In this document: one piece after another, positions 1 through 64,000 of the stretch
Position numbering within the stretch: position 1 is the stretch's first letter
Layout of the letters: each line of letters starts with the position of its first letter
Assembly: GCA_944325625.1 (NCBI GenBank)
Contig: CALVAP010000001.1
Location: forward strand, 73,649-137,648
Direction: 5' to 3'
From: Candidatus Gastranaerophilales bacterium
Lineage (GTDB): Bacteria > Cyanobacteriota > Vampirovibrionia > Gastranaerophilales > Gastranaerophilaceae
Length of the DNA: 64,000 nt
Translations under genes and position numbers: made by a program
The notes under the pieces: generated by a model
Databases searched by the model: none
The model's input: the letters and a program-made list of their open reading frames with translations, nothing else
What the model was told of the DNA's origin: nothing

Positions 1-207
1 GGTATTTCAGGATTTGACAAAATGCTTAAGGCTGGTATTGTCAAAGCTCCGTTAAAACGTAATGTTTCACTTGAAGATGTCGGCAAAACAGGACTTTACC
101 TTCTTTCTGACCTTTCTTCAGGTGTTACCGGTGAGATTGTTCATGTAGATTGCGGTTGTCACAGTGTTTATTCTTCAATAGAAGAAATGGAACTGCTTAC
201 AAAATAA
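1..207 (+). CDS. fabI: Enoyl-ACP reductase FabI, C-terminal fragment
   Basis: This is the last 68 codons of a gene cut by the window edge; the frame is open from base 1. The residues match the C-terminus of NADH-dependent enoyl-[acyl carrier protein] reductase: an APLxRNV segment, a VG-K-x-LYLLSDLSSGVTGE stretch and a terminal VDxG motif, which in the short-chain dehydrogenase family forms the last strand near the cofactor and the tetramer interface. FabI performs the last reduction of each fatty-acid elongation cycle in the cytoplasm. The catalytic Tyr/Lys lie outside the window, so activity cannot be judged. A strong terminator follows directly. Confidence 0.9.
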   Translation, partial: GISGFDKMLKAGIVKAPLKRNVSLEDVGKTGLYLLSDLSSGVTGEIVHVDCGCHSVYSSIEEMELLTK

Positions 208-227
208 CGTGTTTGAAACTACAAAAG

Positions 228-257
228 AGCTCCAATCATATATTGGGGCTTTTTTTA
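228..257 (+). terminator. Rho-independent terminator after fabI
   Basis: A 9-bp stem (228-236 with 242-250, one G-U pair) with a 5-nt loop is followed by a run of T. It ends the fabI transcript and slightly overlaps the 3' end of the convergent MATE gene. Confidence 0.85.
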
Positions 258-1634
258 TTCGTCCAATGCGATAAAACTTAGCGGACGAGAGTGGCGTTCG
301 CTTCGCAAGACTGCTTTTTTTACAGTTCTGTGATACCCTATACTGAGCCATATTGCAGCGGCAACCCATGCGCAGGGCGTAGCAAAACATACTCCTAAAT
401 ATCCGAAATAATGCCCAAATATAAATGCTGCAGCACTCCTCATAATTAGCTCTAATGTGCCTGAAATAAGTGGAATTTTGGCATTTCCCATTCCCTGTAA
501 TATATTTCGGTATAATATCAGTGTTGCCAGGGCAAAGTAGAATACGATTATTATGTTCAAATATATTTGAGCTTTTCTTATAAGTTCGGGTTCATACCCT
601 GTTATAAACAATCCAACAAGTTGTTTTCCGCATGTATATATCAATATGGCAGTAATTATGGTTAAAATAATGTTGATTATCATACCTTTATGAGCGCCTA
701 TACGGATACGAATGATTTTTCCTGCTCCATAGTTTTGTGCTGTATATGTTGCTATTGCAACACCCAAAGCAAGAAATGTTTGTACTGCAACCTGTTCGAC
801 TTTTGTAGCTGCTGTAAAGGCGGCTATTGTTTCTGCACCAAAAGAATTTAATACAATTTGCAGCGCTATAATTCCTATTGTCAAAACAGACATTTGAAAA
901 CCCATCGGAAAACCTATTCTTATGTGTTCCCAGGCGAACTTAGGGTCAAACTTCCAATCTTCTTTTTTAAGTCTTAGAATGGGGAATTTTATAAACATAA
1001 ACATAAAACACAAAATTGCAGATACACCTTGTGATATTGTTGTTGCCCAAGCGGCTCCGGAAACTCCCATTTTTAAATTTATTATAAAAATAAGGTCAAG
1101 AACTATATTCATAACGGAGGCTATTATAAGGAAAATTAGGGGAGTTTTGCTGTCACCTAACGCTCTTATAACGTTTGATACTGCGTTGTAGAATATTATT
1201 GTCCCAAGTCCCAAGTATATTATGTAAATATAATCATACGCTTGGTTAATAATATCAGATGGTGTATTCATGGCTAAAAGCAGGGATTTAGTAGTTGTTG
1301 TGCTTATTAATGTAAGAAATAGAGTAAGTATTATACAAAGCATAATAGTATGTGTAAAAGATTTACGAACTCCATTATCATCTTGAGCTCCAAACCTTTG
1401 AGCAGTTATTACCGCAAAACCTGCTGTTATCCCTACAACGAAACCTAAAACCAGAAAAGCAACAGGTCCTGTTGCCCCTACAGCAGCAAGCGCTTTTACC
1501 CCCAGGGTGCGACCGACTATTAGCGTATCTACGATGTTATAAAATTGTTGAAAAAGATTTCCGATAAACAACGGTAAAGCAAACCACAATATAAGTCTGG
1601 TCGGATTACCTGTTGTCATGTCTTGTATTGCCAT
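255..1634 (-). CDS. MATE family multidrug/sodium antiporter
   Basis: This 459-residue protein is predicted to be an inner-membrane exporter of the MATE family, driven by Na+ or H+. The sequence is hydrophobic throughout with about 12 membrane segments. The N-terminal half carries the typical PLFIGNLFQQFYNIVD region, a GRxLGxxALAAVGATGP stretch and a Q-R-F-G-A segment; the second half repeats the pattern. The length is normal for the family (450-480). It is transcribed alone and converges on fabI. The substrate cannot be told from the sequence; homologues export cationic drugs or dyes. Confidence 0.93.
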   Translation of the reverse strand: MAIQDMTTGNPTRLILWFALPLFIGNLFQQFYNIVDTLIVGRTLGVKALAAVGATGPVAFLVLGFVVGITAGFAVITAQRFGAQDDNGVRKSFTHTIMLCIILTLFLTLISTTTTKSLLLAMNTPSDIINQAYDYIYIIYLGLGTIIFYNAVSNVIRALGDSKTPLIFLIIASVMNIVLDLIFIINLKMGVSGAAWATTISQGVSAILCFMFMFIKFPILRLKKEDWKFDPKFAWEHIRIGFPMGFQMSVLTIGIIALQIVLNSFGAETIAAFTAATKVEQVAVQTFLALGVAIATYTAQNYGAGKIIRIRIGAHKGMIINIILTIITAILIYTCGKQLVGLFITGYEPELIRKAQIYLNIIIVFYFALATLILYRNILQGMGNAKIPLISGTLELIMRSAAAFIFGHYFGYLGVCFATPCAWVAAAIWLSIGYHRTVKKAVLRSERHSRPLSFIALDE

Positions 1635-1778
1635 AGTGTTTTGCCTTACGTCTTCTTCTAATTATAGTAACTAAAAATTTAAAATACAATCTTATTGATA
1701 GCCAATTGTAGAATGTAGAAATTTGTAAAACAAAGCTTAATGTATATGTAATTATGTATATTTTGAGAGGGTGAATTT

Positions 1779-2159
1779 ATGTGGAGAAAATTAGGTGATT
1801 TTTCTGCAAAACGCAGTTTTTGGGAAGCGTTGCTTTTCTATTTTGTTTATGGAGCGGCAGGAATCTTTTTATGTGGGGTTATAACATCTATGATTACAGA
1901 GGCAAGCTCCCTTTCCTCGCTTGAAGATATAAAATTGCTTGCTTATCGTGTTGCGCCGATTGTGGCAGGGATTTATACTTTTATTATTTCACTTTTTATT
2001 TTGTTTTTAAAACACCTTAATAAGGATGCTTTAGCTATTTTATGCGTCATTGTTGGTTCTTTTGCCAGTATGAGCTTGGGAATGATTTTTGGTTTCATCC
2101 CTGTTGCTGTTTTAAGTTCGTTTAGAATGGTAAAAAAACCTATAACTGCCGATGCTTAG
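1779..2159 (+). CDS. Small three-to-four-pass membrane protein, unknown
   Basis: This 126-residue protein is not recognised. It has hydrophobic segments at about residues 17-38, 58-79 and 84-112, so it is predicted to be an inner-membrane protein. The ATG follows a good Shine-Dalgarno (GAGAGGGTG). Its stop overlaps by 4 bases the stop of the convergent gene at 2156-3337. No catalytic motif is visible. Confidence 0.75.
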   Translation: MWRKLGDFSAKRSFWEALLFYFVYGAAGIFLCGVITSMITEASSLSSLEDIKLLAYRVAPIVAGIYTFIISLFILFLKHLNKDALAILCVIVGSFASMSLGMIFGFIPVAVLSSFRMVKKPITADA

Positions 2160-3337
2160 CAGTTTTTTAAAATATAGTCCCAAGTTTCTTTGTAGGGTCC
2201 ATTATAACCTTTTGCATTTAAAATAGCGTTATCATATTGCTCGCCATAATTATTCTTAACCCTGGCAACTTTAGTTGCAGTTGCGGGGAGGTCTTTAAGT
2301 GTTTTTGAAATTGCAGAGTAACTTGCATAAAAACGGTTATGAGCAGGGGTATTACCGTGTTTATCGGTTGTTGTATATATTTTATCAAGGACATTAGGCT
2401 GCCCGAAAAGTACCTCGTTCATACTTATTAGTGCTTCAGGTTCAAGATAATGTGCAGGAATTTGTCCGCTTTCATTTCTGGCGGTGTAGGCACGACTTAA
2501 AAGTTCTGGCATGTTTTTTGCTGCTTCGTTAAAAATTATAATTTTAGACGTTGGTGCTTTCTCAATAAAGCGTCTGCCCTGAGAATCTTTTGAAAAAACA
2601 AGTTTTTCCAGATTATGAGCATTTTGTAATACTTTTTCCATGACCTCATCAGGTAGTGCCAAAATTAAATCTCCACCTTTGGGAGCAAAAAATAGTTCTT
2701 CGAGCAACTCGGGATATTTTCTTAGGCGGTTGATTATTAGTTCAAGTTTTTTCTCGGAAACTAAACCGCTAACCAAAGCTTCTCTCATTTTATCATTTAT
2801 AAATAATTGTTTTAATTTTGCCTTTTCATGCTCGATTTTCAGTTTTTCTTCGGGCGAAATTGTTTCACGTTTGGAGATATTTTGGCTATTTTGACTTTGT
2901 GTTTGGGTGAGATAAGTGGCTTGGGTGATGTTACTTATTCTTCCATTGTTTTTAGGGGTGCTTGTTTCGTGATTAGGAGTTTTAGACACTCTACTTGTAT
3001 CGATTTCAGTGGTTTGATTTTGTGATGATGTCTTTTTTTGTTTTGGTTGTGCAAATGGTGAAACGTAGGTTTCGCCTCTTTTTTTTGCTTCAATTCGTTT
3101 TATTTTCTCTTCTTTTACTCTGTTTTTGAATTCAAATTGTGCACGTTTACGTTGTTGGATAAGTGCAAGTTGTTCTTCTTCGGTAAGGTTGGTTTTTTCT
3201 TTTTTATGATTTCGTTTTTTCCCGAAAGAAACTATGTCGTGCTGCAAATCGGTTATTACAAATTCAGGCTTATTTGCTTGTATTTGTGGGTTGTAGTTGT
3301 TATATATTTTAAAAATCTGAAGCGGATAAATTTTCAT
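2156..3337 (-). CDS. Hypothetical protein with ankyrin-like C-terminal repeats
   Basis: This 393-residue protein has no signal peptide. The first 60 residues are followed by a very basic, charged region (about 45-110, rich in K/R/E) and a Ser/Thr/Asn/Gln-rich linker (about 105-165), then a helical region. Residues about 240-370 contain loosely repeated units with DSQGRRF, NESGQIPAHY and DKHGNTPAHN at similar spacing; the last resembles the ankyrin consensus D-x-x-G-x-T-P-x-H. The function is unknown; a protein-protein interaction role is inferred. Divergent ankyrin homology would need a profile search. A perfect inverted repeat lies just upstream of the start. Confidence 0.7.
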   Translation of the reverse strand: MKIYPLQIFKIYNNYNPQIQANKPEFVITDLQHDIVSFGKKRNHKKEKTNLTEEEQLALIQQRKRAQFEFKNRVKEEKIKRIEAKKRGETYVSPFAQPKQKKTSSQNQTTEIDTSRVSKTPNHETSTPKNNGRISNITQATYLTQTQSQNSQNISKRETISPEEKLKIEHEKAKLKQLFINDKMREALVSGLVSEKKLELIINRLRKYPELLEELFFAPKGGDLILALPDEVMEKVLQNAHNLEKLVFSKDSQGRRFIEKAPTSKIIIFNEAAKNMPELLSRAYTARNESGQIPAHYLEPEALISMNEVLFGQPNVLDKIYTTTDKHGNTPAHNRFYASYSAISKTLKDLPATATKVARVKNNYGEQYDNAILNAKGYNGPYKETWDYILKNC

Positions 3338-3350
3338 TTTTCTTGCCTAT

Positions 3351-3372
3351 AGGTTTACTTCTAAGTAAACCT
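3351..3372. repeat. Perfect 10-bp inverted repeat upstream of the 3337 start
   Basis: 3351-3360 and 3363-3372 are perfectly complementary with a 2-nt spacer. There is no T-run on either side in either direction, so it is a poor terminator. It lies 14 nt upstream of the start codon of the leftward gene and abuts its AGG-type ribosome site. It could be an operator or an mRNA hairpin affecting translation. Confidence 0.5.
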
Positions 3373-3429
3373 TAAACAAAGAGATATTTGTTGAGTTGTG
3401 AAAATTTCGTTACAAAAAAAATAATAAAT

Positions 3430-4332
3430 CTATTTACAAGAACAACATGGTGGAATTGGTCTTCCAAAAAGTAATCTTAGTACACCAAAATTTTTCTTCA
3501 AGGTTTGTTTTATACCGCAAGTTATTTCATCAACATTTTCAATGATTGAGTTTACATTGTCTACTGTTGTATCAAGGTTTGGGGTGGCTTGGTTAAGATT
3601 GTTAGTTGTGCTTGTGAGATTGTTTAATGTTGTGTTTGCATTTTCTGTTACTGATTGAACATTTGAAATTGTATCTTTCAGTTGCTGCTGTGATATTGCG
3701 TTGTCGATTTTACCTATTATTTGGCTTGAGCTTTTTGTTGTTTGTTCAACGTTGCCGATTGTGTTTTTTATGTTGTTTTGTGAGTCATACAGTATATTAT
3801 TGACTATATTTAGGACACTATAGAGCATTTCTGTTGATTCGTTAAGATTTTTTAGTATTGCCGATGCATTTTTTTCCATTTCTTCATATGTGTCTTGAGA
3901 AACACTTGCCAGATATGAGTTAAAATCAATGGAGCTTTTACCTTCAATTACCGAATTATTTTTGAGGCAAGCATTTGACGGTGTTTCAGGATAAATTAAA
4001 TCAATGTAGTCTCTATGCATCCAGCGGGTTTTGTGCACTTTGATTTTTGCACTTGTATTAGAAGGCAGTTTCATCTTAGGATGAATTAATACAGTTACAA
4101 GTGTGGTTTGGTAGTCCTTTGAGGGGGCTACGTTTATAACGTGTCCTATTTTAAAACCTTTAAAATAAACAGGTGCTCTGCAGTGGAACGGGCGTAAATC
4201 TTTAAAAGTAATAACAATCTTGGTGTTTGTCGTTAGTTGAATAGCTTGAAAAAGTATTACAAACAAAACCGTCCCTAGTACAATGCAAAAGATTGGGTGT
4301 TTTTTTATGTACTTTGATAAGAAATTTTTCAT
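3430..4332 (-). CDS. MCE/MlaD-domain protein (lipid transport)
   Basis: This 300-residue protein has an N-terminal membrane anchor (about residues 14-33), one MCE domain (about 38-120, with V-Y-F-K-G-F-K-I-G-H-V typical of the MlaD/YrbD core) and a long helical tail (about 140-285). The tail is rich in Asn/Thr/Ser heptads, like the coiled-coil tails of PqiB and cyanobacterial/plant TGD2-type MCE proteins. A short Cys-rich end follows (C-C-S-C). MCE proteins form hexameric rings that carry phospholipids between the inner and outer membranes, normally with an MlaE permease and MlaF ATPase. Neither is adjacent here, but an MlaA-type protein is encoded about 0.6 kb away on the other strand. Confidence 0.85.
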   Translation of the reverse strand: MKNFLSKYIKKHPIFCIVLGTVLFVILFQAIQLTTNTKIVITFKDLRPFHCRAPVYFKGFKIGHVINVAPSKDYQTTLVTVLIHPKMKLPSNTSAKIKVHKTRWMHRDYIDLIYPETPSNACLKNNSVIEGKSSIDFNSYLASVSQDTYEEMEKNASAILKNLNESTEMLYSVLNIVNNILYDSQNNIKNTIGNVEQTTKSSSQIIGKIDNAISQQQLKDTISNVQSVTENANTTLNNLTSTTNNLNQATPNLDTTVDNVNSIIENVDEITCGIKQTLKKNFGVLRLLFGRPIPPCCSCK

Positions 4333-4359
4333 GGCAAAAATATAATCAAGTTAATAAAA

Positions 4360-4389
4360 ATGGAGATTGCCTTTTTGGGTAATCTCCAT
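4360..4389 (-). terminator. Terminator/attenuator between the Cys-rich gene and the MCE gene
   Basis: A 12-bp stem (4360-4371 with 4378-4389, one G-U pair) is followed on the minus strand by a U-rich tract (complement of 4352-4359). It lies downstream of the 4431-4703 gene and only 27 nt before the MCE start, so the MCE gene either depends on read-through or has a promoter inside this hairpin region. Confidence 0.7.
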
Positions 4390-4430
4390 GTATAGTTTTG
4401 TTTTGGGAAAAATGACAGATAATTTTAATT

Positions 4431-4703
4431 CTACCTGAACGGATAGGCGATTGTATCATAAATTGCGCCAAATGAATTGTCATACGCGGTCTTAGTTCCA
4501 CCCCACATGCGTTGGAATAATGATTTTTTCTGGCAGCATTGTCCTATATACGTTTGATCCGGGCAGGCAGGTTGGCAACATACTGTTTGCGGTTTTTCGC
4601 AAGGATTACAGTTCAGCTTTTGAGGCTTGCAAGGACAGGCAGCAAAAGCATTGGCACCGGCAAAAATAAGCGATAGCAGTGATAGTGTTAATATCTTTTT
4701 CAT
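4431..4703 (-). CDS. Small cysteine-rich exported protein
   Basis: This 90-residue protein has a classical signal peptide (MKK, then a hydrophobic core to about residue 19, with AFA-type cleavage near 21). The mature part begins with nine Cys between residues 23 and 57, including CPC and two CC pairs, spaced by Pro/Lys/Gln. The tail (about 60-90) is aromatic and free of Cys. The F-A-A-C sequence at 20-23 is close to a lipobox but has F at -3, so lipidation is possible but doubtful. The function is unknown; the Cys could bind metal or form disulfides in the periplasm. A terminator follows. Confidence 0.75.
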   Translation of the reverse strand: MKKILTLSLLSLIFAGANAFAACPCKPQKLNCNPCEKPQTVCCQPACPDQTYIGQCCQKKSLFQRMWGGTKTAYDNSFGAIYDTIAYPFR

Positions 4704-4876
4704 ACTTGTCTCCTATAAATTTGATTTTTGAAGTTAACTTCCTTTTCTATTTTTTCATTTTTTCAACAAATTTCATTAACTCACATGGCTAAATCCGTAT
4801 ATGAGAAAAAAGTGTTATTTTTAGAATGTTTTGTTAGTTTTCTTTTTTTAATCTTTTGATTTACCGATTGTGTAAT

Positions 4877-4892
4877 GCAAAAAATTTTTTGC
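4877..4892. repeat. Perfect 16-bp A/T palindrome in the 4.7-4.97 kb intergenic region
   Basis: GCA6T6GC is a perfect palindrome in the divergent intergenic region between the Cys-rich gene and the MlaA fusion gene. It has no flanking T-run after a loop, so it may be a curved-DNA or protein-binding site rather than a terminator. I see nothing else clear in 4704-4972. Confidence 0.3.
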
Positions 4893-4972
4893 TGTATTTA
4901 AAATGATTTCGTTATTATCACGTTTAGGGGAGAATTTGGGGATTTTGTCTATAATTCCTGAATATAGCTAAA

Positions 4973-7438
4973 ATGTTTAAAAAGAAAGATATAGTTACTT
5001 GTTTTATTGTTATTGCAAGCATATTTTTAAATATCAATTTTGTCTTTGCACAAACACAAGAGCTATCGAAGGAAGATTTAAATACACAATGTAATCAAGA
5101 ATGTGAAAATCAATATATATATCCTGATTATGTATATGAGTTTTTGGGCGAAGATAAGTTTGAGAAATTTAATCGCAAAATGTTTAATTTTAATATGAAG
5201 ATGAATAAATATGCGCTGCGACCGTTACATGTAGTATGGGCATCAATTATGCCAAAATATGGAATGGATAGAATACAAGGTATTTATGAGAATGCACTTT
5301 ACCCCAAAAGGCTTATTAGTAACCTTATACAAAGAGATTTTGAGGGGGTAAAAGATGAAACAATAAGATTTTTGACAAATTCCACACTGGGATTTGGTGG
5401 AATGTTTGATCCGGCAAAAAGATATTTCGGAATTGAATCGACGGATGCAGATATGGAGCAGGCGCTTGCAAAGTGCAAGGTTAAATCCGGACCTTATTTG
5501 GTTTGTCCGATATTATCCTCATCAAGTCCGCGCGCGCTTGTAGGGCGTGCGCTTGATGCGGCTCTCGATCCTTCTTCTTATGTCGGAATTCCTTTTATGT
5601 CTTTAGTTAAGCTTGGATTTACAATCAATGATACAGCTTATATGCAACCAATGTCCTATTTGTTGGAGGCAACCTGTGCGGATCCTTATGATATTATGCG
5701 CAAACTTTATGCCATTCAGAACTATTTAAAAAATTCGCCCCCCGTCGAAAAAGAAATACTCCAAACCACGATAGAGGCTTTCGATGGCGAAACTCAGTTG
5801 GCTATTTTGAATATAAATCCGCAATATTTGCAAGATACAACAGAGAATATTATTCATGTCAAAGATTGGTTTCCACATAATTACGATACCCAAGAACCCA
5901 AAGATTATTCAACAAGTGTAATCAAAGATGAACTTTTAGCGCAAAACGCAGAAGATACTGAAGTTTTAAGCAGGGCTAGTATTGGGGCTGATTTGGGCGA
6001 GAACATTGAAGAAGATTACCAATTTAGTGATTATGATGAATATTTTGTTCTTGAAATTCTTGCCATGTACGCGCAGGAAGATGGCTGTAGCGAAGAATTT
6101 ATAGCCGATTTTAACGATTATGAAAACTTAGTAAGTCATAAAGATGAGGCTGATTTGTCAAATTCTTTGGCTGACAAAAAATATTGTTCAAAACCTGTTT
6201 TTGAAATGTCTGCTTTTAAAAAAATTGCTCAAAACAGCTTGAAGGCGGATATAACGCTAGAGGGATTTAATCCGCAAAGCCCGGTTGTAGATGCTATGAG
6301 GACCGCTTTATTTGATGTGCCGGATGTGGATGACTCGGCTTGGAGTGAGCTTTCTATATGGAATAGAAGTTTTAGCAGCAGAATAAAAACGTCTTCTGTC
6401 GAGTTGTTTGAAGGAAGAGAGCCTTATAAATTCAGATTTATTATGCAGAAAGATAAAAGTGCACCCGTTGCTATAATTTATCCTTCTATTGGTGAGGGAA
6501 TAATGTCGCATCATTCTGTCATTATGGCAAAGATATTTTATGACAAGGGATATTCTGTAATTATTCAGGGGAGCCACTTTCAGTGGGAATTTGTCAAAAG
6601 TATGCCTGAAGATTATCGACCGGGTGTCCCTGTTCGAGATGTTGATTATCTTAAGATGCTTACCACAAAAATTATTAATACACTTCAAGACAGGTACAAC
6701 TGTGAGTTTTCGGACAAAGTGGTTATCGGAACATCGTTTGGTGCTATGACAACTCTTTTTCTTGCCCAGAAGGAGTCAAAAGATAACACATTAAATATTT
6801 CAAAGTTTATATCAATAAATCCGCCTATAGAGCTTCTTTATTCCATGCAGCAAATTGATAATAATACTGCAGAATGGAATAAAAATCCACAGAATTTGAA
6901 AGAACGGGTTGCGTTAACTGCGGCAAAAGTTATGCAGCTTTTGCAAGATGAGAGCTTGCAAAAAGATAAAATTGAGTATCTTCCTTTCTCTGAAGAAGAA
7001 GCAAAACTTATCACCGGATTTGTTATGCATCAAAAATTATCAGACCTCATTTTTACAATAGAAGATGGACATAACGTTAATCAATCTGAGCTTTATTCCA
7101 AAATTCGCTCAATGAACTATCGTGAGTATGCAAAAAAATATCTGCTTTCAGAAACGTATAATAAGGTTGAAGATTTGGGAAGAGACACAAGTTTGTACTT
7201 GATAGCAGATTATTTAAAAAATAGCAATAACTACAAAATTTATCACGCTATTGATGATTATTTGGTTAATCCTTCTCAGCTTCAAAGGTTAAAAAGTTAT
7301 TGCGGAAATAGACTTGTTTTGATGAATAATGGCTCACATCTTGGATTTCTGTATAGAAAAGAATTTATTGATTTGCTAAAACAAGATATTACAAGAGATG
7401 AAACTACTACTACAGAATTGGCAGAAAGGAAAATTTAA
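4973..7438 (+). CDS. MlaA (VacJ) domain fused to an alpha/beta hydrolase
   Basis: This 821-residue exported protein has a signal peptide ending near residue 26 (V-F-A before Q), with no lipobox Cys, unlike canonical MlaA lipoproteins. Residues about 50-260 are an MlaA domain: FEKFNRKMFNFN, the LRP segment, FLTNSTLGFGGMFDPA, KSGPYLVCPIL and LDP. MlaA forms a ring in the outer membrane that removes misplaced phospholipids. An acidic linker follows (about 300-420). Residues about 480-821 look like an alpha/beta hydrolase: nucleophile elbow G586-T-S588-F-G590, candidate acid D761/D762 and His H789 in a G-S-H-L-G context. The fusion suggests a lipid hydrolase acting where MlaA delivers phospholipid. 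TspO follows after 1 nt. Confidence 0.82.
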   Translation: MFKKKDIVTCFIVIASIFLNINFVFAQTQELSKEDLNTQCNQECENQYIYPDYVYEFLGEDKFEKFNRKMFNFNMKMNKYALRPLHVVWASIMPKYGMDRIQGIYENALYPKRLISNLIQRDFEGVKDETIRFLTNSTLGFGGMFDPAKRYFGIESTDADMEQALAKCKVKSGPYLVCPILSSSSPRALVGRALDAALDPSSYVGIPFMSLVKLGFTINDTAYMQPMSYLLEATCADPYDIMRKLYAIQNYLKNSPPVEKEILQTTIEAFDGETQLAILNINPQYLQDTTENIIHVKDWFPHNYDTQEPKDYSTSVIKDELLAQNAEDTEVLSRASIGADLGENIEEDYQFSDYDEYFVLEILAMYAQEDGCSEEFIADFNDYENLVSHKDEADLSNSLADKKYCSKPVFEMSAFKKIAQNSLKADITLEGFNPQSPVVDAMRTALFDVPDVDDSAWSELSIWNRSFSSRIKTSSVELFEGREPYKFRFIMQKDKSAPVAIIYPSIGEGIMSHHSVIMAKIFYDKGYSVIIQGSHFQWEFVKSMPEDYRPGVPVRDVDYLKMLTTKIINTLQDRYNCEFSDKVVIGTSFGAMTTLFLAQKESKDNTLNISKFISINPPIELLYSMQQIDNNTAEWNKNPQNLKERVALTAAKVMQLLQDESLQKDKIEYLPFSEEEAKLITGFVMHQKLSDLIFTIEDGHNVNQSELYSKIRSMNYREYAKKYLLSETYNKVEDLGRDTSLYLIADYLKNSNNYKIYHAIDDYLVNPSQLQRLKSYCGNRLVLMNNGSHLGFLYRKEFIDLLKQDITRDETTTTELAERKI

Positions 7439-7439
7439 A

Positions 7440-7838
7440 ATGGATATGTTTGATTTAAATTGGTACCATTCTTTGATAAGACCAAAATTTTCGCCTCCGG
7501 ATTGGGTTTTTGCACCTGCCTGGAGTATTCTGTATATGATGATTTTTATTTCTCTAATATTTTTTGTCAAGGATGGAGATTTTGATAAAAAGATTGTACC
7601 TTTTGCCATTTTTTCACTTCAATTAATGCTCAATGTTATATGGACTCCTATTTTCTTTGGCGCAAAAAGAATATTATTGGCTCTATTTGTTATAGTTGCA
7701 TTGTGGTTTAGTATTATTGCGGTTATTTACACTTTTTATCAGTATTCAAAGTTCTCAGCAATATTGTTGATACCCTATTTTTTGTGGGTAAGTTATGCAA
7801 CTTATTTGAATTATAAAATCTGGTGGTTAAATCGATAA
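7440..7838 (+). CDS. tspO: TspO/MBR family membrane protein
   Basis: This 132-residue, five-helix protein is of the tryptophan-rich sensory protein/translocator family. It has the family marks: W-Y-x-x-L-x-R-P-x-F-x-P-P near the N-terminus, W-V-F-A-P-A-W-S-I-L-Y, N-V-I-W-T-P-I-F-F-G in the middle and P-Y-F-L-W-V-S-Y-A-T-Y-L-N at the end. Homologues bind porphyrins or cholesterol-like ligands and take part in tetrapyrrole or stress regulation. An upstream in-frame start at 7398 would lie inside the previous gene; I chose ATG 7440 because it follows GAAAGGAAA and starts just before the conserved W-Y. It is probably cotranscribed with the MlaA fusion. Confidence 0.88.
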   Translation: MDMFDLNWYHSLIRPKFSPPDWVFAPAWSILYMMIFISLIFFVKDGDFDKKIVPFAIFSLQLMLNVIWTPIFFGAKRILLALFVIVALWFSIIAVIYTFYQYSKFSAILLIPYFLWVSYATYLNYKIWWLNR

Positions 7839-7902
7839 AATAGTATTTTAATAGAATATTTTTGAGATAAAATTATTAAAAAAATTGATATTGGAAGTGA
7901 AG

Positions 7903-8700
7903 ATGAATGAGAATAATAATTATGCCGTAAAAATAGAGAATGCTTCAGTATATCTACAAGGCAAAGAAATTTTGCACAACATTAATTGGAAGCTAGAAAG
8001 AGGCGCAAAATATTTTATACTGGGCTCAAACGGGTCTGGTAAAACAACGTTAGTACGTACAATGCTCGGGTATCTATGGCCAAAATACGGTGCAGGTGTC
8101 GAAATTTTGGGACAGAAATTTGGAAAGACGGATATAAACGAAGTAAGAAAGTCTATTGCATGGGTTAGTCCGTTTATGCAGAAAAAAATGGAAGCGGCTA
8201 CTACGGGTGTTGATATGATTTTGTCAGGTAAAGTTGGTTCTTTGGGGTTTTTTCGCTCTGCAACAGAGGAAGAGTTGTCTGAAGTCGAAGCTCTTTTGAA
8301 GAATATGAATGGGCTGCATTTGGCAAATAAATATATATCTGACATGTCATCAGGCGAGCAAATGAAGATACTTATTGCTAGAGCTTTGATTTGTAAACCC
8401 GAGCTTATGATTTTAGATGAACCGAGTGTGTATCTTGATTTAGCGGAAAGAGAATTTTTTCTGAAAATAGTTGATAATCTTGCACTCACGCATAGAGATT
8501 TGACAATGATTTTTATTTCTCAACGGATAGAAGATATCTTGCCCGCATTTGTAAGCGGAATGATTTTAAAATCAGGTAGGATTTTGCAAGAAGGGAAAAG
8601 AGAAGAAATCCTTACCCCAAATACTTTAAAAGAAGCTTTTGGGGTAGATGTTGAGTTGATAAAAACACAAAATGGTCGTTTGTGGAGTATTGTAAAATAA
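7903..8700 (+). CDS. ABC transporter ATP-binding protein (solitary)
   Basis: This 265-residue ABC ATPase has a Walker A (GSNGSGKTT), Q-loop region (WVSPFMQ), signature (MSSGEQMK, with M-S-S-G-E in place of LSGGQ), Walker B (LMILDEPS) and a switch-region His replaced by Gln (FISQRIED). Architecture and the ISQRIEDI segment resemble YlmA/ModF-like cytoplasmic ATPases. No permease gene is adjacent, so the partner is unknown. The upstream TTG at 7885 is in frame, but ATG 7903 has GGAAGTGA at good distance. The His-to-Gln change at the switch may reduce ATP turnover. Confidence 0.88.
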   Translation: MNENNNYAVKIENASVYLQGKEILHNINWKLERGAKYFILGSNGSGKTTLVRTMLGYLWPKYGAGVEILGQKFGKTDINEVRKSIAWVSPFMQKKMEAATTGVDMILSGKVGSLGFFRSATEEELSEVEALLKNMNGLHLANKYISDMSSGEQMKILIARALICKPELMILDEPSVYLDLAEREFFLKIVDNLALTHRDLTMIFISQRIEDILPAFVSGMILKSGRILQEGKREEILTPNTLKEAFGVDVELIKTQNGRLWSIVK

Positions 8701-8902
8701 CTCGTGTTTTCATAAGCAAAAATAATTTGATATTTTGTAAATGAATGTAAACCTCGAATGCCCTTTTGTTCCTTGTCTTTTTAATTTGTATTTTTGTGCG
8801 GGGCAATTTTTAAGTTAAGAAAAATTTAATATATTTATAGGACCTTTTGTGAGCGAATTTTGAATTTTATTTAATAGATCAAGGAAGGAGTTTGTAATAG
8901 TT

Positions 8903-9343
8903 ATGGTTATTTATCCAAATCCAAGTGTAATGGCGACCCAGGACAAGGGTAGTTTCGGAAATAAGATTAATTGTGCGGGTGAACATATCCTAAATACCGC
9001 AGTAGGAGGATTAAAAACCGCAGCAGTATTGGGCGGTGGAGGATTATTAACTTATGGGTTGGCAAAATCTAGTATTGTAAATCGTTTTATCGAGGAAACG
9101 TACTCAAAGTTAAAATCAACAAAGTTATATGACAAATTTTTGTCTAAAGGTGTAGATTTTATAAATAAAGGTATAAATAAATTTAAGGCTCTGCCAAAAG
9201 CCGGCAAAATTATTGCAGTAGCAGGTTCTGCTTTGACGGCAATGGTTGCCCAGCATATTATCAATAAACATACATTTAAAGCTGGTCAAATAGACCAAAA
9301 ATATACAGATAGAGCTAATATGGAAAGAGCCATAAAATGGTAA
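8903..9343 (+). CDS. Unknown small helical protein with Gly/Ala-rich hydrophobic segments
   Basis: This 146-residue protein is not recognised. It has two Gly/Ala-rich hydrophobic segments (about 33-55 and 98-115) separated by a Lys-rich amphipathic helix region that repeats K-x-x-x-K/Y-x-K-F patterns. It lacks a cleavable signal peptide. A strong ribosome site (AAGGAAGGAG, 8881-8890) lies 12 nt upstream, slightly far. A strong terminator follows, so it is a single-gene unit. Its open-ended N-terminal style resembles other short lineage-specific proteins in this window. Confidence 0.65.
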   Translation: MVIYPNPSVMATQDKGSFGNKINCAGEHILNTAVGGLKTAAVLGGGGLLTYGLAKSSIVNRFIEETYSKLKSTKLYDKFLSKGVDFINKGINKFKALPKAGKIIAVAGSALTAMVAQHIINKHTFKAGQIDQKYTDRANMERAIKW

Positions 9344-9360
9344 TTATAAATCTATAATAA

Positions 9361-9394
9361 AAGGGCAGAGTGCTATCGCTCTCTGCCCTTTTTG
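9361..9394 (+). terminator. Strong intrinsic terminator
   Basis: A 10-bp GC-rich stem (9361-9370 with 9381-9390) and a loop of about 10 nt are followed by TTTTTGTT. It ends the 8903-9343 unit. The A-rich upstream flank could make it weakly bidirectional. Confidence 0.88.
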
Positions 9395-9422
9395 TTATAT
9401 TCAAGAAATAGTAAACACAAAA

Positions 9423-9455
9423 AATAAATCCCGTATATTAACTACAGGATTTATT
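9423..9455 (-). terminator. Terminator of the 9490-10023 gene
   Basis: A long A/T-rich stem (9423-9435 with about 9443-9455, one bulge) is followed on the minus strand by a U-rich run (complement of the A-run ending at 9424). Confidence 0.6.
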
Positions 9456-9489
9456 TTATTATGAATAATCGATATGATAATACTTGTTC

Positions 9490-10023
9490 CTATTTTTTAT
9501 CTCTTATTAGGAGACCTTCACTGTCTTTTGGAACTACGACAGAAAAGCCCAATACGTTTTTTCGTACCTCAAATCCTTCGGGAACAGTTCTTGTACCGGT
9601 TGTTATATTAAAGAAGTTATTTGCGAGAACGTATTCACCATTTCCGTTTTTCACTATTTTGGCATTTTTTGGCAGACGACCTGTTTCGTTTATTGTATTG
9701 ATTTGTTCATCAGTGAGCAGTCCGAATCCAATTCGTAACCAAGAAATATCGTCATTGTTCTCAGCTGTTTCTGCGTTTCGAGAAACGAACGAGTCACCTT
9801 GATGAATTGTTGGAATATCTGGTAAATCTACCTTTTTAGAGTAAGAATCTGTGCCTGTTTCATTTACTAAAGCTGCATATGCTTTTGCTTCTTCTTTCGT
9901 GTCAAAAGTCCTAATAACCCCGCCGTCGCCTAAGTTCCCTGTCGGGTGGGCTGTTTTTACATTAACGGAGTAACTACCATTACTGTTTTCTCCTATGTAT
10001 TTTGCTTGTACTTCCATTGCCAT
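9490..10023 (-). CDS. Unknown soluble protein
   Basis: This 177-residue hydrophilic protein is not recognised. The N-terminal third looks like a small beta domain (alternating strands with GSYSVNVKT, then RTFDTKEEAKAYAA, which resembles the end of a strand-helix unit). The C-terminal part is also strand-rich, ending VVVPKDSEGLL. No signal peptide or membrane segment is present. GGGAG precedes the first ATG at 6-nt spacing. It is a single-gene unit with its own terminator. Function unknown. Confidence 0.65.
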   Translation of the reverse strand: MAMEVQAKYIGENSNGSYSVNVKTAHPTGNLGDGGVIRTFDTKEEAKAYAALVNETGTDSYSKKVDLPDIPTIHQGDSFVSRNAETAENNDDISWLRIGFGLLTDEQINTINETGRLPKNAKIVKNGNGEYVLANNFFNITTGTRTVPEGFEVRKNVLGFSVVVPKDSEGLLIRDKK

Positions 10024-10145
10024 TTTTTGCTCCCATAACTTTATACTAAACCATACTTGTATAAAACCAGAAGGAAAAAAAGATTGCTTCCATTTTGCTT
10101 TTTATTACAAGAGATTTACAAAAAACTAAAAATATAACCAAAAAT

Positions 10146-11024
10146 CTAATTATTTGCATTCACATATGGTTCACAATGGATAATCACCATTGTATTCAAG
10201 AAAATGTCTTTTATTTTATCCTCAATAACGTCACAAATATTATGGCAATCTTTTATTGTCATTGACTCTTCACAAAGAATTGTTATTTCGATGCTTCTGT
10301 TTGGACCGCTTTTTCGGCTTTTAAGGTTTTTATATCCATATATGTTTTCACACTCATTTAAAATATTTTCTATTTTTTTTATATCCTCCTCCGGTAATGA
10401 ACCATCAACAAGATTATTTAAGGATTCTTTAGTAATCGAAATTCCTGTTTTCAAAATAATTATTGCAACAATGATTGCTATTATAGGGTCTAATAAACTT
10501 ATTCCCGTTATCTTAATCAAGATTAAGCCGACAAAAACCCCCATGGCGGAATAAATATCGGTTCGTAAATGTTCAGCATCAGCTTTTAGCGCCATAGACT
10601 CTGTTTTTTTTGCAACAAAGAATAAATATTTGCTTACAAAGAAATTTGCAATAACAGAAGCACCCATAACCAAAATACCCAGTGTTGAATCGAATTCGGC
10701 ATAGCCTCTAAATAATATTTTCTTACAGGCCTCATAGGTTATATATAAGGCGGCCAGAACAATCAAAATTCCTTCTACAAAACCGGCAACATCTTCGTAT
10801 CTGCCATGCCCAAAAGGGTGTTCTTTGTCGGCTGGGACACAGGAGCGCATAATCGCAAAATAGGTTATACAAGATGCCAAAAGGTCGCTCATTGAATGTA
10901 TAGCTTCGGATATGACGCTAATGCTTCCGGAAACAATTCCTGCAAATAATTTTAGTATGATAATGCAACCATTAGATAAGATTGACAATCCTGATGCAAA
11001 CTTTTTCTCAAACTCTACTTTCAT
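10146..11024 (-). CDS. Cation diffusion facilitator (CDF) metal exporter
   Basis: This 292-residue CDF-family protein is predicted to have six membrane helices and a C-terminal cytoplasmic metal-binding domain. The A-site residues are H43-x-x-x-D47 in helix 2 (H-S-M-S-D) and an H-x-x-x-D pair in helix 5 (H-L-R-T-D), the set usual for Zn2+/Mn2+/Fe2+-H+ antiporters. A conserved HPFGHGRYED lies after helix 2. The C-terminal domain has IVIHCEPY near the end, with His positions typical of the dimer interface. It exports divalent metal from the cytoplasm; exact specificity is unknown. Confidence 0.92.
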   Translation of the reverse strand: MKVEFEKKFASGLSILSNGCIIILKLFAGIVSGSISVISEAIHSMSDLLASCITYFAIMRSCVPADKEHPFGHGRYEDVAGFVEGILIVLAALYITYEACKKILFRGYAEFDSTLGILVMGASVIANFFVSKYLFFVAKKTESMALKADAEHLRTDIYSAMGVFVGLILIKITGISLLDPIIAIIVAIIILKTGISITKESLNNLVDGSLPEEDIKKIENILNECENIYGYKNLKSRKSGPNRSIEITILCEESMTIKDCHNICDVIEDKIKDIFLNTMVIIHCEPYVNANN

Positions 11025-11147
11025 AAATGCTGATTTACCCTTAAATAATTACCAGTCAAGCTGATATCTTAGCCCTATAAAACAATGACAATAATACCAT
11101 AAGAAGGGGGTAATTTGAAATGGACAGATTAGTTGATATCAAAAATA

Positions 11148-11172
11148 AAAAATTCGCACGAAGCGAATTTTT
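11148..11172 (-). terminator. Terminator of tRNA-Gln
   Basis: A perfect 10-bp stem (11148-11157 with 11163-11172) and a 5-nt loop are followed on the minus strand by a T-rich run. It lies 5 nt beyond the tRNA 3' end. Confidence 0.88.
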
Positions 11173-11176
11173 AAAT

Positions 11177-11248
11177 CTGGGGCGAAAGGATTCGAACCTC
11201 TGAATGGCTGGACCAAAACCAGCTGCCTTACCACTTGGCGACGCCCCA
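11177..11248 (-). tRNA. tRNA-Gln (anticodon TTG)
   Basis: A 72-nt cloverleaf can be drawn on the minus strand: 7-bp acceptor (TGGGGCG with CGCCCCA), discriminator G, D-arm GCC/GGC, anticodon stem GCTGG/CCAGC around loop TTTTGGT (anticodon TTG, reading CAA), a 5-nt variable loop and TTCGAAT T-loop. The CCA end is not encoded. It has its own promoter and terminator. Confidence 0.96.
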
Positions 11249-11270
11249 ATGCGTCTTTGATTGTACTTAT

Positions 11271-11299
11271 ATATTATTGTGCGCAAAAACGATTGTCAA
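11271..11299 (-). promoter_or_regulatory. Sigma70-type promoter of tRNA-Gln
   Basis: On the minus strand a perfect -35 TTGACA (complement of 11294-11299) is separated by 17 nt from TAATAT (complement of 11271-11276). The start would fall about 15-20 nt before the tRNA. Confidence 0.75.
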
Positions 11300-11312
11300 G
11301 TTTTTATTATTT

Positions 11313-12410
11313 TTATTCATCTTCGCTTATGATTGTGCTTAATTGAGGCATTGATTTTACATCTTTTGCTCCCAATTCTTCCATTCTTTCTATATTTCTT
11401 ATTATATTATTTTTGCCGCTGAGTTTTGTCAGTGCAGCTTTCAGATTTGTATCAATCCTTTGTAGGTCTTTGCAGAGTTCTGCAAACTTATTAATCATTT
11501 TTCCTGCAAGGGTCGCAATTTCTTGTGCATTTTTGTTTTGTCTGTTTACGGTATGGAATGAATTGATAATTTTAAGTGTCGCCAGAAGGGTGGAAGGTGA
11601 TACTGGCATGATTTTGTTTTTCCACGCCAAATCCCATAGCTGAGCGTCATCCGAAAATAGAAGATTATAACAACTTTCAATAGGGATAAACATAAGAACA
11701 TATTCGGGTGAAGAAAATTCACTCGCGTTAAAATATTCCTTTTTTGATAATCCTGAAATATGAGTCTTTACAGAGTCTTTAAATGCTTTGAGGCTTGCTT
11801 CTTTGTCAATTTCATCAATTGCATTTATGTAAGAATCATATGGCGCAAGAGATGTTTTTGCATCAACATATATGCATCTGTTTTCAGGTAGTAGTACAAC
11901 AACATCAGGTTTTTTTGTGTCAAAGCTTTTTTGGGTTAAGTATTCCTCATCTTTTCTAAGTCCTGAAATTTCGAGAATTCTTTCCAAAACTAACTCTCCC
12001 CATCTGCCTTGGGTTTTTGAGTCGCCTTTTAGTGCGGCAGCGAGCTTATTTGTGTCTTGTGAAAGTTTGTTGCCTGTTTCAAGAACATATTTTATGTTTG
12101 TATCCAATTTGGAGAACTGTTCGGTTTCCTTGTAAATATTTTCTTCAACTTTTTTTTCAAATTTTGCAATCTGTTCTCTGAAAGGAGTTAACAGTTCTGT
12201 TAATTTTTCTTTATTTTGTGTTGAAAATTCTTGTGAATTCTCCCTAAGTGCTTTGTTTGCGATATTTTCAAAATAAAGCTGCATTTCCTTTTGAATTTTT
12301 TCAAGATTTTGTTCGGTTTGAACGTGGACTTTTTTTTCTGTGGCTTTCAGTCCCCAAAATGCTGCAGCTGCACCGACAAATAATCCTAATATAAAAGTAA
12401 TAAATTCCAT
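11313..12410 (-). CDS. rmuC: RmuC family protein
   Basis: This 365-residue protein has an N-terminal membrane anchor (about residues 3-20), a coiled-coil (about 25-125) and the RmuC nuclease-like domain (about 135-330). Motifs include TQGRWGELVLERILE, PDVVVLLPENR and YVDAKTSL (the D-x-K of a PD-(D/E)xK-like fold), and FIPIESCY. In E. coli RmuC limits inversion at short inverted repeats; the biochemical activity is not firmly established. The ATG follows AAGGA. It starts 13 nt after the stop of the ROK kinase, so the two are probably one transcript. Confidence 0.92.
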   Translation of the reverse strand: MEFITFILGLFVGAAAAFWGLKATEKKVHVQTEQNLEKIQKEMQLYFENIANKALRENSQEFSTQNKEKLTELLTPFREQIAKFEKKVEENIYKETEQFSKLDTNIKYVLETGNKLSQDTNKLAAALKGDSKTQGRWGELVLERILEISGLRKDEEYLTQKSFDTKKPDVVVLLPENRCIYVDAKTSLAPYDSYINAIDEIDKEASLKAFKDSVKTHISGLSKKEYFNASEFSSPEYVLMFIPIESCYNLLFSDDAQLWDLAWKNKIMPVSPSTLLATLKIINSFHTVNRQNKNAQEIATLAGKMINKFAELCKDLQRIDTNLKAALTKLSGKNNIIRNIERMEELGAKDVKSMPQLSTIISEDE

Positions 12411-12423
12411 AAAAAAATCCTTT

Positions 12424-13374
12424 TTATTTTTCTGATAAGAAAGCAGCTCCGATTACACCGGAAAAGTCACCGAGTTGAGCTTTTTTAAACTGAATTTTTG
12501 ATGCGGGGATAGGTAAGGCTTTAACATGAGCTTTTAGAATGGTTTTGTTATAAAAGTAATCAATCGCATCAATCAAGCCCCCGCCGAGAATAATTAACTC
12601 AGGGTTAATAAAATTTATTACACTTGCAAGTCCTGCAGAAAGGTATTCGCTGGCCTCATCAAGCGCTTGGGTTACCAATTCATCACCTTGTTCAAGTGAT
12701 TTTTTAATCATGCTGGATGAAATTGGTTTTCCATCTTCAAGATAGTCGAGAATTACGGAGTTTCTTCCTTTTTTGAGTGCGCCAGTGATACGTTTTTCTA
12801 TAGCCAGTCTTGAGGCATATGCCTCCAAACAACCCATAGCACCGCATCCGCATTGTCTTCCGCCGTAATCTACAACAATATGACCAATCTCTCCTGCTGT
12901 TCCGGTTGAACCGGTATAAAGCTTTCCGTTTAAGACAATTCCTGAGCCTACTCCTGTTCCGACAAATACGCATACAAGGTTTTTACAACCTTTTCCTGCT
13001 CCAAATTTTATTTCTCCTAATGTAGCTATCTCAACATCATTTCCAACAAAGGTCGGGATAGAAAATTCTTTTTCCAAAATTTTTTTAAGTTCCAGATTAA
13101 AGCAATCAAGATTAGGTGCGGAGAGTAAAATTCCGTTTTCTCTGTCAACTTGACCTGCGGCACCAATACCGATTGATTCAATTTGCGTTTTGGGAACATA
13201 GCTTGCATCCATAACTTCTTGAATTGATTCAATAATTTTTTCTATAATCCTGGTTGGACCTTTATCTTTTTTGGTCTTTTTTTTAGCCGAAGAAACAACT
13301 TCTCCGGTTTCTTTGTTTATAAGGGCGGATAGAACTTTTGTCCCCCCCAAGTCTATTCCTATTGCATAGCCCAT
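12424..13374 (-). CDS. glk: ROK family glucokinase
   Basis: This 316-residue ROK sugar kinase has the N-terminal ATP-binding motif GIDLGGTK, the sugar-binding GNDVEIATLGE, FVGTGVGSGIV and EIGHIVVD segments, and the ROK zinc motif C-G-C-G-x-x-G-C-L-E. The length is normal. It phosphorylates glucose (or a related hexose) with ATP in the cytoplasm. The closest fit is glucokinase, but N-acyl-hexosamine kinases share the same motifs. With the GH57, GH13 and phosphohexomutase genes of this window it fits alpha-glucan use. AAGGA precedes the start. Confidence 0.9.
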   Translation of the reverse strand: MGYAIGIDLGGTKVLSALINKETGEVVSSAKKKTKKDKGPTRIIEKIIESIQEVMDASYVPKTQIESIGIGAAGQVDRENGILLSAPNLDCFNLELKKILEKEFSIPTFVGNDVEIATLGEIKFGAGKGCKNLVCVFVGTGVGSGIVLNGKLYTGSTGTAGEIGHIVVDYGGRQCGCGAMGCLEAYASRLAIEKRITGALKKGRNSVILDYLEDGKPISSSMIKKSLEQGDELVTQALDEASEYLSAGLASVINFINPELIILGGGLIDAIDYFYNKTILKAHVKALPIPASKIQFKKAQLGDFSGVIGAAFLSEK

Positions 13375-13508
13375 AAATTATTCCTTAAATTTCTATAATA
13401 AAATATTAACCTAAAATTCTAAAAAAATTAATCAATTGGCTAATTTGCTTAAAAATAATTTATATATATGCTAAAATGGACGAGTGAATTTATATGTGAG
13501 GAAAAGTC

Positions 13509-14033
13509 ATGAAAAAAAGTCTGATATATATTTTGGCGGTAATATTGATAGGGGCTGGGATTTATAGCGCCTTTGATGCGGAAAATTCATACGCGCAACA
13601 AGCGGCAAACAAAACTCAAACCCAAAAAACTATTCAAAATACAGCTAAAACACAACAACTTCCCTCTTATATAGAGGTAAAACCGCTTGATATTGTGGCT
13701 AATCCTCAATTTTATCTGAATAAAAATATCAAAATGAATGCGACTTTTGATAAATTCTCGACGTTGGGTTTGGACTATAAGCCTGCGCTACGTAAGTCGG
13801 AGGATTATATAGGAATATTAATTCGCAGAGATGACGTTACTGACCATGTCATGCCGTTAGCGGAGATGAAGCTTTTCATTAAACGTTCTGAAGCAGAAAA
13901 ATTTATAGATTTGGAAACGGGTGATAAAATTTCAATAGAAGGCAAAGTCTTTTCGACAGCTATGGGTGACCCTTGGATAGAAATAACAAAATTAACGATA
14001 ATCTCCTCCAAAAAGCCTATAAAAGTGAGCTAG
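13509..14033 (+). CDS. Exported protein, OB-fold-like, unknown
   Basis: This 174-residue protein has a signal peptide (core about 5-20, likely cut after S-Y-A at residue 29) and a Gln/Thr/Lys linker. A compact domain follows (about 55-168): DIVANPQFYLNKNIKMNATF, EMKLFIKR, and TGDKISIEGKVFSTAMGDPWIEI. The pattern 'nAt F... GDkisieGkV' resembles OB-fold nucleic-acid or ligand-binding domains. It is probably periplasmic. An extended -10 (TGCTAAAAT near 13469-13477) lies upstream. The function is not known. Confidence 0.7.
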   Translation: MKKSLIYILAVILIGAGIYSAFDAENSYAQQAANKTQTQKTIQNTAKTQQLPSYIEVKPLDIVANPQFYLNKNIKMNATFDKFSTLGLDYKPALRKSEDYIGILIRRDDVTDHVMPLAEMKLFIKRSEAEKFIDLETGDKISIEGKVFSTAMGDPWIEITKLTIISSKKPIKVS

Positions 14034-14037
14034 GTAT

Positions 14038-14065
14038 TTGAAAAAAATATTTATGACCCTATAAT
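14038..14065 (+). promoter_or_regulatory. Sigma70-type promoter before the GH57 gene
   Basis: TTGAAA (14038-14043), a 16-nt spacer and a perfect TATAAT (14060-14065). The start would be near 14072; a TAGGGAG ribosome site at 14082-14088 precedes ATG 14100. Confidence 0.7.
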
Positions 14066-14099
14066 GATATTATAATAGAATTAGGGAGTCATCCGAATT

Positions 14100-16604
14100 A
14101 TGGCAAGAAAAGACGTATATTTAACCGTTCACGGGCATTTTTATCAACCGCCGCGTGAAAATCCTTGGTTGGAATCTATAGAACGTCAAGATAGTGCCGC
14201 GCCTTTCCATGATTGGAATGAACGTATTAATATGGAATGTTATGACCCTAATTCTGTTTCAAAGATTGTAGATGACAGAAACCAAGTCATAGATTTGGTT
14301 AACAACTATGCTTATATGAGTTTTAATTTCGGACCTACATTAATGTCTTGGCTCGAATCGCATGCACCTTTAACATATGAAAGGATTATAAAAGCTGATG
14401 CAAGAAGTATAGGTGAGCATGGCGGGCATGGTAATGCAATGGCCCAGGTATATAATCATATGATTATGCCGCTTGCAAATATTTCAGATAAATACACTCA
14501 GGTTATATGGGGTATTAAGGATTTTGAATTTAGATTTGGGCGAAAACCCGAAGGCATATGGCTTGCGGAAACGGCAGTGGATGATGAAACCCTCCTTGTA
14601 TTAGCGAATGAAGGAATTAAGTTTACCGTACTTTCGCCATTTCAAGCGGATAAATTTAGGGACTTGGGTTCTAAAGATTGGACAGACGTTAGCTGGGGTA
14701 ATATTGATCCGTCAAGGCCTTATAGATATTTTATAAAATCAAATCCCGAAAAGTATGTTGATTTGTTCTTTTATGATGGAGCAATTTCGCGTTCTGTAGC
14801 ATTTGATGAGTTGTTGCGCGACGGAAACAAATTTGCAAGACGGTTACAAGACGGTATTTCAAATGACAGACCCTTTACCCAGCTTGTGAATATAGCAACA
14901 GATGGAGAAAGTTATGGCCATCATACAAAATTTGGTGATATGGCGCTAGCATATTTGCTGAGAGTAAAAGCGTTGCAAGACGGCTTTATAGTTACCAACT
15001 ACGCAGAATTCCTTGATAAGTTTCCGCCGAAGTGTGAAGTTGAAATAAAACAAGCCTCATCTTGGAGTTGTTTCCATGGGGTAGGGCGTTGGAAGGAAGA
15101 CTGCGGTTGTTCAACAGGCGGGCATGCTGGGTGGAACCAAAAATGGAGAAAACCTCTTCGTGAAGCTTTAGATTATTTGCGTGATGAGCTTGTTGTTCTT
15201 TGTGAAACAGAGGGTGAGAAGTATTTTGTTGATTTTTGGAAAGCTCGTAACAACTACATAGACGTAATTTTGGATAGAAATGAATTTAGTATAAATAAAT
15301 TCTTTGCACAGAACTTAAAACCAAATTTGAACGAAGAAGATAAAGTTAATGCAATGAAGTTAATGGAAATGCAAAGACAAGCGATGCTAATGTATACGAG
15401 TTGTGGCTGGTTTTTTGCGGATATTTCAGGAATAGAAACCGTTCAGATAATGAAGTATGCAGCCAGAGCGATGCAGCTTGCGGGAGAGTTTACTGCAAAA
15501 GACTATGAAACGGAATTCTTAAATATACTCTCAGAGGCACAAAGTAATATTCAAGGAATGGGCAACGGAAGGGATATTTATAATAAGTATGTTAGACCTT
15601 CAGTTGTTACAGTAAAACAAATGGGTTGTTTGTGGGCGGTTAGTTCGCTTTATGAGGATTTTGAGAGGGAAAGTTCTCTTTATTGTTATGACTTTAAGAA
15701 AATAGCATACAAAAGGATGGAAAAAGGGCAGACCTCTATGATTATAGGACGGGTTGAGGTCAAGTCAAAAATTACATTGGAAAAACATGATTTAACTTTT
15801 GCTCTTTTACAATATACCGGCGGTGATTTTCACTGTGCAATTAAAGAGTTTTATAGCGCAAGCGAATATAACAAGATGCAAAAAGAACTTTCCGATGCAT
15901 ATCTTAACTGGCCGCTTACTGAAAGTATACGTAAAATTGATGAATACTTTGGAAGAAAATACTTTACACTTAGGGATATATTCCTTGATGAGCGTCGTTC
16001 AATACTTAAGCAGATTTTGCAAGATGAGTTGGCGAAGTTTAAGAACATATATAGAGATTTGTATGCAGAAGGTCGTGGTTCAATGCTTCATTTAAAGAAC
16101 TTAAATCTCAGTGTGCCGCTTGAGTTCAAGATAGCTGCTCAGTATACGCTGAGTCAGGATTTCAATAATCTTGTTCTTGAATGTGAAGATGAAATTAACG
16201 AATCTTCAATTCAAAATGCAATAGAAATAAAGAATGAGGCAAAATCACTTGATATTGAATTGAACAAAGATGAAGCAAATAAGGTCTTTACAAGGAAGAT
16301 TATAAAAGAAATTTTTGCACTCTCGAGAAACATTGAACCGCACAGAGCAGAAGCTGTGTTGGAGTTGTTTGACTACGTTGAAAAGTTAGACCTTAATGTT
16401 AGTATTGCAGAAGCGCAGAACATATATTTTGCCAAAATATATCATGAGTTGGGAGTTATACTCGAGGCACAAAAGAATCAGCAAGACTTACGAGAAAACA
16501 GACATTTTGTAATTTTGCTGTTGCAAATTGGTCAAAAACTTAACGTAAATACTTCTTTTTACAGAGATATATTGGATAAACTGTCTTTACCCTTCTCGAA
16601 ATAA
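14100..16604 (+). CDS. Glycoside hydrolase family 57 protein with DUF3536
   Basis: This 834-residue cytoplasmic protein begins with the GH57 motif VHGHFYQPPRENPW. It has GEHGGHGN, then G-I-W-L-A-E157-T-A-V, which matches the GH57 catalytic-glutamate region, and ATDGESYGHH for the catalytic Asp region. The C-terminal half corresponds to DUF3536, always found with such N-termini. GH57 enzymes cleave or transfer alpha-1,4-glucans (amylase, 4-alpha-glucanotransferase, branching enzyme). Which of these applies cannot be told. The conserved WSCFHGVGRWKEDCGC segment (about 320-335) is typical of this subfamily. Confidence 0.88.
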   Translation: MARKDVYLTVHGHFYQPPRENPWLESIERQDSAAPFHDWNERINMECYDPNSVSKIVDDRNQVIDLVNNYAYMSFNFGPTLMSWLESHAPLTYERIIKADARSIGEHGGHGNAMAQVYNHMIMPLANISDKYTQVIWGIKDFEFRFGRKPEGIWLAETAVDDETLLVLANEGIKFTVLSPFQADKFRDLGSKDWTDVSWGNIDPSRPYRYFIKSNPEKYVDLFFYDGAISRSVAFDELLRDGNKFARRLQDGISNDRPFTQLVNIATDGESYGHHTKFGDMALAYLLRVKALQDGFIVTNYAEFLDKFPPKCEVEIKQASSWSCFHGVGRWKEDCGCSTGGHAGWNQKWRKPLREALDYLRDELVVLCETEGEKYFVDFWKARNNYIDVILDRNEFSINKFFAQNLKPNLNEEDKVNAMKLMEMQRQAMLMYTSCGWFFADISGIETVQIMKYAARAMQLAGEFTAKDYETEFLNILSEAQSNIQGMGNGRDIYNKYVRPSVVTVKQMGCLWAVSSLYEDFERESSLYCYDFKKIAYKRMEKGQTSMIIGRVEVKSKITLEKHDLTFALLQYTGGDFHCAIKEFYSASEYNKMQKELSDAYLNWPLTESIRKIDEYFGRKYFTLRDIFLDERRSILKQILQDELAKFKNIYRDLYAEGRGSMLHLKNLNLSVPLEFKIAAQYTLSQDFNNLVLECEDEINESSIQNAIEIKNEAKSLDIELNKDEANKVFTRKIIKEIFALSRNIEPHRAEAVLELFDYVEKLDLNVSIAEAQNIYFAKIYHELGVILEAQKNQQDLRENRHFVILLLQIGQKLNVNTSFYRDILDKLSLPFSK

Positions 16605-16704
16605 AATATAATTAAAGGAATGGGTTAAATTTTACAAATGTAATAATCATCCATAAGTATTATGATAATCTTTAATAATTTGATAAAATTTAAGAAAAGG
16701 CGGG

Positions 16705-18045
16705 ATGATAATGATATATCAAAATAAAACAGAGGTTGAATACCCATATCTAACAAAGCCTGTTGAGATTTATACAATGCCATCAGGTCATAAAATAGTA
16801 TTGGCTCATAAAGAGGGCGGCTTGGTAAATATTTCAACCTGGGTAAAAACAGGTTCGATAAATGAAGATGACAAAATTAACGGAATATCTCATTTTTTGG
16901 AACATTTGATGTTCAAGGGTACGCACAAACATAAAGCCGGTGAGTTTGATAAAACGCTTGAAGGATATGGAGCAATTGTCAATGCTGCAACCTGGAAGGA
17001 TTATACATTCTATTATGTAACGCTGCCAAAGGGACCGGATGATAAATATTTTAATGAAGCAATAGAGTTGCATGCAGATATGATGTTGGATCCGATTTTG
17101 CCTGAGGATGAGCTGGGAGAACCGTTTGAATTTGGAAAACAAGAACCCAAGCAAAAAAGAGAAAGGCTTGTTGTAATAGAAGAAATTAGGATGCGCAAGG
17201 ACCAGCCCGGAACAAGAGTATATAATGCATTGAATAATGCTATGTATACTTCCCATCCCTACAAAAGAGATGTAATAGGAACTCCCGATATAATATCATC
17301 CGTACCACAAAGCGTTGTTATGGACTATTACAAGAAGTTTTATACACCCAATAACATGACAACAATTGTTGTAGGTGAGTTTGATAGCGAAAAAATTCTA
17401 AAAAAAATAGCTAAAGAGTTTGATTTCAAAGGTCGAGAAAATTGTGAACCATTAATATACAATATAGATGTGCCCCAAAATACGCCGAAGTATATAGAGC
17501 TTAGAGGTCATCTTAATACAGCGTTTATGATGTTTGGGTATCTTGGACCTAAGGCGGCAGATTTAAAGAACGCAGTAGGGTTAGATATTGTAAATATGGT
17601 GCTTGGTGATGGTGCAAGTTCGAGGTTGTATCAAAGATTAATTGAGCAGGCAGAAGAAAAAATATTCAACCATGTAGGAACTGATTTTTATCAATTTCGA
17701 GATGGCGGAAACTTTTTCTTGGATGCAAATTTCGAACCTGACAAAAAGGACAGGGCAATTGAACTTGTAAAAAAAGAAATCCAACATATACTGGATGAGA
17801 AGGTTACACCTGAAGAATTGCAGAAGGCAAAGAAAAAACTAAAAGTTGCATATGCTTCAACATCTGAGACCGTTTCAGATATTGCTGATAATATCGGATT
17901 TTATATGACTGTTTTGGGTGAGCTGGAAAAGGCAAATGAATATAATAAAATTGTCGAGGCTATTTCAGCAGAAGAAGTTCAAGAAATTGCCCAAAGATAT
18001 CTGGATTTGAGCAAAGTCACAATAGCAGTAATGTTGCCGGAGTAA
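16705..18045 (+). CDS. M16 zinc peptidase, catalytic type
   Basis: This 446-residue member of the pitrilysin/processing-peptidase family has the inverted zinc motif H63-F-L-E66-H67 and a downstream Glu in VVIEEIRM. It also has the R-x-Y-x-x-L-I segment (about residue 310, GDGASSRLYQRLIE) that marks the second domain. M16B peptidases of this size act as dimers with a partner subunit, degrading or processing short peptides. The next gene, 2 nt away, is a catalytically inactive-looking paralogue, so the two probably form a heterodimer. No signal peptide is visible. ATG 16711 is an alternative start with better ribosome-site spacing. Confidence 0.92.
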   Translation: MIMIYQNKTEVEYPYLTKPVEIYTMPSGHKIVLAHKEGGLVNISTWVKTGSINEDDKINGISHFLEHLMFKGTHKHKAGEFDKTLEGYGAIVNAATWKDYTFYYVTLPKGPDDKYFNEAIELHADMMLDPILPEDELGEPFEFGKQEPKQKRERLVVIEEIRMRKDQPGTRVYNALNNAMYTSHPYKRDVIGTPDIISSVPQSVVMDYYKKFYTPNNMTTIVVGEFDSEKILKKIAKEFDFKGRENCEPLIYNIDVPQNTPKYIELRGHLNTAFMMFGYLGPKAADLKNAVGLDIVNMVLGDGASSRLYQRLIEQAEEKIFNHVGTDFYQFRDGGNFFLDANFEPDKKDRAIELVKKEIQHILDEKVTPEELQKAKKKLKVAYASTSETVSDIADNIGFYMTVLGELEKANEYNKIVEAISAEEVQEIAQRYLDLSKVTIAVMLPE

Positions 18046-18047
18046 AT

Positions 18048-19274
18048 ATGGAAAGATTAATACTTGATAATGATATAAAGTTAATTTGTAAAAAAACAGA
18101 AAATACCCCGCGAATAGCGTTGACTTGCTTTGTGGATATAAAGGAAAAAGAAAACACTCCCGGTGTATATGTAATGCTGAACCGATTATTTACGCAAGGA
18201 ACAAAAACCAGAACTGCGGAGCAAATTGCGTATGAGATTGAAAAAAATGCGTTGGATATTTATTCTGAAATGAAGTCAGATTATTGGAAGTTTAGCCTGT
18301 TGTGTTTGAAGGAAGATTTTGAAACGGCAGTGGAACTCTTGTCTGATATGATGCAGAATTCAACGCTCGAAACGTTTAACAAAGAATTAGAGAAGCTAAG
18401 AGGGGAAACTATTGCTTCGTTGGATTCTCCGACGGTAAAGGCGAGAGATGAATTTGTTCGTAATCTATATCAAAATCACCAATACGGGCATAGCGGAATT
18501 TTAATTTTAGAAAACATCGAAAATATTACAAAAGAAGATGTAAGCAAGGCGTATGAGGATATTTTTAAACCTGCGCAGAAGGTTTTTTCAGTAGTTGGAG
18601 ACATAGCAAAAGAAGAAGCTAAAGCAATATTAGAAAAATATTTTGCAAATTTACAGTCGAAAGAGGAAGAACCAAAGCATGTAAAGGTAGAGCTGAACGG
18701 AAGAAAAGTTGTAAAAATCCCGAAAAAAGATGCAAATCAGGCACAAATATATCAAGGTTGGTTTGTGCCGGGGTTGAAATCAAAAGATAGTGCAGCAATA
18801 TCGGTATTGAATACAATTCTTGGCTCCAGCGGTTTGTCTTCGAGGTTGTTTTTGGAGCTGCGTGATAAAAAAGGCTTAGCATACACAGTTAGGAGTATAT
18901 ATACAAAATTAAGACAAATAGGCGATTTTAGGGTTTATATAGCGACGGAGCCTAAAAATATAAAAGTTTCATTAGAAGGATTTAAAATAGAAATAGACAG
19001 ACTAAAATGTGAATTGGTTAGCGAAAAAGAGCTCTATGACGCAAAGAATAATATTATAGGCAAGGTAGAATTCTTAACTGAAACAAATCTGCAAAAAGCA
19101 GGTACAATGGCAGCATACGAGATAGAGGGGCTGGGTTTTGATTATTTGTCTAAGTGGTTGGAAGACATAAAAAAGGTAAGCGCCCAAGACGTTATGGATG
19201 TAGCGAATCGGTATCTGAATGAAAATTATGTGCTAACAATACTTGCTCCGCAAGAGGCAATGAAGGAAATATAA
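18048..19274 (+). CDS. M16 family peptidase, non-catalytic partner
   Basis: This 408-residue M16 homologue lacks the HxxEH zinc motif; the equivalent region reads L-N-R-L-F-T-Q-G-T. It keeps the family's second-domain motif SSRLFLELRDKKGLAYTV. In two-subunit M16B enzymes one subunit carries zinc and the other supplies the Arg/Tyr pair that binds substrate, matching this arrangement. CCGGAG precedes the ATG, and the stop overlaps the start of the PilZ gene. Confidence 0.9.
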   Translation: MERLILDNDIKLICKKTENTPRIALTCFVDIKEKENTPGVYVMLNRLFTQGTKTRTAEQIAYEIEKNALDIYSEMKSDYWKFSLLCLKEDFETAVELLSDMMQNSTLETFNKELEKLRGETIASLDSPTVKARDEFVRNLYQNHQYGHSGILILENIENITKEDVSKAYEDIFKPAQKVFSVVGDIAKEEAKAILEKYFANLQSKEEEPKHVKVELNGRKVVKIPKKDANQAQIYQGWFVPGLKSKDSAAISVLNTILGSSGLSSRLFLELRDKKGLAYTVRSIYTKLRQIGDFRVYIATEPKNIKVSLEGFKIEIDRLKCELVSEKELYDAKNNIIGKVEFLTETNLQKAGTMAAYEIEGLGFDYLSKWLEDIKKVSAQDVMDVANRYLNENYVLTILAPQEAMKEI

Positions 19275-19882
19275 TGAGCAGAGTAAGACCGGCGCAAAGA
19301 GTGAGAATAGGCATAGAAACAGAGGGGGGACAAATCCTTCAGTTTTTCAGCTACATAAAAAAGGTTGCAGATGACAGGTTAACGCTTGTATTTTCTCCGA
19401 CGAAAGCGCATTTTGCTCAATATTTGGTCGAAGGAAGCATGGTTAGGTTGTCCATATATACTCCGGTTGGAATATTGTTATCGGACTCAATGGTAATAAA
19501 CGAACCTGTGGATTGTGAGTTTGAAGTGGAGTTTACCCAGTCAAAAAAGAGAATTCAAAGAAGAAAGTATGTTCGAGTAAAAGCAAATTACAGATTGATA
19601 ATAGAACAAAACGGAAGAACATACACCGCACTTAGTGAAGATATTGGAGGCGGAGGAATTCGGTTTATTTGTGATGCGAGTTTGGAGCTTTCTAATATAA
19701 ACGGGAAAATTTTTATACCCGAAATGGCCGAAGGGCTTTCTTTCAGTGGAAATGTTGTAATAAAACAAGGTTTTAAGCATAATGAATATTTGTTGGTATT
19801 CGATAAAATTACTGAAGAGAACAGGAATAAGATTATTCAAAAATGTATACAGTTAGAGTCGATGAATGCTAGGGAAAGTTAA
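19274..19882 (+). CDS. PilZ domain protein (YcgR-like)
   Basis: This 202-residue protein has an N-terminal YcgR-N-like beta domain (about 8-90) and a C-terminal PilZ domain (about 95-198). The c-di-GMP motif is R97-x-x-x-R101 followed by D123-I-G-G-G-G128, where Gly replaces the usual Ser of (D/N)xSxxG. Such proteins bind cyclic di-GMP and act on motors, pili or secretion. No flagellar gene is visible nearby. Its start overlaps the preceding stop (taATG), so it belongs to the M16 transcript. Confidence 0.88.
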   Translation: MSRVRPAQRVRIGIETEGGQILQFFSYIKKVADDRLTLVFSPTKAHFAQYLVEGSMVRLSIYTPVGILLSDSMVINEPVDCEFEVEFTQSKKRIQRRKYVRVKANYRLIIEQNGRTYTALSEDIGGGGIRFICDASLELSNINGKIFIPEMAEGLSFSGNVVIKQGFKHNEYLLVFDKITEENRNKIIQKCIQLESMNARES

Positions 19883-19933
19883 TAATTTGTGTAAATTTTG
19901 ACCAATTTGTTTTTTCCTATTAAACTAAGAAGT

Positions 19934-21538
19934 ATGATAAATACCGGTAAAAAAGATACAAAAAATATAAATAGAATTGAGCAAGTTTATAAGACCTGTG
20001 GAATACAAAAGGCAATAGAGGCTTGTCAGTCGGAAATAATGAGTGATCCTACAAACCCGCAGCTGCATGTTAGGCTTGGTGATTTGTATCTTGAATGGCA
20101 TTTGGACATATCGCAGGCGAAGTCTTATATAGATGAGGCAATAACCGAGTATCAACGTGCTTTGGAGTCTTATTTGGATTCGCCTGAGATTTATCATAAA
20201 ATAGGAATTGCGCTGTATCATAAGAATGAAATAGAAAAGGCAATAAATTATTTTGAAATAGCAATAGAAAAATCTCCCAAATATGCAGATGCATACTATA
20301 TGATAGCAGAGTGTTATTTAAGAAAAGGACGTTTTTGGGATGCAATAGAATATGCTAAGAAATCTCTGTCAGTTTCAAAATTATTTAATGCAAAGGGGCA
20401 TTTGCTAATATACAATGTGCTGAAGATTTCACGAAAAAAAACAATAGCAAATAAGTGGGCGTGTTTTAAAGAATTATTTTTATTTTTCTTAAAGTTACCG
20501 TTTGATAAAACAGCACAGAAAAATATGATGAAAGCGTTTTCATATATGAGCTTTTTACCGATGCTAATGAGAGGGTTAATAGAGGTAAAGCGCAATGGAT
20601 TGGAGAATGCACTGGAAATATATCAAGAAGCAATAGATAAAGCACCCGGATTTATTCTTTTGTATTGTTTGCTTGGGGATATATATCGAGCGCTGGGTAG
20701 ATATGAAGATGCTGTAACCGAGTACAAAATGGCGATATGGTATGATAATCTTAATATTTCTGCATATTCGGCACTATGTTTGTGCTATGAGGAGTGTGGA
20801 GATTATGATTCTGCTATAGAGATTTATAACAAGCTAATACATATACAACCGGATGTAGCGGAGTATCACGGAAACTTAGCGCATATTTTGTATATGAAAG
20901 GTGAGATAAAAGAAGCCATAGCCCACTACCAAAATGCAATTATGTTGAACCCAAATCCGGCATGGACAAGCTTGATAGCGCAAACATTGGGTTATGTATA
21001 CCAAGATGTAGACAAAAACATTGACGCATCAATTTCTGCATATCAGACAGCATATGTGTTGACGCCTGAGGATATGGAAATTTTTATTAACATAGGAAGT
21101 GCATACTATGATAAAGGAGATTATGACAACGCACTGTCAGTATACAGAAAAGCTTTGGATTTACAGCCTCAAAATGCTAAGATTCATTGTAATTTGGGCT
21201 ATCTGCACTGGGGTAAGGGTGATATAGATGATGCAATAAAAGAGTATGAACTTGCGATAAGATACGATTCACTATATGACATAGCATACAATAACCTTGG
21301 GGTAATATATCTTGATGATTTAGGCCATGTAAAAAAAGCAGCCGAATTATTCCAAAAGGCAATAGATTGTAATCCCAATTATGCTTTGGCCTATTACAAC
21401 TTAGCCCGTTCAACGGCAATAATGGGAGATAAGATAGAGGCGGCGAAGTTGTATCAAATATCAATGAACATAAACAATGTAACTGGCGAAATGGACCCGC
21501 AAGATATTACAGACAGGATACAGGGGTTATTTGATTAA
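19934..21538 (+). CDS. TPR repeat protein
   Basis: This 534-residue protein is made almost wholly of tetratricopeptide repeats (about 12-13 units), for example LGDIYRALGRYEDAVTEY, SAYYDKGDYDNALSVY and LGYLHWGKGDIDDAIKEY. A stretch without repeats at about 165-215 breaks the array. TPRs form a helical scaffold for protein contact. No signal peptide is seen. An in-frame TTG at 19898 gives 12 more residues, but ATG 19934 is preferred. The stop overlaps the next start (taATG). Confidence 0.9.
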   Translation: MINTGKKDTKNINRIEQVYKTCGIQKAIEACQSEIMSDPTNPQLHVRLGDLYLEWHLDISQAKSYIDEAITEYQRALESYLDSPEIYHKIGIALYHKNEIEKAINYFEIAIEKSPKYADAYYMIAECYLRKGRFWDAIEYAKKSLSVSKLFNAKGHLLIYNVLKISRKKTIANKWACFKELFLFFLKLPFDKTAQKNMMKAFSYMSFLPMLMRGLIEVKRNGLENALEIYQEAIDKAPGFILLYCLLGDIYRALGRYEDAVTEYKMAIWYDNLNISAYSALCLCYEECGDYDSAIEIYNKLIHIQPDVAEYHGNLAHILYMKGEIKEAIAHYQNAIMLNPNPAWTSLIAQTLGYVYQDVDKNIDASISAYQTAYVLTPEDMEIFINIGSAYYDKGDYDNALSVYRKALDLQPQNAKIHCNLGYLHWGKGDIDDAIKEYELAIRYDSLYDIAYNNLGVIYLDDLGHVKKAAELFQKAIDCNPNYALAYYNLARSTAIMGDKIEAAKLYQISMNINNVTGEMDPQDITDRIQGLFD

Positions 21539-21957
21539 TGAGGCATTCACAAGAAGTCAGGGTATATTATCATGATACGGATTCATATGGAGTAGTCTGG
21601 CATGGGTCGTATGTAAGGTGGTTGGAAGAAGGTAGAGTTGAGCTTTGTGAGATGTTGGGTTTAAAACTTGATGATATGCAATCTGATGGAGTAACTTTGC
21701 CTGTAGTAGATATGCATATACGCTATAAGTCATCTGCCTTTATGAATGATAGGTTGATAATTGAAACCGAAATTGCTGAGCTTAAGCCAATGAGTGTAAC
21801 TTTTTCCCATACGATACGAAACAAAGATACGAATAAAGTTAATATTGTTGCAGAAACGTCAATTGTATCTGTAGATAAAAACGGCAAGTTAATAAAAAAG
21901 TTTCCTGAATATATATACAAAGCATTCGAAAAAGCGTTAGAGCAGAAATGCAGCTAA
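21538..21957 (+). CDS. ybgC: Acyl-CoA/ACP thioesterase, 4HBT (YbgC) family
   Basis: This 139-residue hot-dog fold thioesterase has the YbgC/4-hydroxybenzoyl-CoA signature Y-H-D-T-D15-S-Y-G-V-V-W-H-G-S-Y-V-R-W-L-E-E-G-R, with D15 as the likely catalytic Asp. It hydrolyses acyl-CoA or acyl-ACP thioesters. In proteobacteria ybgC sits with tol-pal; here it ends a run of M16, PilZ and TPR genes instead. It converges on the permease gene with 7 nt between. Confidence 0.9.
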   Translation: MRHSQEVRVYYHDTDSYGVVWHGSYVRWLEEGRVELCEMLGLKLDDMQSDGVTLPVVDMHIRYKSSAFMNDRLIIETEIAELKPMSVTFSHTIRNKDTNKVNIVAETSIVSVDKNGKLIKKFPEYIYKAFEKALEQKCS

Positions 21958-21964
21958 ATAGCGA

Positions 21965-22843
21965 TTAATCTTCGTTTACCCATTTAGTTTTAATTTTCCA
22001 TTGAATAGCCGTGAGAATGAAGATTATAACGAAAAGGACATAAGCAATTGAGCTTGCCTGTCCGATATCAAAATATTCGAAAGCAGATTGGTATAGCTTA
22101 TATACGAGTACATTGGTAGAATTCAAAGGTCCGCCTTGAGTCATAAGGTATATGAGGTCAAAAACTTGAAAAGAGGAAATAGTTGTAATAATTATGACAA
22201 AGAATATGGTAGGGGATAATTGAGGAAGCGTAATTTTAAAGAAGGTTTGGATTTCGTTTGCGCCATCGATTTTAGATGCCTCGAATAAACTGGAGCTTAT
22301 GGCAGACAAACCTGCAAGAAAAATAACCATGTTGTACCCGATAAGTTTCCAAACAGAAACGAGGATAACAGCAACCATTGCCCAATGGGGGTCGTAGAGC
22401 CATTTTATATGTAAATGAAAAATATAGTTTAAAAGTCCGGTATTTGGGTCAAAAATCCAGGCCCATATTATAGCAATTACAACCATGGGTGTGATAAAAG
22501 GCAGGAAATAAACGGTTTTAAAAAATTCTGAACATCTGAGTTTTGAATTTAGTATACAAGCCAAAAATAGGGGAATTGTGACACCAAATATAGTTGTAGC
22601 AATTGCAAAAATAATTGTGTTACCTAAGATTAAGTAAAAATCTTCAGAAGAAAAGAGCTCAAAATAATTTTTAAGTCCGACAAATTCAATAGGAGATAAC
22701 AGGTCCCATTTTGTAAAGCTTAAGTAAAAAGAGAATAAAATCGGAAAAATTATAAAAACCAAACAGCCCAAAAAAGCGGGCAGAAGAAAAAATATTGCAC
22801 AAAAATTATCATTATTAAGCCATTTGTCAAAAAATTTTTTCAT
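21965..22843 (-). CDS. Sugar ABC transporter permease (MalF/UgpA type)
   Basis: This 292-residue inner-membrane permease has six predicted helices and the EAA cytoplasmic loop (E-A-S-K-I-D-G-A-N-E-x-x-x-F-F-K-I-T-L-P-x-L) that docks the ATPase. The N-terminal F-F-L-L-P-A-F and YLSFTKWDL segments are usual in the MalF/UgpA group for carbohydrate uptake. A binding protein, a second permease (MalG type) and an ATPase would be expected alongside, but none is adjacent, which is unusual. Confidence 0.92.
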   Translation of the reverse strand: MKKFFDKWLNNDNFCAIFFLLPAFLGCLVFIIFPILFSFYLSFTKWDLLSPIEFVGLKNYFELFSSEDFYLILGNTIIFAIATTIFGVTIPLFLACILNSKLRCSEFFKTVYFLPFITPMVVIAIIWAWIFDPNTGLLNYIFHLHIKWLYDPHWAMVAVILVSVWKLIGYNMVIFLAGLSAISSSLFEASKIDGANEIQTFFKITLPQLSPTIFFVIIITTISSFQVFDLIYLMTQGGPLNSTNVLVYKLYQSAFEYFDIGQASSIAYVLFVIIFILTAIQWKIKTKWVNED

Positions 22844-22914
22844 AATTTCTCTATTTAAGTTACAATCTATTATATGTTAAATTAAGAGAAAAGTTAAGCT
22901 AACAAGGGGAAAAA

Positions 22915-24384
22915 ATGACAAGAACAATAACACTTGAGGCATTTGGAAAAAATGATATAAGAGGAATATACGGAAAAGACGTAACAGAAGAAGTTTTTTA
23001 TTATACGGGAAAGGGCTTTGTAAAGTTCTTGTCTGAAAAAAGCGGGAAGTCACCGGATGATATATGGGTGTCGTTAACGTGGGATGCGCGTACGCACTCA
23101 CCGTCGCTGGTAAAGGCTGTAGCGGAGGGGGTAACGTCTACAGGGGCAAATGTTGTCAAATTAGGTCTTGCACCGACGCCAATCGGATATTTTTCAGAAG
23201 CTAACGGAGTTCCGGCAGAAATTACGGATAATGAGCCGTTAATAGGAGCAATGATAGTTACAGCGAGCCACAATCCTTCAGAATATAACGGTATGAAAAT
23301 GACATATAATAAAGCCTCCTTGAGTGAAGCTCAAATCAAGGAAGTAAAGCAATACACGCAAGATATTATAGACGGAAGGGAAAATACAGGAAGATTTGGA
23401 GTCGTTAGAGAATACGATATAATACCGCAGTATCAGGATTATATGGAGGAAAGGTTTAAAAATATCGGAAGAGGAATAAAGATAGTTGTAGACAGTGCAA
23501 ATGCAACAGGTGGTGTAGTAGCCCCGAAACTATATCGAGATATGGGTTGTGAGGTTATAGAGTTGTATTCCGAACCCGATGGAACATTCCCTAATCACCA
23601 TCCAAATCCCAGTGATGAGAAAACACTTTCGGACATTAAAGCAAAAGTGGTAGAAACAGGTGCTGATTTTGGAATAGCATTTGATGGAGATGCAGATAGG
23701 ATAGGAGTTATAGATTCAAAAGGAAGAAGCCTAACAGGGGATAAGCTCTTGTTAATATATGCCTTGGATGTAATAGAACAACTCAAACCGCATGGAGAAA
23801 AACCCGTTGTAGTATCAGAAGTAAAGTGTTCTCAAGCGCTTTATGATACGATTAATAACTCCGGTGGAATCGCAATAATGTACAAAACCGGACATGGATA
23901 TATAAAGTCCAAGATGAAAGAGACAGGCGCAGTATTGGCAGGGGAAATGTCAGGACATACTTTCTTTAAAGACAGATACTATGGATTTGATGATGCGGTG
24001 TATGCGGGCTGTAGACTGATAGAGGTTGTGGCAAAACATAAACAAAAAGATCCTAGTTTCAAGCTGGAAAGCTTACTTGGCGCGTTTGACAAGGTTTATA
24101 CTTCTCAAGAAGTTCGCTACAGTTGTCCGAATGATAAAAAGAAAGAAGTTCTTGAAGCATTAAGATTAAAAGTGGAAGAAAATCCAAACCTTTTTGGAGA
24201 AAAAATACAAGAAATAGTTACACTTGATGGAATGAGGGTTATCTTCAAAGATGGTTTTGCATTGATAAGGCAGAGCAATACAGAACCTGTTTTCACCTTG
24301 AGGTTTGAAGCGGGTAATAAAGAAAAATGTGAAAGTTACCAAACTGCGATGATTACGACACTTGATGAGTGTATGTCAAATTAA
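22915..24384 (+). CDS. Phosphomannomutase/phosphoglucomutase
   Basis: This 489-residue alpha-D-phosphohexomutase has the phosphoserine loop (VTASHNPSEYNGMK, catalytic Ser), the Mg2+ loop D-G-D-A-D-R, the sugar-binding GEMSGHTFF region and the phosphate-binding RQSNTEPVFTLRFEA segment in domain 4. It interconverts hexose-1- and hexose-6-phosphates for glycogen, LPS or nucleotide-sugar synthesis. Whether it prefers mannose or glucose cannot be set from motifs alone. The ribosome site AAGGGG is strong. Divergent promoters with the permease lie in 22844-22914. Confidence 0.93.
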   Translation: MTRTITLEAFGKNDIRGIYGKDVTEEVFYYTGKGFVKFLSEKSGKSPDDIWVSLTWDARTHSPSLVKAVAEGVTSTGANVVKLGLAPTPIGYFSEANGVPAEITDNEPLIGAMIVTASHNPSEYNGMKMTYNKASLSEAQIKEVKQYTQDIIDGRENTGRFGVVREYDIIPQYQDYMEERFKNIGRGIKIVVDSANATGGVVAPKLYRDMGCEVIELYSEPDGTFPNHHPNPSDEKTLSDIKAKVVETGADFGIAFDGDADRIGVIDSKGRSLTGDKLLLIYALDVIEQLKPHGEKPVVVSEVKCSQALYDTINNSGGIAIMYKTGHGYIKSKMKETGAVLAGEMSGHTFFKDRYYGFDDAVYAGCRLIEVVAKHKQKDPSFKLESLLGAFDKVYTSQEVRYSCPNDKKKEVLEALRLKVEENPNLFGEKIQEIVTLDGMRVIFKDGFALIRQSNTEPVFTLRFEAGNKEKCESYQTAMITTLDECMSN

Positions 24385-24428
24385 TAAAGGCAAGATAATT
24401 ATTTGTAAATTAGAGAAACGAGGCGAAA

Positions 24429-25532
24429 ATGTATAAGCAAACTTTTTTACATGATGAGCAGATAAAGCTGGGTGCGAGGATGGTACCTTTTGCGGGTTGG
24501 GAAATGCCTGTTTCATATTCAAACATAATAGAAGAGCATAATAGTGTAAGAAATAATGTTGGTTTGTTTGACGTTTCGCATATGGGTGAAGTATTTGTAA
24601 GCGGTGCAGATGCGTTACCATTTTTGCAAAAACTTGTACCTCAAGATTTGGAAAAGTTAACCCCGCTAAAGGCTGTATATTGCCAGCTTACGAACAAGAA
24701 TGGTGGAATTATAGACGACTTAATTATCTACAAATTGGAAGATAACAAGTATTTTTTAATTGTAAACGCGGCAAGAATAGATGATGATTTGAACTGGATG
24801 GTTCGCAATAAGTTAGGCTTTGACGTAACGATAGATAATCAATCTCATAACTATTCGCTTTTGGCAATTCAAGGTCCAAAGTCATCAGAACTTATGTCTC
24901 AAATGGGATTAAGGAAAGAGAAGCAGCCTGCATTTTTTACAATACAAAGAGCTGAGTTAAACGGTATTAATTTGTGGATATCAAGGACGGGATATACAGG
25001 AGAGGATGGATTTGAGATACTTGTAAAAAATGAGTTCTCAAATAATCTCTGGAACTATATATTGGAGCAAGGAAAGTTATTTGATATAAAGCCGATAGGT
25101 TTAGGTGCAAGAGATACCCTAAGACTTGAGGCGGCACTTCATTTGTACGGAAATGATATGGATACAACGACGACACCTGTAGAAGCCGGTTTAGCCTGGT
25201 CGGTGTCAAAAGATAAGAAAGAAGATTACAACGGAAAAGATGTGATAATGTCTCAAATACAAAATGGAGTTGAAAAAAAACTAATCGGATTTAAAATGTT
25301 AAGTAAAATTCCCGCACGACATGAATATGAAGTATATTACAAAGGGGAAAAAATAGGTAAAGTCACAAGCGGGGTGCCATCTCCGACGTTGGGAGAAAAT
25401 ATAGGACTTGCATATGTAAAAACATCTTGTAATATAAATATAGGAACAGTTATACAAGTAATGATAAGAAATAAGCTTTACGATGCGGAAGTAGTAAAAA
25501 AACCCTTCGTGGCGAAGAAAAACAAAGTGTAG
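24429..25532 (+). CDS. gcvT: Glycine cleavage system T protein
   Basis: This 367-residue aminomethyltransferase has the N-terminal LGARMVPFAGWEMPV motif, D-V-S-H-M-G-E folate-binding segment, SRTGYTGEDGFE and L-G-A-R-D-T-L-R-L-E-A motifs. It moves the aminomethyl group from the lipoyl arm of GcvH to tetrahydrofolate, making 5,10-methylene-THF and NH3. It heads a gcvT-gcvH-gcvPA run with short gaps. The ribosome site GAGGCG lies 4 nt before the ATG. Confidence 0.95.
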   Translation: MYKQTFLHDEQIKLGARMVPFAGWEMPVSYSNIIEEHNSVRNNVGLFDVSHMGEVFVSGADALPFLQKLVPQDLEKLTPLKAVYCQLTNKNGGIIDDLIIYKLEDNKYFLIVNAARIDDDLNWMVRNKLGFDVTIDNQSHNYSLLAIQGPKSSELMSQMGLRKEKQPAFFTIQRAELNGINLWISRTGYTGEDGFEILVKNEFSNNLWNYILEQGKLFDIKPIGLGARDTLRLEAALHLYGNDMDTTTTPVEAGLAWSVSKDKKEDYNGKDVIMSQIQNGVEKKLIGFKMLSKIPARHEYEVYYKGEKIGKVTSGVPSPTLGENIGLAYVKTSCNINIGTVIQVMIRNKLYDAEVVKKPFVAKKNKV

Positions 25533-25555
25533 AAATCAGGAAAAGGAGAAAATAA

Positions 25556-25936
25556 ATGACAGCACCGGAAGGAATATTATGTGCAAAAAGCCATGAATAT
25601 GTAGTAGAAGATGGTTCATTATACACAGTAGGGCTTACGGAATACGCGGTGGAACAGCTTGGGGATATAGTTTTTGTAGAGTTGCCGGAGGTTGGTTCAA
25701 GTTTTGTAAAGGGAGAAGTTTTTGCAACGGTAGAATCGGTAAAAGCCGCATCGGAAGTTTATGCACCTGTGGGCGGAACAGTAGTAGAAGTAAACGAAAA
25801 GCTCATAGAAGCACCCGAAACTCTTAATGCTGAACCATATGGCGAAGGTTGGCTGGTAAAGCTTGAATGTGGGGATTTTGCATTAGATTCTGGCGATTTG
25901 TTGGAGTATGAAGATTATAAAGAAGAAGTTGAATGA
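25556..25936 (+). CDS. gcvH: Glycine cleavage system H protein
   Basis: This 126-residue lipoyl carrier has the lipoylation site E60-S-V-K63-A, GLTEYAVEQLGDIVFVELPEVG and the N-x-x-L-x-x-x-P-x-x-L-N-x-x-P-Y-G-E-G-W-L region. K63 carries lipoate and shuttles the methylamine group between P, T and L proteins. A strong AAGGAG site precedes the ATG. Its stop overlaps gcvPA by 4 nt (ATGA). Confidence 0.96.
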   Translation: MTAPEGILCAKSHEYVVEDGSLYTVGLTEYAVEQLGDIVFVELPEVGSSFVKGEVFATVESVKAASEVYAPVGGTVVEVNEKLIEAPETLNAEPYGEGWLVKLECGDFALDSGDLLEYEDYKEEVE

Positions 25937-27207
25937 TAAGAAATTTTAATGCACATACAAACGAAGATAGAGCACAAATGCTCGAAGAGATTGGGGTAAA
26001 AAGAGTAGATGAGTTATTTGAACAAATCCCTGAGGAAGCTCGTGCTAGATTAAATCTAAAAGATAGTATAAGTGAACTTGAGGCTCAAAAACAAATTAAG
26101 AAAATTGCCTCAAAAAACAAAACAGACTACATCAAATTCATAGGAGCAGGAGCACAGGAACACTTTATACCGGCATGTGTTTCTCAAATAGCACAACGAT
26201 TTGAATTTAACAGCGCATATACGCCATATCAGCCTGAAATTTCTCAGGGAACTTTGCAAATGATATATGAATTTCAGTCAATGATATGTAATTTGACAGG
26301 AATGGACGTGGCTAATGCGTCTGTGTATGACGGAGCTACGGCGTGTGCAGAGTCGTTGCTTATGGCTGTTCGTATTACAAATATTCCTGCGGTTCTTGTA
26401 AAAAGTTCTCTCAATCCTGAATATAAAAAGGTAGTGGAAACATATCTTTGGGCACAAGACATAACAGTAAAATATTTTGAGAATATAAATGATTTGAAAG
26501 AGCTTAATGGTGAATATGCTTGTGTCTTAATACAAAATCCGGATTATTATGGTGAGATATCAGATTATAGTGAGATAAAATCATTTTTTAACGGAAAAAA
26601 GACACTACTTGCTGTTTGTGCCGATATTTTGTCATTGACCTTGTTGAAACCTCCAGTGGATTATGGTGCCGATATTGTGTTGGGAGATGTTCAGGTTTTT
26701 GGCAACTCATTAAATTTTGGCGGTCCATATGCAGGTTATATAGCTTGTTTGGATAAGTACAAAAGACAATTGGCAGGGCGAATAGTAGGCAGAACATTGG
26801 ATGCTGATGGCAATCAAGCGTTTACATTGACTTTGCAGACTAGAGAACAACATATAAGAAGAGAAAAGGCAACGAGTAATATATGTTCAAATCAAGGATT
26901 AGCTGTTTTGAGCGCTGCGGTATATATGAGTGTGATGGGAAAAGAGGGCGTTAAGCAAGCAGCTTATTTAAGTTTAAAGAATGCGCACACTTTAGCTTCT
27001 TGCTTGAAGAAAAAAGGTATTGAAGTATTAAACAAAGACTTTTTTAACGAATTTGTCATAGAAGTAGAAAACAGTGATAAGTTCATAGAAAAAATGAAGC
27101 AAGAAGGGGTTCTTGCAGGGGTTAAGCTTGGAGAAAAACGAGTTTTGGTAACAGCAACCGAGCTGAATACGGAAGAAGAAATCGAATATTATGTAAGTAA
27201 GGTATAA
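25933..27207 (+). CDS. gcvPA: Glycine decarboxylase P protein, N-terminal subunit
   Basis: This 424-residue protein matches the N-terminal half of glycine decarboxylase: FIGAGAQEHFIPACV, TPYQPEISQGTLQ, DGATACAES and LTLQTREQHIRREKATSNICSNQ. In the split form GcvPA lacks the PLP lysine and works only with GcvPB. The length is usual for GcvPA (430-450), so it is a natural subunit and not a truncated full-length GcvP. GcvPB should follow, but the next gene encodes an ACT protein. The start overlaps gcvH. Confidence 0.94.
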   Translation: MIRNFNAHTNEDRAQMLEEIGVKRVDELFEQIPEEARARLNLKDSISELEAQKQIKKIASKNKTDYIKFIGAGAQEHFIPACVSQIAQRFEFNSAYTPYQPEISQGTLQMIYEFQSMICNLTGMDVANASVYDGATACAESLLMAVRITNIPAVLVKSSLNPEYKKVVETYLWAQDITVKYFENINDLKELNGEYACVLIQNPDYYGEISDYSEIKSFFNGKKTLLAVCADILSLTLLKPPVDYGADIVLGDVQVFGNSLNFGGPYAGYIACLDKYKRQLAGRIVGRTLDADGNQAFTLTLQTREQHIRREKATSNICSNQGLAVLSAAVYMSVMGKEGVKQAAYLSLKNAHTLASCLKKKGIEVLNKDFFNEFVIEVENSDKFIEKMKQEGVLAGVKLGEKRVLVTATELNTEEEIEYYVSKV

Positions 27208-27209
27208 AT

Positions 27210-27488
27210 ATGAGAGATGAAAAAATAGTTGTAACGCTTTTGGGTGCGGACAGAGTAGGTATAGTGGCGGAGTTGACGGCGACGTTGGCAAAGTATGGCG
27301 TTAATATAGAAGATATAAAGCAGACAATAATGCAGGATTATTTTGTAATGTTTTTGTTAGGCGATTTAAAAAATTCAACTTATTCATTCAAGGAGGTAAA
27401 AGAGGCATTGGATGAAGTGGGAGAAAAGTTAAAAATGGAAATTTGGGTGCAGAAGAAAGATATATTTGATAAAATGCACTCAATATAA
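27210..27488 (+). CDS. ACT domain protein (UPF0237)
   Basis: This 92-residue protein is a stand-alone ACT domain pair of the UPF0237 family. It has [16 protein letters not shown]-x-x-L-A near the start and the I-E-D-I-K-Q segment. ACT domains bind small ligands, often amino acids. It lies 2 nt after gcvPA and just before the UPF0210 gene; UPF0237 and UPF0210 genes are commonly paired in other bacteria. The function is unknown. Glycine sensing would be inference. Confidence 0.9.
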
Positions 27489-27519
27489 ACAAAAGACGAT
27501 AAACAAAAAGGGAAAGCTA

Positions 27520-28887
27520 ATGACACTATTTCATACAGAATCAATATTAGAAACAATAAATATGATAAAGTTACATCACTTAGATATTCGTACGGTGACA
27601 TTAGCCTTGTCGTTGAGAGATTGTAGTGATAGTGATGTAAAAAAAGTTGGAGAAAAAATCTATAACAAGATTATTAAATATGCAAAAAACCTTAATAAAT
27701 ACGCTGATGAGCTGGAGGCAGAGTATTCAATACCGATAATAAACAGACGAATAGCAGTGACGCCTATATCCTTTGTTGGAGAGTCATGCAATGAATATGA
27801 TTATGTTTATTTGGCAAAGGTTCTGGATGAAGCCGCTAAAGAAGTTGGGGTGAACTTTATAGGCGGTTTCGGTGCAATGGTAGAGAAGGGTTTTACTCGT
27901 GGTGATTTAGCATTGGTTGAAAGCATTCCCGAAGCTTTAAGAGTGACAGAGAGAATATGTTCATCGATAAATGTCGCATCATCAAAAGCGGGAATTAATA
28001 TGGATGCAGTCTTGAAAATGTCCGAAATAGTTAAGGAAACAGCAAGATTGACTAAAGAAAAGGACGGAATAGGCGCAGCGAAGCTGGTATGTTTTTGTAA
28101 TGCACCACAAGATAACCCGTTTATGGCAGGGGCCTTCCATGGGATAGGTGAACCGGAATGCGCTTTGAATGTAGGTGTTTCTGGCCCCGGAGTTGTATCT
28201 GCAGCAGTGGCTTCAATGCCAAAAGATGCTGATTTAGGAGCGTTAGCAAACAAGATAAAGCAGATAGCATTCAAAATAACAACAACAGGTGAATTAATTG
28301 GTAGAGAGATGGCTCAGAGATTGAAAGTTCCTTTTGGAGTAATAGATTTATCTTTGGCCCCGACACCGACTCCGGGGGATAGTGTAGCCGGAATATTTCA
28401 AGCAATGGGGTTAGAGCATGCAGGAGCGCATGGAACAACAGCTGCACTTGCGATGTTGAATGATGCAGTAAAAAAAGGCGGTATTATGGCAAGTTCGCAT
28501 GTTGGTGGTTTAAGCGGCGCATTTATACCTGTTTCAGAAGACGCAGGAATGATTGAAGCTACAAAATGCGGATATTTGACATTTGATAAACTTGAGGCGA
28601 TGACGTCAGTATGTTCGGTAGGGTTGGATATGATATGTATTCCCGGTGATACTCCGAGTGATACGATAGCGGGAATAATTGCTGATGAAATGGCAATAGG
28701 AATGATTAATAAAAAAACTACCGCAGTAAGGGTAATTCCTGTACCTGATAAAAAAGTTGGGGATATGGCGGTTTATGGGGGATTGTTGGGAGAGGCTCCG
28801 ATAATAAGTGTAAACAGGCTATCTTCATCCGGATTTGTAAGACGAGGAGGAAGGGTTCCTGCTCCTATTCACAGTTTAAATAATTAA
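27520..28887 (+). CDS. UPF0210 / PFL-like (DUF711) family protein
   Basis: This 455-residue protein matches the UPF0210 (DUF711) family: [10 protein letters not shown] near the start, [50 protein letters not shown] and ETxC-type segments. Its fold is related to pyruvate formate-lyase-like proteins but without known activity. The frame reaches upstream to 27466, but ATG 27520 has AAAGGGAAAG and matches the family's start. Its position next to UPF0237 is a conserved pairing. Confidence 0.9.
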
Positions 28888-28904
28888 AATATAAGGAATG
28901 AAAG

Positions 28905-29360
28905 ATGATAAAACCTTGGACGGAATATTTTTTAGATATGGCAAAGACATGTGCTACTCGTTCAAATTGTTTGCGGGCACAGGTTGGGGCTGTAATTGTA
29001 GGACCTGATAAAAAAATAAAGGCTACGGGATACAATGGAACACCAACAAAGGTTGTTTCGTGTTATGAGCTGGGAGAATGTTATAGAATAAAAAACAATA
29101 TTCCATCTGGAACGTGTTATGAAACTTGCCGTTCAATACATGCAGAACAAAATGCAATAATCCAAGCAGGACAAGATAGATGTCAGGGTGCAACAATGTA
29201 CATTTACGGGCATAATTTTATATGTATTTTGTGCAAACGTTTTATTGTTCAGTCCGGTATAAAAGATGTGTATCTGCAAAAAGATGAAAACTCAGAAATA
29301 TTGCATGTAGAAGTCTCTGATATACAAAAGGAACTTTCTGAGGCTTTTGTGAGGGTTTAG
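28905..29360 (+). CDS. dCMP deaminase (ComEB family)
   Basis: This 151-residue zinc deaminase has H79-A-E81-Q-N-A-I as zinc ligand and proton shuttle, and a C107-I-L-C110 pair as the other zinc ligands (usually PCxxC; Pro is replaced by Ile here). Extra Cys/His in the middle (C53, C59, C71, C75) are typical of ComEB-type dCMP deaminases, which bind a second zinc. It converts dCMP to dUMP for thymidylate synthesis. AAGGAATG precedes the ATG. It converges on the binding-protein gene. Confidence 0.9.
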   Translation: MIKPWTEYFLDMAKTCATRSNCLRAQVGAVIVGPDKKIKATGYNGTPTKVVSCYELGECYRIKNNIPSGTCYETCRSIHAEQNAIIQAGQDRCQGATMYIYGHNFICILCKRFIVQSGIKDVYLQKDENSEILHVEVSDIQKELSEAFVRV

Positions 29361-29361
29361 T

Positions 29362-30156
29362 TTAAAAGTTCATCCACTTATTTTTGAGTCTGGTTAGTTC
29401 ACCGGAATTTCTCATATGCTCTAAGATGTGATTTACGTTAGTTTTAAGGGAAACGCTTTCTTCATCCTGCCGAAAAGCAATTGCATAAGGTTCTTGTGTG
29501 TATCGTTTGGGTAAAATTTTCATATTAGGGTCGCCAATAGCAAAGCCTGCAAGAATTGTGTCATCGGTTGTCATAGCATCACCTTGACCGTTTTTAAGGG
29601 CATTGTATGCTTCAGTGTTGGTCCTAAAACCTTGTATAATTGCATTTGGAGCGAAGTGTTTGATGCTTTTTTCTCCGGTTGAGCCCAATACTACGATTAT
29701 TTTCTTATCTTTAAGGTCGGTTAATCCTTGGACAGACGAATTTTTAGGTGTCATAAGTGCTTGTCCTGCGATGTAATAAGGGGTTGAGAAGGATACGACA
29801 TTTGCGCGTTGCGGGGTTATGGACATAGTTGCGATAATCATATCAACTTTACCGGAGGTAAGTGTGATTATTCTATTGGAGGGGGTAACTTCAACAAATT
29901 CTACCTTATTCTCATCTCCGAGAATATTCTTTGCTATTTTTTTTGCCAAATCAATGTCAAATCCTTGGAGTTCTCCATTTTCATCAACAAAACCAAAGGG
30001 TCTGGCGTCAAATTTAACCCCCACTGTTATTTTATCTTCTTTAAGAATTTTTTCCATAAGCGATTTTGGTCGGCTTTCATTTGTACAGGCAGTGATAGAT
30101 ACACAAATCAAAAGCGCGCATATGGCATATAGAAATTTAGTAAAGATAGATTTCAT
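29362..30156 (-). CDS. Family 3 solute-binding lipoprotein
   Basis: This 264-residue extracellular binding protein of the amino-acid type (SBP family 3) has a lipoprotein signal peptide with lipobox I21-T-A-C24. The binding fold has KITVGVKFDARPFGF, GFDIDLAKKIAKNI, V-T-S-N-R-I-I-T-L-T-S-G-K-V-D and GSTGEKSIK. The frame extends upstream to 30222, but ATG 30156 gives a clean signal peptide. Ligands are probably polar amino acids. No permease or ATPase is adjacent. It is transcribed from a clear promoter at 30195-30222. Confidence 0.9.
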   Translation of the reverse strand: MKSIFTKFLYAICALLICVSITACTNESRPKSLMEKILKEDKITVGVKFDARPFGFVDENGELQGFDIDLAKKIAKNILGDENKVEFVEVTPSNRIITLTSGKVDMIIATMSITPQRANVVSFSTPYYIAGQALMTPKNSSVQGLTDLKDKKIIVVLGSTGEKSIKHFAPNAIIQGFRTNTEAYNALKNGQGDAMTTDDTILAGFAIGDPNMKILPKRYTQEPYAIAFRQDEESVSLKTNVNHILEHMRNSGELTRLKNKWMNF

Positions 30157-30194
30157 AACTCTATTATTACAGAAAAAGGGAATTTTGTAAAAAA

Positions 30195-30222
30195 ATTGTA
30201 ATAATATTTTTTGTAAGGTCAA
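30195..30222 (-). promoter_or_regulatory. Sigma70-type promoter of the family 3 binding protein
   Basis: Minus-strand TTGACC (complement of 30217-30222), a 16-nt spacer and TACAAT (complement of 30195-30200). The start is expected near 30185-30188. Confidence 0.6.
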
Positions 30223-30236
30223 AAAAAAATAATGTT

Positions 30237-30250
30237 CATGTCTTAGAACA
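30237..30250 (+). promoter_or_regulatory. Motif CATGTcTTAGAACA upstream of the giant gene
   Basis: This 14-mer is matched at 13 of 14 positions at 49696-49709, upstream of another unknown gene; both copies follow a run of nine A and a T. Shared spacing and base content suggest a regulatory or leader element. Its role is not known. Confidence 0.4.
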
Positions 30251-30280
30251 GGAAAGTGTGAAAAGAAAAGGAATAATTAA

Positions 30281-33200
30281 TTGAAAATAATATCATTTGG
30301 AAGTCGCAGAGAGGATTATAATAATTTATCAATTTTAAGTGAAGGCACAGAGATGATGACACCCCCAAGGGCAAGACTTGTGCAGCAGGCTATATCTTCG
30401 ATTTCAAAGGACAATTCACCAAAGCATTTAGACTATCTTTTTAATGTAGCAAAGAACAATAAGTACGGATTACTCCCAAATTCAGCATTAAGAGCATATT
30501 TAGAGCGAAATTCGACTATAAGTGAAAAATTCGAGAATAATGATTGGAGTGAAGAACTCCAAAATTTAATAAAAAAAGCTATAAAACGCTTACCCAAAAC
30601 TCGTAGAGAAAAGTTTTTGGATGAGTACTATCGGATATTTGTAGAACAACAAAATCTTACTGGCTATGAACACAAACTTGTAAAATTTAGAGAAAAAATA
30701 ATATCTTCCGAGCCATTTAAAAAAGCGCAAGAAGAAAATGAAAAGATATCCGAACCCCTAAAAAACCTTGACTATTTTATAGCCTCTTCAGAAACACCAA
30801 CAAAAACTAAGGTTTATATCTTGTCAAAACTTAATTACTTTTTAAGTCCGGACTATAAAATAGATGAACAGCTAAAGGATAAAAAGTTTCAAGTATTTTC
30901 AGAGATAGTTAATGATTTGGTAATTAAACGTCCAGATAAAGAGGTTTACAATTCAAAACAGTGTAACCAAAAAAATCATGGTTCCTGTGCGGCTATATCA
31001 GCGGCAAGAAAGTCATTATTGTATGAAGACAAAAAAGCATATATAGATGTTTTGTTACAGGAACTTAGTGCAGAACCTTATTTAGAAGTATATGACATAA
31101 CGAGATTAAGCGAATACGAAAAAGACTCTCAAAAGTATGAAAGAGAAAGAGCACCGAAAGTATTTGTAGAAAAAACGAGAATAAATTATGAAGCGGCGCT
31201 CAAAGATGGATACAGAATAATAGATGCATCAGCTTTACAATGGATGAAAGTAGCCGGAACCGTAGGTGATGGAACGATTCAAGTACAAGATTATTATGCT
31301 TTTGATGAGCGGCACAGAGGCTTTATGAAAGATTCAAGGGTTGTTATAAGTCTGGAAGATGAATATGCAACAGAGCATGAATTTTTGCGTGGTCTTATAA
31401 AAAGCAAAAAACTGATAAAAGCGTATGATAAGTCAATTATAGACTCTAAGACGCAATCAGGGATAAATAGAGCGGATGATTTTTTATTGGCAAAAATGAA
31501 AGATGAAAAGGCAGAGTTGATACGCAATGTAATACGAGATATTGTGCCTGAGTATTCAAATTTTGAACTAAATAATTTAATAAAACAATTTGAAAATCCA
31601 TCTAATATAGATACTGCAAATAATGAACAAGCATTAAGAAAGCAGGTAAAAAGCTACCTGATGAAACATATTGGTCCGGCTCGTGAAAAAGACATAGAAG
31701 GAAAACTCGATGAATTAATACCTCTGGTTAGAGAATATAAATCTTTGGCATCTAGGATGAAAGTGGGAAGAAAAACACTGAGTTCAGAGGCTAAAAAGGC
31801 GGAAAGGCTGTTTAAAATAGGCTTGGCACAGCGTGAAGTTCTATCATTACAGCTAAAATTTTTAAGCCTTAGAGAAAGATTATACGCTGATTTAAAAATG
31901 CCGGATAGATATACGCAGATAAAGGATTATGTAAGAAAACTTAAGAAACTTGCAAAAACAAAACCGCAAAGTCCTTTAGTATTAGCACTGAAAGCCAAAA
32001 ACAAAATGGATGATAAAAGTTTGTATGATTTGCTTGATGCATATGATAAAGAGCTTTCAGTAGAAACTCCCAAAAAACTGGATGAACTTTTGACTGTTTA
32101 TAAGACCAGCTACAAAGATATTTTGATACGAACTTTAAAAGCCAGACTTAATCAGCATAGAAAGGGTGATTATAGTTATATGAATTATGTATCGGATGAA
32201 TTAGATTTCATTCCTGATGCTAAAAAGTTTGATAAGAAACTCTCTGGCGTAATAGAGAAATTGGAAGCTGCCAAAACAAATGAAGAAGTGCAAAATGCTA
32301 TATCACAGCTAGGGGTTCATAATCAAATCAAAATCATTTCTTTTGCGATAGACAATTCTACAGACTTGCTTCAAGGGCTTTTGGTAGACGAAAGATTGGA
32401 AGAAGTGAAAGCTATGCTCAAAGGCGCAGATGATCTTGACTTTTACGGGGTATGTGAGCTTTTAAAAAGGACAAATACAGAGGTAAATAATTGTATAAAC
32501 AAAATAGATGAAATTGCACAAGATGTAATGATGCCATCAGAGGAAGAAGTAATACTAAGGGGTTATGAAGCGAAAGGTGAAATACTTACCAATGAAGCAT
32601 TAGATAATTTAAGAGCAAAGTTCCATAAAATATACAAAGCAAGAACTGAAGTAAATGATAACTTGATAAAAACAGGAAAGGGTAAGGTTAATCCTGATTT
32701 ATATAAATTCAGTGAACAGGAAAAAAGACATTTAAAGCAGATAGAACGTAAAATACCTAAATTCAGGCGTCAGGTAAAAAGAAACTATGATATTATGAAC
32801 AGAAGTCTGCAGGAAAAACTGGATTACTTATACGAGAGCATAGGCAAACGCAAAGGTCATTTTTGGATGTTTGAAGAAGTTCATTCCGGTTTACACACGG
32901 ATGAACAGATACGAATAATAGAACAAATGACAGGACGTGCTTATCATATAGAAAAAGACATAGACAAGGCAGTAGCGCATATAAAGAGTGGATTAGGCTC
33001 AGGTGTCTCCGGCACGAATGTTGATTATAATGATTTCTCTGGTCATGCTCAGTATTTAGCTGATGTAAAACCAGTAGAAATAAAAGACGCTAAAAATAAC
33101 AAAACAATAGTAAAAGACGTAATATTGCATGACAACACATGGGGAAGTGCAGAACAGGAGAGGTTATGGCAAGGGGCTGATGGGCTTGAACATACAGATT

Positions 33201-36136
33201 ATAAAAGCTCATTAGGTGGACCTGGCGGTTTTGTAGTATCGGAAAAGTCTTTGGCAGGCTCGTTAGTAGATAGTTATAAATACGATTATGGTATGTGTGA
33301 TTATGATAGAGATATAAGAGCGATAGACGGTCCGCAAACGGAAATTGAAGTTGAACTGGTAAAATACGGTATATTTAATGATGTAATATTACCGGGTGAA
33401 GATTTTAGAACAAATAGAAAGATGCAAGAAATAATATCTTGTATTTTCAATTGTAACAGAGCAGAATCTTCGATAGAAGAATTAAAAAAAGCTATAAGAG
33501 AAAATGGATACAATGTAAATATAAAAGTGCTTAAGGAAGTAGACGAAAAAGTATCACAGCGAGTTGAGGGTGTTTTAGCAAGATTAACCGGTACAGGCAG
33601 TCAACCGGCTATGACCATAGAGCAGTTTAATGCTTTAGCAGAAAATGATCCGTTAAAAATTATTATACAAAGGCATATTTTAGAAAAATATTGTGAAGAA
33701 AATAACGAGTATGAAACGAATTCGGCAAGATATGAGGACATAGAGGAGATATATGGGCTTAAAACTCAAGAACAAATAAATGAATATATGTCCAATAACT
33801 TAAAAAGTTATAAGGACTTTCTTGCTCAAATTGTTTTCAAACGACTTGAGCCGGAGACAAAGAAAGAGATACTGAAAAGTTTATCAGAAGCAGCAGATAG
33901 CCTTATCCGTATAATAGAGAGAAATAGCGGAAAAGAACTCAAAGGTTTGAGGGAGGAACTTTCAAAAAGCTTTAAAGAGATTTTGAATTTACCGTACAAT
34001 GGAAGTGGTTTAGAAGTGGCTCAAAGGATAACTGATAAAGCTGCCGAAATCGGAAAGAAATATGCCAAGTCTAATAAATTAGAATTATCTGTCGCTGGTT
34101 CATTGGCGAATGCTATAGCTGACGAGATGGATGAAATACTTGTACCAGAAAGTATAGATGCAATTTTAGATCAGGAATGCGGGGAAAGTATAGTCCATTT
34201 CATAGATAAAAAATTTAATCCACAAACAAATGAAGAATGGATGGATGCACTTGTCGAGATGGTGAATATGACAAGGGCTGAATATAAAAAATTAATGAAA
34301 AATGTAACACTTGAAGATTTCGGCATTAAATATGATACACCCGAGAACGTGATAAGACTTATACAAGCTGATAATTCGTTGGAATTGAAGAGATTTAAAG
34401 AAGCAGCAAGATTATATTATTTTGATGATTATGTTCAGCTTGAAGAAGCTCGTGAAGGGGTAAATAAGACAAGTAAAGAAGTCGCTAACTTCAATAATGT
34501 ATATAGAACACTGTCGGTTGATATAGGAGAAATTGGAGCAAACAAATATGTACAAGAAGCGAAAAACGAAGTTTTTCGAAAGTATAATGCCAGACCGGCA
34601 ATACCGCAGGTTGTAGTAGTAGATAATGAAACAATAAAAAACATATTGAAAGAGAATATGCAAACGATTGCATCAAAGATGCGTGATATATTGAGTAGTA
34701 CCAGACTGGCCCAGTACATAAAAGAGGTCGAAGACATAAATGACCTTAGTGCTGCCTATACAGAAACGGCAGACCCTGTAATAAAAGAGAGGTTAATCGG
34801 GCACTTAAATTCATTGAAAGAAATGCTTCAAAATGAAGCAGAGTTCAAAAAAACATATGTTGTTACTAAGAAGTTGTTAACAATGTTGGAAAAAGGTTTA
34901 ATTAAACCGGCAGACTACAAAAAATGTATTAGTAAAATTAATGCAGAGAAAGAAAACATAACTCAAGGGTGTACATTAGATATTCTCAATAAAAGAATAA
35001 TCAGATTAAAAAAGGACTTGCAAGCCACTATTAATTCTTTTATAGAGAGTAATTTCTTTCCGAAATTTCAATCGAGGGCAAGAGGTATCATAAATGATTG
35101 GATAAGAAACGTAATTAAAGGTGTGGATTCGGATGTTTTGATAGCACATACTGAGTATTGTATAGAAGGATTAAGCGGAAGGCAAGTTTTGAACGAGCCG
35201 CAAGAGCTATTGGAATACTATGTTACAAAATTTTGTGAAAAGAGAAAAGCTGCTGATGATGGTGATGATGAAATATCAAAAGAAACTATAGAAAATCTGG
35301 AACAGCAATTGGGATTGGTTTGTAAAAAAGCCAATAGGGCAAAACTTGAATACAAACTGATGTCAGCGGCAGCTAATGGAATTGCTTCAAAAATAGGTGA
35401 TTATGTCAGAGCAGAAAAATTCATATCATATCAGGCAAATGGAGAGAAGAAAAAATTAAATAAAAATGACTTGTTGGGATCGATAATATCCTTACTTGCA
35501 GATAGGGCAAATAATCATTCTTCGCTAGCTCTTTTCATTGAACAATCAGGCTTGAAAAAGGAGTATGTTGATTATCTGACTTCGAGAAAGCCAGAGTATA
35601 TAAAATATAAACTTGAAAAGAAGTTACAGAAACTTATAGAGACAGCAAATACTTTAAACATAATAAATCAGATATATGAAGTACAAAAGGCAGCCTTTGA
35701 GGGCATTAAGGTAACAGACAGAAAAATCTTGAGTGATATGATGAGAGAATTCATTCAATATTATGAAGAATTGGACTCCGACCTCCCTGTCTCTGCGAAG
35801 ATAATTGAAGAATACAAAAATAACTTCAGAAAAATATGTGAAAAAGTTGAGCTGAAAAGTGATTATGACATGGTAGAATTAATGGACGAAATTCATCTTC
35901 AATGTAAAGAGATAGTAAAGAGTGAATTATTATCTGCAGTAAATGAATTTAATACAAATACAATAATACCGCAAAATCATATAGAATTAATGGATGCACT
36001 AAGTCTTCCGTTAGGTAGTGAGGAAGAAAGAAAAAGGGCTGAGTATAAAAAGTCGATAGAAGATGTAGTTATACCATTTGCCAAAAGTGCAGGGCAAAAG
36101 ATAACTCCAATGATTAACGAGTTGATGAATTCGTAA
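30281..36136 (+). CDS. Giant (1951 aa) helical protein with papain-like protease motifs
   Basis: No family is recognised over the full length. The start is TTG 30281 with AAAAGGAA 7 nt upstream. The protein lacks a signal peptide or membrane segments and is mostly charged helices. Residues 228-240 read C-N-Q230-K-N-H-G-S-C236-A-A-I-S: Gln six residues before Cys, as papain's oxyanion Q19 and nucleophile C25. A G-H922-A-Q-Y-L strand and H-D-N952-T-W954-G match the papain His and Asn-Ser-Trp-Gly motifs. Between the half-domains (about 400-850) lies a helical insertion of about 450 residues. Residues 1000-1951 are helical with no motif seen. The motifs are seen; protease activity is inference. 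Confidence 0.8.
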   Translation: MKIISFGSRREDYNNLSILSEGTEMMTPPRARLVQQAISSISKDNSPKHLDYLFNVAKNNKYGLLPNSALRAYLERNSTISEKFENNDWSEELQNLIKKAIKRLPKTRREKFLDEYYRIFVEQQNLTGYEHKLVKFREKIISSEPFKKAQEENEKISEPLKNLDYFIASSETPTKTKVYILSKLNYFLSPDYKIDEQLKDKKFQVFSEIVNDLVIKRPDKEVYNSKQCNQKNHGSCAAISAARKSLLYEDKKAYIDVLLQELSAEPYLEVYDITRLSEYEKDSQKYERERAPKVFVEKTRINYEAALKDGYRIIDASALQWMKVAGTVGDGTIQVQDYYAFDERHRGFMKDSRVVISLEDEYATEHEFLRGLIKSKKLIKAYDKSIIDSKTQSGINRADDFLLAKMKDEKAELIRNVIRDIVPEYSNFELNNLIKQFENPSNIDTANNEQALRKQVKSYLMKHIGPAREKDIEGKLDELIPLVREYKSLASRMKVGRKTLSSEAKKAERLFKIGLAQREVLSLQLKFLSLRERLYADLKMPDRYTQIKDYVRKLKKLAKTKPQSPLVLALKAKNKMDDKSLYDLLDAYDKELSVETPKKLDELLTVYKTSYKDILIRTLKARLNQHRKGDYSYMNYVSDELDFIPDAKKFDKKLSGVIEKLEAAKTNEEVQNAISQLGVHNQIKIISFAIDNSTDLLQGLLVDERLEEVKAMLKGADDLDFYGVCELLKRTNTEVNNCINKIDEIAQDVMMPSEEEVILRGYEAKGEILTNEALDNLRAKFHKIYKARTEVNDNLIKTGKGKVNPDLYKFSEQEKRHLKQIERKIPKFRRQVKRNYDIMNRSLQEKLDYLYESIGKRKGHFWMFEEVHSGLHTDEQIRIIEQMTGRAYHIEKDIDKAVAHIKSGLGSGVSGTNVDYNDFSGHAQYLADVKPVEIKDAKNNKTIVKDVILHDNTWGSAEQERLWQGADGLEHTDYKSSLGGPGGFVVSEKSLAGSLVDSYKYDYGMCDYDRDIRAIDGPQTEIEVELVKYGIFNDVILPGEDFRTNRKMQEIISCIFNCNRAESSIEELKKAIRENGYNVNIKVLKEVDEKVSQRVEGVLARLTGTGSQPAMTIEQFNALAENDPLKIIIQRHILEKYCEENNEYETNSARYEDIEEIYGLKTQEQINEYMSNNLKSYKDFLAQIVFKRLEPETKKEILKSLSEAADSLIRIIERNSGKELKGLREELSKSFKEILNLPYNGSGLEVAQRITDKAAEIGKKYAKSNKLELSVAGSLANAIADEMDEILVPESIDAILDQECGESIVHFIDKKFNPQTNEEWMDALVEMVNMTRAEYKKLMKNVTLEDFGIKYDTPENVIRLIQADNSLELKRFKEAARLYYFDDYVQLEEAREGVNKTSKEVANFNNVYRTLSVDIGEIGANKYVQEAKNEVFRKYNARPAIPQVVVVDNETIKNILKENMQTIASKMRDILSSTRLAQYIKEVEDINDLSAAYTETADPVIKERLIGHLNSLKEMLQNEAEFKKTYVVTKKLLTMLEKGLIKPADYKKCISKINAEKENITQGCTLDILNKRIIRLKKDLQATINSFIESNFFPKFQSRARGIINDWIRNVIKGVDSDVLIAHTEYCIEGLSGRQVLNEPQELLEYYVTKFCEKRKAADDGDDEISKETIENLEQQLGLVCKKANRAKLEYKLMSAAANGIASKIGDYVRAEKFISYQANGEKKKLNKNDLLGSIISLLADRANNHSSLALFIEQSGLKKEYVDYLTSRKPEYIKYKLEKKLQKLIETANTLNIINQIYEVQKAAFEGIKVTDRKILSDMMREFIQYYEELDSDLPVSAKIIEEYKNNFRKICEKVELKSDYDMVELMDEIHLQCKEIVKSELLSAVNEFNTNTIIPQNHIELMDALSLPLGSEEERKRAEYKKSIEDVVIPFAKSAGQKITPMINELMNS

Positions 36137-36145
36137 AATTAAGAA

Positions 36146-36793
36146 CTATTGTTTCATAATTGGAAAAATGAGGAATTTTCCGTTTTCATCGCGCCACTGA
36201 ATCCAACCGACGCGTATTTCATTTCCAAAGTCCAAAAGTTTTATCATCATCCAATTACCTCGAACGAGAGTAAGTTTAACAAATTTTGGGTAAGTAAATC
36301 CTGAAACCTTTTGGCTTCCTGCCTCAGGAGCAGCCATAAGTCTTTTGTTTATTTCCGGCATGTCAGAGAAAAAATAAACTCCGTTTTTTCTACCCCAGCT
36401 CATATAGAAGCCGAGCCAAGAAACAAAACGGTTTTTAGGTGTGGTTTTTACCCAGCCTGTTTTGCCGTTGGCTTGAGAATAGAAAATTTTGACCCAACCG
36501 TCAATTTCGTCATCAACAGAGCAGTAGGCTATATTTTGCGATGGGATAAAAACTACAAAAAGGTCATTTTCTTTAGTTGTATCATCACTAAGTCCATTTT
36601 GTGTCCATTTAACTGTTTTTAGAATAGTTGAGTTTTCATTTGGTTCAGAATAGATTGTGAATTCGTGAGGCGCATTGAATGCTCCGATTCCTGTATGTTT
36701 AATATTGTCAGAACGGCGAGGAATAACATCCGCCAAACAAGAGCAAACGCTAAAACACAAGAAAGTTATTAATAGTACAAAAAATCTCTTCAT
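36146..36793 (-). CDS. Exported SH3-like domain protein
   Basis: This 215-residue protein has a signal peptide (hydrophobic about 4-20, ending C-S-C-L-A). Two strand-rich segments follow: one with GWVKIFYSQANGKTGWVK (about 95-112), another with GNWMMIKLL..GWIQWRDENG (about 175-205). These resemble bacterial SH3 domains, in which paired G-W-V/I motifs bind peptide or wall material. It lies opposite and converges on the giant gene. A periplasmic binding or wall-related role is inference. Confidence 0.75.
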   Translation of the reverse strand: MKRFFVLLITFLCFSVCSCLADVIPRRSDNIKHTGIGAFNAPHEFTIYSEPNENSTILKTVKWTQNGLSDDTTKENDLFVVFIPSQNIAYCSVDDEIDGWVKIFYSQANGKTGWVKTTPKNRFVSWLGFYMSWGRKNGVYFFSDMPEINKRLMAAPEAGSQKVSGFTYPKFVKLTLVRGNWMMIKLLDFGNEIRVGWIQWRDENGKFLIFPIMKQ

Positions 36794-36819
36794 ATTTTAC
36801 ATTATACCCAATTTTCTTA

Positions 36820-36848
36820 TTGTGGCTATAATTTGTTTGGATTATAAT
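36820..36848 (+). promoter_or_regulatory. Sigma70-type promoter before the TPR gene at 36874
   Basis: TTGTGG (36820-36825), exactly 17 nt, then a perfect TATAAT (36843-36848). A minus-strand TATAAT (complement of 36801-36806) serves the divergent SH3 gene. Confidence 0.65.
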
Positions 36849-36873
36849 TTGAAAATGATACGGAGGAAGAATT

Positions 36874-38292
36874 ATGGCAGGCGATATCGGAAAAACATTG
36901 AACCTTATTCAGTCATTAGAAGAAAATGAGCAGTATGAAAAAGCGATAGAAGAACTGCTAAAACTTCATGAAAAAGTTGGGGACAATCTCGAGATTGTAA
37001 AAAACCTTGCAATGGATTATGAAGTCCTAAAAAAGACAGATGATGCCATATATTGGTGGGAAAAATATAAGTCAATTGATGCAAATGATACGATTTCATA
37101 TTCGCAGTTAGCTGATTTGTATTTTGAAAAAGACAGATACCGTTACTATATGAACAGGGCACACATCAAGGTTATAGAGCAGAAGAACTCGCAGGCAGCA
37201 GACGATTTTAAAAAGGCGATAAGTTGTGCTCAAGAAGATAAAGATGTGTATAATGCAAGATTTATGTTGGCAGTGATGTATGAAGCAATGCAAAAGAATA
37301 CTGATGCAATTCAGGAGTATTTGCGTTTGTTGGAAACAGAAGAAAACCTAAATATTTATAAACGATTGGTAAGTTTATACAAATTAGAATCAGATGAAGA
37401 TGCCATAGGTTTGTTAGAAACTGTGATTGAAAAATTCCCCCAAGAGGAGGAGTTTAAGGAAGAAATAGCAAATCTATATTATAAAACCGGAGATTTGAAA
37501 AATGCGCTCAAATACGCTCAAGATGAATTAACAAAGGCAAAGATTTATCTGGAAGAGCAAAAGAATGATGAAGCATTAGAAATTCTAAAGGCATTAAAGG
37601 TAACCAAAGAAAATGCACCTAAATATCATTCTTTGTGTGCTGAGTATAATTATAACCTTGGGGAATACGATAAGGCGTTAGAAAATTTGAATGAATTAGA
37701 GAAGGTTTCACCCAACTCCCCATTATTGTACCAGATGAGAGCAATGATATATGAAGCAAAGAATGAAGAATATATGTCACATTTATGCTGGGCAAAGTGT
37801 TATGAGCTGAAGGGGCAAATAGAGTTGACCATAGATGAGCTCTTGCTTGCACATCATTCTAATCCTAAGGATGAAAGAGCAATAATGTCTTTAATTAACG
37901 TATATACAAGACAAAATGACAATCATTCTGTAATAGAATTTTGTGAAAAGTTATATAAAATTGATGAGAAAAATACCTTTGCGCTAAAGAAGTTAGCAGA
38001 ATTCTATGCCGGACATGGTGAAAATATGGCAGCCCTTGATTTTTATGAAAAGTTGTATGTATGCGATAAAACTAACATGGCAAACTTAAAACTTTTAGCA
38101 CAAGCTTATGAAAAAGTGCGAGATACGCAAAGTGCCCAAAAAGCTTGGCAAAAGTATCTGGAGCGAGCACCGATTGATGAAGAAACCGAAAAGATAAAAC
38201 TTAAGCTTCAAGCATTAGAAAACTCAGACCTGCAAGCAGAAACCTCAGAAGGTTTTCTTGAAAAAATCTTGGGATTTTTTAGTCGCAGGTAG
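36874..38292 (+). CDS. TPR repeat protein
   Basis: This 472-residue soluble protein is built from about ten helical repeats of TPR type, for example QYEKAIEELLKL, YSQLADLYFEKDRYRYY, NLGEYDKALENLNEL and LAEFYAGHGENMAALDFYEKL. No signal peptide or catalytic motif is seen. GGAGGAAG gives an excellent ribosome site. The last 25 residues are acidic and then aromatic (LGFFSRR). It is probably a scaffold; the partner is unknown. Confidence 0.88.
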   Translation: MAGDIGKTLNLIQSLEENEQYEKAIEELLKLHEKVGDNLEIVKNLAMDYEVLKKTDDAIYWWEKYKSIDANDTISYSQLADLYFEKDRYRYYMNRAHIKVIEQKNSQAADDFKKAISCAQEDKDVYNARFMLAVMYEAMQKNTDAIQEYLRLLETEENLNIYKRLVSLYKLESDEDAIGLLETVIEKFPQEEEFKEEIANLYYKTGDLKNALKYAQDELTKAKIYLEEQKNDEALEILKALKVTKENAPKYHSLCAEYNYNLGEYDKALENLNELEKVSPNSPLLYQMRAMIYEAKNEEYMSHLCWAKCYELKGQIELTIDELLLAHHSNPKDERAIMSLINVYTRQNDNHSVIEFCEKLYKIDEKNTFALKKLAEFYAGHGENMAALDFYEKLYVCDKTNMANLKLLAQAYEKVRDTQSAQKAWQKYLERAPIDEETEKIKLKLQALENSDLQAETSEGFLEKILGFFSRR

Positions 38293-38336
38293 TTTTCAAT
38301 ATTGTGAATGTTTTAAATGTGTGCTAATCTAGGGTT

Positions 38337-38846
38337 ATGATTGAGCTTCTGATTTTGTATATTTTAAACTCGAGAGAAAGAACGGTATACGCACTTAGGC
38401 GAGATATAATTGAGCGTTTTAAAATGATTACCCAACCATCTTTGGGTACAATTCATCCTGCATTAAAAAGATTATTGGCAAAAGATGCGGTAAAGTTTAC
38501 CCAAAAATACAGTGAAGGTGGTAAAAAATCGACATATTATTCTTTGGCGCAGAATGGAAAAAAAGTTTTTAAAGAGTTGTTTTTTGAGGATATGTCGCAG
38601 AATCCGACAATTTTTCACAGTCATTTGAGTGCAAGAATCTTAACTATTTCAATGTTGGATAAAGAATCCAGATCAGAGTTTTTGGATGAACTTTCAAAAA
38701 ATTTGGAACTTCAAAAGTTAGAGACACAAAAATCACTAGATAACCCGTATGTAGAATATGACGAATGGCAAAAGGGAGTAATTTCTGAAACATTGAATGA
38801 AATAAGTTCACTTATGGCTCTTGTCGAAAGGTTAAAGGTTTATTGA
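38337..38846 (+). CDS. PadR family transcriptional regulator
   Basis: This 169-residue protein has the PadR winged helix (about 1-85): L-L-I-L-Y-I-L-x-x-x-x-x-x-T-V-Y-A-L, SLGTIHPALKRLLAKDAVKF and GGKKSTYYSLAQNGKKVF. A C-terminal helical dimerisation part follows. PadR proteins repress transporters or stress genes and bind phenolic or lipophilic ligands. Its stop overlaps the start of the PDZ-radical SAM gene (TGATG), so the pair is translationally coupled. Confidence 0.9.
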   Translation: MIELLILYILNSRERTVYALRRDIIERFKMITQPSLGTIHPALKRLLAKDAVKFTQKYSEGGKKSTYYSLAQNGKKVFKELFFEDMSQNPTIFHSHLSARILTISMLDKESRSEFLDELSKNLELQKLETQKSLDNPYVEYDEWQKGVISETLNEISSLMALVERLKVY

Positions 38847-40138
38847 TGAGCGCAATTGTTGCCAATGTGGAAAAAGGTTCAATAGCAGAAGAACTGGAAA
38901 TTTCTAAAGGTGATGAACTAATTTCTATAGACGGTGTTGTTCCCAAAGATTTGATTGAGTATCGTTATTTGATTATGAGCGAACTAGTAACGCTTTTAAT
39001 AAAAAAAACTGATGGAGAAGAACAAGAGATTGAAATTGAAAAAGATTATGAAGATGATTTGGGGATAATATTTGAGAGTGCTGTTTTTGACCGGATTAAA
39101 CTTTGCGCAAATAATTGCATTTTTTGTTTTGTAAATCAACAGCCCAAAGGAATGAGAGAAACACTTTATATAAAGGATGACGATTATAGGCTTTCGTATC
39201 TACAGGGAACATACATAACGCTGACAAATTTAACGAAAGCAGATAAACAACGTATTAAGAGAGACAGGTTAGGTCCGTTGTATGTTTCTGTTCATACAAC
39301 CAACCCTGAGCTAAGGGAAAAAATGCTTAATAATAAAATGGCAGGCAAAATTATTGATAATTTGCGTTGGTTAAAGTCGATAGATATTCCAATTCATGCG
39401 CAGATAGTGCTTTGTCCTACTTTTAATGATGATGTAGAGTTAGAACGAACTTTGAATGATTTAAAAGAGTTTAAGGATATATTATTATCAGTTGCGGTTG
39501 TTCCTGTTGGGATAACACAATATCGAGAAACTCCGCTTGTATCGGTAGATAGGAAAGTAGCGACAAAAACAATCGAACTTATTGATAAATTCAATAGAGA
39601 AATGAAAAAACAAATAGCTTGTGCATCGGATGAATTTTTCTTAATGGCCCAAAAACCTGTTCCCGAAAGAAAATATTACGGTTCATTCGCTCAATTGGAA
39701 GATGGTGTTGGTGCATTGAGGCTTGTGCTTGATGATTTTGATAAAAGAAAGAAAAAACTTCCTAAAAGACTTAAAACTCCTAAAAAGTTACATCTTGTGA
39801 CAAGCGTTGCAGCAGGTAGTATATTCAAAGATATTATTGCGGAGCTTAATAAAATCAGGAATTTGGAGATTTCCTTAGAGATTATAAAGAGTAATTTTTG
39901 GGGTAAGGATGTAAATGTCACGGGGCTTGTGGTTGGGAAAGATATTATTTCTCAGTTATCGGAAAAAAAGGATGAGATTAGGACAATTATTATACCATCA
40001 ATTATGCTAAAGCCCATGAGTGAGAGTTTTTTGGATGATGTGACGATATCAGATATCCAAAAAGAGTTGGATTGTAAGGTTCTTATAGTTCAGGATATTT
40101 ATTCAACAAAAGACCTTATAAAATATGCGTTAAGATAG
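38846..40138 (+). CDS. PDZ and radical SAM (DUF512) protein
   Basis: This 430-residue protein has an N-terminal PDZ-like domain (about 1-65, EKGSIAEELEISKGDELISIDG), then a radical SAM-type cysteine motif C87-x-x-x-C91-x-x-C94, then a DUF512 C-terminal domain. Such proteins are common in Clostridia and cyanobacteria; the reaction is not known. Activity would use a [4Fe-4S] cluster and S-adenosylmethionine. I chose ATG 38846, overlapping the PadR stop, over the TTG at 38843. Confidence 0.88.
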   Translation: MSAIVANVEKGSIAEELEISKGDELISIDGVVPKDLIEYRYLIMSELVTLLIKKTDGEEQEIEIEKDYEDDLGIIFESAVFDRIKLCANNCIFCFVNQQPKGMRETLYIKDDDYRLSYLQGTYITLTNLTKADKQRIKRDRLGPLYVSVHTTNPELREKMLNNKMAGKIIDNLRWLKSIDIPIHAQIVLCPTFNDDVELERTLNDLKEFKDILLSVAVVPVGITQYRETPLVSVDRKVATKTIELIDKFNREMKKQIACASDEFFLMAQKPVPERKYYGSFAQLEDGVGALRLVLDDFDKRKKKLPKRLKTPKKLHLVTSVAAGSIFKDIIAELNKIRNLEISLEIIKSNFWGKDVNVTGLVVGKDIISQLSEKKDEIRTIIIPSIMLKPMSESFLDDVTISDIQKELDCKVLIVQDIYSTKDLIKYALR

Positions 40139-40139
40139 C

Positions 40140-40538
40140 TTATTCTTCAAGCAAAAATCCTAAAGGAAGAATTTCTTTAATTGTAGTGGTATAAAGTCCG
40201 CCATTTTTAGCTTCAAGAATAATCGCAACTTCGTTTCCTTTTGAGAACTCCCAAATCCACTGGCGGCAAGCTCCACAAGGTGCACACATTTTTTCTTTAG
40301 GTGAAAAAATAGCTATAGCCATGAGGTTTCCTTTTTGCCCGTTAGCTACGGCGCTTGAAAGTGCATTTCTTTCGGCGCAAAGCGTAAGTCCAAAACTCGA
40401 GTTCTCGACATTTACGCCCTTATAGACAGTTCCATCAGAGTAAAGAATTGCAGCCCCGACAGGAAATTTTGAATAGGGTGAATAGGAGTTTTTGCAAGCT
40501 TCTTTTGCAATATTCATTAATTCTTCGTTTGTAACCAT
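40140..40538 (-). CDS. cdd: Cytidine deaminase
   Basis: This 132-residue homotetrameric-type cytidine deaminase has C54-A-E56-R-N-A as zinc ligand and catalytic Glu, plus P-C88-G-A-C91-R-Q-W for the other two zinc Cys. SKFPVGAA and NSSFGLTLCAERNAL are typical. It deaminates (deoxy)cytidine in pyrimidine salvage. It converges on the radical SAM gene with only 1 nt between the stops. Confidence 0.95.
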   Translation of the reverse strand: MVTNEELMNIAKEACKNSYSPYSKFPVGAAILYSDGTVYKGVNVENSSFGLTLCAERNALSSAVANGQKGNLMAIAIFSPKEKMCAPCGACRQWIWEFSKGNEVAIILEAKNGGLYTTTIKEILPLGFLLEE

Positions 40539-40644
40539 AAGCTCATTATTAACTATATTTGTAAATTAAAAATCATGTGATTAATGGATAAAAATTTTTA
40601 TAATGCAGCTATAATTGTATTGAGGTATAAAAATTAGGGAATTT

Positions 40645-41763
40645 ATGAAAATTTTGAACAGATTCTTGGGGGTAATATCTATAATATTTGTACTGGTGCT
40701 AAGTACAACAAGTGTTCTTGCTCAAGAAGGTGAGCAAACAGACAAAGCAAAAAAAACGATAGTAGTTATTTCAGATAGAGTAGAACAGGCAAATGCACAG
40801 TATTTGATATACCCGCAGGTAAGCGAAATGGTTGCTGCAGAGGTTATCAATGAACTCAATAAGGAGGGTGCCGTAACTTCTGTACCATTGTCAACGGTGA
40901 GAGAAAAGCTTCGTTCACAAAACTTGATACGAACTGCAAATAAATTACTTGGAGAATACAGATATACTTATGAACTTAATTACGAGGCACTAAAAAGGAT
41001 TGCAAAGGAATTTAATACAACAAATGTTCTTCTGGTAACAGGGGCGTTGGATACGGTCAGCGATTTTTTGAAGCCAACGTGGTGGAATTTTTTAAATGTT
41101 CCCGGGGAAAACGTTGTGAAAACCGAATACCGACTTTATACGTATATTGTGCTAGTGGATTTGAACACGCAGACCATAACTTGGCAGAACACTTATCATA
41201 AGCAAATAACTTCACCCGAGTTTGCGCTTGCAAACGCAACATATTCACCGGATTATCGTCAACTAACGAAGATTAAGAAAAGCACTATAGCAATAGCAAA
41301 AGATGCGGCATATAGGGTAGAAAGTGTTCTTGTTCCATGGTTTACTGTTGACAAAACTCCGCCTACACTTCATGAAAAAGTGAAATTTAATGTTAATAAA
41401 AAGTATGATGAGTACATTCAAAATATTAATGCTCGAAGAGCCGAAAAAGAACAAATAGAGCAAGCCAAAGAAATGGATGCTGTCTTGAAATCACCCAAAA
41501 AAGAAACTACTGATGTATCAAAAGTTCAATGGACAAAAGAAGCTTCCGAAGCCACAACAAATAAAACAGGTGATATAAAAGAGTCCAAAGAAACAGTTAA
41601 AATCAATAATGTATCAAAAGAAGGCTCTGCTACGAATAATGTAGAAATATATGCTCCGGAAAAACAAATACAAACCAAAGAAATTACTGTAGAACAGGAG
41701 TTGATAGAAGAACCTAAAGATATTCAGGTAAGTCCTTTGAATATTATCATTCCAAAGATGTAG
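40645..41763 (+). CDS. Exported protein of unknown function
   Basis: This 372-residue protein has a signal peptide (cut near S-V-L-A at residue 26). Residues about 35-235 form a mixed domain with IVVISDRVEQANAQYLIYPQVSEMVAAEVINEL, then FNTTNVLLVTGALD and VLVDLNTQTITWQNTYHKQI. This layout (ancient-type alpha/beta with a tail 'vdl.tg.v.w...') is like CsgG/TolB-type periplasmic domains, but homology is not certain. The last 120 residues are Lys/Glu/Thr-rich and disordered. The function is unknown. Confidence 0.75.
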   Translation: MKILNRFLGVISIIFVLVLSTTSVLAQEGEQTDKAKKTIVVISDRVEQANAQYLIYPQVSEMVAAEVINELNKEGAVTSVPLSTVREKLRSQNLIRTANKLLGEYRYTYELNYEALKRIAKEFNTTNVLLVTGALDTVSDFLKPTWWNFLNVPGENVVKTEYRLYTYIVLVDLNTQTITWQNTYHKQITSPEFALANATYSPDYRQLTKIKKSTIAIAKDAAYRVESVLVPWFTVDKTPPTLHEKVKFNVNKKYDEYIQNINARRAEKEQIEQAKEMDAVLKSPKKETTDVSKVQWTKEASEATTNKTGDIKESKETVKINNVSKEGSATNNVEIYAPEKQIQTKEITVEQELIEEPKDIQVSPLNIIIPKM

Positions 41764-41791
41764 ATTTGTGAGATTAAATTTAATTTATAAT

Positions 41792-41819
41792 TTGCATATC
41801 CGTTATATTATTATATAAT
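41792..41819 (+). promoter_or_regulatory. Sigma70-type promoter of murA
   Basis: TTGCAT (41792-41797), a 16-nt spacer and TATAAT (41814-41819). The start would be near 41826, just before the GGAGG ribosome site at 41839-41843. Confidence 0.65.
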
Positions 41820-41848
41820 AATAGAGAAGTTTAACATTGGAGGCAAAA

Positions 41849-43174
41849 TTGTCCCAAATATTGAGAATAAAAGGCGGAACATCACTAAAGGGTGAGGTAG
41901 AAATCGGCGGAGCAAAAAACGCTGTTTTAAAGCTTATGGCTGCTGCACTTTTGCCGAAAGGTGTTTCAAAAATATATAATGTACCAGAACTTACAGACGT
42001 AAATATTATGCTTAATGTGATAGAACAGTTAGGCGTAAAAACGAATTATAATCGAGATGAAAAGTCCGTAACGATAGATGCAACTGATATAACAAGTGTT
42101 ACTGCAAAATATGAACTTGTTAGTAAAATGCGAGCATCGTTTAACGTTCTGGGAGTTTTAGTAGGAAGATGTAGAGAAGCAATAGTTGCGCTACCCGGCG
42201 GTTGTGCAATAGGTGAGCGACGGGTTGATTTTCATATTAAAGGATTAGAGGCGCTTGGAGCCAATATAAAGATAGAAAACGGCTATGTTCATGCAAAAGC
42301 ACCAAAGCTTTGCGGTTCGGATATATACTTGGATATTCCTTCAGTTGGGGCAACAGAAAACTTGATGTTGGCGTCGGTTCTTGCAGAAGGTTCAACGAGA
42401 ATTCAAAATGCAGCGCAAGAGCCTGAAATTATAGATTTAGCAAATTTCTTAAATGCGATAGGTGCAGATATTCAAGGTGCAGGAACGTCAGAAATTGTTA
42501 TAAATGGTGTGAAACAATCAGATCTTCACCCGATAGAATACACAACAATTCCTGACAGAATCGAAGCAGGAACGTATATGGCAGCGATTGTTTGCACAAG
42601 AGGAAAAGGTATAATAAAAAATATTTTTCCGAACCATTTAACGTTTTTTACCTCAAAGCTTACCAGAATGGGAGCAAATGTTAAACTTCTTGACCCTACA
42701 TCATTGGAGGTTAGTTGTCGGCATAGATTAAGTGCGATAAATATAGTAACTCAGCCATATCCGGGCTTTCCAACGGATTTGCAGGCTATTGCAATGGCTA
42801 TGCTTACTAAAGCTGATGGAGTTAGTATTATAACTGAAAGCTTGTATGAAAATAGGTTTATGCAAGTTCCTGAACTAAGAAGAATGGGAGCGGACATTCA
42901 TCAAGAACGAAACCATGCGCTTGTAAGAGGTGTTAAGAAATTGACAGGAGCAAACCTAAAGGCTAGTGATTTAAGAGCAGGCGCATCACTTGTAGTTGCG
43001 GCTCTTATGGCTGAAGGGTATAGCGAGATTGAAAATCTTATGCACATTGACAGGGGTTATGAAAAATTAGAAGAAAAATTGCGTAATCTGGGTGCAAACA
43101 TAGAACGTGTTGAGGTTTCATCGGCTTTATACGAGGCAAATGTAAAAGGAAGTTTTAATGAGTCAGCAATATAA
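41849..43174 (+). CDS. murA: UDP-N-acetylglucosamine 1-carboxyvinyltransferase
   Basis: This 441-residue enzyme carries out the first committed step of peptidoglycan synthesis, transferring enolpyruvate from PEP to UDP-GlcNAc. It has GGAKNAVLKLMAAALL near the start, SKMRASFNVLGVLVGR, the active-site loop PGGC119AIG, DRIEAGT and PGFPTDLQA. C119 corresponds to the phosphoenolpyruvate-binding, fosfomycin-target Cys. The TTG at 41849 is preferred to TTG 41837, because GGAGG lies 5 nt upstream. It overlaps the small repeat protein by 17 nt. Confidence 0.94.
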   Translation: MSQILRIKGGTSLKGEVEIGGAKNAVLKLMAAALLPKGVSKIYNVPELTDVNIMLNVIEQLGVKTNYNRDEKSVTIDATDITSVTAKYELVSKMRASFNVLGVLVGRCREAIVALPGGCAIGERRVDFHIKGLEALGANIKIENGYVHAKAPKLCGSDIYLDIPSVGATENLMLASVLAEGSTRIQNAAQEPEIIDLANFLNAIGADIQGAGTSEIVINGVKQSDLHPIEYTTIPDRIEAGTYMAAIVCTRGKGIIKNIFPNHLTFFTSKLTRMGANVKLLDPTSLEVSCRHRLSAINIVTQPYPGFPTDLQAIAMAMLTKADGVSIITESLYENRFMQVPELRRMGADIHQERNHALVRGVKKLTGANLKASDLRAGASLVVAALMAEGYSEIENLMHIDRGYEKLEEKLRNLGANIERVEVSSALYEANVKGSFNESAI

Positions 43175-43493
43175 AAGGTGGTATGACCACGACCCCGTTT
43201 TGTTAAAAGTTATAGATTTGTTGAAGAATTACCAGGATGAGTTGCATTCACAGGCGATTGTATTTTTGCAAAAGATAGAAGAAAAGGTTTCGCGAGAGAC
43301 GATAGATAAGTTTTATGACTTGGTGAAGCCGGTTAATGGAAATCGTTGGTATGACAAGGATCCAATTATATCAAAGACTGTGGAATTATTAAGAGTAGTC
43401 CCTCCGGAAATCCAAAAATCTGCGGCAGAAAGTTTTATCCAAACCCTTAAAGAAGCAGGTATTGATATAGAAGGAGAGCAGCAGGAGCAATAG
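43158..43493 (+). CDS. Small protein with an internal tandem duplication
   Basis: This 111-residue protein has two similar units: residues 7-38 and 63-94, offset 56, each with R-W-Y-D-x-D-P-x-x-x-K-x-x-x-L-L-x-x-x-x-x-E-x-x-x-x-A-x-x-F-x-Q. It is hydrophilic and helical, with no signal peptide. It starts inside the 3' end of murA, behind AAAGGAAG. The function is unknown; coupling to murA hints at cell-wall related work, but that is inference. Confidence 0.82.
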   Translation: MSQQYKRWYDHDPVLLKVIDLLKNYQDELHSQAIVFLQKIEEKVSRETIDKFYDLVKPVNGNRWYDKDPIISKTVELLRVVPPEIQKSAAESFIQTLKEAGIDIEGEQQEQ

Positions 43494-43547
43494 GCTGAAG
43501 CTTTTAAGCGTTTGGAGTCCATTTTATAGGAAGTAGGTCTTTTGGGG

Positions 43548-43576
43548 GTGACAAACTCTCTTATGTATGGTATAAT
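43548..43576 (+). promoter_or_regulatory. Strong sigma70-type promoter of the 43.6-kb RNA
   Basis: GTGACA (43548-43553), exactly 17 nt, then a perfect TATAAT (43571-43576). Start expected near 43582-43584. It drives the structured RNA region and perhaps the following small membrane gene. Confidence 0.75.
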
Positions 43577-43582
43577 TACTCT

Positions 43583-43790
43583 GTAATTGTGAAATTAGAT
43601 AAAAGAAATTTATGTTTTCGTTATTAAAATCAAACTTTACTTGACGTGAGTGCTTTTTTCCGAGAGGTTCGGCTCTTGGCATGTAGTGTACTTAGACGTA
43701 TATGCGTGCAATATTAAACAGGGGTGTTTTCTCTCATGATAGATTTATTGAGTATGTTATGTCACGACAAATTCAAATAAATCTTTTGTT
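43583..43790 (+). ncRNA. Structured RNA candidate, 6S-like (or leader of the next gene)
   Basis: The stretch of about 200 nt after a strong promoter contains no ORF but folds well by eye. The ends pair (43601-43606 and 43609-43613 with 43782-43787 and 43777-43781). An inner stem 43641-43649 pairs with 43762-43770 (8 of 9). A 7-bp hairpin lies at 43660-43679 with a 6-nt loop. A further stem-loop lies at about 43679-43710. A single rod closed by end-to-end pairing, about 190-200 nt in length, is like 6S RNA, but I see no primary-sequence signature. It ends 23 nt before ATG 43813, so a leader RNA or riboswitch is the alternative. Confidence 0.5.
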
Positions 43791-43812
43791 GGTACTTAGT
43801 TAAGAGGTATTT

Positions 43813-44085
43813 ATGCGATTTAAAAACAGAGCTTTTGCTCTAATATGGATTGTATTGTCTGCGATACTTTGTTGCGGGCTGTTTTCGCAGTACGAAAAAA
43901 ATGTATCAGAAACAGCTGTTTCTGTCCCTGCGGTCGTTCAAGTTAGTCCGATAGACAAGGTAAAACTTTCGATATTTTTGATGTTTGTTGCCATGCTTTC
44001 ACTTTCGATGGGAGTATTTTTCTTTGCTTACAGTGATGAGCTGGAAACATATATTGGAAATTATAAGCGCACAAAGGAAATCTAA
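43813..44085 (+). CDS. Small two-pass membrane protein
   Basis: This 90-residue protein has two hydrophobic segments (about 7-26 and 52-73) separated by a hydrophilic, probably periplasmic loop. A short basic tail (YKRTKEI) follows. AAGAGG precedes the ATG. No known domain is seen. Its stop overlaps the stop of bioC on the other strand by 4 nt. Confidence 0.7.
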   Translation: MRFKNRAFALIWIVLSAILCCGLFSQYEKNVSETAVSVPAVVQVSPIDKVKLSIFLMFVAMLSLSMGVFFFAYSDELETYIGNYKRTKEI

Positions 44086-44813
44086 GGCTTTTCGAGTACA
44101 AAATAAGCGGGGTGATAGGTTAGAGGCAGACCGTTTTTGTTGCGTAATTGTTCGTAAAGGTTTTTTGCTTCTACAAATTTTGTTTTTGTCAAGTTTGTTG
44201 TACTTACGGCGTTTGCGCCTGTTGCCTTTATGTGAGATAAAAGGTCTTTTAGGGTCTCAAAGTATATTGTTATGGTTTCTTGTTTACTGGATTTAATATC
44301 GAAAAAATTCTTTGCGCAGTCGAGTATTTCATCGCTGGTTTTGTAGTTTAATGATATTCCAAAAGTTTGGGTTATTTCTTTATAGTTATCTGTAATAAAA
44401 GTAGAGAATATGAGTTTTCCTTTCGGGTTTAGCGCTTGAGCAGACTTTTGAAAAAATGTTTTTAGGTTATCGAACCACTGTATGGCATTTGCAGAGACTA
44501 TTAAATCGAGATTGTGCGGAAATTCAATTTCTTCCGCATCCCCAATTATAAATTCATATGGTAGGTTTTGGGGTTTAATATTTAGTGTTATATTTTCGCA
44601 CAGGTCGTTGATAAAAAGCTTTTGGGCATTCAAATAGTCGAGTTTTTTTGTCAAAAGCCCTGTTCCGGCACCAATTTCTAGAATATTACCGTAATTGATG
44701 TAGGGTATAAGTTTTGTTAGTTCTTCAACAGTTTTCTTTTGTACTGATGCGTTGTCATTGTACGTGGAAAAATTTGCGCTAAATCTTGATTTAATGAGTG
44801 TTTTATCATTCAT
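44082..44813 (-). CDS. bioC: Malonyl-ACP O-methyltransferase BioC
   Basis: This 243-residue SAM-dependent methyltransferase has the N-terminal K-S-R-F-S-A-N-F-x-T-Y-x-x-x-A-x-V-Q-K signature of BioC, the SAM motif I-L-E-I-G-A-G-T-G-L-L-T, and NALDLIVSANAIQWF-type motif IV. It methylates malonyl-ACP (or -CoA) to start pimelate synthesis for biotin. It lies after bioG with a 4-nt overlap (ATGA), a known pairing. Other bio genes are not in the window. Confidence 0.92.
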   Translation of the reverse strand: MNDKTLIKSRFSANFSTYNDNASVQKKTVEELTKLIPYINYGNILEIGAGTGLLTKKLDYLNAQKLFINDLCENITLNIKPQNLPYEFIIGDAEEIEFPHNLDLIVSANAIQWFDNLKTFFQKSAQALNPKGKLIFSTFITDNYKEITQTFGISLNYKTSDEILDCAKNFFDIKSSKQETITIYFETLKDLLSHIKATGANAVSTTNLTKTKFVEAKNLYEQLRNKNGLPLTYHPAYFVLEKP

Positions 44814-45445
44814 AGCAAATCATCCATTTTGTATTTGTAGAAGGGGAAATGACCGCAGTTAAGATATTGGATATTTGTTCTGTTATTCCAATAGTTTTGT
44901 TGCGATTTTGTCGGAATAATACGGTCATTAGTAGAGATAAATGTTTTAGAAAAAATTTGATTTGTAATCGTATCTATTTGAGCTAATTTTTTAATGTTTT
45001 CAAGTTCTTCTTTGAGTGATTGTATATTAATATTTTTATTGGAGTGTGAACGAAAAGTTTCGTATTGTTCAGTGGAAGAGAACATGTTACGGTAAAATTT
45101 TTCAAGAGCTGTTTCATTTAGATTGTTAAGGGTAAGCTCAAACATTTTCGGGTTTATACCAAAATCTTTACTAATAGGATAGGGCGTGCCATTAATTGCA
45201 CAAAAAGAATCAATTTTAGGAATTTCAACAAATTTTGACATAAAAACACCGTAGGAGAAGGCAATAGCCTGAATATTGTTATATTTTGAGAAGTTGAATT
45301 CAAAATCCGTATTGCGATAATCCCATATGAAAAGTAAATCGTATTCATCTGAAAACAGGTGGGCAAATGGATTGAAATCCAATGCCCAGCCTGAGAAAAA
45401 TATTAAAAGTGAGTTTTTATGATTGTTATTATGAAATAATTGCAT
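44810..45445 (-). CDS. bioG: Pimeloyl-ACP methyl ester esterase BioG
   Basis: This 211-residue alpha/beta hydrolase belongs to the BioG (DUF452) family. It starts with FFSGWALDFNPF, has D-Y-R-N-T-D-F and the nucleophile region A-F-S64-Y-G-V-F, and a C-terminal NCGHFPF with the catalytic His. BioG hydrolyses pimeloyl-ACP methyl ester, ending the BioC-initiated cycle, and replaces BioH in many bacteria. The start overlaps the 3' end of gltX by 17 nt. Confidence 0.9.
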   Translation of the reverse strand: MQLFHNNNHKNSLLIFFSGWALDFNPFAHLFSDEYDLLFIWDYRNTDFEFNFSKYNNIQAIAFSYGVFMSKFVEIPKIDSFCAINGTPYPISKDFGINPKMFELTLNNLNETALEKFYRNMFSSTEQYETFRSHSNKNINIQSLKEELENIKKLAQIDTITNQIFSKTFISTNDRIIPTKSQQNYWNNRTNIQYLNCGHFPFYKYKMDDLL

Positions 45446-46880
45446 TTTTCACTCTGTGAACAAACTTGTCTTTACCTATGATATTGATAACCGCGCTAAT
45501 ATCGGCACCGTGTGTTCTTCCGGTGATAGCAGCTCTAATAGCCCACATTGTTTCTTTAGGCTTAATTCCTTGTTCTTTGAAAAATGCGCGCAGTTCGCCG
45601 AGTTTTTCGTGAATATCTTCCAAATCTCCGAAGTTCCAGCTATCAGCGTCTTGAATAACTTTTTTGAGTACTTTTTGAGATGTTTCAGTAGAAACAACAT
45701 TCTCTTTAACATTTTCTTCGAACTCAACATCGTTGCCAAAGAAGAAAGGAACGTCTTTAACTATATCAGAAAGAACAGTAAGAGGTTCACGAGTAACCTC
45801 AACCATATGTTCAAGTTGAGCTTGAGAAAGTTCACTTAAATCGTATGCTTCCTGTAGATATGGTTTAATTCTTTGAGTTAACTCTTTTATGTCCATTTTT
45901 TTGATGTATTGACCGTTCATCCAGTTAAGTTTGTCATACTCAAAAACAGAGTTAGAGGAAGATATTTTTGTGATATCAAAATCAGCGGCAATCTCATCGA
46001 CAGATTTAATTTCTTCACCATCGGAAGGTGCCCAGCCAAGAAGTGCAACAAAGTTAACAAGAGCTTCCGTAAGATAACCTTGTTTAACAAAATCACTAAC
46101 TGCAGTAGCCCCATGACGTTTTGATAATTTGCTTCTATCTGTTGCAAGAATCATTCCCAAATGTCCAAACTTTGGAACTTCTGCCCCAAGTGCTTCGTAA
46201 ATTAGAATTTGTTTTGCGGTGTTAGAAATGTGGTCTTCTCCGCGAATAATATGTGAGATTTTCATTTCCATATCATCAATTACAACCGCAAAGTTATATG
46301 TAGGTGTATTGTTAGATTTTTGGATAACAAAATCACCTATTAAGTTGCTGTCAAACTTAAGTTCACCTTTAACAAGGTCATTGAAAACTATCTCGCGATT
46401 TTTAGGAACAGCAAATCTAACGACCGGTTTCCTGCCTTGTTTAATGAATTCTTCTCTTTGTTCCGGTGTAAGGTTTCTACATTTTTCTGAGTAAATGTAA
46501 GCTTTTTTATTTTTAATAGCTTCTTCTTTTTCTGCTTCAAGTTCTTCCGGAGTACAAAAACATTCGTAAGCATGTCCGGAATTAATGAGTTGTTGAACGT
46601 ACTTAGGATAAATATCAAAGCGCTGAGATTGTTGATATGGACCATACTCACCGCCCACATCAGGACCTTCATCCCAGTTGAGTCCTAAGGCTTTTAAGCT
46701 GTCATAAATGTTTTGTGTAAACGCCTCGTTTGAACGTTCAAGGTCTGTATCTTCAATTCTTAATACAAATTTTCCGTTATTTTTCTTTGCAAAAAGATAA
46801 TTAAACAACGCCGTTCTAGCTGTACCTACGTGGAGGTTTCCGCTGGGTGACGGTGCAATTCTTACTCTTATGTTTTTCAT
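45429..46880 (-). CDS. gltX: Glutamyl-tRNA synthetase
   Basis: This 483-residue class I synthetase has the HIGH-type motif APSPSGNLHVGTART near the N-terminus, the KMSKS-type D-R-S-K-L-S-K-R-H-G motif and the anticodon-binding C-terminal domain. The frame extends to 46982 with 34 more residues that do not fit the family; ATG 46880 has GGGAGAAAA just before it. Because the tRNA-Gln uses anticodon TTG, this enzyme may also charge tRNA-Gln in the indirect pathway; that cannot be told from sequence. It is followed by bioG. Confidence 0.95.
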   Translation of the reverse strand: MKNIRVRIAPSPSGNLHVGTARTALFNYLFAKKNNGKFVLRIEDTDLERSNEAFTQNIYDSLKALGLNWDEGPDVGGEYGPYQQSQRFDIYPKYVQQLINSGHAYECFCTPEELEAEKEEAIKNKKAYIYSEKCRNLTPEQREEFIKQGRKPVVRFAVPKNREIVFNDLVKGELKFDSNLIGDFVIQKSNNTPTYNFAVVIDDMEMKISHIIRGEDHISNTAKQILIYEALGAEVPKFGHLGMILATDRSKLSKRHGATAVSDFVKQGYLTEALVNFVALLGWAPSDGEEIKSVDEIAADFDITKISSSNSVFEYDKLNWMNGQYIKKMDIKELTQRIKPYLQEAYDLSELSQAQLEHMVEVTREPLTVLSDIVKDVPFFFGNDVEFEENVKENVVSTETSQKVLKKVIQDADSWNFGDLEDIHEKLGELRAFFKEQGIKPKETMWAIRAAITGRTHGADISAVINIIGKDKFVHRVKNAIIS

Positions 46881-46980
46881 TTTTTCTCCCTTTTCTCTTA
46901 CAAAATGTCCGAATTTAGGGCATTTAATTTCTGCTTTAATAATTGTACCAAAACCAAATAAAGTAAACAAATTTTTTTGC

Positions 46981-47009
46981 ATGACAGATAAAAATCGACG
47001 TGATATAAT
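46981..47009 (+). promoter_or_regulatory. Sigma70-type promoter of the GH13 gene
   Basis: ATGACA (46981-46986), exactly 17 nt, then a perfect TATAAT (47004-47009). It lies 31 nt upstream of ATG 47040; GAAAGGAAAAG precedes the start. Confidence 0.72.
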
Positions 47010-47039
47010 GTCTAAGCTAGAGGGAGAAAGGAAAAGAAT

Positions 47040-49337
47040 ATGTTTTGCGGTTTGTTCAAAAAAGAAGTTAAAAAGTCAGATGTGCTAAATGCAATTTATC
47101 CTAAGATTAAATCTTTTTACGGGTATGAGGCAATTAGTGAAGATAGAAAAAAATATTTGGATGAATTGATGGAAAAATACGGTTATCTCCCTTATCCACA
47201 TATAAAGGCATTGGAGGAATTGACGGATGCTGAGGTTCTTTACGCTTTGGAGAAAAAATGGATTAATGAAGGGGTGCTAAAAGACGGTATTTTTAGTTAT
47301 GAGAATAACAAAATTAGTGCTCTTGCAAGGCACGGTGCGGATAACTCTGATTGGATAAAAAAAGAGCAGCATAATATAAAACTCGTAAATTTAGCAGGAC
47401 TGGGAGATGGAAACAAAACTCAAGAACCCGGAAAGTTTATAGATTGGCTCAGACAGCTTTTAATCCTGCCGTCGGGAATGATAGAAAAAGGAGTAATGCC
47501 AACGACGATATACCTAATTCCTTTTCACCCCAGAGAGTTTGGATGTGCGTATCTTCCTGCGGGATATGATGTTAGTTCGAACCTGGAAGATAAAAAACTT
47601 AAGGAAAAAACAGGTATTGATGCACAAGAGCAGGTAAGGTTGTTTATAGAGCTTGCACAACTTGCGGGACATCCGGTTATTTATGATGTTTTACCCCAAA
47701 CGGGAAGATTTTCAAAACTTGTTCTTTCAAACCCCTTTATAGCCCGTTGGTTTGATATACCAAAACTTATAAAATTAATAGAAGATGATGCCCAAGTTAT
47801 AGCAAGTGAACTAAAAAACGAATATGATGCAGATGATGTTGAAATAATAAAAAACCTTGTTATAACTTTGTTGAACTCGGGAGCGGGAGAGATAAGTGAT
47901 GATTATAAACCGCTTTATGAGGAATTTTTAAAAAGACTTCTAGTTAACAAAAAGATTTTTTCAAATGAAATGATGAAAAAGCAAAATCAAGCTGAGATAG
48001 TCAAAAGAGTAAAAAAAATAGTATCTAAGATAAACGGAACAAAAGAAAATGCAAAATTAAGTGAAAAAGATATCAAAAAGCAAGGAGATATAGTTCGAGC
48101 GTTAATAGACGAGGGGCTATGGCCCGCCCCCGGTGGTGCGTGGTGTTCTGCAGGTGTTCCTGTTTTTGATAAAATGTCGGAATGCGCTAGTTATCCTATG
48201 TTTAGGCATTTTAATTTTAAAAATGAAGATGTGACTGAATTTGCCAATCTTGATTGTCAGACCCCGTTTTACTTTGCTTTTTTGGAAAACGGTCAGTATA
48301 ATATGCCTGTTATTGATTTTTATGTGAATTTTCTGAAAAAACTTCAATCAGACTATAACTTTGATGGATTTAGAGTGGACCATATTGACCATGTAGCAGA
48401 TGAGGTTTCGCAGCGTGATGGCTTACCGATAAGTTATAGAGCTCCGCAGTACGTTCTTGCAAAAGTTAATGTCGCTATGAAGCAAAAAGTTCCTTATTTC
48501 GCAGCGCTTGCTGAGTACATGCTTTGGGATAATCTTTTCAAGGAATACCATGAGAATATGAAATTCGATATTCTTTGGGGCAACGATATCATTATGCAGG
48601 CCGAAAAGTCTGCTTCAAAAATAGTGGAAGATAATCAGCTCTTAGCGCAATATAACACCCAAAATCTTAGTTTAAGTAATTTGTCTATTCTAAAAACATA
48701 TAATAACCAAGACGGAGAGTTTAGAGAAATTAACCAATATCCGGGGCAATTGGGAGAAGATGGCGCGCTTTTTAAGTGGTTTAAGCTTAAATTTTTGCCA
48801 GGGGGCAGAAATGCACAGCGTCCGGTTATGTTTATTGACGGAGATGAAAGCTTTACAAAGACAGGTATTGAAGGTGTAATCGGGGCTGAAGTTTCCATGC
48901 CTCGAGAAAAAAATTATGAATTTTTTAATAAATTTATGGCGATACAAGACTTTGCGCTAAAAAATGAACTTACCAGAGAAGGAGAAGCAGAGATTATGCT
49001 TCAACAAGATGACGGATTTGTACTCTGGCTGGTTTCGAAAGAAATGGTTAAAGAAAGTCTTCTTGTGGCGGCAAATTGTCCGGAATCGGTCGTAAAAGAA
49101 AAACAAGAAAGCACAGAAGAAGGAAATCAACTCGAGAATTCTGAAGAAATCTCTATTCTTGAGAATAAAAAGATTGAATTGCCTTGTGATTATACAGTGG
49201 TTTCAGAGATAAAGTTTGTGCAAACTCAAGATAATTTTATGGAAATGGTAGAAGAAGAGTTGCCGTTACAAACAAATAAAATCTCCATAGAAAAGCTTGC
49301 TCCAAATGAGTTTAAAGTGTTTAGGCTGGTGAAATAA
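47040..49337 (+). CDS. GH13 (alpha-amylase superfamily) protein
   Basis: This 765-residue cytoplasmic protein has GH13 regions: region II F-D-G-F-R-V-D447-H-I-D-H (nucleophile D447), region III A-A-L-A-E492-Y-M (acid/base E492), and region IV with N-N-Q-D in place of the usual N-H-D. The N-terminal region (about 1-90) is a helical domain unlike standard amylases, and residues about 255-345 hold a charged helical insertion. The C-terminus (about 680-765) is acidic then strand-rich. The role is probably transfer or hydrolysis of alpha-glucan. The Asp-for-His change in region IV is not usual. Confidence 0.85.
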
Positions 49338-49546
49338 TGTTAAAAAAATTTTTATTACTGTTAATAAAGATTTATCAAAAAATTTCTGCAATTACTCCGC
49401 CTGTTTGCAGATTTTACCCGACATGCTCGCAGTATGCAAAAGAAGCAATACAGAAATACGGGGCAATAAAAGGTACTTGGTTGGCAATCAAGAGAATTGT
49501 CCGTTGTCATCCGTTAAATGAGGGCGGGTATGACCCTGTACCGTAA
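49337..49546 (+). CDS. yidD: Membrane protein insertion efficiency factor YidD
   Basis: This 69-residue protein has the YidD signature: I-K-I-Y-Q-K-x-[15 protein letters not shown], and the C-terminal [14 protein letters not shown]. It is a peripheral, basic inner-membrane protein that helps YidC insert proteins. Genes for rnpA and yidC normally sit beside it, but here it follows the GH13 gene with a taATG overlap, an unusual location. Confidence 0.94.
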
Positions 49547-49695
49547 AAAATAGAATTTGCATTAATTGTTAAGAATTATTAAGAAGTTTTATATAATAGT
49601 TTTTCTTGATATTATTGAATTTGGGCTGATTTTTGATAAATTGTTTAAAAAAAGATATATATTTATAGACATCAGCTAGCAAAAAAAAATGAAAA

Positions 49696-49711
49696 CATGT
49701 TTTAGAACATG
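49696..49711 (+). promoter_or_regulatory. Palindromic CATGTTTTAGAACATG upstream of the 49750 gene
   Basis: CATGTT and AACATG form a 6-bp inverted repeat around TTAG, after a run of nine A and T. The first 14 nt match 13 of 14 with 30237-30250. This fits an operator or leader hairpin; the rest of 49547-49749 is A/T-rich with no other clear signal. Confidence 0.4.
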
Positions 49712-49749
49712 CAACACGAACGATATAAATAAAAATTGGAGATAAAAAG

Positions 49750-50106
49750 ATGTCAACAGAATTTAATAGTAATATAAATCTTGGGGTTGTTTCGACACCA
49801 AAAACAGTGAAACATAATGAAGAAGTTAAAGAAATAGCAGCTGCACCAGTGGATGATAGTGAGGCGCCAAAATCGAGTGGTGTGCCGGTTGGTCAAAGTG
49901 CAATTGCAGGAAAATCACAAATAGGTAAAGTTGACAACGTTCAAAATGATATTGCAACATTTGGCGCTAATCCCAATTTGGTAGCTTTATCTGATGAGTT
50001 TTTTGACAAGGCATATGCTCGGTTGTGTGCACAAAATGACCCTGAAGCTTATGAAAAGGCTTGTTTGATGACATCAGAATTTGTTAATGAGTGCGTAAAG
50101 AAATAG
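49750..50106 (+). CDS. Unknown hydrophilic protein
   Basis: This 118-residue protein is not recognised. Residues 1-75 are low-complexity (Asn/Thr/Val/Ser/Ala-rich, no signal peptide), and residues about 75-118 form a short helical segment (LSDEFFDKAYARLCAQNDPEAYEKA). GGAGATAAAAAG gives a good ribosome site. It lies behind a palindromic motif shared with the giant gene. Confidence 0.6.
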   Translation: MSTEFNSNINLGVVSTPKTVKHNEEVKEIAAAPVDDSEAPKSSGVPVGQSAIAGKSQIGKVDNVQNDIATFGANPNLVALSDEFFDKAYARLCAQNDPEAYEKACLMTSEFVNECVKK

Positions 50107-50176
50107 AACAAAAGATTAGTTGAAATTGAACTAAAAGTTAAGTGTGCAAAATTTTTTCGTGTGATAGAATTAGGTT

Positions 50177-50965
50177 ATGAATAATAGTTTTGCGTTACCG
50201 CTTATACTTACTTTAATGGCAGGGATGTCTACGGTTCTTGGTGGTTTTATGACGTTTTTTGTAAAACGTGATAATATGAAGGCACTATCGATTGGTTTGG
50301 GTTTTTCTGCGGGTGTGATGGTTTATATAAGTCTTACGGAGATTATGAATTCTTCGGAGTATATGCTATCTGCTTCATTTGGGGTCAATTTGGCGAATAT
50401 TATTACATTTATATCATTTTTTGCGGGGATTTTAATAGCGATAATGATAGATTATTTTATACCGGACCATATTGAGAGTGATTTCCTTGACGAAAATGAG
50501 CATTGTAACCATAAACACAGAATTAAACGAGTAGGGTTGATAACGGCAGTAGCTATAGCTGTACATAATTTTCCCGAAGGGTTAGCAACATTTTTGGTTT
50601 CTACAGAGGATTTAAGTCTTGGAATTCCAGTTGCATTAGCGATAGCGATTCATAACATACCTGAGGGTATTGCAGTGGCGTTGCCTATTTACCATGCGAG
50701 TGGTAAAAAACGCCAAGCAATATGGTATTCTTTTTTATCAGGAATATCAGAGCCTATAGGCGGGTTACTTGGAATGATATTTTTGAAGGCTTTTCTCCCT
50801 GAGTGGGCGGTTGGTGCGATGTTTGCGGCTGTTGCCGGGATTATGGTTTATATTTCTTTTGATACGTTACTTCCTATGGCTCGTGAATATGGCGAAAATC
50901 ATCACGTTATTACTGGGATTATCACAGGGATGTTTGTTATTGGCTTGAGCCTTATACTTCTGTAA
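50177..50965 (+). CDS. zupT: ZIP family metal transporter
   Basis: This 262-residue ZIP-family permease resembles ZupT. It has eight predicted helices, the two metal-site motifs H-N-F-P-E-G and H-N-I-P-E-G in helices 4 and 5, and a His-rich loop (N-E-H-C-N-H-K-H-R). It imports zinc and other divalent cations. It is the opposite of the CDF exporter at 10146. The two ends of the region converge on the winged-helix-like gene. Confidence 0.93.
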   Translation: MNNSFALPLILTLMAGMSTVLGGFMTFFVKRDNMKALSIGLGFSAGVMVYISLTEIMNSSEYMLSASFGVNLANIITFISFFAGILIAIMIDYFIPDHIESDFLDENEHCNHKHRIKRVGLITAVAIAVHNFPEGLATFLVSTEDLSLGIPVALAIAIHNIPEGIAVALPIYHASGKKRQAIWYSFLSGISEPIGGLLGMIFLKAFLPEWAVGAMFAAVAGIMVYISFDTLLPMAREYGENHHVITGIITGMFVIGLSLILL

Positions 50966-50967
50966 TT

Positions 50968-51291
50968 TTAGTAACTGAAGTATCTGTCAAAATCTACGTC
51001 ATCAAAACTGCACAGGTGTCTGTAAACAGGGTCATCTTCATGCATGCGTTGAAACTTATATTCATCGAATTTCCAGTATTTGGGATTAATACCTCGAACA
51101 CGGACAATTTGGGCATCAGAGAGAATTTTTAGTTTTTTCTTAACGGTATCCAATGGCAGTTCGACAAGTTTGGCGAGTTCTACTGCTGTAATACCTTCGT
51201 CATTTGCGTATTTTTCGGGAGTAAGGAACATAAGCTCCATGCCAACTTTTTTAAGTTCTTTGTCTTCTTCTGAGGAATCCCAATTAAGCAC
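50968..51291 (-). CDS. Winged-helix-like protein, unknown
   Basis: This 107-residue protein starts at GTG 51291 with AAGGAG upstream. The central part (about 33-75: ITAVELAKLVELPLDTVKKKLKILSDAQIVRV) is a clear helix-turn-helix, wing-like pattern with a following strand. The rest is acidic with aromatic residues. It could be a regulator or DNA-binding accessory. It is transcribed divergently from nadB. Confidence 0.7.
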   Translation of the reverse strand: MLNWDSSEEDKELKKVGMELMFLTPEKYANDEGITAVELAKLVELPLDTVKKKLKILSDAQIVRVRGINPKYWKFDEYKFQRMHEDDPVYRHLCSFDDVDFDRYFSY

Positions 51292-51446
51292 CGGTTAGTA
51301 ATCTCCTTAACACTATTTTAAACTAAATATTAAAAAACTCATCAAATTTTAGGTTGATTTTTTTTAATGATGAAAAAAAAGTTCTTTTGTAATAGAATGT
51401 TTAGAAAGAAGACTTTGTAAGATAAAGCAGCTCAGAGGTTATCACA

Positions 51447-53078
51447 GTGAAACATTCAAAATATTCGGTAATAATAGTAGGAAGTGGAATAGCCGGATTG
51501 TATGCGGCACTAAAATTAACAGAACAGATGAATTTGCCGGACGGGTTGTTAGTACTTACAAAGGCGAGTTTATCGGATTGCAATTCAAGCCATGCGCAAG
51601 GTGGCATTGTCGGAGTTCTGCCCGAAAATAGTGCTGATTCCGTAAAAATCCACGTGCAAGATACTCTAAAAGCCGGTGCAGGTTTGTCTGATGAAAAGGT
51701 TGTTACTTTTATTTCAGAGAACTCAAATGTAGTTATCAAAGATCTTCTTGAGTATGGTGTAGAATTTGATAGAAATGATAAAAATGAGTTTAACTTCACA
51801 TTGGAAGGTGCGCATAGTGTAAAACGAATTTTGCACGCAGGCGGCGATTCTACAGGGGCAAATATAGAAAAGGCTCTTGTCAAAAAAGTGAATGAAAATC
51901 CTAATATAACAGTTTATGAGCAAGCTTTGGCGGTTGAACTAATAAAAGACGAGAACAACAGAGTTAAGGGGTTGATTTGTTATAAGTCCGCCATCGATGA
52001 ATATGAGGCAGTTTATTCTTCTGCAACAGTTCTGGCAACAGGCGGCTTGGGACGAGTTTATAAATATACCACAAACCCGGAAGTTGCTACAGGCGATGGT
52101 ATGGCTTTGGCGTATAGAGCAGGTGCTGTTTTGTCGGATATGGAATTTGTTCAATTTCATCCTACTGCTTTGAGTGTTCCAAACGATGATAGTCGATTTC
52201 TCATTTCAGAAGCGGTTAGAGGTGAGGGAGCAAAGCTTGTTAATTCCGACGGAATTCCTTTTATGGCCAAGTATCATGAATTAGCGGATTTGGCGCCTAG
52301 GGACGTTGTTACGAGAGCTATTTTTTCTGAGCTTAAGGCTTCAGGTGATAAGAATGTTTACCTTGATGCAACAATTATTGGGAAAGAAAAAATTCTTAAA
52401 AGATTTCCCAATATTTATAAGTTGTGTCTTTCGAAGGGAATTGATATTACAAAAGATTTTATTCCGGTTTCACCGGCATGTCATTATTTAATGGGTGGAA
52501 TTAAAACTGATATAACTAATGCCAAAACCTCGTTGAATGGGCTTTATGCAATAGGTGAAGTTGCTTGTACAGGTTTGCATGGTGCAAATAGGCTTGCAAG
52601 TAATTCGCTTCTTGAGTGTGTTGTTTCTGCTTATGAGTTGGCAGATTATTTGAGCTTTGCTAATCTTGAGATACCCGATATGATTGATGATTGTATTATG
52701 GATATCATTAGAAAATATGAAAATGATGATGAATATCACGATATAGATGTGGGAGAGATAAAATCTGAGCTTCAACAAACAATGTGGGATTTAGTGGGTG
52801 TTGAGCGTTGTGAGGAAGATTTGAAAAAAGCATATGAAAAAATAATACAACTTCAACAGAGATTTGAATATGTTGATAAGTGTTCAACTTTTCAGGAGTA
52901 TGAGTTAAGAAATTTGTTGTGTGTATCCAAGATTATTACCCTTTTGGCGCTTAAAAGGAAAGAATCGAGGGGAGGTCATTACAGGACAGATTACCCACAG
53001 CCGAGTGATAAAGCACAACATAGTACATTTGTGATAGGGAAGGAAGATATTATTAATGACAAAGTTTTTATTGCATAA
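51447..53078 (+). CDS. nadB: L-aspartate oxidase
   Basis: This 543-residue flavoenzyme has the FAD-binding V-I-I-V-G-S-G-I-A-G-L-Y-A-A-L, S-S-H-A-Q-G-G-I, H-x-x-G-D-S-T-G and CTGLHGANRLASNSLLE. It oxidises L-aspartate to iminoaspartate, the first step of de novo NAD synthesis. The start is GTG 51447 with GAGG 8 nt before. It overlaps nadC by 23 nt. The second enzyme NadA is not encoded in this window. Confidence 0.95.
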   Translation: MKHSKYSVIIVGSGIAGLYAALKLTEQMNLPDGLLVLTKASLSDCNSSHAQGGIVGVLPENSADSVKIHVQDTLKAGAGLSDEKVVTFISENSNVVIKDLLEYGVEFDRNDKNEFNFTLEGAHSVKRILHAGGDSTGANIEKALVKKVNENPNITVYEQALAVELIKDENNRVKGLICYKSAIDEYEAVYSSATVLATGGLGRVYKYTTNPEVATGDGMALAYRAGAVLSDMEFVQFHPTALSVPNDDSRFLISEAVRGEGAKLVNSDGIPFMAKYHELADLAPRDVVTRAIFSELKASGDKNVYLDATIIGKEKILKRFPNIYKLCLSKGIDITKDFIPVSPACHYLMGGIKTDITNAKTSLNGLYAIGEVACTGLHGANRLASNSLLECVVSAYELADYLSFANLEIPDMIDDCIMDIIRKYENDDEYHDIDVGEIKSELQQTMWDLVGVERCEEDLKKAYEKIIQLQQRFEYVDKCSTFQEYELRNLLCVSKIITLLALKRKESRGGHYRTDYPQPSDKAQHSTFVIGKEDIINDKVFIA

Positions 53079-53898
53079 TTTTATGATAGAAGAGCACGTC
53101 AAGGCTGCTTTGAAAGAAGATATTGGATTTGGAGATATCTCGACGGATTATCTTGCGAGTGATAGTGATTATATTGAGGCACAGCTTAATACGAGGCAAG
53201 AAGGAATTTTGTGCGGAATTGATGTTCTAAAAACAGTTTTTAGGGTTTTGGATCCTGAAATTCAAATAAAAACATATTTTAAAGATGGAGATAAAATAAA
53301 AAAAGGTGATAAAATAGCCGATATTAGTGGTAAAGCCAGATATATACTTACCGGTGAAAGAACAGCTCTCAATTATATTCAGCGAATGAGTGGAATTGCA
53401 ACAGAAACAAATAAATATCAAGAAGCAATTGCACCATATAGAGCTAAGATAGTTGATACGAGAAAAACAACTCCAAATTTCCGGATGTTTGAAAAGTATG
53501 CAGTGAAGGTCGGAAACGGTGGACTACATAGGTTTAATTTGAGCGACTGTGTTATGCTAAAGGACAATCATATCAAGTTGGCTGGTTCAATTGAGTTAGC
53601 GGTAAAAAAAGTTAGAGAGAATATTTCACATGCGCATAAAATAGAGGTAGAGTGCGATACTTTTGAACAGGTGAAAGATAGTGTGAAAGCGGGAGCAGAC
53701 ATTATTATGTTAGATAATATGTCTGTTGCGCAAATGAAAGATTGTGTTAATTATATAGCGAAACGAGCAATAGTAGAGGCAAGTGGTAATGTTAATTTAT
53801 CTACGGTAAATGAAATTGCTTCGGTGGGGGTAGACATAATTTCTTCCAGTGCAATTGTTGCCAAGGCGGGGACGCTTGACATAGGTCTGGATATGTAG
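53056..53898 (+). CDS. nadC: Nicotinate-nucleotide pyrophosphorylase (QPRTase)
   Basis: This 280-residue enzyme makes nicotinate mononucleotide from quinolinate and PRPP. It has ALKEDIGFGDISTD, RARYILTGERTALNYIQRMSGIAT, D-T-R-K-T-T-P, the G-N-G-G-L-H-R segment, LKDNH and ADIIMLDNMS. It begins inside nadB behind GGAAGGAAG, giving translational coupling. The reaction needs quinolinate from NadB plus NadA. Confidence 0.95.
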   Translation: MTKFLLHNFMIEEHVKAALKEDIGFGDISTDYLASDSDYIEAQLNTRQEGILCGIDVLKTVFRVLDPEIQIKTYFKDGDKIKKGDKIADISGKARYILTGERTALNYIQRMSGIATETNKYQEAIAPYRAKIVDTRKTTPNFRMFEKYAVKVGNGGLHRFNLSDCVMLKDNHIKLAGSIELAVKKVRENISHAHKIEVECDTFEQVKDSVKAGADIIMLDNMSVAQMKDCVNYIAKRAIVEASGNVNLSTVNEIASVGVDIISSSAIVAKAGTLDIGLDM

Positions 53899-53899
53899 T

Positions 53900-54223
53900 T
53901 TATTCTTCAGACTCAGACATTGGCTTGAAGGGATTACTTGGTGTGTTTTGATGTTCTTCGGGCTGAGGTTTTTTCACGATGTTTTTTGTTTTTTCGATGA
54001 TTTTATCAAGAAGCTTGTTTCCTTTTGCTTCTTCGGAATTGATTTCAGATTCTAGTGTGAAAGAATCTTTGTTCTCTGCCTCTGAGAATACATCAATTTT
54101 TTTTTCTTTTTTCTTCCTGCCTCTTTGATAATAGCCAGTGTTACCGCCGCCACCATTGTTCTTCATCGACTGCGACTCTTGTATCATTGGTCTGAAGCTT
54201 GGGCCGTTAAAACTAAAAGACAT
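53900..54223 (-). CDS. Low-complexity basic/acidic small protein
   Basis: This 107-residue protein is rich in Gly, Asn, Lys and Glu: NNGGGGNTG at about 20, then RGRKKKEKK, then an acidic region. No domain is recognised. The frame extends 8 codons upstream, but ATG 54223 has AAAGGGAAA just before it. It is probably intrinsically disordered. Its stop abuts the stop of nadC. Confidence 0.55.
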   Translation of the reverse strand: MSFSFNGPSFRPMIQESQSMKNNGGGGNTGYYQRGRKKKEKKIDVFSEAENKDSFTLESEINSEEAKGNKLLDKIIEKTKNIVKKPQPEEHQNTPSNPFKPMSESEE

Positions 54224-54425
54224 ATTTTCCCTTTCAGTTAAGAACACTCTACTACTATTATAGCATATTTATAAAAAAACTTAATACATCATTTTGTTGA
54301 ATATTTTAATAAAAACTGTAACAAAAGTTCTAAAAGTTTAACATTATATTTACTTAAAACATTTTTTGTAAGATACTGAATAAACAGTCAGGAACATTAT
54401 TATAGAGAATGGGATTTGTCAAATA

Positions 54426-54650
54426 ATGGGGAAATCAAAAAAAAGAATTTTTAATAAGTGTAAGTATCTTTATCAAATGTCGATGAGAAGAGAGGATGCT
54501 ATATTTGGTGTTGTTAGAAATTTGAAGTATAATAAATTTGACCCCAAGACTCGTGATATGATTACGATGTTTGGACTTTCGGCAGAGGAGTTGTCGGAAG
54601 CGGGCGCGAGCTATGAAGAGTTAAAAGCGCTTAGGGGTGTTCTTGATTAA
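54426..54650 (+). CDS. Small basic protein, unknown
   Basis: This 74-residue protein begins with a very basic tail (MGKSKKRIFNKCK) and continues with helices (MITMFGLSAEELSEAGASYEELKALRGV). No family is recognised. The frame start follows the A/T-rich 54250-54425 gap. The ribosome site is weak. The next gene begins 13 nt after its stop. Confidence 0.55.
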   Translation: MGKSKKRIFNKCKYLYQMSMRREDAIFGVVRNLKYNKFDPKTRDMITMFGLSAEELSEAGASYEELKALRGVLD

Positions 54651-54663
54651 TTGGAGAGCTCTG

Positions 54664-55242
54664 TTGTCCTTAAAAAATAATTTAAGTTTAATATTTATTT
54701 TTTGTCTTTTGTGTTCAGTTTCAAGTGCTACTGAGAGTAGCATTTATATCAATGATGCAAATAAGTTTTATCAAAATTATCTTGTGACAAAGAATAATGA
54801 GCTGTTGGATAAAGCTTATCTTAATTATTATAAAGCTTCTGAAATTACCCCCTCAGCCTCAAGTTATCTTGGAATGGGAATGGTTTTTATTGAGAAAAAG
54901 TTATATTCGCGTGCAAAGAAATATTTGTATAAGGCATACAGCTTGGATGAGAATGATGCTACAACAAATTATTATCTGGCAAAATATTCTTACCAGAATG
55001 AAGACTACCTAAAGGCTTTGGAGTTTTACAAAAAGGCATATGCAAACGGTTTGTCGGGTAATTATGATGTTAATTTAAAATTAGGGTCTATATATGAAAA
55101 AGTTGGGGATATTTCAAAGTCAAGAGTATTTTATCAATCCGCTCTCGCCCTAAACCCAAATTCACAAGAAGCCAAATCAAGACTCACAGAACTTGATAAC
55201 TTAGAGTTAGGAAAAAGCAAATACTTCCCTGTGTCCAAATAA
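54664..55242 (+). CDS. Exported TPR protein
   Basis: This 192-residue protein has a signal peptide (SLKNN, hydrophobic core to about 20, cut near V-S-S-A) and then about three TPR-like helix pairs (LLDKAYLNYYKASEITP, LYSRAKKYLYKAYSL, YLKALEFYKKAYANG). It is probably periplasmic. The frame opens at GTG 54637, but TTG 54664 gives a cleaner signal peptide and has GGAGAG 5 nt upstream. A role in complex assembly is inference. Confidence 0.72.
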   Translation: MSLKNNLSLIFIFCLLCSVSSATESSIYINDANKFYQNYLVTKNNELLDKAYLNYYKASEITPSASSYLGMGMVFIEKKLYSRAKKYLYKAYSLDENDATTNYYLAKYSYQNEDYLKALEFYKKAYANGLSGNYDVNLKLGSIYEKVGDISKSRVFYQSALALNPNSQEAKSRLTELDNLELGKSKYFPVSK

Positions 55243-56193
55243 TTAATTAGCTTTTGGGGTGTTTATTATTTTAACACTATAAAGCTCATAGTTGCTGGAT
55301 TTTCCTCCTACGAGAAATTGGAAGGTTCCAAGCATTGTGAATCGCATATGTGTTTTGGAAATCAGTTCATAGCAAGTTTTGAAAAGCGAAGTTGTGAGGG
55401 TGCTGTCATTGAAGTTTAATTGAATAACCTTTTTCAAAAAGTCTAATTTATCATTTAACTCTGTTTTGTTTGATATTGCGTCAAAAGATAAATCATGAGA
55501 CAGCGTTATATTCATATCACTATATTTTTTCGAAAGCTCATGGATTGCGGTTGTAATCATTTTTACGCATTCATGAGTTTTTTCTATATTTCCGATAACA
55601 AAAAAACTATCATTCTCATATTTAGCCTTGTGGGTTATGTAAGAACCTTTTATTGAATTAAATAATTCTGCCATAAGACTTATTTTCAGACCTCTAAGTT
55701 CATCTTCATCAACATTGTCGTCAAAAAGATAACTTTTTATTTGGTGGATACTAAAGTCAACCAATATTATAAACCTGTTATATTTTTTCATTTCAGCGAT
55801 ATATTCTCGTTCAATTTGCATTTGTGCACGAATATCGTCTTGTGCCTTTTCTCTTTGTAGTTTTATGTTAAAAAGTTCTTCTTTTGTTTCTACAAATTGT
55901 TTTGCGATATGTGCACCTACCGCAATTAGTATAAATATTATGCTTACAATTATCCCTGCCAAATCAACCTGTTCAATTGGAATGGTTTTTTGCGTATAAA
56001 AGATTTTAACAAAAGAAAATAATGGTTCAAAAAGCCACTTAAATGGTGTAATAAAGTCGGCTTGTGCCAGTTTTAAAAACCAATACAGTACGCATAAGAA
56101 AGCGTATATGAAGCCCGCGATTTGAATTAAGCTGAAAATGTTTTTCAGCATGGCAAACATCTCTTTACCCGATTTTTGTAGTATTTTTTTCAT
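55243..56193 (-). CDS. Membrane protein with nucleotide-cyclase-like domain
   Basis: This 316-residue protein has two membrane helices (about 22-44 and 79-98), a coiled-coil (about 100-140) and a cytoplasmic domain (about 140-310). The domain pattern fits a class III cyclase: F-I-I-L-V-D146-F, Y-E-N-D195-S-F-F-V, then I-T-L-S-H-D-L, and a C-terminal N-Y-E-L-Y-S-V-K. D146 and D195 sit where metal Asp residues lie in adenylate/guanylate cyclases, but other active-site residues are not clear. The homology is a guess from layout. It starts in the taATG overlap of panC. Confidence 0.6.
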   Translation of the reverse strand: MKKILQKSGKEMFAMLKNIFSLIQIAGFIYAFLCVLYWFLKLAQADFITPFKWLFEPLFSFVKIFYTQKTIPIEQVDLAGIIVSIIFILIAVGAHIAKQFVETKEELFNIKLQREKAQDDIRAQMQIEREYIAEMKKYNRFIILVDFSIHQIKSYLFDDNVDEDELRGLKISLMAELFNSIKGSYITHKAKYENDSFFVIGNIEKTHECVKMITTAIHELSKKYSDMNITLSHDLSFDAISNKTELNDKLDFLKKVIQLNFNDSTLTTSLFKTCYELISKTHMRFTMLGTFQFLVGGKSSNYELYSVKIINTPKAN

Positions 56194-57053
56194 TATTCCA
56201 AAACTATATTATCTATCAATCTGGTAGAACCTATGATAGCACATATTGCTATCAGAGTTCTCCCCTTGATTATATCAGTTTTTTCAAAATTTTCATAGTC
56301 TATAAAGTCGAGATATTCAAGTTGAGCCTCTTTAGCAAGCATAGATATAGCTGTGTCAAATAATGCTTTTGTGTTTTTTATTCCCTGTTTGTAATATTTT
56401 TCAATTGCAGATAACGACTTAAAAAGTGATGAAGCATATTCTTTTTCTTTTTCACTCAAATATTGATTTCTTGAACTTATTGCAAGTCCGCTGTCTTCGC
56501 GCACTATTGGGCAAGGGATTATTTTTATATTAAAGTTCAGGTCTTTTACCATTTTTTCTATAATATAGAGTTGTTGAGCATCTTTTTGTCCAAAAAACGC
56601 ATAATCTGGTTGAACAATATTAAAAAGTTTTGAAACAACTGTTGCAACTCCGTCAAAATGACCTGTTCTGGTTTTACCACAAAGCTTGTTTACCAAATCA
56701 TATGGCGGGCAGACCAATGTTATAAAATCTTTTGAATATCCTTTTCCATACATTTCTTCTGCACTAGGCGCAAAAATGATGTTTGCTCCGGCTTCTTTTG
56801 CAACTTCTATATCTTTTTCTAACGTTCTTGGGTATTTTGAAAAATCTTCATTAACACCGAATTGAGTTGGGTTTACAAAAACACTAACGATGCTTAAACT
56901 ACAAGTCTGGGCGGATTTTGTAATAAGGCTTGCATGTCCTTTGTGTAATGCTCCCATTGTTGGGATTAATCCGATTTGGGCGTTTTTGTTTTCATCTCTA
57001 TAATTTTTTATGTGAGTTCGCAACTCATTTATTGTATGAATAACTGTAATCAT
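56193..57053 (-). CDS. panC: Pantothenate synthetase
   Basis: This 286-residue enzyme condenses pantoate and beta-alanine with ATP. It has GLIPTMGALHKGHASLI (the HxGH nucleotide motif), VSVFVNPTQFG, FFGQKDAQQ and the S-S-R-N-x-x-L motif (ISSRNQYLSEKE). The start lies in the end of panB, behind AGGAAAAGG; the 29-nt overlap implies coupled translation. The stop overlaps the cyclase-like gene by 1 nt. Confidence 0.95.
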   Translation of the reverse strand: MITVIHTINELRTHIKNYRDENKNAQIGLIPTMGALHKGHASLITKSAQTCSLSIVSVFVNPTQFGVNEDFSKYPRTLEKDIEVAKEAGANIIFAPSAEEMYGKGYSKDFITLVCPPYDLVNKLCGKTRTGHFDGVATVVSKLFNIVQPDYAFFGQKDAQQLYIIEKMVKDLNFNIKIIPCPIVREDSGLAISSRNQYLSEKEKEYASSLFKSLSAIEKYYKQGIKNTKALFDTAISMLAKEAQLEYLDFIDYENFEKTDIIKGRTLIAICAIIGSTRLIDNIVLE

Positions 57054-57882
57054 TTAGCTTTTCCTTTTCCTCACTATCAAGCTTAAAAACTTCTTTATCA
57101 TTGGGAAAAGAACAATCTTCAACATCTTTAATAAAGCTTTTTATTGCTTCAGTCATTATGGAACTAAGGTCTGTGTATTTTCTAACAAATTTTGGTGTAA
57201 AGTTGGGGTATTTGCCTAAAATATCATCTAATACCAATATTTGTCCGGATGTTTTTGCCCCTGCGCCTATTCCTATTGTTGGAATAGAGATATTTTTTGT
57301 TATAAATTCTGCGGTTTCATCCGGAACCATTTCTAGAACAAGCATAAAAGCTCCGGCTTCTTCAAGTTTTTGAGCTTGCTGGAGCATTGTAACAGTTTTA
57401 TCAATATTTTTACCCTGTATTTTGTATCCCCCAAGGGTATTCATAAACTGCGGAGTAAATCCCAAATGAGCTACTACCGGAATTCCAATATTTGTAAGAT
57501 GCTTTACTACGGAAAGAATATATTCGTTTCCACCCTCTATTTTAACAGCATTAGCCCCGGCTTTAATTAATTTTCCAGCATTCTTTGCTGCTTTTTCTAC
57601 ACTGGTGTGATAACTCATAAATGGCATATCAGCTACTATTAAAGCTCTTTGGGCTCCTTTTGCAACGGCTTTTGTAAAAATTTTCATTTCCTCTATGCCT
57701 ACTTTATGTGTTGTTTCATAGCCTAAAGCAACCATAGCCAGGGAATCACCAACAAGAATGCCGTCTATTCCGGCTTCATCCAGTATTTTTGCGCTCGAGT
57801 AATCATAGCAGGTGAGCATTGTTATTTTTTTACCCGAATTGTAATATCTTCTTATCGTTTCGGTTGTTGTAACTTTTGCCAT
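57025..57882 (-). CDS. panB: Ketopantoate hydroxymethyltransferase
   Basis: This 285-residue enzyme adds a hydroxymethyl group from 5,10-methylene-THF to alpha-ketoisovalerate. It has M-L-T-C-Y-D-Y-S-S-A, ILVGDSLAMVALGYETT, V-A-D-M-P-F-M-S-Y, NAVKIEGG and GIGAGAKTSGQ. It precedes panC in the standard order. The C-terminal 30 residues (rich in D/E/K, ending YSYSYNK) extend past the usual fold and overlap panC. Confidence 0.95.
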   Translation of the reverse strand: MAKVTTTETIRRYYNSGKKITMLTCYDYSSAKILDEAGIDGILVGDSLAMVALGYETTHKVGIEEMKIFTKAVAKGAQRALIVADMPFMSYHTSVEKAAKNAGKLIKAGANAVKIEGGNEYILSVVKHLTNIGIPVVAHLGFTPQFMNTLGGYKIQGKNIDKTVTMLQQAQKLEEAGAFMLVLEMVPDETAEFITKNISIPTIGIGAGAKTSGQILVLDDILGKYPNFTPKFVRKYTDLSSIMTEAIKSFIKDVEDCSFPNDKEVFKLDSEEKEKLNDYSYSYNK

Positions 57883-57886
57883 AGAA

Positions 57887-59227
57887 CTACCCTTTATGTT
57901 TATCAGTTTTTCGTTTTGAGTTTTTGTTATTTTTTCTGTACCAGTAATATATTGCTCTGGAAAGTCTGTTTGAACTATGTCTTACAAAACCTTCTTTGCT
58001 ATCTTCAATTAATTTCCTTGAAACAATTTCTACTCCCATAGCCTTTAACTTGTCTTCATCAATTTTTACGGGGAAAGAGTTCGCCGCAAGGTATTTTTCT
58101 GCGAGTTTTTCCGGCAAAGAATCATTAACGAGAATTGCCTCAACTATTTTACTAGAACCTGCATGTTCAATTATAGCATTTAAGTGCTCAGAGGCTGTGT
58201 AATTATCCGTTTCACCGGGCTGGGTCATTATGTTACATACATATATTTTTTTTGCGGTTGAGAGTGAAACTTCCTTTGCAATTTCTTTAATTAGCAAATT
58301 GGGAATGACGCTGGTATAAAGGCTTCCTGGACCTAAAATTATTAAATCGGCATTTCGGATTGCTGTTATTACTTCGTCTAAGGGTTTACAGTTTTCAGGG
58401 ATTGTAAAGAGTCTTTTAACTTTTCCCGGAGTTTCAGGAATATTGGATTCCCCATTTACAATCGTCCCATCTTCAAGCTCAGCTGCAAGTCGCATATCAT
58501 CTAAAGTAGAAGGTAATACGCGACCTCTAATAGAGAGAACCTTAGAAGACTCCTTAACCGCATTAACCATATCACCAGTTATAGAACAAAGTGCAGTAAG
58601 AAATAAATTCCCAAAGCTGTGGCCTTCCAATCCCTCTCCTGTTTTAAATCGATATTGGAATAATTTTGTGACCAAGTCTGCATCATCAGCAAGGGCTGCA
58701 ATACAGTTTCTAATGTCACCCGGAGGCAATACTCCCATTTCTTCTCTTAATCTTCCTGATGAGCCACCGTCATCACCTACGGTTACTATCGCTGTTATAT
58801 TATTTGTTATGTGCTTTATTCCTCTTAACAAAGTAGAAAGCCCTGTTCCCCCGCCTATTGCAACAATTTTAGGCCCGTAATTTAGCTTTCTTCTGCGATA
58901 TAGGATGTCAATAAGTGCATTTTTATCTCTGCTTTCGTGCACATCTAATATTGAGTAGTTTGCATTTTTCCAACCAATAAAAAACACTAAAGCCCCAATA
59001 ATTACAAATATCCAAGCGAACAATTCTGAAGGAACAACGCTGGCTAGGGATTTAATCCATTCCATTATTGAAAGCACCGGTCTTAGGTCTAGCAATATAA
59101 GAACTCCTAATCCGGCGAGAGTTACACCTCCAAAAATCGCAAGCAACCACCTTTTTACCTGCATTCCGGGAATAAGCCAAGTTGCATCTTTTGGGATTTT
59201 TACATTTTTATTGAATATTTTAAACAT
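57887..59227 (-). CDS. yvcK: Gluconeogenesis factor YvcK family, membrane-anchored
   Basis: This 446-residue protein has two N-terminal membrane helices (about 28-46 and 70-86) followed by the CofD/YvcK domain (about 118-435): V-A-I-G-G-G-T-G-L-S-T-L-L, TVGDDGGSSGRLR, PPGDIRNCI and GPGSLYTSV. YvcK proteins bind UDP-GlcNAc and control carbon flow and cell-wall synthesis. The added membrane anchor is typical of cyanobacterial-type members. GGAG precedes the ATG. Confidence 0.9.
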   Translation of the reverse strand: MFKIFNKNVKIPKDATWLIPGMQVKRWLLAIFGGVTLAGLGVLILLDLRPVLSIMEWIKSLASVVPSELFAWIFVIIGALVFFIGWKNANYSILDVHESRDKNALIDILYRRRKLNYGPKIVAIGGGTGLSTLLRGIKHITNNITAIVTVGDDGGSSGRLREEMGVLPPGDIRNCIAALADDADLVTKLFQYRFKTGEGLEGHSFGNLFLTALCSITGDMVNAVKESSKVLSIRGRVLPSTLDDMRLAAELEDGTIVNGESNIPETPGKVKRLFTIPENCKPLDEVITAIRNADLIILGPGSLYTSVIPNLLIKEIAKEVSLSTAKKIYVCNIMTQPGETDNYTASEHLNAIIEHAGSSKIVEAILVNDSLPEKLAEKYLAANSFPVKIDEDKLKAMGVEIVSRKLIEDSKEGFVRHSSNRLSRAIYYWYRKNNKNSKRKTDKHKG

Positions 59228-59245
59228 ACTAACTCCGGATTTTAT

Positions 59246-60025
59246 TTACACCCAACCAGATACTACAGCTTTCTTGTAGTTTACTGGGACTGGGGTTATT
59301 ATTTCGTTTGCTTTTTTGATGATTTCTAAAATATTTTTGGATGTAGTAGAAAAATGGATTGTATCAAATTTTACTTCACTTAAGCTGCCTTCATTATTCC
59401 TTATTGAAGAGTGCCTTAACAAGTTATTCAGACGATTAAAAGCAAAATCTACATTACCCACACTTGAAGATGAGTAATCAATTGATGCGTCTTCATTGTA
59501 TATTCGATTAAGCTGTATTTCATGAGCTACGCGAATTTCTGCTTCTTGAGATACTTGATCTAAAATCTCACCGGTAGCACCATAGTATATGAGCCATTTA
59601 TCAAATTTCTTTATGGCTTTTGCTATAGCCAGTGAAAACTCAAAATCAGTTGCGGCTCTTTTATACATAGCCCCATGCGGACGAACATATTCCAATTCTA
59701 ATCCATATGATTTGACAAGGGCATTTAGTGCACCAATTTGATATATTACAATAGCTTCGATTTCATCAGGTTTCAAATCCATATTTTTCAGACCGAAACC
59801 TTGAATATCGTCAAAACCAATGTGAGCACCTATAGCAACGTTATATTCTTTTGCTTTTAACAATGCTTCTCTCATTGTAAGCGGGTCTCCGGCATGAAAT
59901 CCGCAAGATATATTTACAGAGGATACGTAGGGTAAAAGTTCGTATTCCTCTCCATTCTTGTATATCCCATAACTTTGTGCCAAATCACAGTTAAAATCTA
60001 CATTTCTAGCGTCTGTTTTTACCAT
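59246..60025 (-). CDS. pxpA: 5-oxoprolinase subunit A (LamB/YcsF family)
   Basis: This 259-residue protein has FNCDLAQSYG, VNISCGFHAGDP, N-V-A-I-G-A-H-I-G-F-D-D, VRPHGAMY and V-P-V-N family motifs. PxpA works with PxpB and PxpC to hydrolyse 5-oxoproline with ATP; neither B nor C is in the window. The start of the family (usually M-x-x-I-D-L-N-C-D) is near residue 8 here. It is followed by yvcK. Confidence 0.88.
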   Translation of the reverse strand: MVKTDARNVDFNCDLAQSYGIYKNGEEYELLPYVSSVNISCGFHAGDPLTMREALLKAKEYNVAIGAHIGFDDIQGFGLKNMDLKPDEIEAIVIYQIGALNALVKSYGLELEYVRPHGAMYKRAATDFEFSLAIAKAIKKFDKWLIYYGATGEILDQVSQEAEIRVAHEIQLNRIYNEDASIDYSSSSVGNVDFAFNRLNNLLRHSSIRNNEGSLSEVKFDTIHFSTTSKNILEIIKKANEIITPVPVNYKKAVVSGWV

Positions 60026-60227
60026 TATTTCACCATCTTCTTATCCTTTTCTATTATATCCCATAAATAAATATAGTCTACAATCTTATGTAAGTATGTT
60101 ATTTTTTGCCTTTCTTGTAACGTTTTCTTAATAATAGTGTGAATTTTTTTATAAATTATGCACTTTTCTTCCTGTTTGGGTTTACATATATATGTAATTT
60201 GTGTTTATTCATATTCAAGGAGATAAA

Positions 60228-60533
60228 ATGGATATACAGTGTCCTGCGGCTAAACTTGTCAATGCTATTGGCGATGGTATTAATCTAAATAAGATTAATG
60301 ATGGTAAAAAACTATTAGGTAAAACCAAAATGGCTCCACCCTTAAGTGAAGATTTAGTTTGTCTTTCAAGCAAAAGCCAGAGTGAAAAAAAGATTAGTAC
60401 CTTTTTTGATAAAGCCTCTATGACGAAAGAAGAATTTGAAGCTCTAATTAAGGAAACTGAGCAAAAACTTCAAGAGGCAAATGAAAGGAATAGAAAACTG
60501 GTCAGTGCTTATTTGGGATATTATCATCCATAG
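60228..60533 (+). CDS. Small soluble protein of unknown function
   Basis: This 101-residue protein is not recognised. It starts MDIQCPAAKLVN, with a Lys/Leu-rich middle and a helical end (EEFEALIKETEQKLQEANERNRK) that may form a coiled coil. ATG 60228 has AAGGAG 5 nt upstream and is preferred to the GTG at 60201. The 60026-60227 gap is A/T-rich; I see no other clear signal in it. Confidence 0.6.
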   Translation: MDIQCPAAKLVNAIGDGINLNKINDGKKLLGKTKMAPPLSEDLVCLSSKSQSEKKISTFFDKASMTKEEFEALIKETEQKLQEANERNRKLVSAYLGYYHP

Positions 60534-60553
60534 GGCGATATATTGGGCAAATA

Positions 60554-61657
60554 TTAGATTAAGAAGTGACCATTTTCATATATCAGTTTTTCATCGGCAT
60601 ATATTTTGCCGCCATTTTTCATGTTTTTAATTAAATCCCAATGGAGCCCTGATACATTTTTTCCGCCTGTTTCGGGATATGAAGCACCCAGTGCCATATG
60701 AATTGAACCGCCGATTTTTTCATCAAATAATATGTTGCCTGTTATCTCTTGGATTCTGTCATTTGTACCAATTGCTATCTCGCCTACAAACTTTGCACCT
60801 TCATCCTGATTTATCATCGCACTAAAGAAATCTTCACCTTGTTCAACTTTATAGTCGACAACTTTTCCGTCTTTTAGTGTTAAAAGAATTTTGTTAACTT
60901 CGTTTCCTCGGTATATTGCGGGGAAATCAAAGTAAATTTGACCGTTTGCACTGTTTTCTACCGGAGATGTAAAAATTTCGCCGTCAGGGAAATTATTTAT
61001 TCCACAGCAGTTAATCCATTTGCGACCTTCGGTTGAGAATGTTATATCTGTTTTTTCTCCGATAAATCGTATTTTTGTTGTTGTATTAAGGTAGTCTGTT
61101 TTGCTTTGTTGCTCATGTTCTATTTCTTTCCATTTTGCAACCGGATCATCATAATCGAGGTAACAAGAATTTATTATGAACTGAGTATAATCCTCAAGCG
61201 ACATTTTAGCTTCTTGTGCGAGTGCTTGTGTCGGAAAATCAGCTATAACCCAGTTTGCTTCGCCTTTTGCAGAACGGTTCATAAGTTTTTCTGATAGAAC
61301 ATGGGTTGCTTTTGAACGTAGTGCTTGTTTTTCGGGTGCAATACGCGCAAGCTGTTTTACGTTTGTCGGGGCTGAAATTGATATAAAGTTTTTTGCCTTT
61401 TCATATTCCATTTTGGATATATCATCAACATATTCAAGCTGTTGAGGCGTAGCATTTTTAAAAAAAGTCTCAGTTATACCCTCTACCCCACAACGCAATA
61501 TCGGATTTGCACCACGGTTCAACACTGCTTTATATATTTCTTTTATGAGTGGAGTGGATTGAGGCGTGTCTGTTTTAATTATTGTGAGTTCGCCTTCTTG
61601 TACATTTGTTGAGTATTCAACCAAAACTTTTGCGTATTTTTCCCAAATATTTGTCAT
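60554..61657 (-). CDS. M29 family aminopeptidase
   Basis: This 367-residue protein matches the AmpS/AmpT (M29, thermophilic metalloprotease) family. It has GGEANWVIADFPT-type, FPDGEIFTSPVENSANG (catalytic Glu residues), GNEVNKI and H-M-A-L-G-A-S-Y-P-E-T-G-G-K-N-V-S-G-L-H-W-D, the latter with the metal-binding His residues. It acts as a cytoplasmic aminopeptidase with two metals. It overlaps lpxA by 1 nt (taATG), which puts a peptidase in the lipid A transcript. Confidence 0.92.
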   Translation of the reverse strand: MTNIWEKYAKVLVEYSTNVQEGELTIIKTDTPQSTPLIKEIYKAVLNRGANPILRCGVEGITETFFKNATPQQLEYVDDISKMEYEKAKNFISISAPTNVKQLARIAPEKQALRSKATHVLSEKLMNRSAKGEANWVIADFPTQALAQEAKMSLEDYTQFIINSCYLDYDDPVAKWKEIEHEQQSKTDYLNTTTKIRFIGEKTDITFSTEGRKWINCCGINNFPDGEIFTSPVENSANGQIYFDFPAIYRGNEVNKILLTLKDGKVVDYKVEQGEDFFSAMINQDEGAKFVGEIAIGTNDRIQEITGNILFDEKIGGSIHMALGASYPETGGKNVSGLHWDLIKNMKNGGKIYADEKLIYENGHFLI

Positions 61658-62460
61658 TATTCCTCCGCAAGAATTGTATTTCTTCCGTTTGAACGAAGCA
61701 TTACTCCTCGTTTTGAAGTTTTTATAAATTCAACAAGATTTTTTATATATTTGTCTTGAGGCAGTGTTGTTTCAATCACTTCCAGTGCACGGGTTGTGGT
61801 GTATTCACCGCTATCAAGAATTTTGAATGCACGTTTGAGGTTTGCTCTTTCTTCGATGCTGAAACCTCGTCTTTTAAGACCGATGGCATTTATACCATGG
61901 ACCATTGGTGGTCTGCCATCGCATTTGCAATATGGTGGAATATCTTGTCTTGATGCTGAAAATCCACTTATAATGCACATTTCACCAATTCTAACGTTTT
62001 GGTGAAATACGCTCATCCCGCCTATAAACGCACCTTTACCAACTCGACAATGACCGCCTAATGTAGCAAGGTTTGCCATTATTACTTCGTCTTCTAATAC
62101 ACAATTGTGCGCAACATGTGATGATGTCATTAGCATGCAACGATTACCTACTTTTGTGCAATCTCCATCACCAACAGCGCCCCTGTTAACTGTAGCATAT
62201 TCTTTTATTATACAGTTTTCCCCTATGTATGCTTTTGTCGGTTCATTTTTATATCCTAAATCTTGAGGCGCGGTTCCGATTGATGCAAATGGAGAAATAA
62301 CCGTACCTGAGCCTATTTCACAGTGTTCAAGATATGCGTTTGGCATTATGGTTACGTTGTTTCCCAGTTTTACGTTTTCTCCAATAATTACGTTCGCACC
62401 TATATTACAACCCTCACCTATTATTGCATCAGGCGCAATTATTGCCGTATTATGTATCAT
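61657..62460 (-). CDS. lpxA: UDP-GlcNAc acyltransferase
   Basis: This 267-residue left-handed beta-helix enzyme has hexapeptide repeats over about residues 1-180 (e.g. IIGEGCNIGANVIIGENV) and the catalytic-type S-S-H115-V-A-H118-N segment, H118 corresponding to H125 of E. coli. It transfers an acyl chain from ACP to UDP-GlcNAc to start lipid A. GAGGAG precedes the ATG. lpxB is not next to it here. Confidence 0.95.
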   Translation of the reverse strand: MIHNTAIIAPDAIIGEGCNIGANVIIGENVKLGNNVTIMPNAYLEHCEIGSGTVISPFASIGTAPQDLGYKNEPTKAYIGENCIIKEYATVNRGAVGDGDCTKVGNRCMLMTSSHVAHNCVLEDEVIMANLATLGGHCRVGKGAFIGGMSVFHQNVRIGEMCIISGFSASRQDIPPYCKCDGRPPMVHGINAIGLKRRGFSIEERANLKRAFKILDSGEYTTTRALEVIETTLPQDKYIKNLVEFIKTSKRGVMLRSNGRNTILAEE

Positions 62461-62475
62461 TTTTCTCCTCTTTCT

Positions 62476-62913
62476 TTAAATAATTGAGAATGTCAATTCA
62501 GCAGATACTGTTAGTTTTCCGTCTACAAATCCTTTAACTTCTGCTTTAACTATCGGACCTTTTCTTTTAAGGATACGACTTTCCATATCCAGTCGGTCTC
62601 CCGGACGGACTACATTTTTAAATCTGGCTCCGTCTATCCCTGCAAATAACGCTAATTTACCTTGGTATTCAGGCATTGTCATTAGTATTCCGGCACTGAG
62701 TTGAGCCATTGCTTCGATTTGTAAAACCCCAGGCATAATAGGATTTTCCGGAAAATGACCACAGAAAAACTCCTCATTCATCGTTACATTTTTGTATCCT
62801 TTGCAGTATTCACCTTCTACGCACTCGGTAATTCTATCCACTAAAAGAAACGGATACCTGTGCGGAATCATTTTCATTATTTCCATTATGTTGTAAGTTT
62901 TGGTTTCGCTCAT
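62476..62913 (-). CDS. fabZ: 3-hydroxyacyl-ACP dehydratase
   Basis: This 145-residue hot-dog fold enzyme has the catalytic His H53 in G-H-F-P-E-N-P-I-M-P-G-V and E67 in Q-I-E67-A-M-A-Q. It dehydrates 3-hydroxyacyl-ACP in fatty-acid elongation. It lies between lpxC and lpxA, the order seen in cyanobacteria and many other diderms. GGAGGAG gives a strong ribosome site. Confidence 0.95.
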   Translation of the reverse strand: MSETKTYNIMEIMKMIPHRYPFLLVDRITECVEGEYCKGYKNVTMNEEFFCGHFPENPIMPGVLQIEAMAQLSAGILMTMPEYQGKLALFAGIDGARFKNVVRPGDRLDMESRILKRKGPIVKAEVKGFVDGKLTVSAELTFSII

Positions 62914-63717
62914 TTATATCTCCTCCACTAATTTTGATTGAATTTGTTTCGCAAAATTCACATGTACTGCATGTCCTGCTTCTTTTGCTATTATTTCCGC
63001 TTTGAGTTCCAATGGGTTAACACCTGTTAGATAAAAATCGCCAAGCAAATCCAGTATCTTATGTTTTGCAGGTTCCATATCACTCTTTAGCGTTGTGGTA
63101 AATCCGTCTTCGGTCATTCCAACTGTGTTTTCTATGCTTACTCCTCTTGCATATCCTGCTTGTTGGAGCATTTCTAAGTCTTTTAGGTAACCAAATGTCC
63201 TTGCTTCAATAATATCTTGAAAATCGTCATTAACACTTACCCAGCGATGATTTAATTGTGGGTGGTTAAAATTGACGGAATACGTAATATTTAACTTATT
63301 TGAAGGTAATACTATAAGGTGTGTTTTTCCGTTAATATAATATTGAGGCTCGTTTATGGTATATGATTTGCTTTTTGTTTCTGTTATTCCCGCCTCTTGA
63401 AATATCTCTATCCATTGTTTTGATGCGCCGTCTAATATTGGCATTTCAAAATGACTTAAATATACGTCCAAACTATCTATTTTGCATAAAGCACATGCTG
63501 CCATAAAGTGTTCTATAAGCATTACTTGTGCACTTTGATTTCCTATAACTGTACAATGTTCTGTAGAAACTACATTTTCAACTTTGGCTTCTACTATTTG
63601 ACCATTAATATGAAACCTTATTCCCTGTTGTTCAGATGGAACAAGTTTGACTTCACACTCTTGGCCTGTCATTAGTGCAACAGACTTGGCTGTTGTTTCT
63701 TGTTTTAATGTTGTCAT
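62914..63717 (-). CDS. lpxC: UDP-3-O-acyl-N-acetylglucosamine deacetylase
   Basis: This 267-residue zinc deacetylase has the E-H-F-M-A-A-C region (zinc His), the F-E-M-P-I-L-D-G-A-S segment, H-K-I-L-D-L-L-G-D with zinc His/Asp, and G-H-A-V-H-V-N near the end. It takes the committed step of lipid A synthesis. It is shorter than E. coli LpxC (305) but within the range of cyanobacterial forms. Its stop abuts fabZ with no gap. Confidence 0.93.
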   Translation of the reverse strand: MTTLKQETTAKSVALMTGQECEVKLVPSEQQGIRFHINGQIVEAKVENVVSTEHCTVIGNQSAQVMLIEHFMAACALCKIDSLDVYLSHFEMPILDGASKQWIEIFQEAGITETKSKSYTINEPQYYINGKTHLIVLPSNKLNITYSVNFNHPQLNHRWVSVNDDFQDIIEARTFGYLKDLEMLQQAGYARGVSIENTVGMTEDGFTTTLKSDMEPAKHKILDLLGDFYLTGVNPLELKAEIIAKEAGHAVHVNFAKQIQSKLVEEI

Positions 63718-63734
63718 TTCTTTTCTTCCGTTGT

Positions 63735-64000
63735 TTATTCTTCAGGTTCTAGTGCCTTTAGAAGGTGTTCGTACTTTTTAAACTTAGTAACCAACTCTTC
63801 TGCTGATTTTGCTATTTTAAGCTGTTTAACAAAGTCTTTTCTTGGTACAGCAGGCGCACCAATGATGATTGAGCGTTCGGGGAAACTTTTTGTAACGCCT
63901 GCTTGTGCCATTATTATACTGTCAGAACCTATGCTCAGGTGATCAGCCAACCCTGCTTGACCTGCAATTACTACCCTGTCACCAATTACACAGCTTCCCG
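63735..64000 (-). CDS. lpxD: UDP-3-O-acylglucosamine N-acyltransferase, C-terminal part
   Basis: The last 88 codons of a gene that begins outside the window; the frame is open to base 64000. The residues G-D-R-V-V-I-A-G-Q-A-G-L-A-D-H and IIGAPAVPRKDFVKQL mark the end of the LpxD beta helix and its C-terminal helices. It adds the N-linked acyl chain after LpxC. It is the first gene of lpxD-lpxC-fabZ-lpxA. Confidence 0.92.
   Translation of the reverse strand, partial: GSCVIGDRVVIAGQAGLADHLSIGSDSIIMAQAGVTKSFPERSIIIGAPAVPRKDFVKQLKIAKSAEELVTKFKKYEHLLKALEPEE

Follow-up and report, generated by a model that had tools for sequence, protein, structure and literature searches.

A divergent family of giant cysteine peptidases of predicted papain fold, probably calpain-like, in Gastranaerophilales

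Introduction

The described enzymes that come closest to the giant protein analysed here belong to clan CA, in which an oxyanion-hole Gln accompanies a helix that opens with the catalytic Cys, and a His and an Asn or Asp follow on a beta barrel. Animal calpains depend on calcium for activation, and secreted C1A enzymes have conserved disulphides. With the calpain-like family C2 (PF00648), the giant family shares the order Q-x5-C, HA, N-x-W-G as well as the lack of conserved disulphides; the calpain motif W-x-x-L-x-E-K-A is matched by W-M-x-x-A in the giant family, and the calpain LTG stretch by ‘MTGR’. It differs from these enzymes by an insert of ~485 residues, a helical N-terminus of 223 residues, and a 940-residue tail. 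With the papain family C1 (PF00112), the catalytic residues, their order, and the Q-x5-C spacing are shared, and falcipain-2 is the best structural match, but the huge insert and tail and the absence of conserved disulphides set the giant family apart. Staphopains (C47) share the predicted papain-like right-domain barrel, but are small secreted enzymes without a sequence match to the giant family. The modelled right half-domain was also matched to a CdiA-CT (8ssk) and the toxin of a toxin/immunity pair (9l5u), each with a Foldseek probability of 0.5-0.7; however, CdiA-CT and other polymorphic toxins are short C-terminal domains accompanied by immunity genes, whereas the core of the giant family is internal to a very large protein and has no conserved partner gene. 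Ubiquitin-specific proteases (PF00443), finally, carry an insert of beta ‘fingers’ that grips ubiquitin, in contrast to the ~485 predicted helical residues of the giant family.

Large insertions in papain-like enzymes have been reported (PMC10318531), and the principle of a catalytic domain split by an insertion is therefore not new. What appears to be undescribed is the family itself, its size, its taxonomic restriction, and a helical arm at the junction of the half-domains: a literature search returned no paper on papain in Gastranaerophilales, and, judging by titles and abstracts, the papers found on Vampirovibrionia peptidases do not appear to deal with such a family. Here, we describe a new divergent family of papain-fold cysteine peptidases that, as judged from sequence and predicted structure, is probably calpain-like and very likely active.

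Gene and Protein Layout

The gene is located in a stretch of 64,000 nucleotides (“the window”), which corresponds to bases 73649-137648 of contig C1 in an assembly of 1.70 Mb and 17 contigs (Table 1). An earlier note on this DNA had described an open reading frame of 1951 residues, and the gene is indeed intact, with a TTG start and no internal stop. In a homologue from the same genus, the start codon at the corresponding position is likewise TTG, preceded by a similar ribosome-binding site. Elsewhere in the family, interrupted copies occur: two are split into two open reading frames (L088, L092) and two others contain one in-frame stop each (G286:C40, G372:C50), which may reflect sequencing errors or decaying genes.

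In agreement with the signal peptide-free protein described earlier, the sequence shows neither a hydrophobic signal nor a membrane-spanning stretch; its highest Kyte-Doolittle mean over 19 residues is 0.91. Residues 1-6 are modelled with a pLDDT below 50, while the remainder of the conserved N-terminal motif forms the start of a helix. For the tail of 939 residues, composition alone suggests a helical structure.

Table 1. Features of the giant peptidase gene in the window, and export gate genes elsewhere in the same genome (G000).
Feature	Position	Strand	Basis
Likely ribosome-binding site AAAAGGAAT, just upstream of the TTG start	30266..30274	+	Sequence; similar site in same-genus homologue
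Gene for giant papain-fold (probably calpain-like) cysteine peptidase, 1951 aa	30281..36136	+	Sequence, family alignment
N-terminal helical region, residues 1-223, ~31-53% pairwise identity (50-residue bins)	30281..30949	+	Model, conservation
N-terminal motif F6-x3-R10-x-D12-x-N14 (family form FxGxREDRN)	30296..30322	+	Family alignment, model
Left half-domain with Gln and Cys, residues 224-357	30950..31351	+	Model, conservation, profile alignment
Q230, oxyanion-hole Gln, invariant (81/81)	30968..30970	+	Family alignment
C236, nucleophile, invariant (81/81), opens modelled helix 236-249	30986..30988	+	Alignment, model
Helical insert between half-domains, residues 358-842, ~215 residues shorter in a subgroup	31352..32806	+	Model, conservation
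Right half-domain with His and Asn, residues 843-1012	32807..33316	+	Models, Foldseek, profile alignment
H922, invariant (82/82), inside modelled strand 921-935	33044..33046	+	Alignment, model
N952 of N-T-W-G, invariant (81/81), directly after modelled strand 942-951	33134..33136	+	Alignment, model
C-terminal tail, residues 1013-1951, poorly conserved, probably helical (composition alone)	33317..36133	+	Conservation, composition
Two flagellar-type gate sets	G000:C6:11690-20006, C6:38392-43465, C2:84423-86784	+, -, +	FlhA/FliP Pfam matches and by eye

Conservation of the Catalytic Residues

The Gln/Cys/His/Asn marks, which had been proposed to occur in papain order, are present as described: Q230-x5-C236 is found within NQKNHGSCAAIS, followed by G-H922-A and N952-T-W-G. 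In an alignment of 84 de-replicated sequences, whose members are 24-43% identical to the window protein, all four residues are retained in each of the 81 or 82 members that cover the respective position; the papain-like catalytic set thus passes the check on homologues that the earlier note had proposed. C236 occupies the only alignment column in which Cys exceeds 30%. Near-invariant columns (at least 98.5% conserved) number 47, and 32 of them are located in the two half-domains, which comprise 304 residues together: 18 at residues 224-357 and 14 at residues 843-1012, next to 12 at residues 1-223, a single one at residues 358-842, and two in the tail. Mean pairwise identity is ~49-64% near the Cys half and 42-57% near the His/Asn half, and drops to 20-36% across most of the insert and tail. 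In a subgroup of ~12 sequences, Cys and His are separated by 467-490 instead of ~700 residues, which implies that the insert tolerates the loss of ~215 residues. The Q-C-H-N set is more than a chance occurrence.

Predicted Structure and Fold Matches

An AlphaFold2 model of residues 1-1060, calculated from an alignment of 69 family sequences, reached a pLDDT of 88.5 and a pTM of 0.82. In this model, a helix (236-249) starts at C236, H922 is positioned at the start of a strand (921-935), and N952 lies just past another (942-951), so that alignment and modelled secondary structure give the arrangement of residues that characterises clan CA. Residues 360-842 are modelled exclusively as helices, which bears out the proposal of a large helical insert (residues 358-842) splitting the catalytic set. 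The half-domains are predicted to follow each other as in papain and to be parted at their junction by ~485 residues that form a helical arm.

The right half alone (residues 846-1045) was modelled with a pLDDT of 87 and a pTM of 0.77. When compared to the PDB with Foldseek, its listed matches with a probability of at least 0.5 were falcipain-2 (0.94), staphopain (0.80), the CdiA-CT toxin (0.69), and a papain-like toxin (0.51), and the listed matches of the whole model at this level are likewise papain-like; E-values were > 0.05 and TM-scores < 0.4. No PDB match had an E below 0.001, TM-scores were mostly 0.2-0.4, and no calpain was found among the best 50 matches. A comparison of the 1060-residue model to viral structures yielded coiled-coil noise and was set aside.

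Affinity Within Clan CA

Searches of Pfam, NCBIfam, and PDB returned no sequence match. The earlier note had assigned the protein to family C1; while the papain-like catalytic set on which this assignment was based stands, the family label does not. PF00112 had no match in the genome of the window or in an hmmscan of the protein and its family members, and the suggested profile comparison with C1 yielded only short, motif-length alignments. The C1 profile is poorer (6 sequences, Neff 2.6) than that of C2 (13 sequences, Neff 4.3), and the comparison is therefore not even-handed. Membership in C1 was dropped on these grounds.

A longer alignment was obtained with family C2: a family profile freed of the insert (residues 205-357 and 862-1012) aligns over 190 columns with the C2 profile, which was built from calpain-like proteins of Cyanobacteriota, and Q…C, HA, and N-x-W-G are in register. 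The alignment score of 28.45 was reached by none of 250 column shuffles (maximum 25.2) and compares to 12.6 for the reversed profile; the E-value is 0.0034 for one comparison. W321-M322 and M883-T884-G885 fall on conserved calpain positions in this alignment, and the calpain-like set itself was confirmed by matches of its members to solved calpains (L216, E down to 5e-9; L226, E 0.0012). The cut-off of PF00648 was not reached, with a best E of 0.029 in one of 68 members and no match in the genome of the window. The methods thus disagree, as the sequence profile favours C2 whereas Foldseek favours C1/C47, and the family is therefore placed in clan CA as a member of neither, probably nearest to C2.

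Other calpain-like proteins that match PF00648 are encoded by Gastranaerophilaceae as well (L225-L233 and others). These open reading frames of ~250-1600 aa, present in one to three copies per genome in 28 sampled genomes, contain the motif QGxxGDC and sometimes HAYS…NPW; several of the matches are weak. They probably form an expanded set.

Distribution and Evolution

With a profile of residues 1-1060, the family was detected in 134 of 383 Gastranaerophilales genomes, representing 26 of 52 genera, and when genomes sampled from across the phylum were searched, all 48 positive ones belonged to this order. A contig scan across all GTDB species, in which the single protein found nothing as query but the alignment succeeded, retrieved 111 relatives, and 79 of these loci were retained. 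Their titles refer to Gastranaerophilales, Melainabacteria, or a cyanobacterium, or they are untitled gut MAGs. One exception, a 3.5-kb contig titled Clostridia that carries a family member (L125), is probably misbinned. No member was found in the phages, viral contigs, and plasmids searched, and carriage by phages or plasmids was discarded as an explanation; PADLOC gave no match that would point to anti-phage defence, and the best match in PHROGs had an E of 0.09.

The gene is a solitary one, surrounded by housekeeping genes. Its neighbours are common to loci of the same genus only and are not kept across the family, and they were dismissed as a clue to function. Between the window and loci of the same genus, the protease is 35-36% identical, as opposed to ~60-96% for 16 nearby genes; the protease evolves much faster than the genes next to it.

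Putative Mechanism and Role

Alignment and model make it highly probable that the protein is an active cysteine endopeptidase with a papain fold, closest to the calpain-like branch. Cys236, activated by His922, would attack the peptide bond, while Asn952 would hold His922 and Gln230 would shape the oxyanion hole. Presentation or gating of the substrate might fall to the helical N-terminal region together with arm and tail, and the enzyme would therefore cut a large partner at few sites instead of digesting proteins at random. As both a Sec signal and conserved disulphides are missing, the compartment of action is probably reducing, i.e., the cytosol of the producing cell or, if the protein leaves by a non-Sec route, another cell.

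It is quite conceivable that the peptidase remains in its own cytosol and performs a regulated, calpain-like limited proteolysis of endogenous proteins, with the arm and tail regulating the enzyme or recruiting substrates. No export signal was found, the gene is single-copy in most genomes, and copies are mostly intact with an invariant active site. Moreover, the family is not obviously bound to gut hosts alone, since one member (L112) stems from Melainabacteria GWA2_34_9, probably an aquifer genome. However, the protease is missing from about two thirds of the genomes, near relatives included, and a divergence this far above that of neighbouring genes is not what a housekeeping enzyme usually shows. 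Given its fast evolution and scattered distribution, a partner under conflict, either a competitor or a host, is plausible.

More tentatively, the protein could be an effector or toxin with targets in a host or competitor, whose proteins it would cut after export by a non-Sec route, e.g., through a flagellar-type gate. Its rapid divergence and scattered occurrence, the lack of a Sec signal or membrane segment, a conserved N-terminal motif that starts with residues modelled as disordered, and the papain-like toxins among the fold matches are in line with export. Candidate gates exist: FlhA is present in 383 of 383 genomes of the order and FliP in 97 of 98, and the genome of the window harbours three FlhA-type genes and two flagellar-type gate sets. 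The first set consists of FlhA-FlhB-FliR-FliQ-FliP, the second of FlgB-FlgC-FliE-FliF-FliH-FlhA-FliI with a separate FliP-FliQ-FliR. The second type appears to occur throughout the order irrespective of the flagellar gate, and many genomes appear to carry this type only. For Melainabacteria, incomplete sets of flagellar genes, along with two flhA genes, have been listed before (PMC3787301). Away from both sets, a 488-residue protein (G000:C13:63190-64656) matches the FlhA family over its C-terminal half alone (profile 321-655, E 2e-49).

Several observations argue against export. The export genes, being found throughout the order, do not track the protease; because FlhA is universal, its presence cannot discriminate, and a tie between protease and export machinery was abandoned. 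VirB4, indicative of a type IV secretion system, was not found in the genome of the window, no secretion, chaperone, or immunity gene is linked to the family loci, and L112 is of probable aquifer origin. An N-terminus like that of the protease ([NSP]F[KRST]G) was seen by eye in unrelated open reading frames (L070:1873-2892, L107:2951-7027, G000:C6:43560-44944 and 57913-58977). ‘FxG’ N-termini are not enriched in random stretches of the same genome (p 0.11-0.24) or of genome G093 (p 0.59-1.0), and another test on random stretches counted 20 where 15.6 were expected; the flanks of homologue loci gave p-values down to 0.0002, which are probably inflated by some recurrent families. A common N-terminal export tag was consequently dropped. 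With these results, an endogenous role is at least as likely as a foreign target, and the most specific proposal, i.e., lineage-specific giant calpain-like effectors of gut cyanobacteria that pass the second flagellar-type gate and perform limited proteolysis in host or competitor cells, seems quite unlikely.

In transglutaminases, NAT, and deamidase effectors, the third catalytic residue is mostly Asp. Asn in N-x-W-G, together with the oxyanion Gln, instead resembles the peptidase families C1 and C2 and renders it unlikely that the papain fold serves amide transfer here (as a deamidase, transglutaminase-like enzyme, or ligase) and not proteolysis, although thiol chemistry of other kinds has evolved on clan CA folds more than once (PMC10318531). 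That the motifs arose by coincidence in a helical structural protein without enzymatic function would agree with the absence of a significant database match to any peptidase family, but is extremely improbable: the invariance of the four residues strongly disfavours it, and the sole conserved Cys, the conservation in two islands, the secondary structure of the model, and the alignment with the calpain profile point in the same direction.

Significance

Gastranaerophilales are common bacteria of the animal gut, and almost none of their proteins that act on other proteins have been characterised. The putative peptidases constitute an unnamed enzyme family that about one third of these genomes encode. 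Its architecture escapes sequence searches: the catalytic half-domains are predicted to be separated by a helical arm of almost 500 residues and to be flanked by long, probably helical segments. If the enzyme is active, C236 would be a defined residue to mutate, and the family would provide a way to ask whether giant cysteine proteases act on self, competitors, or hosts.
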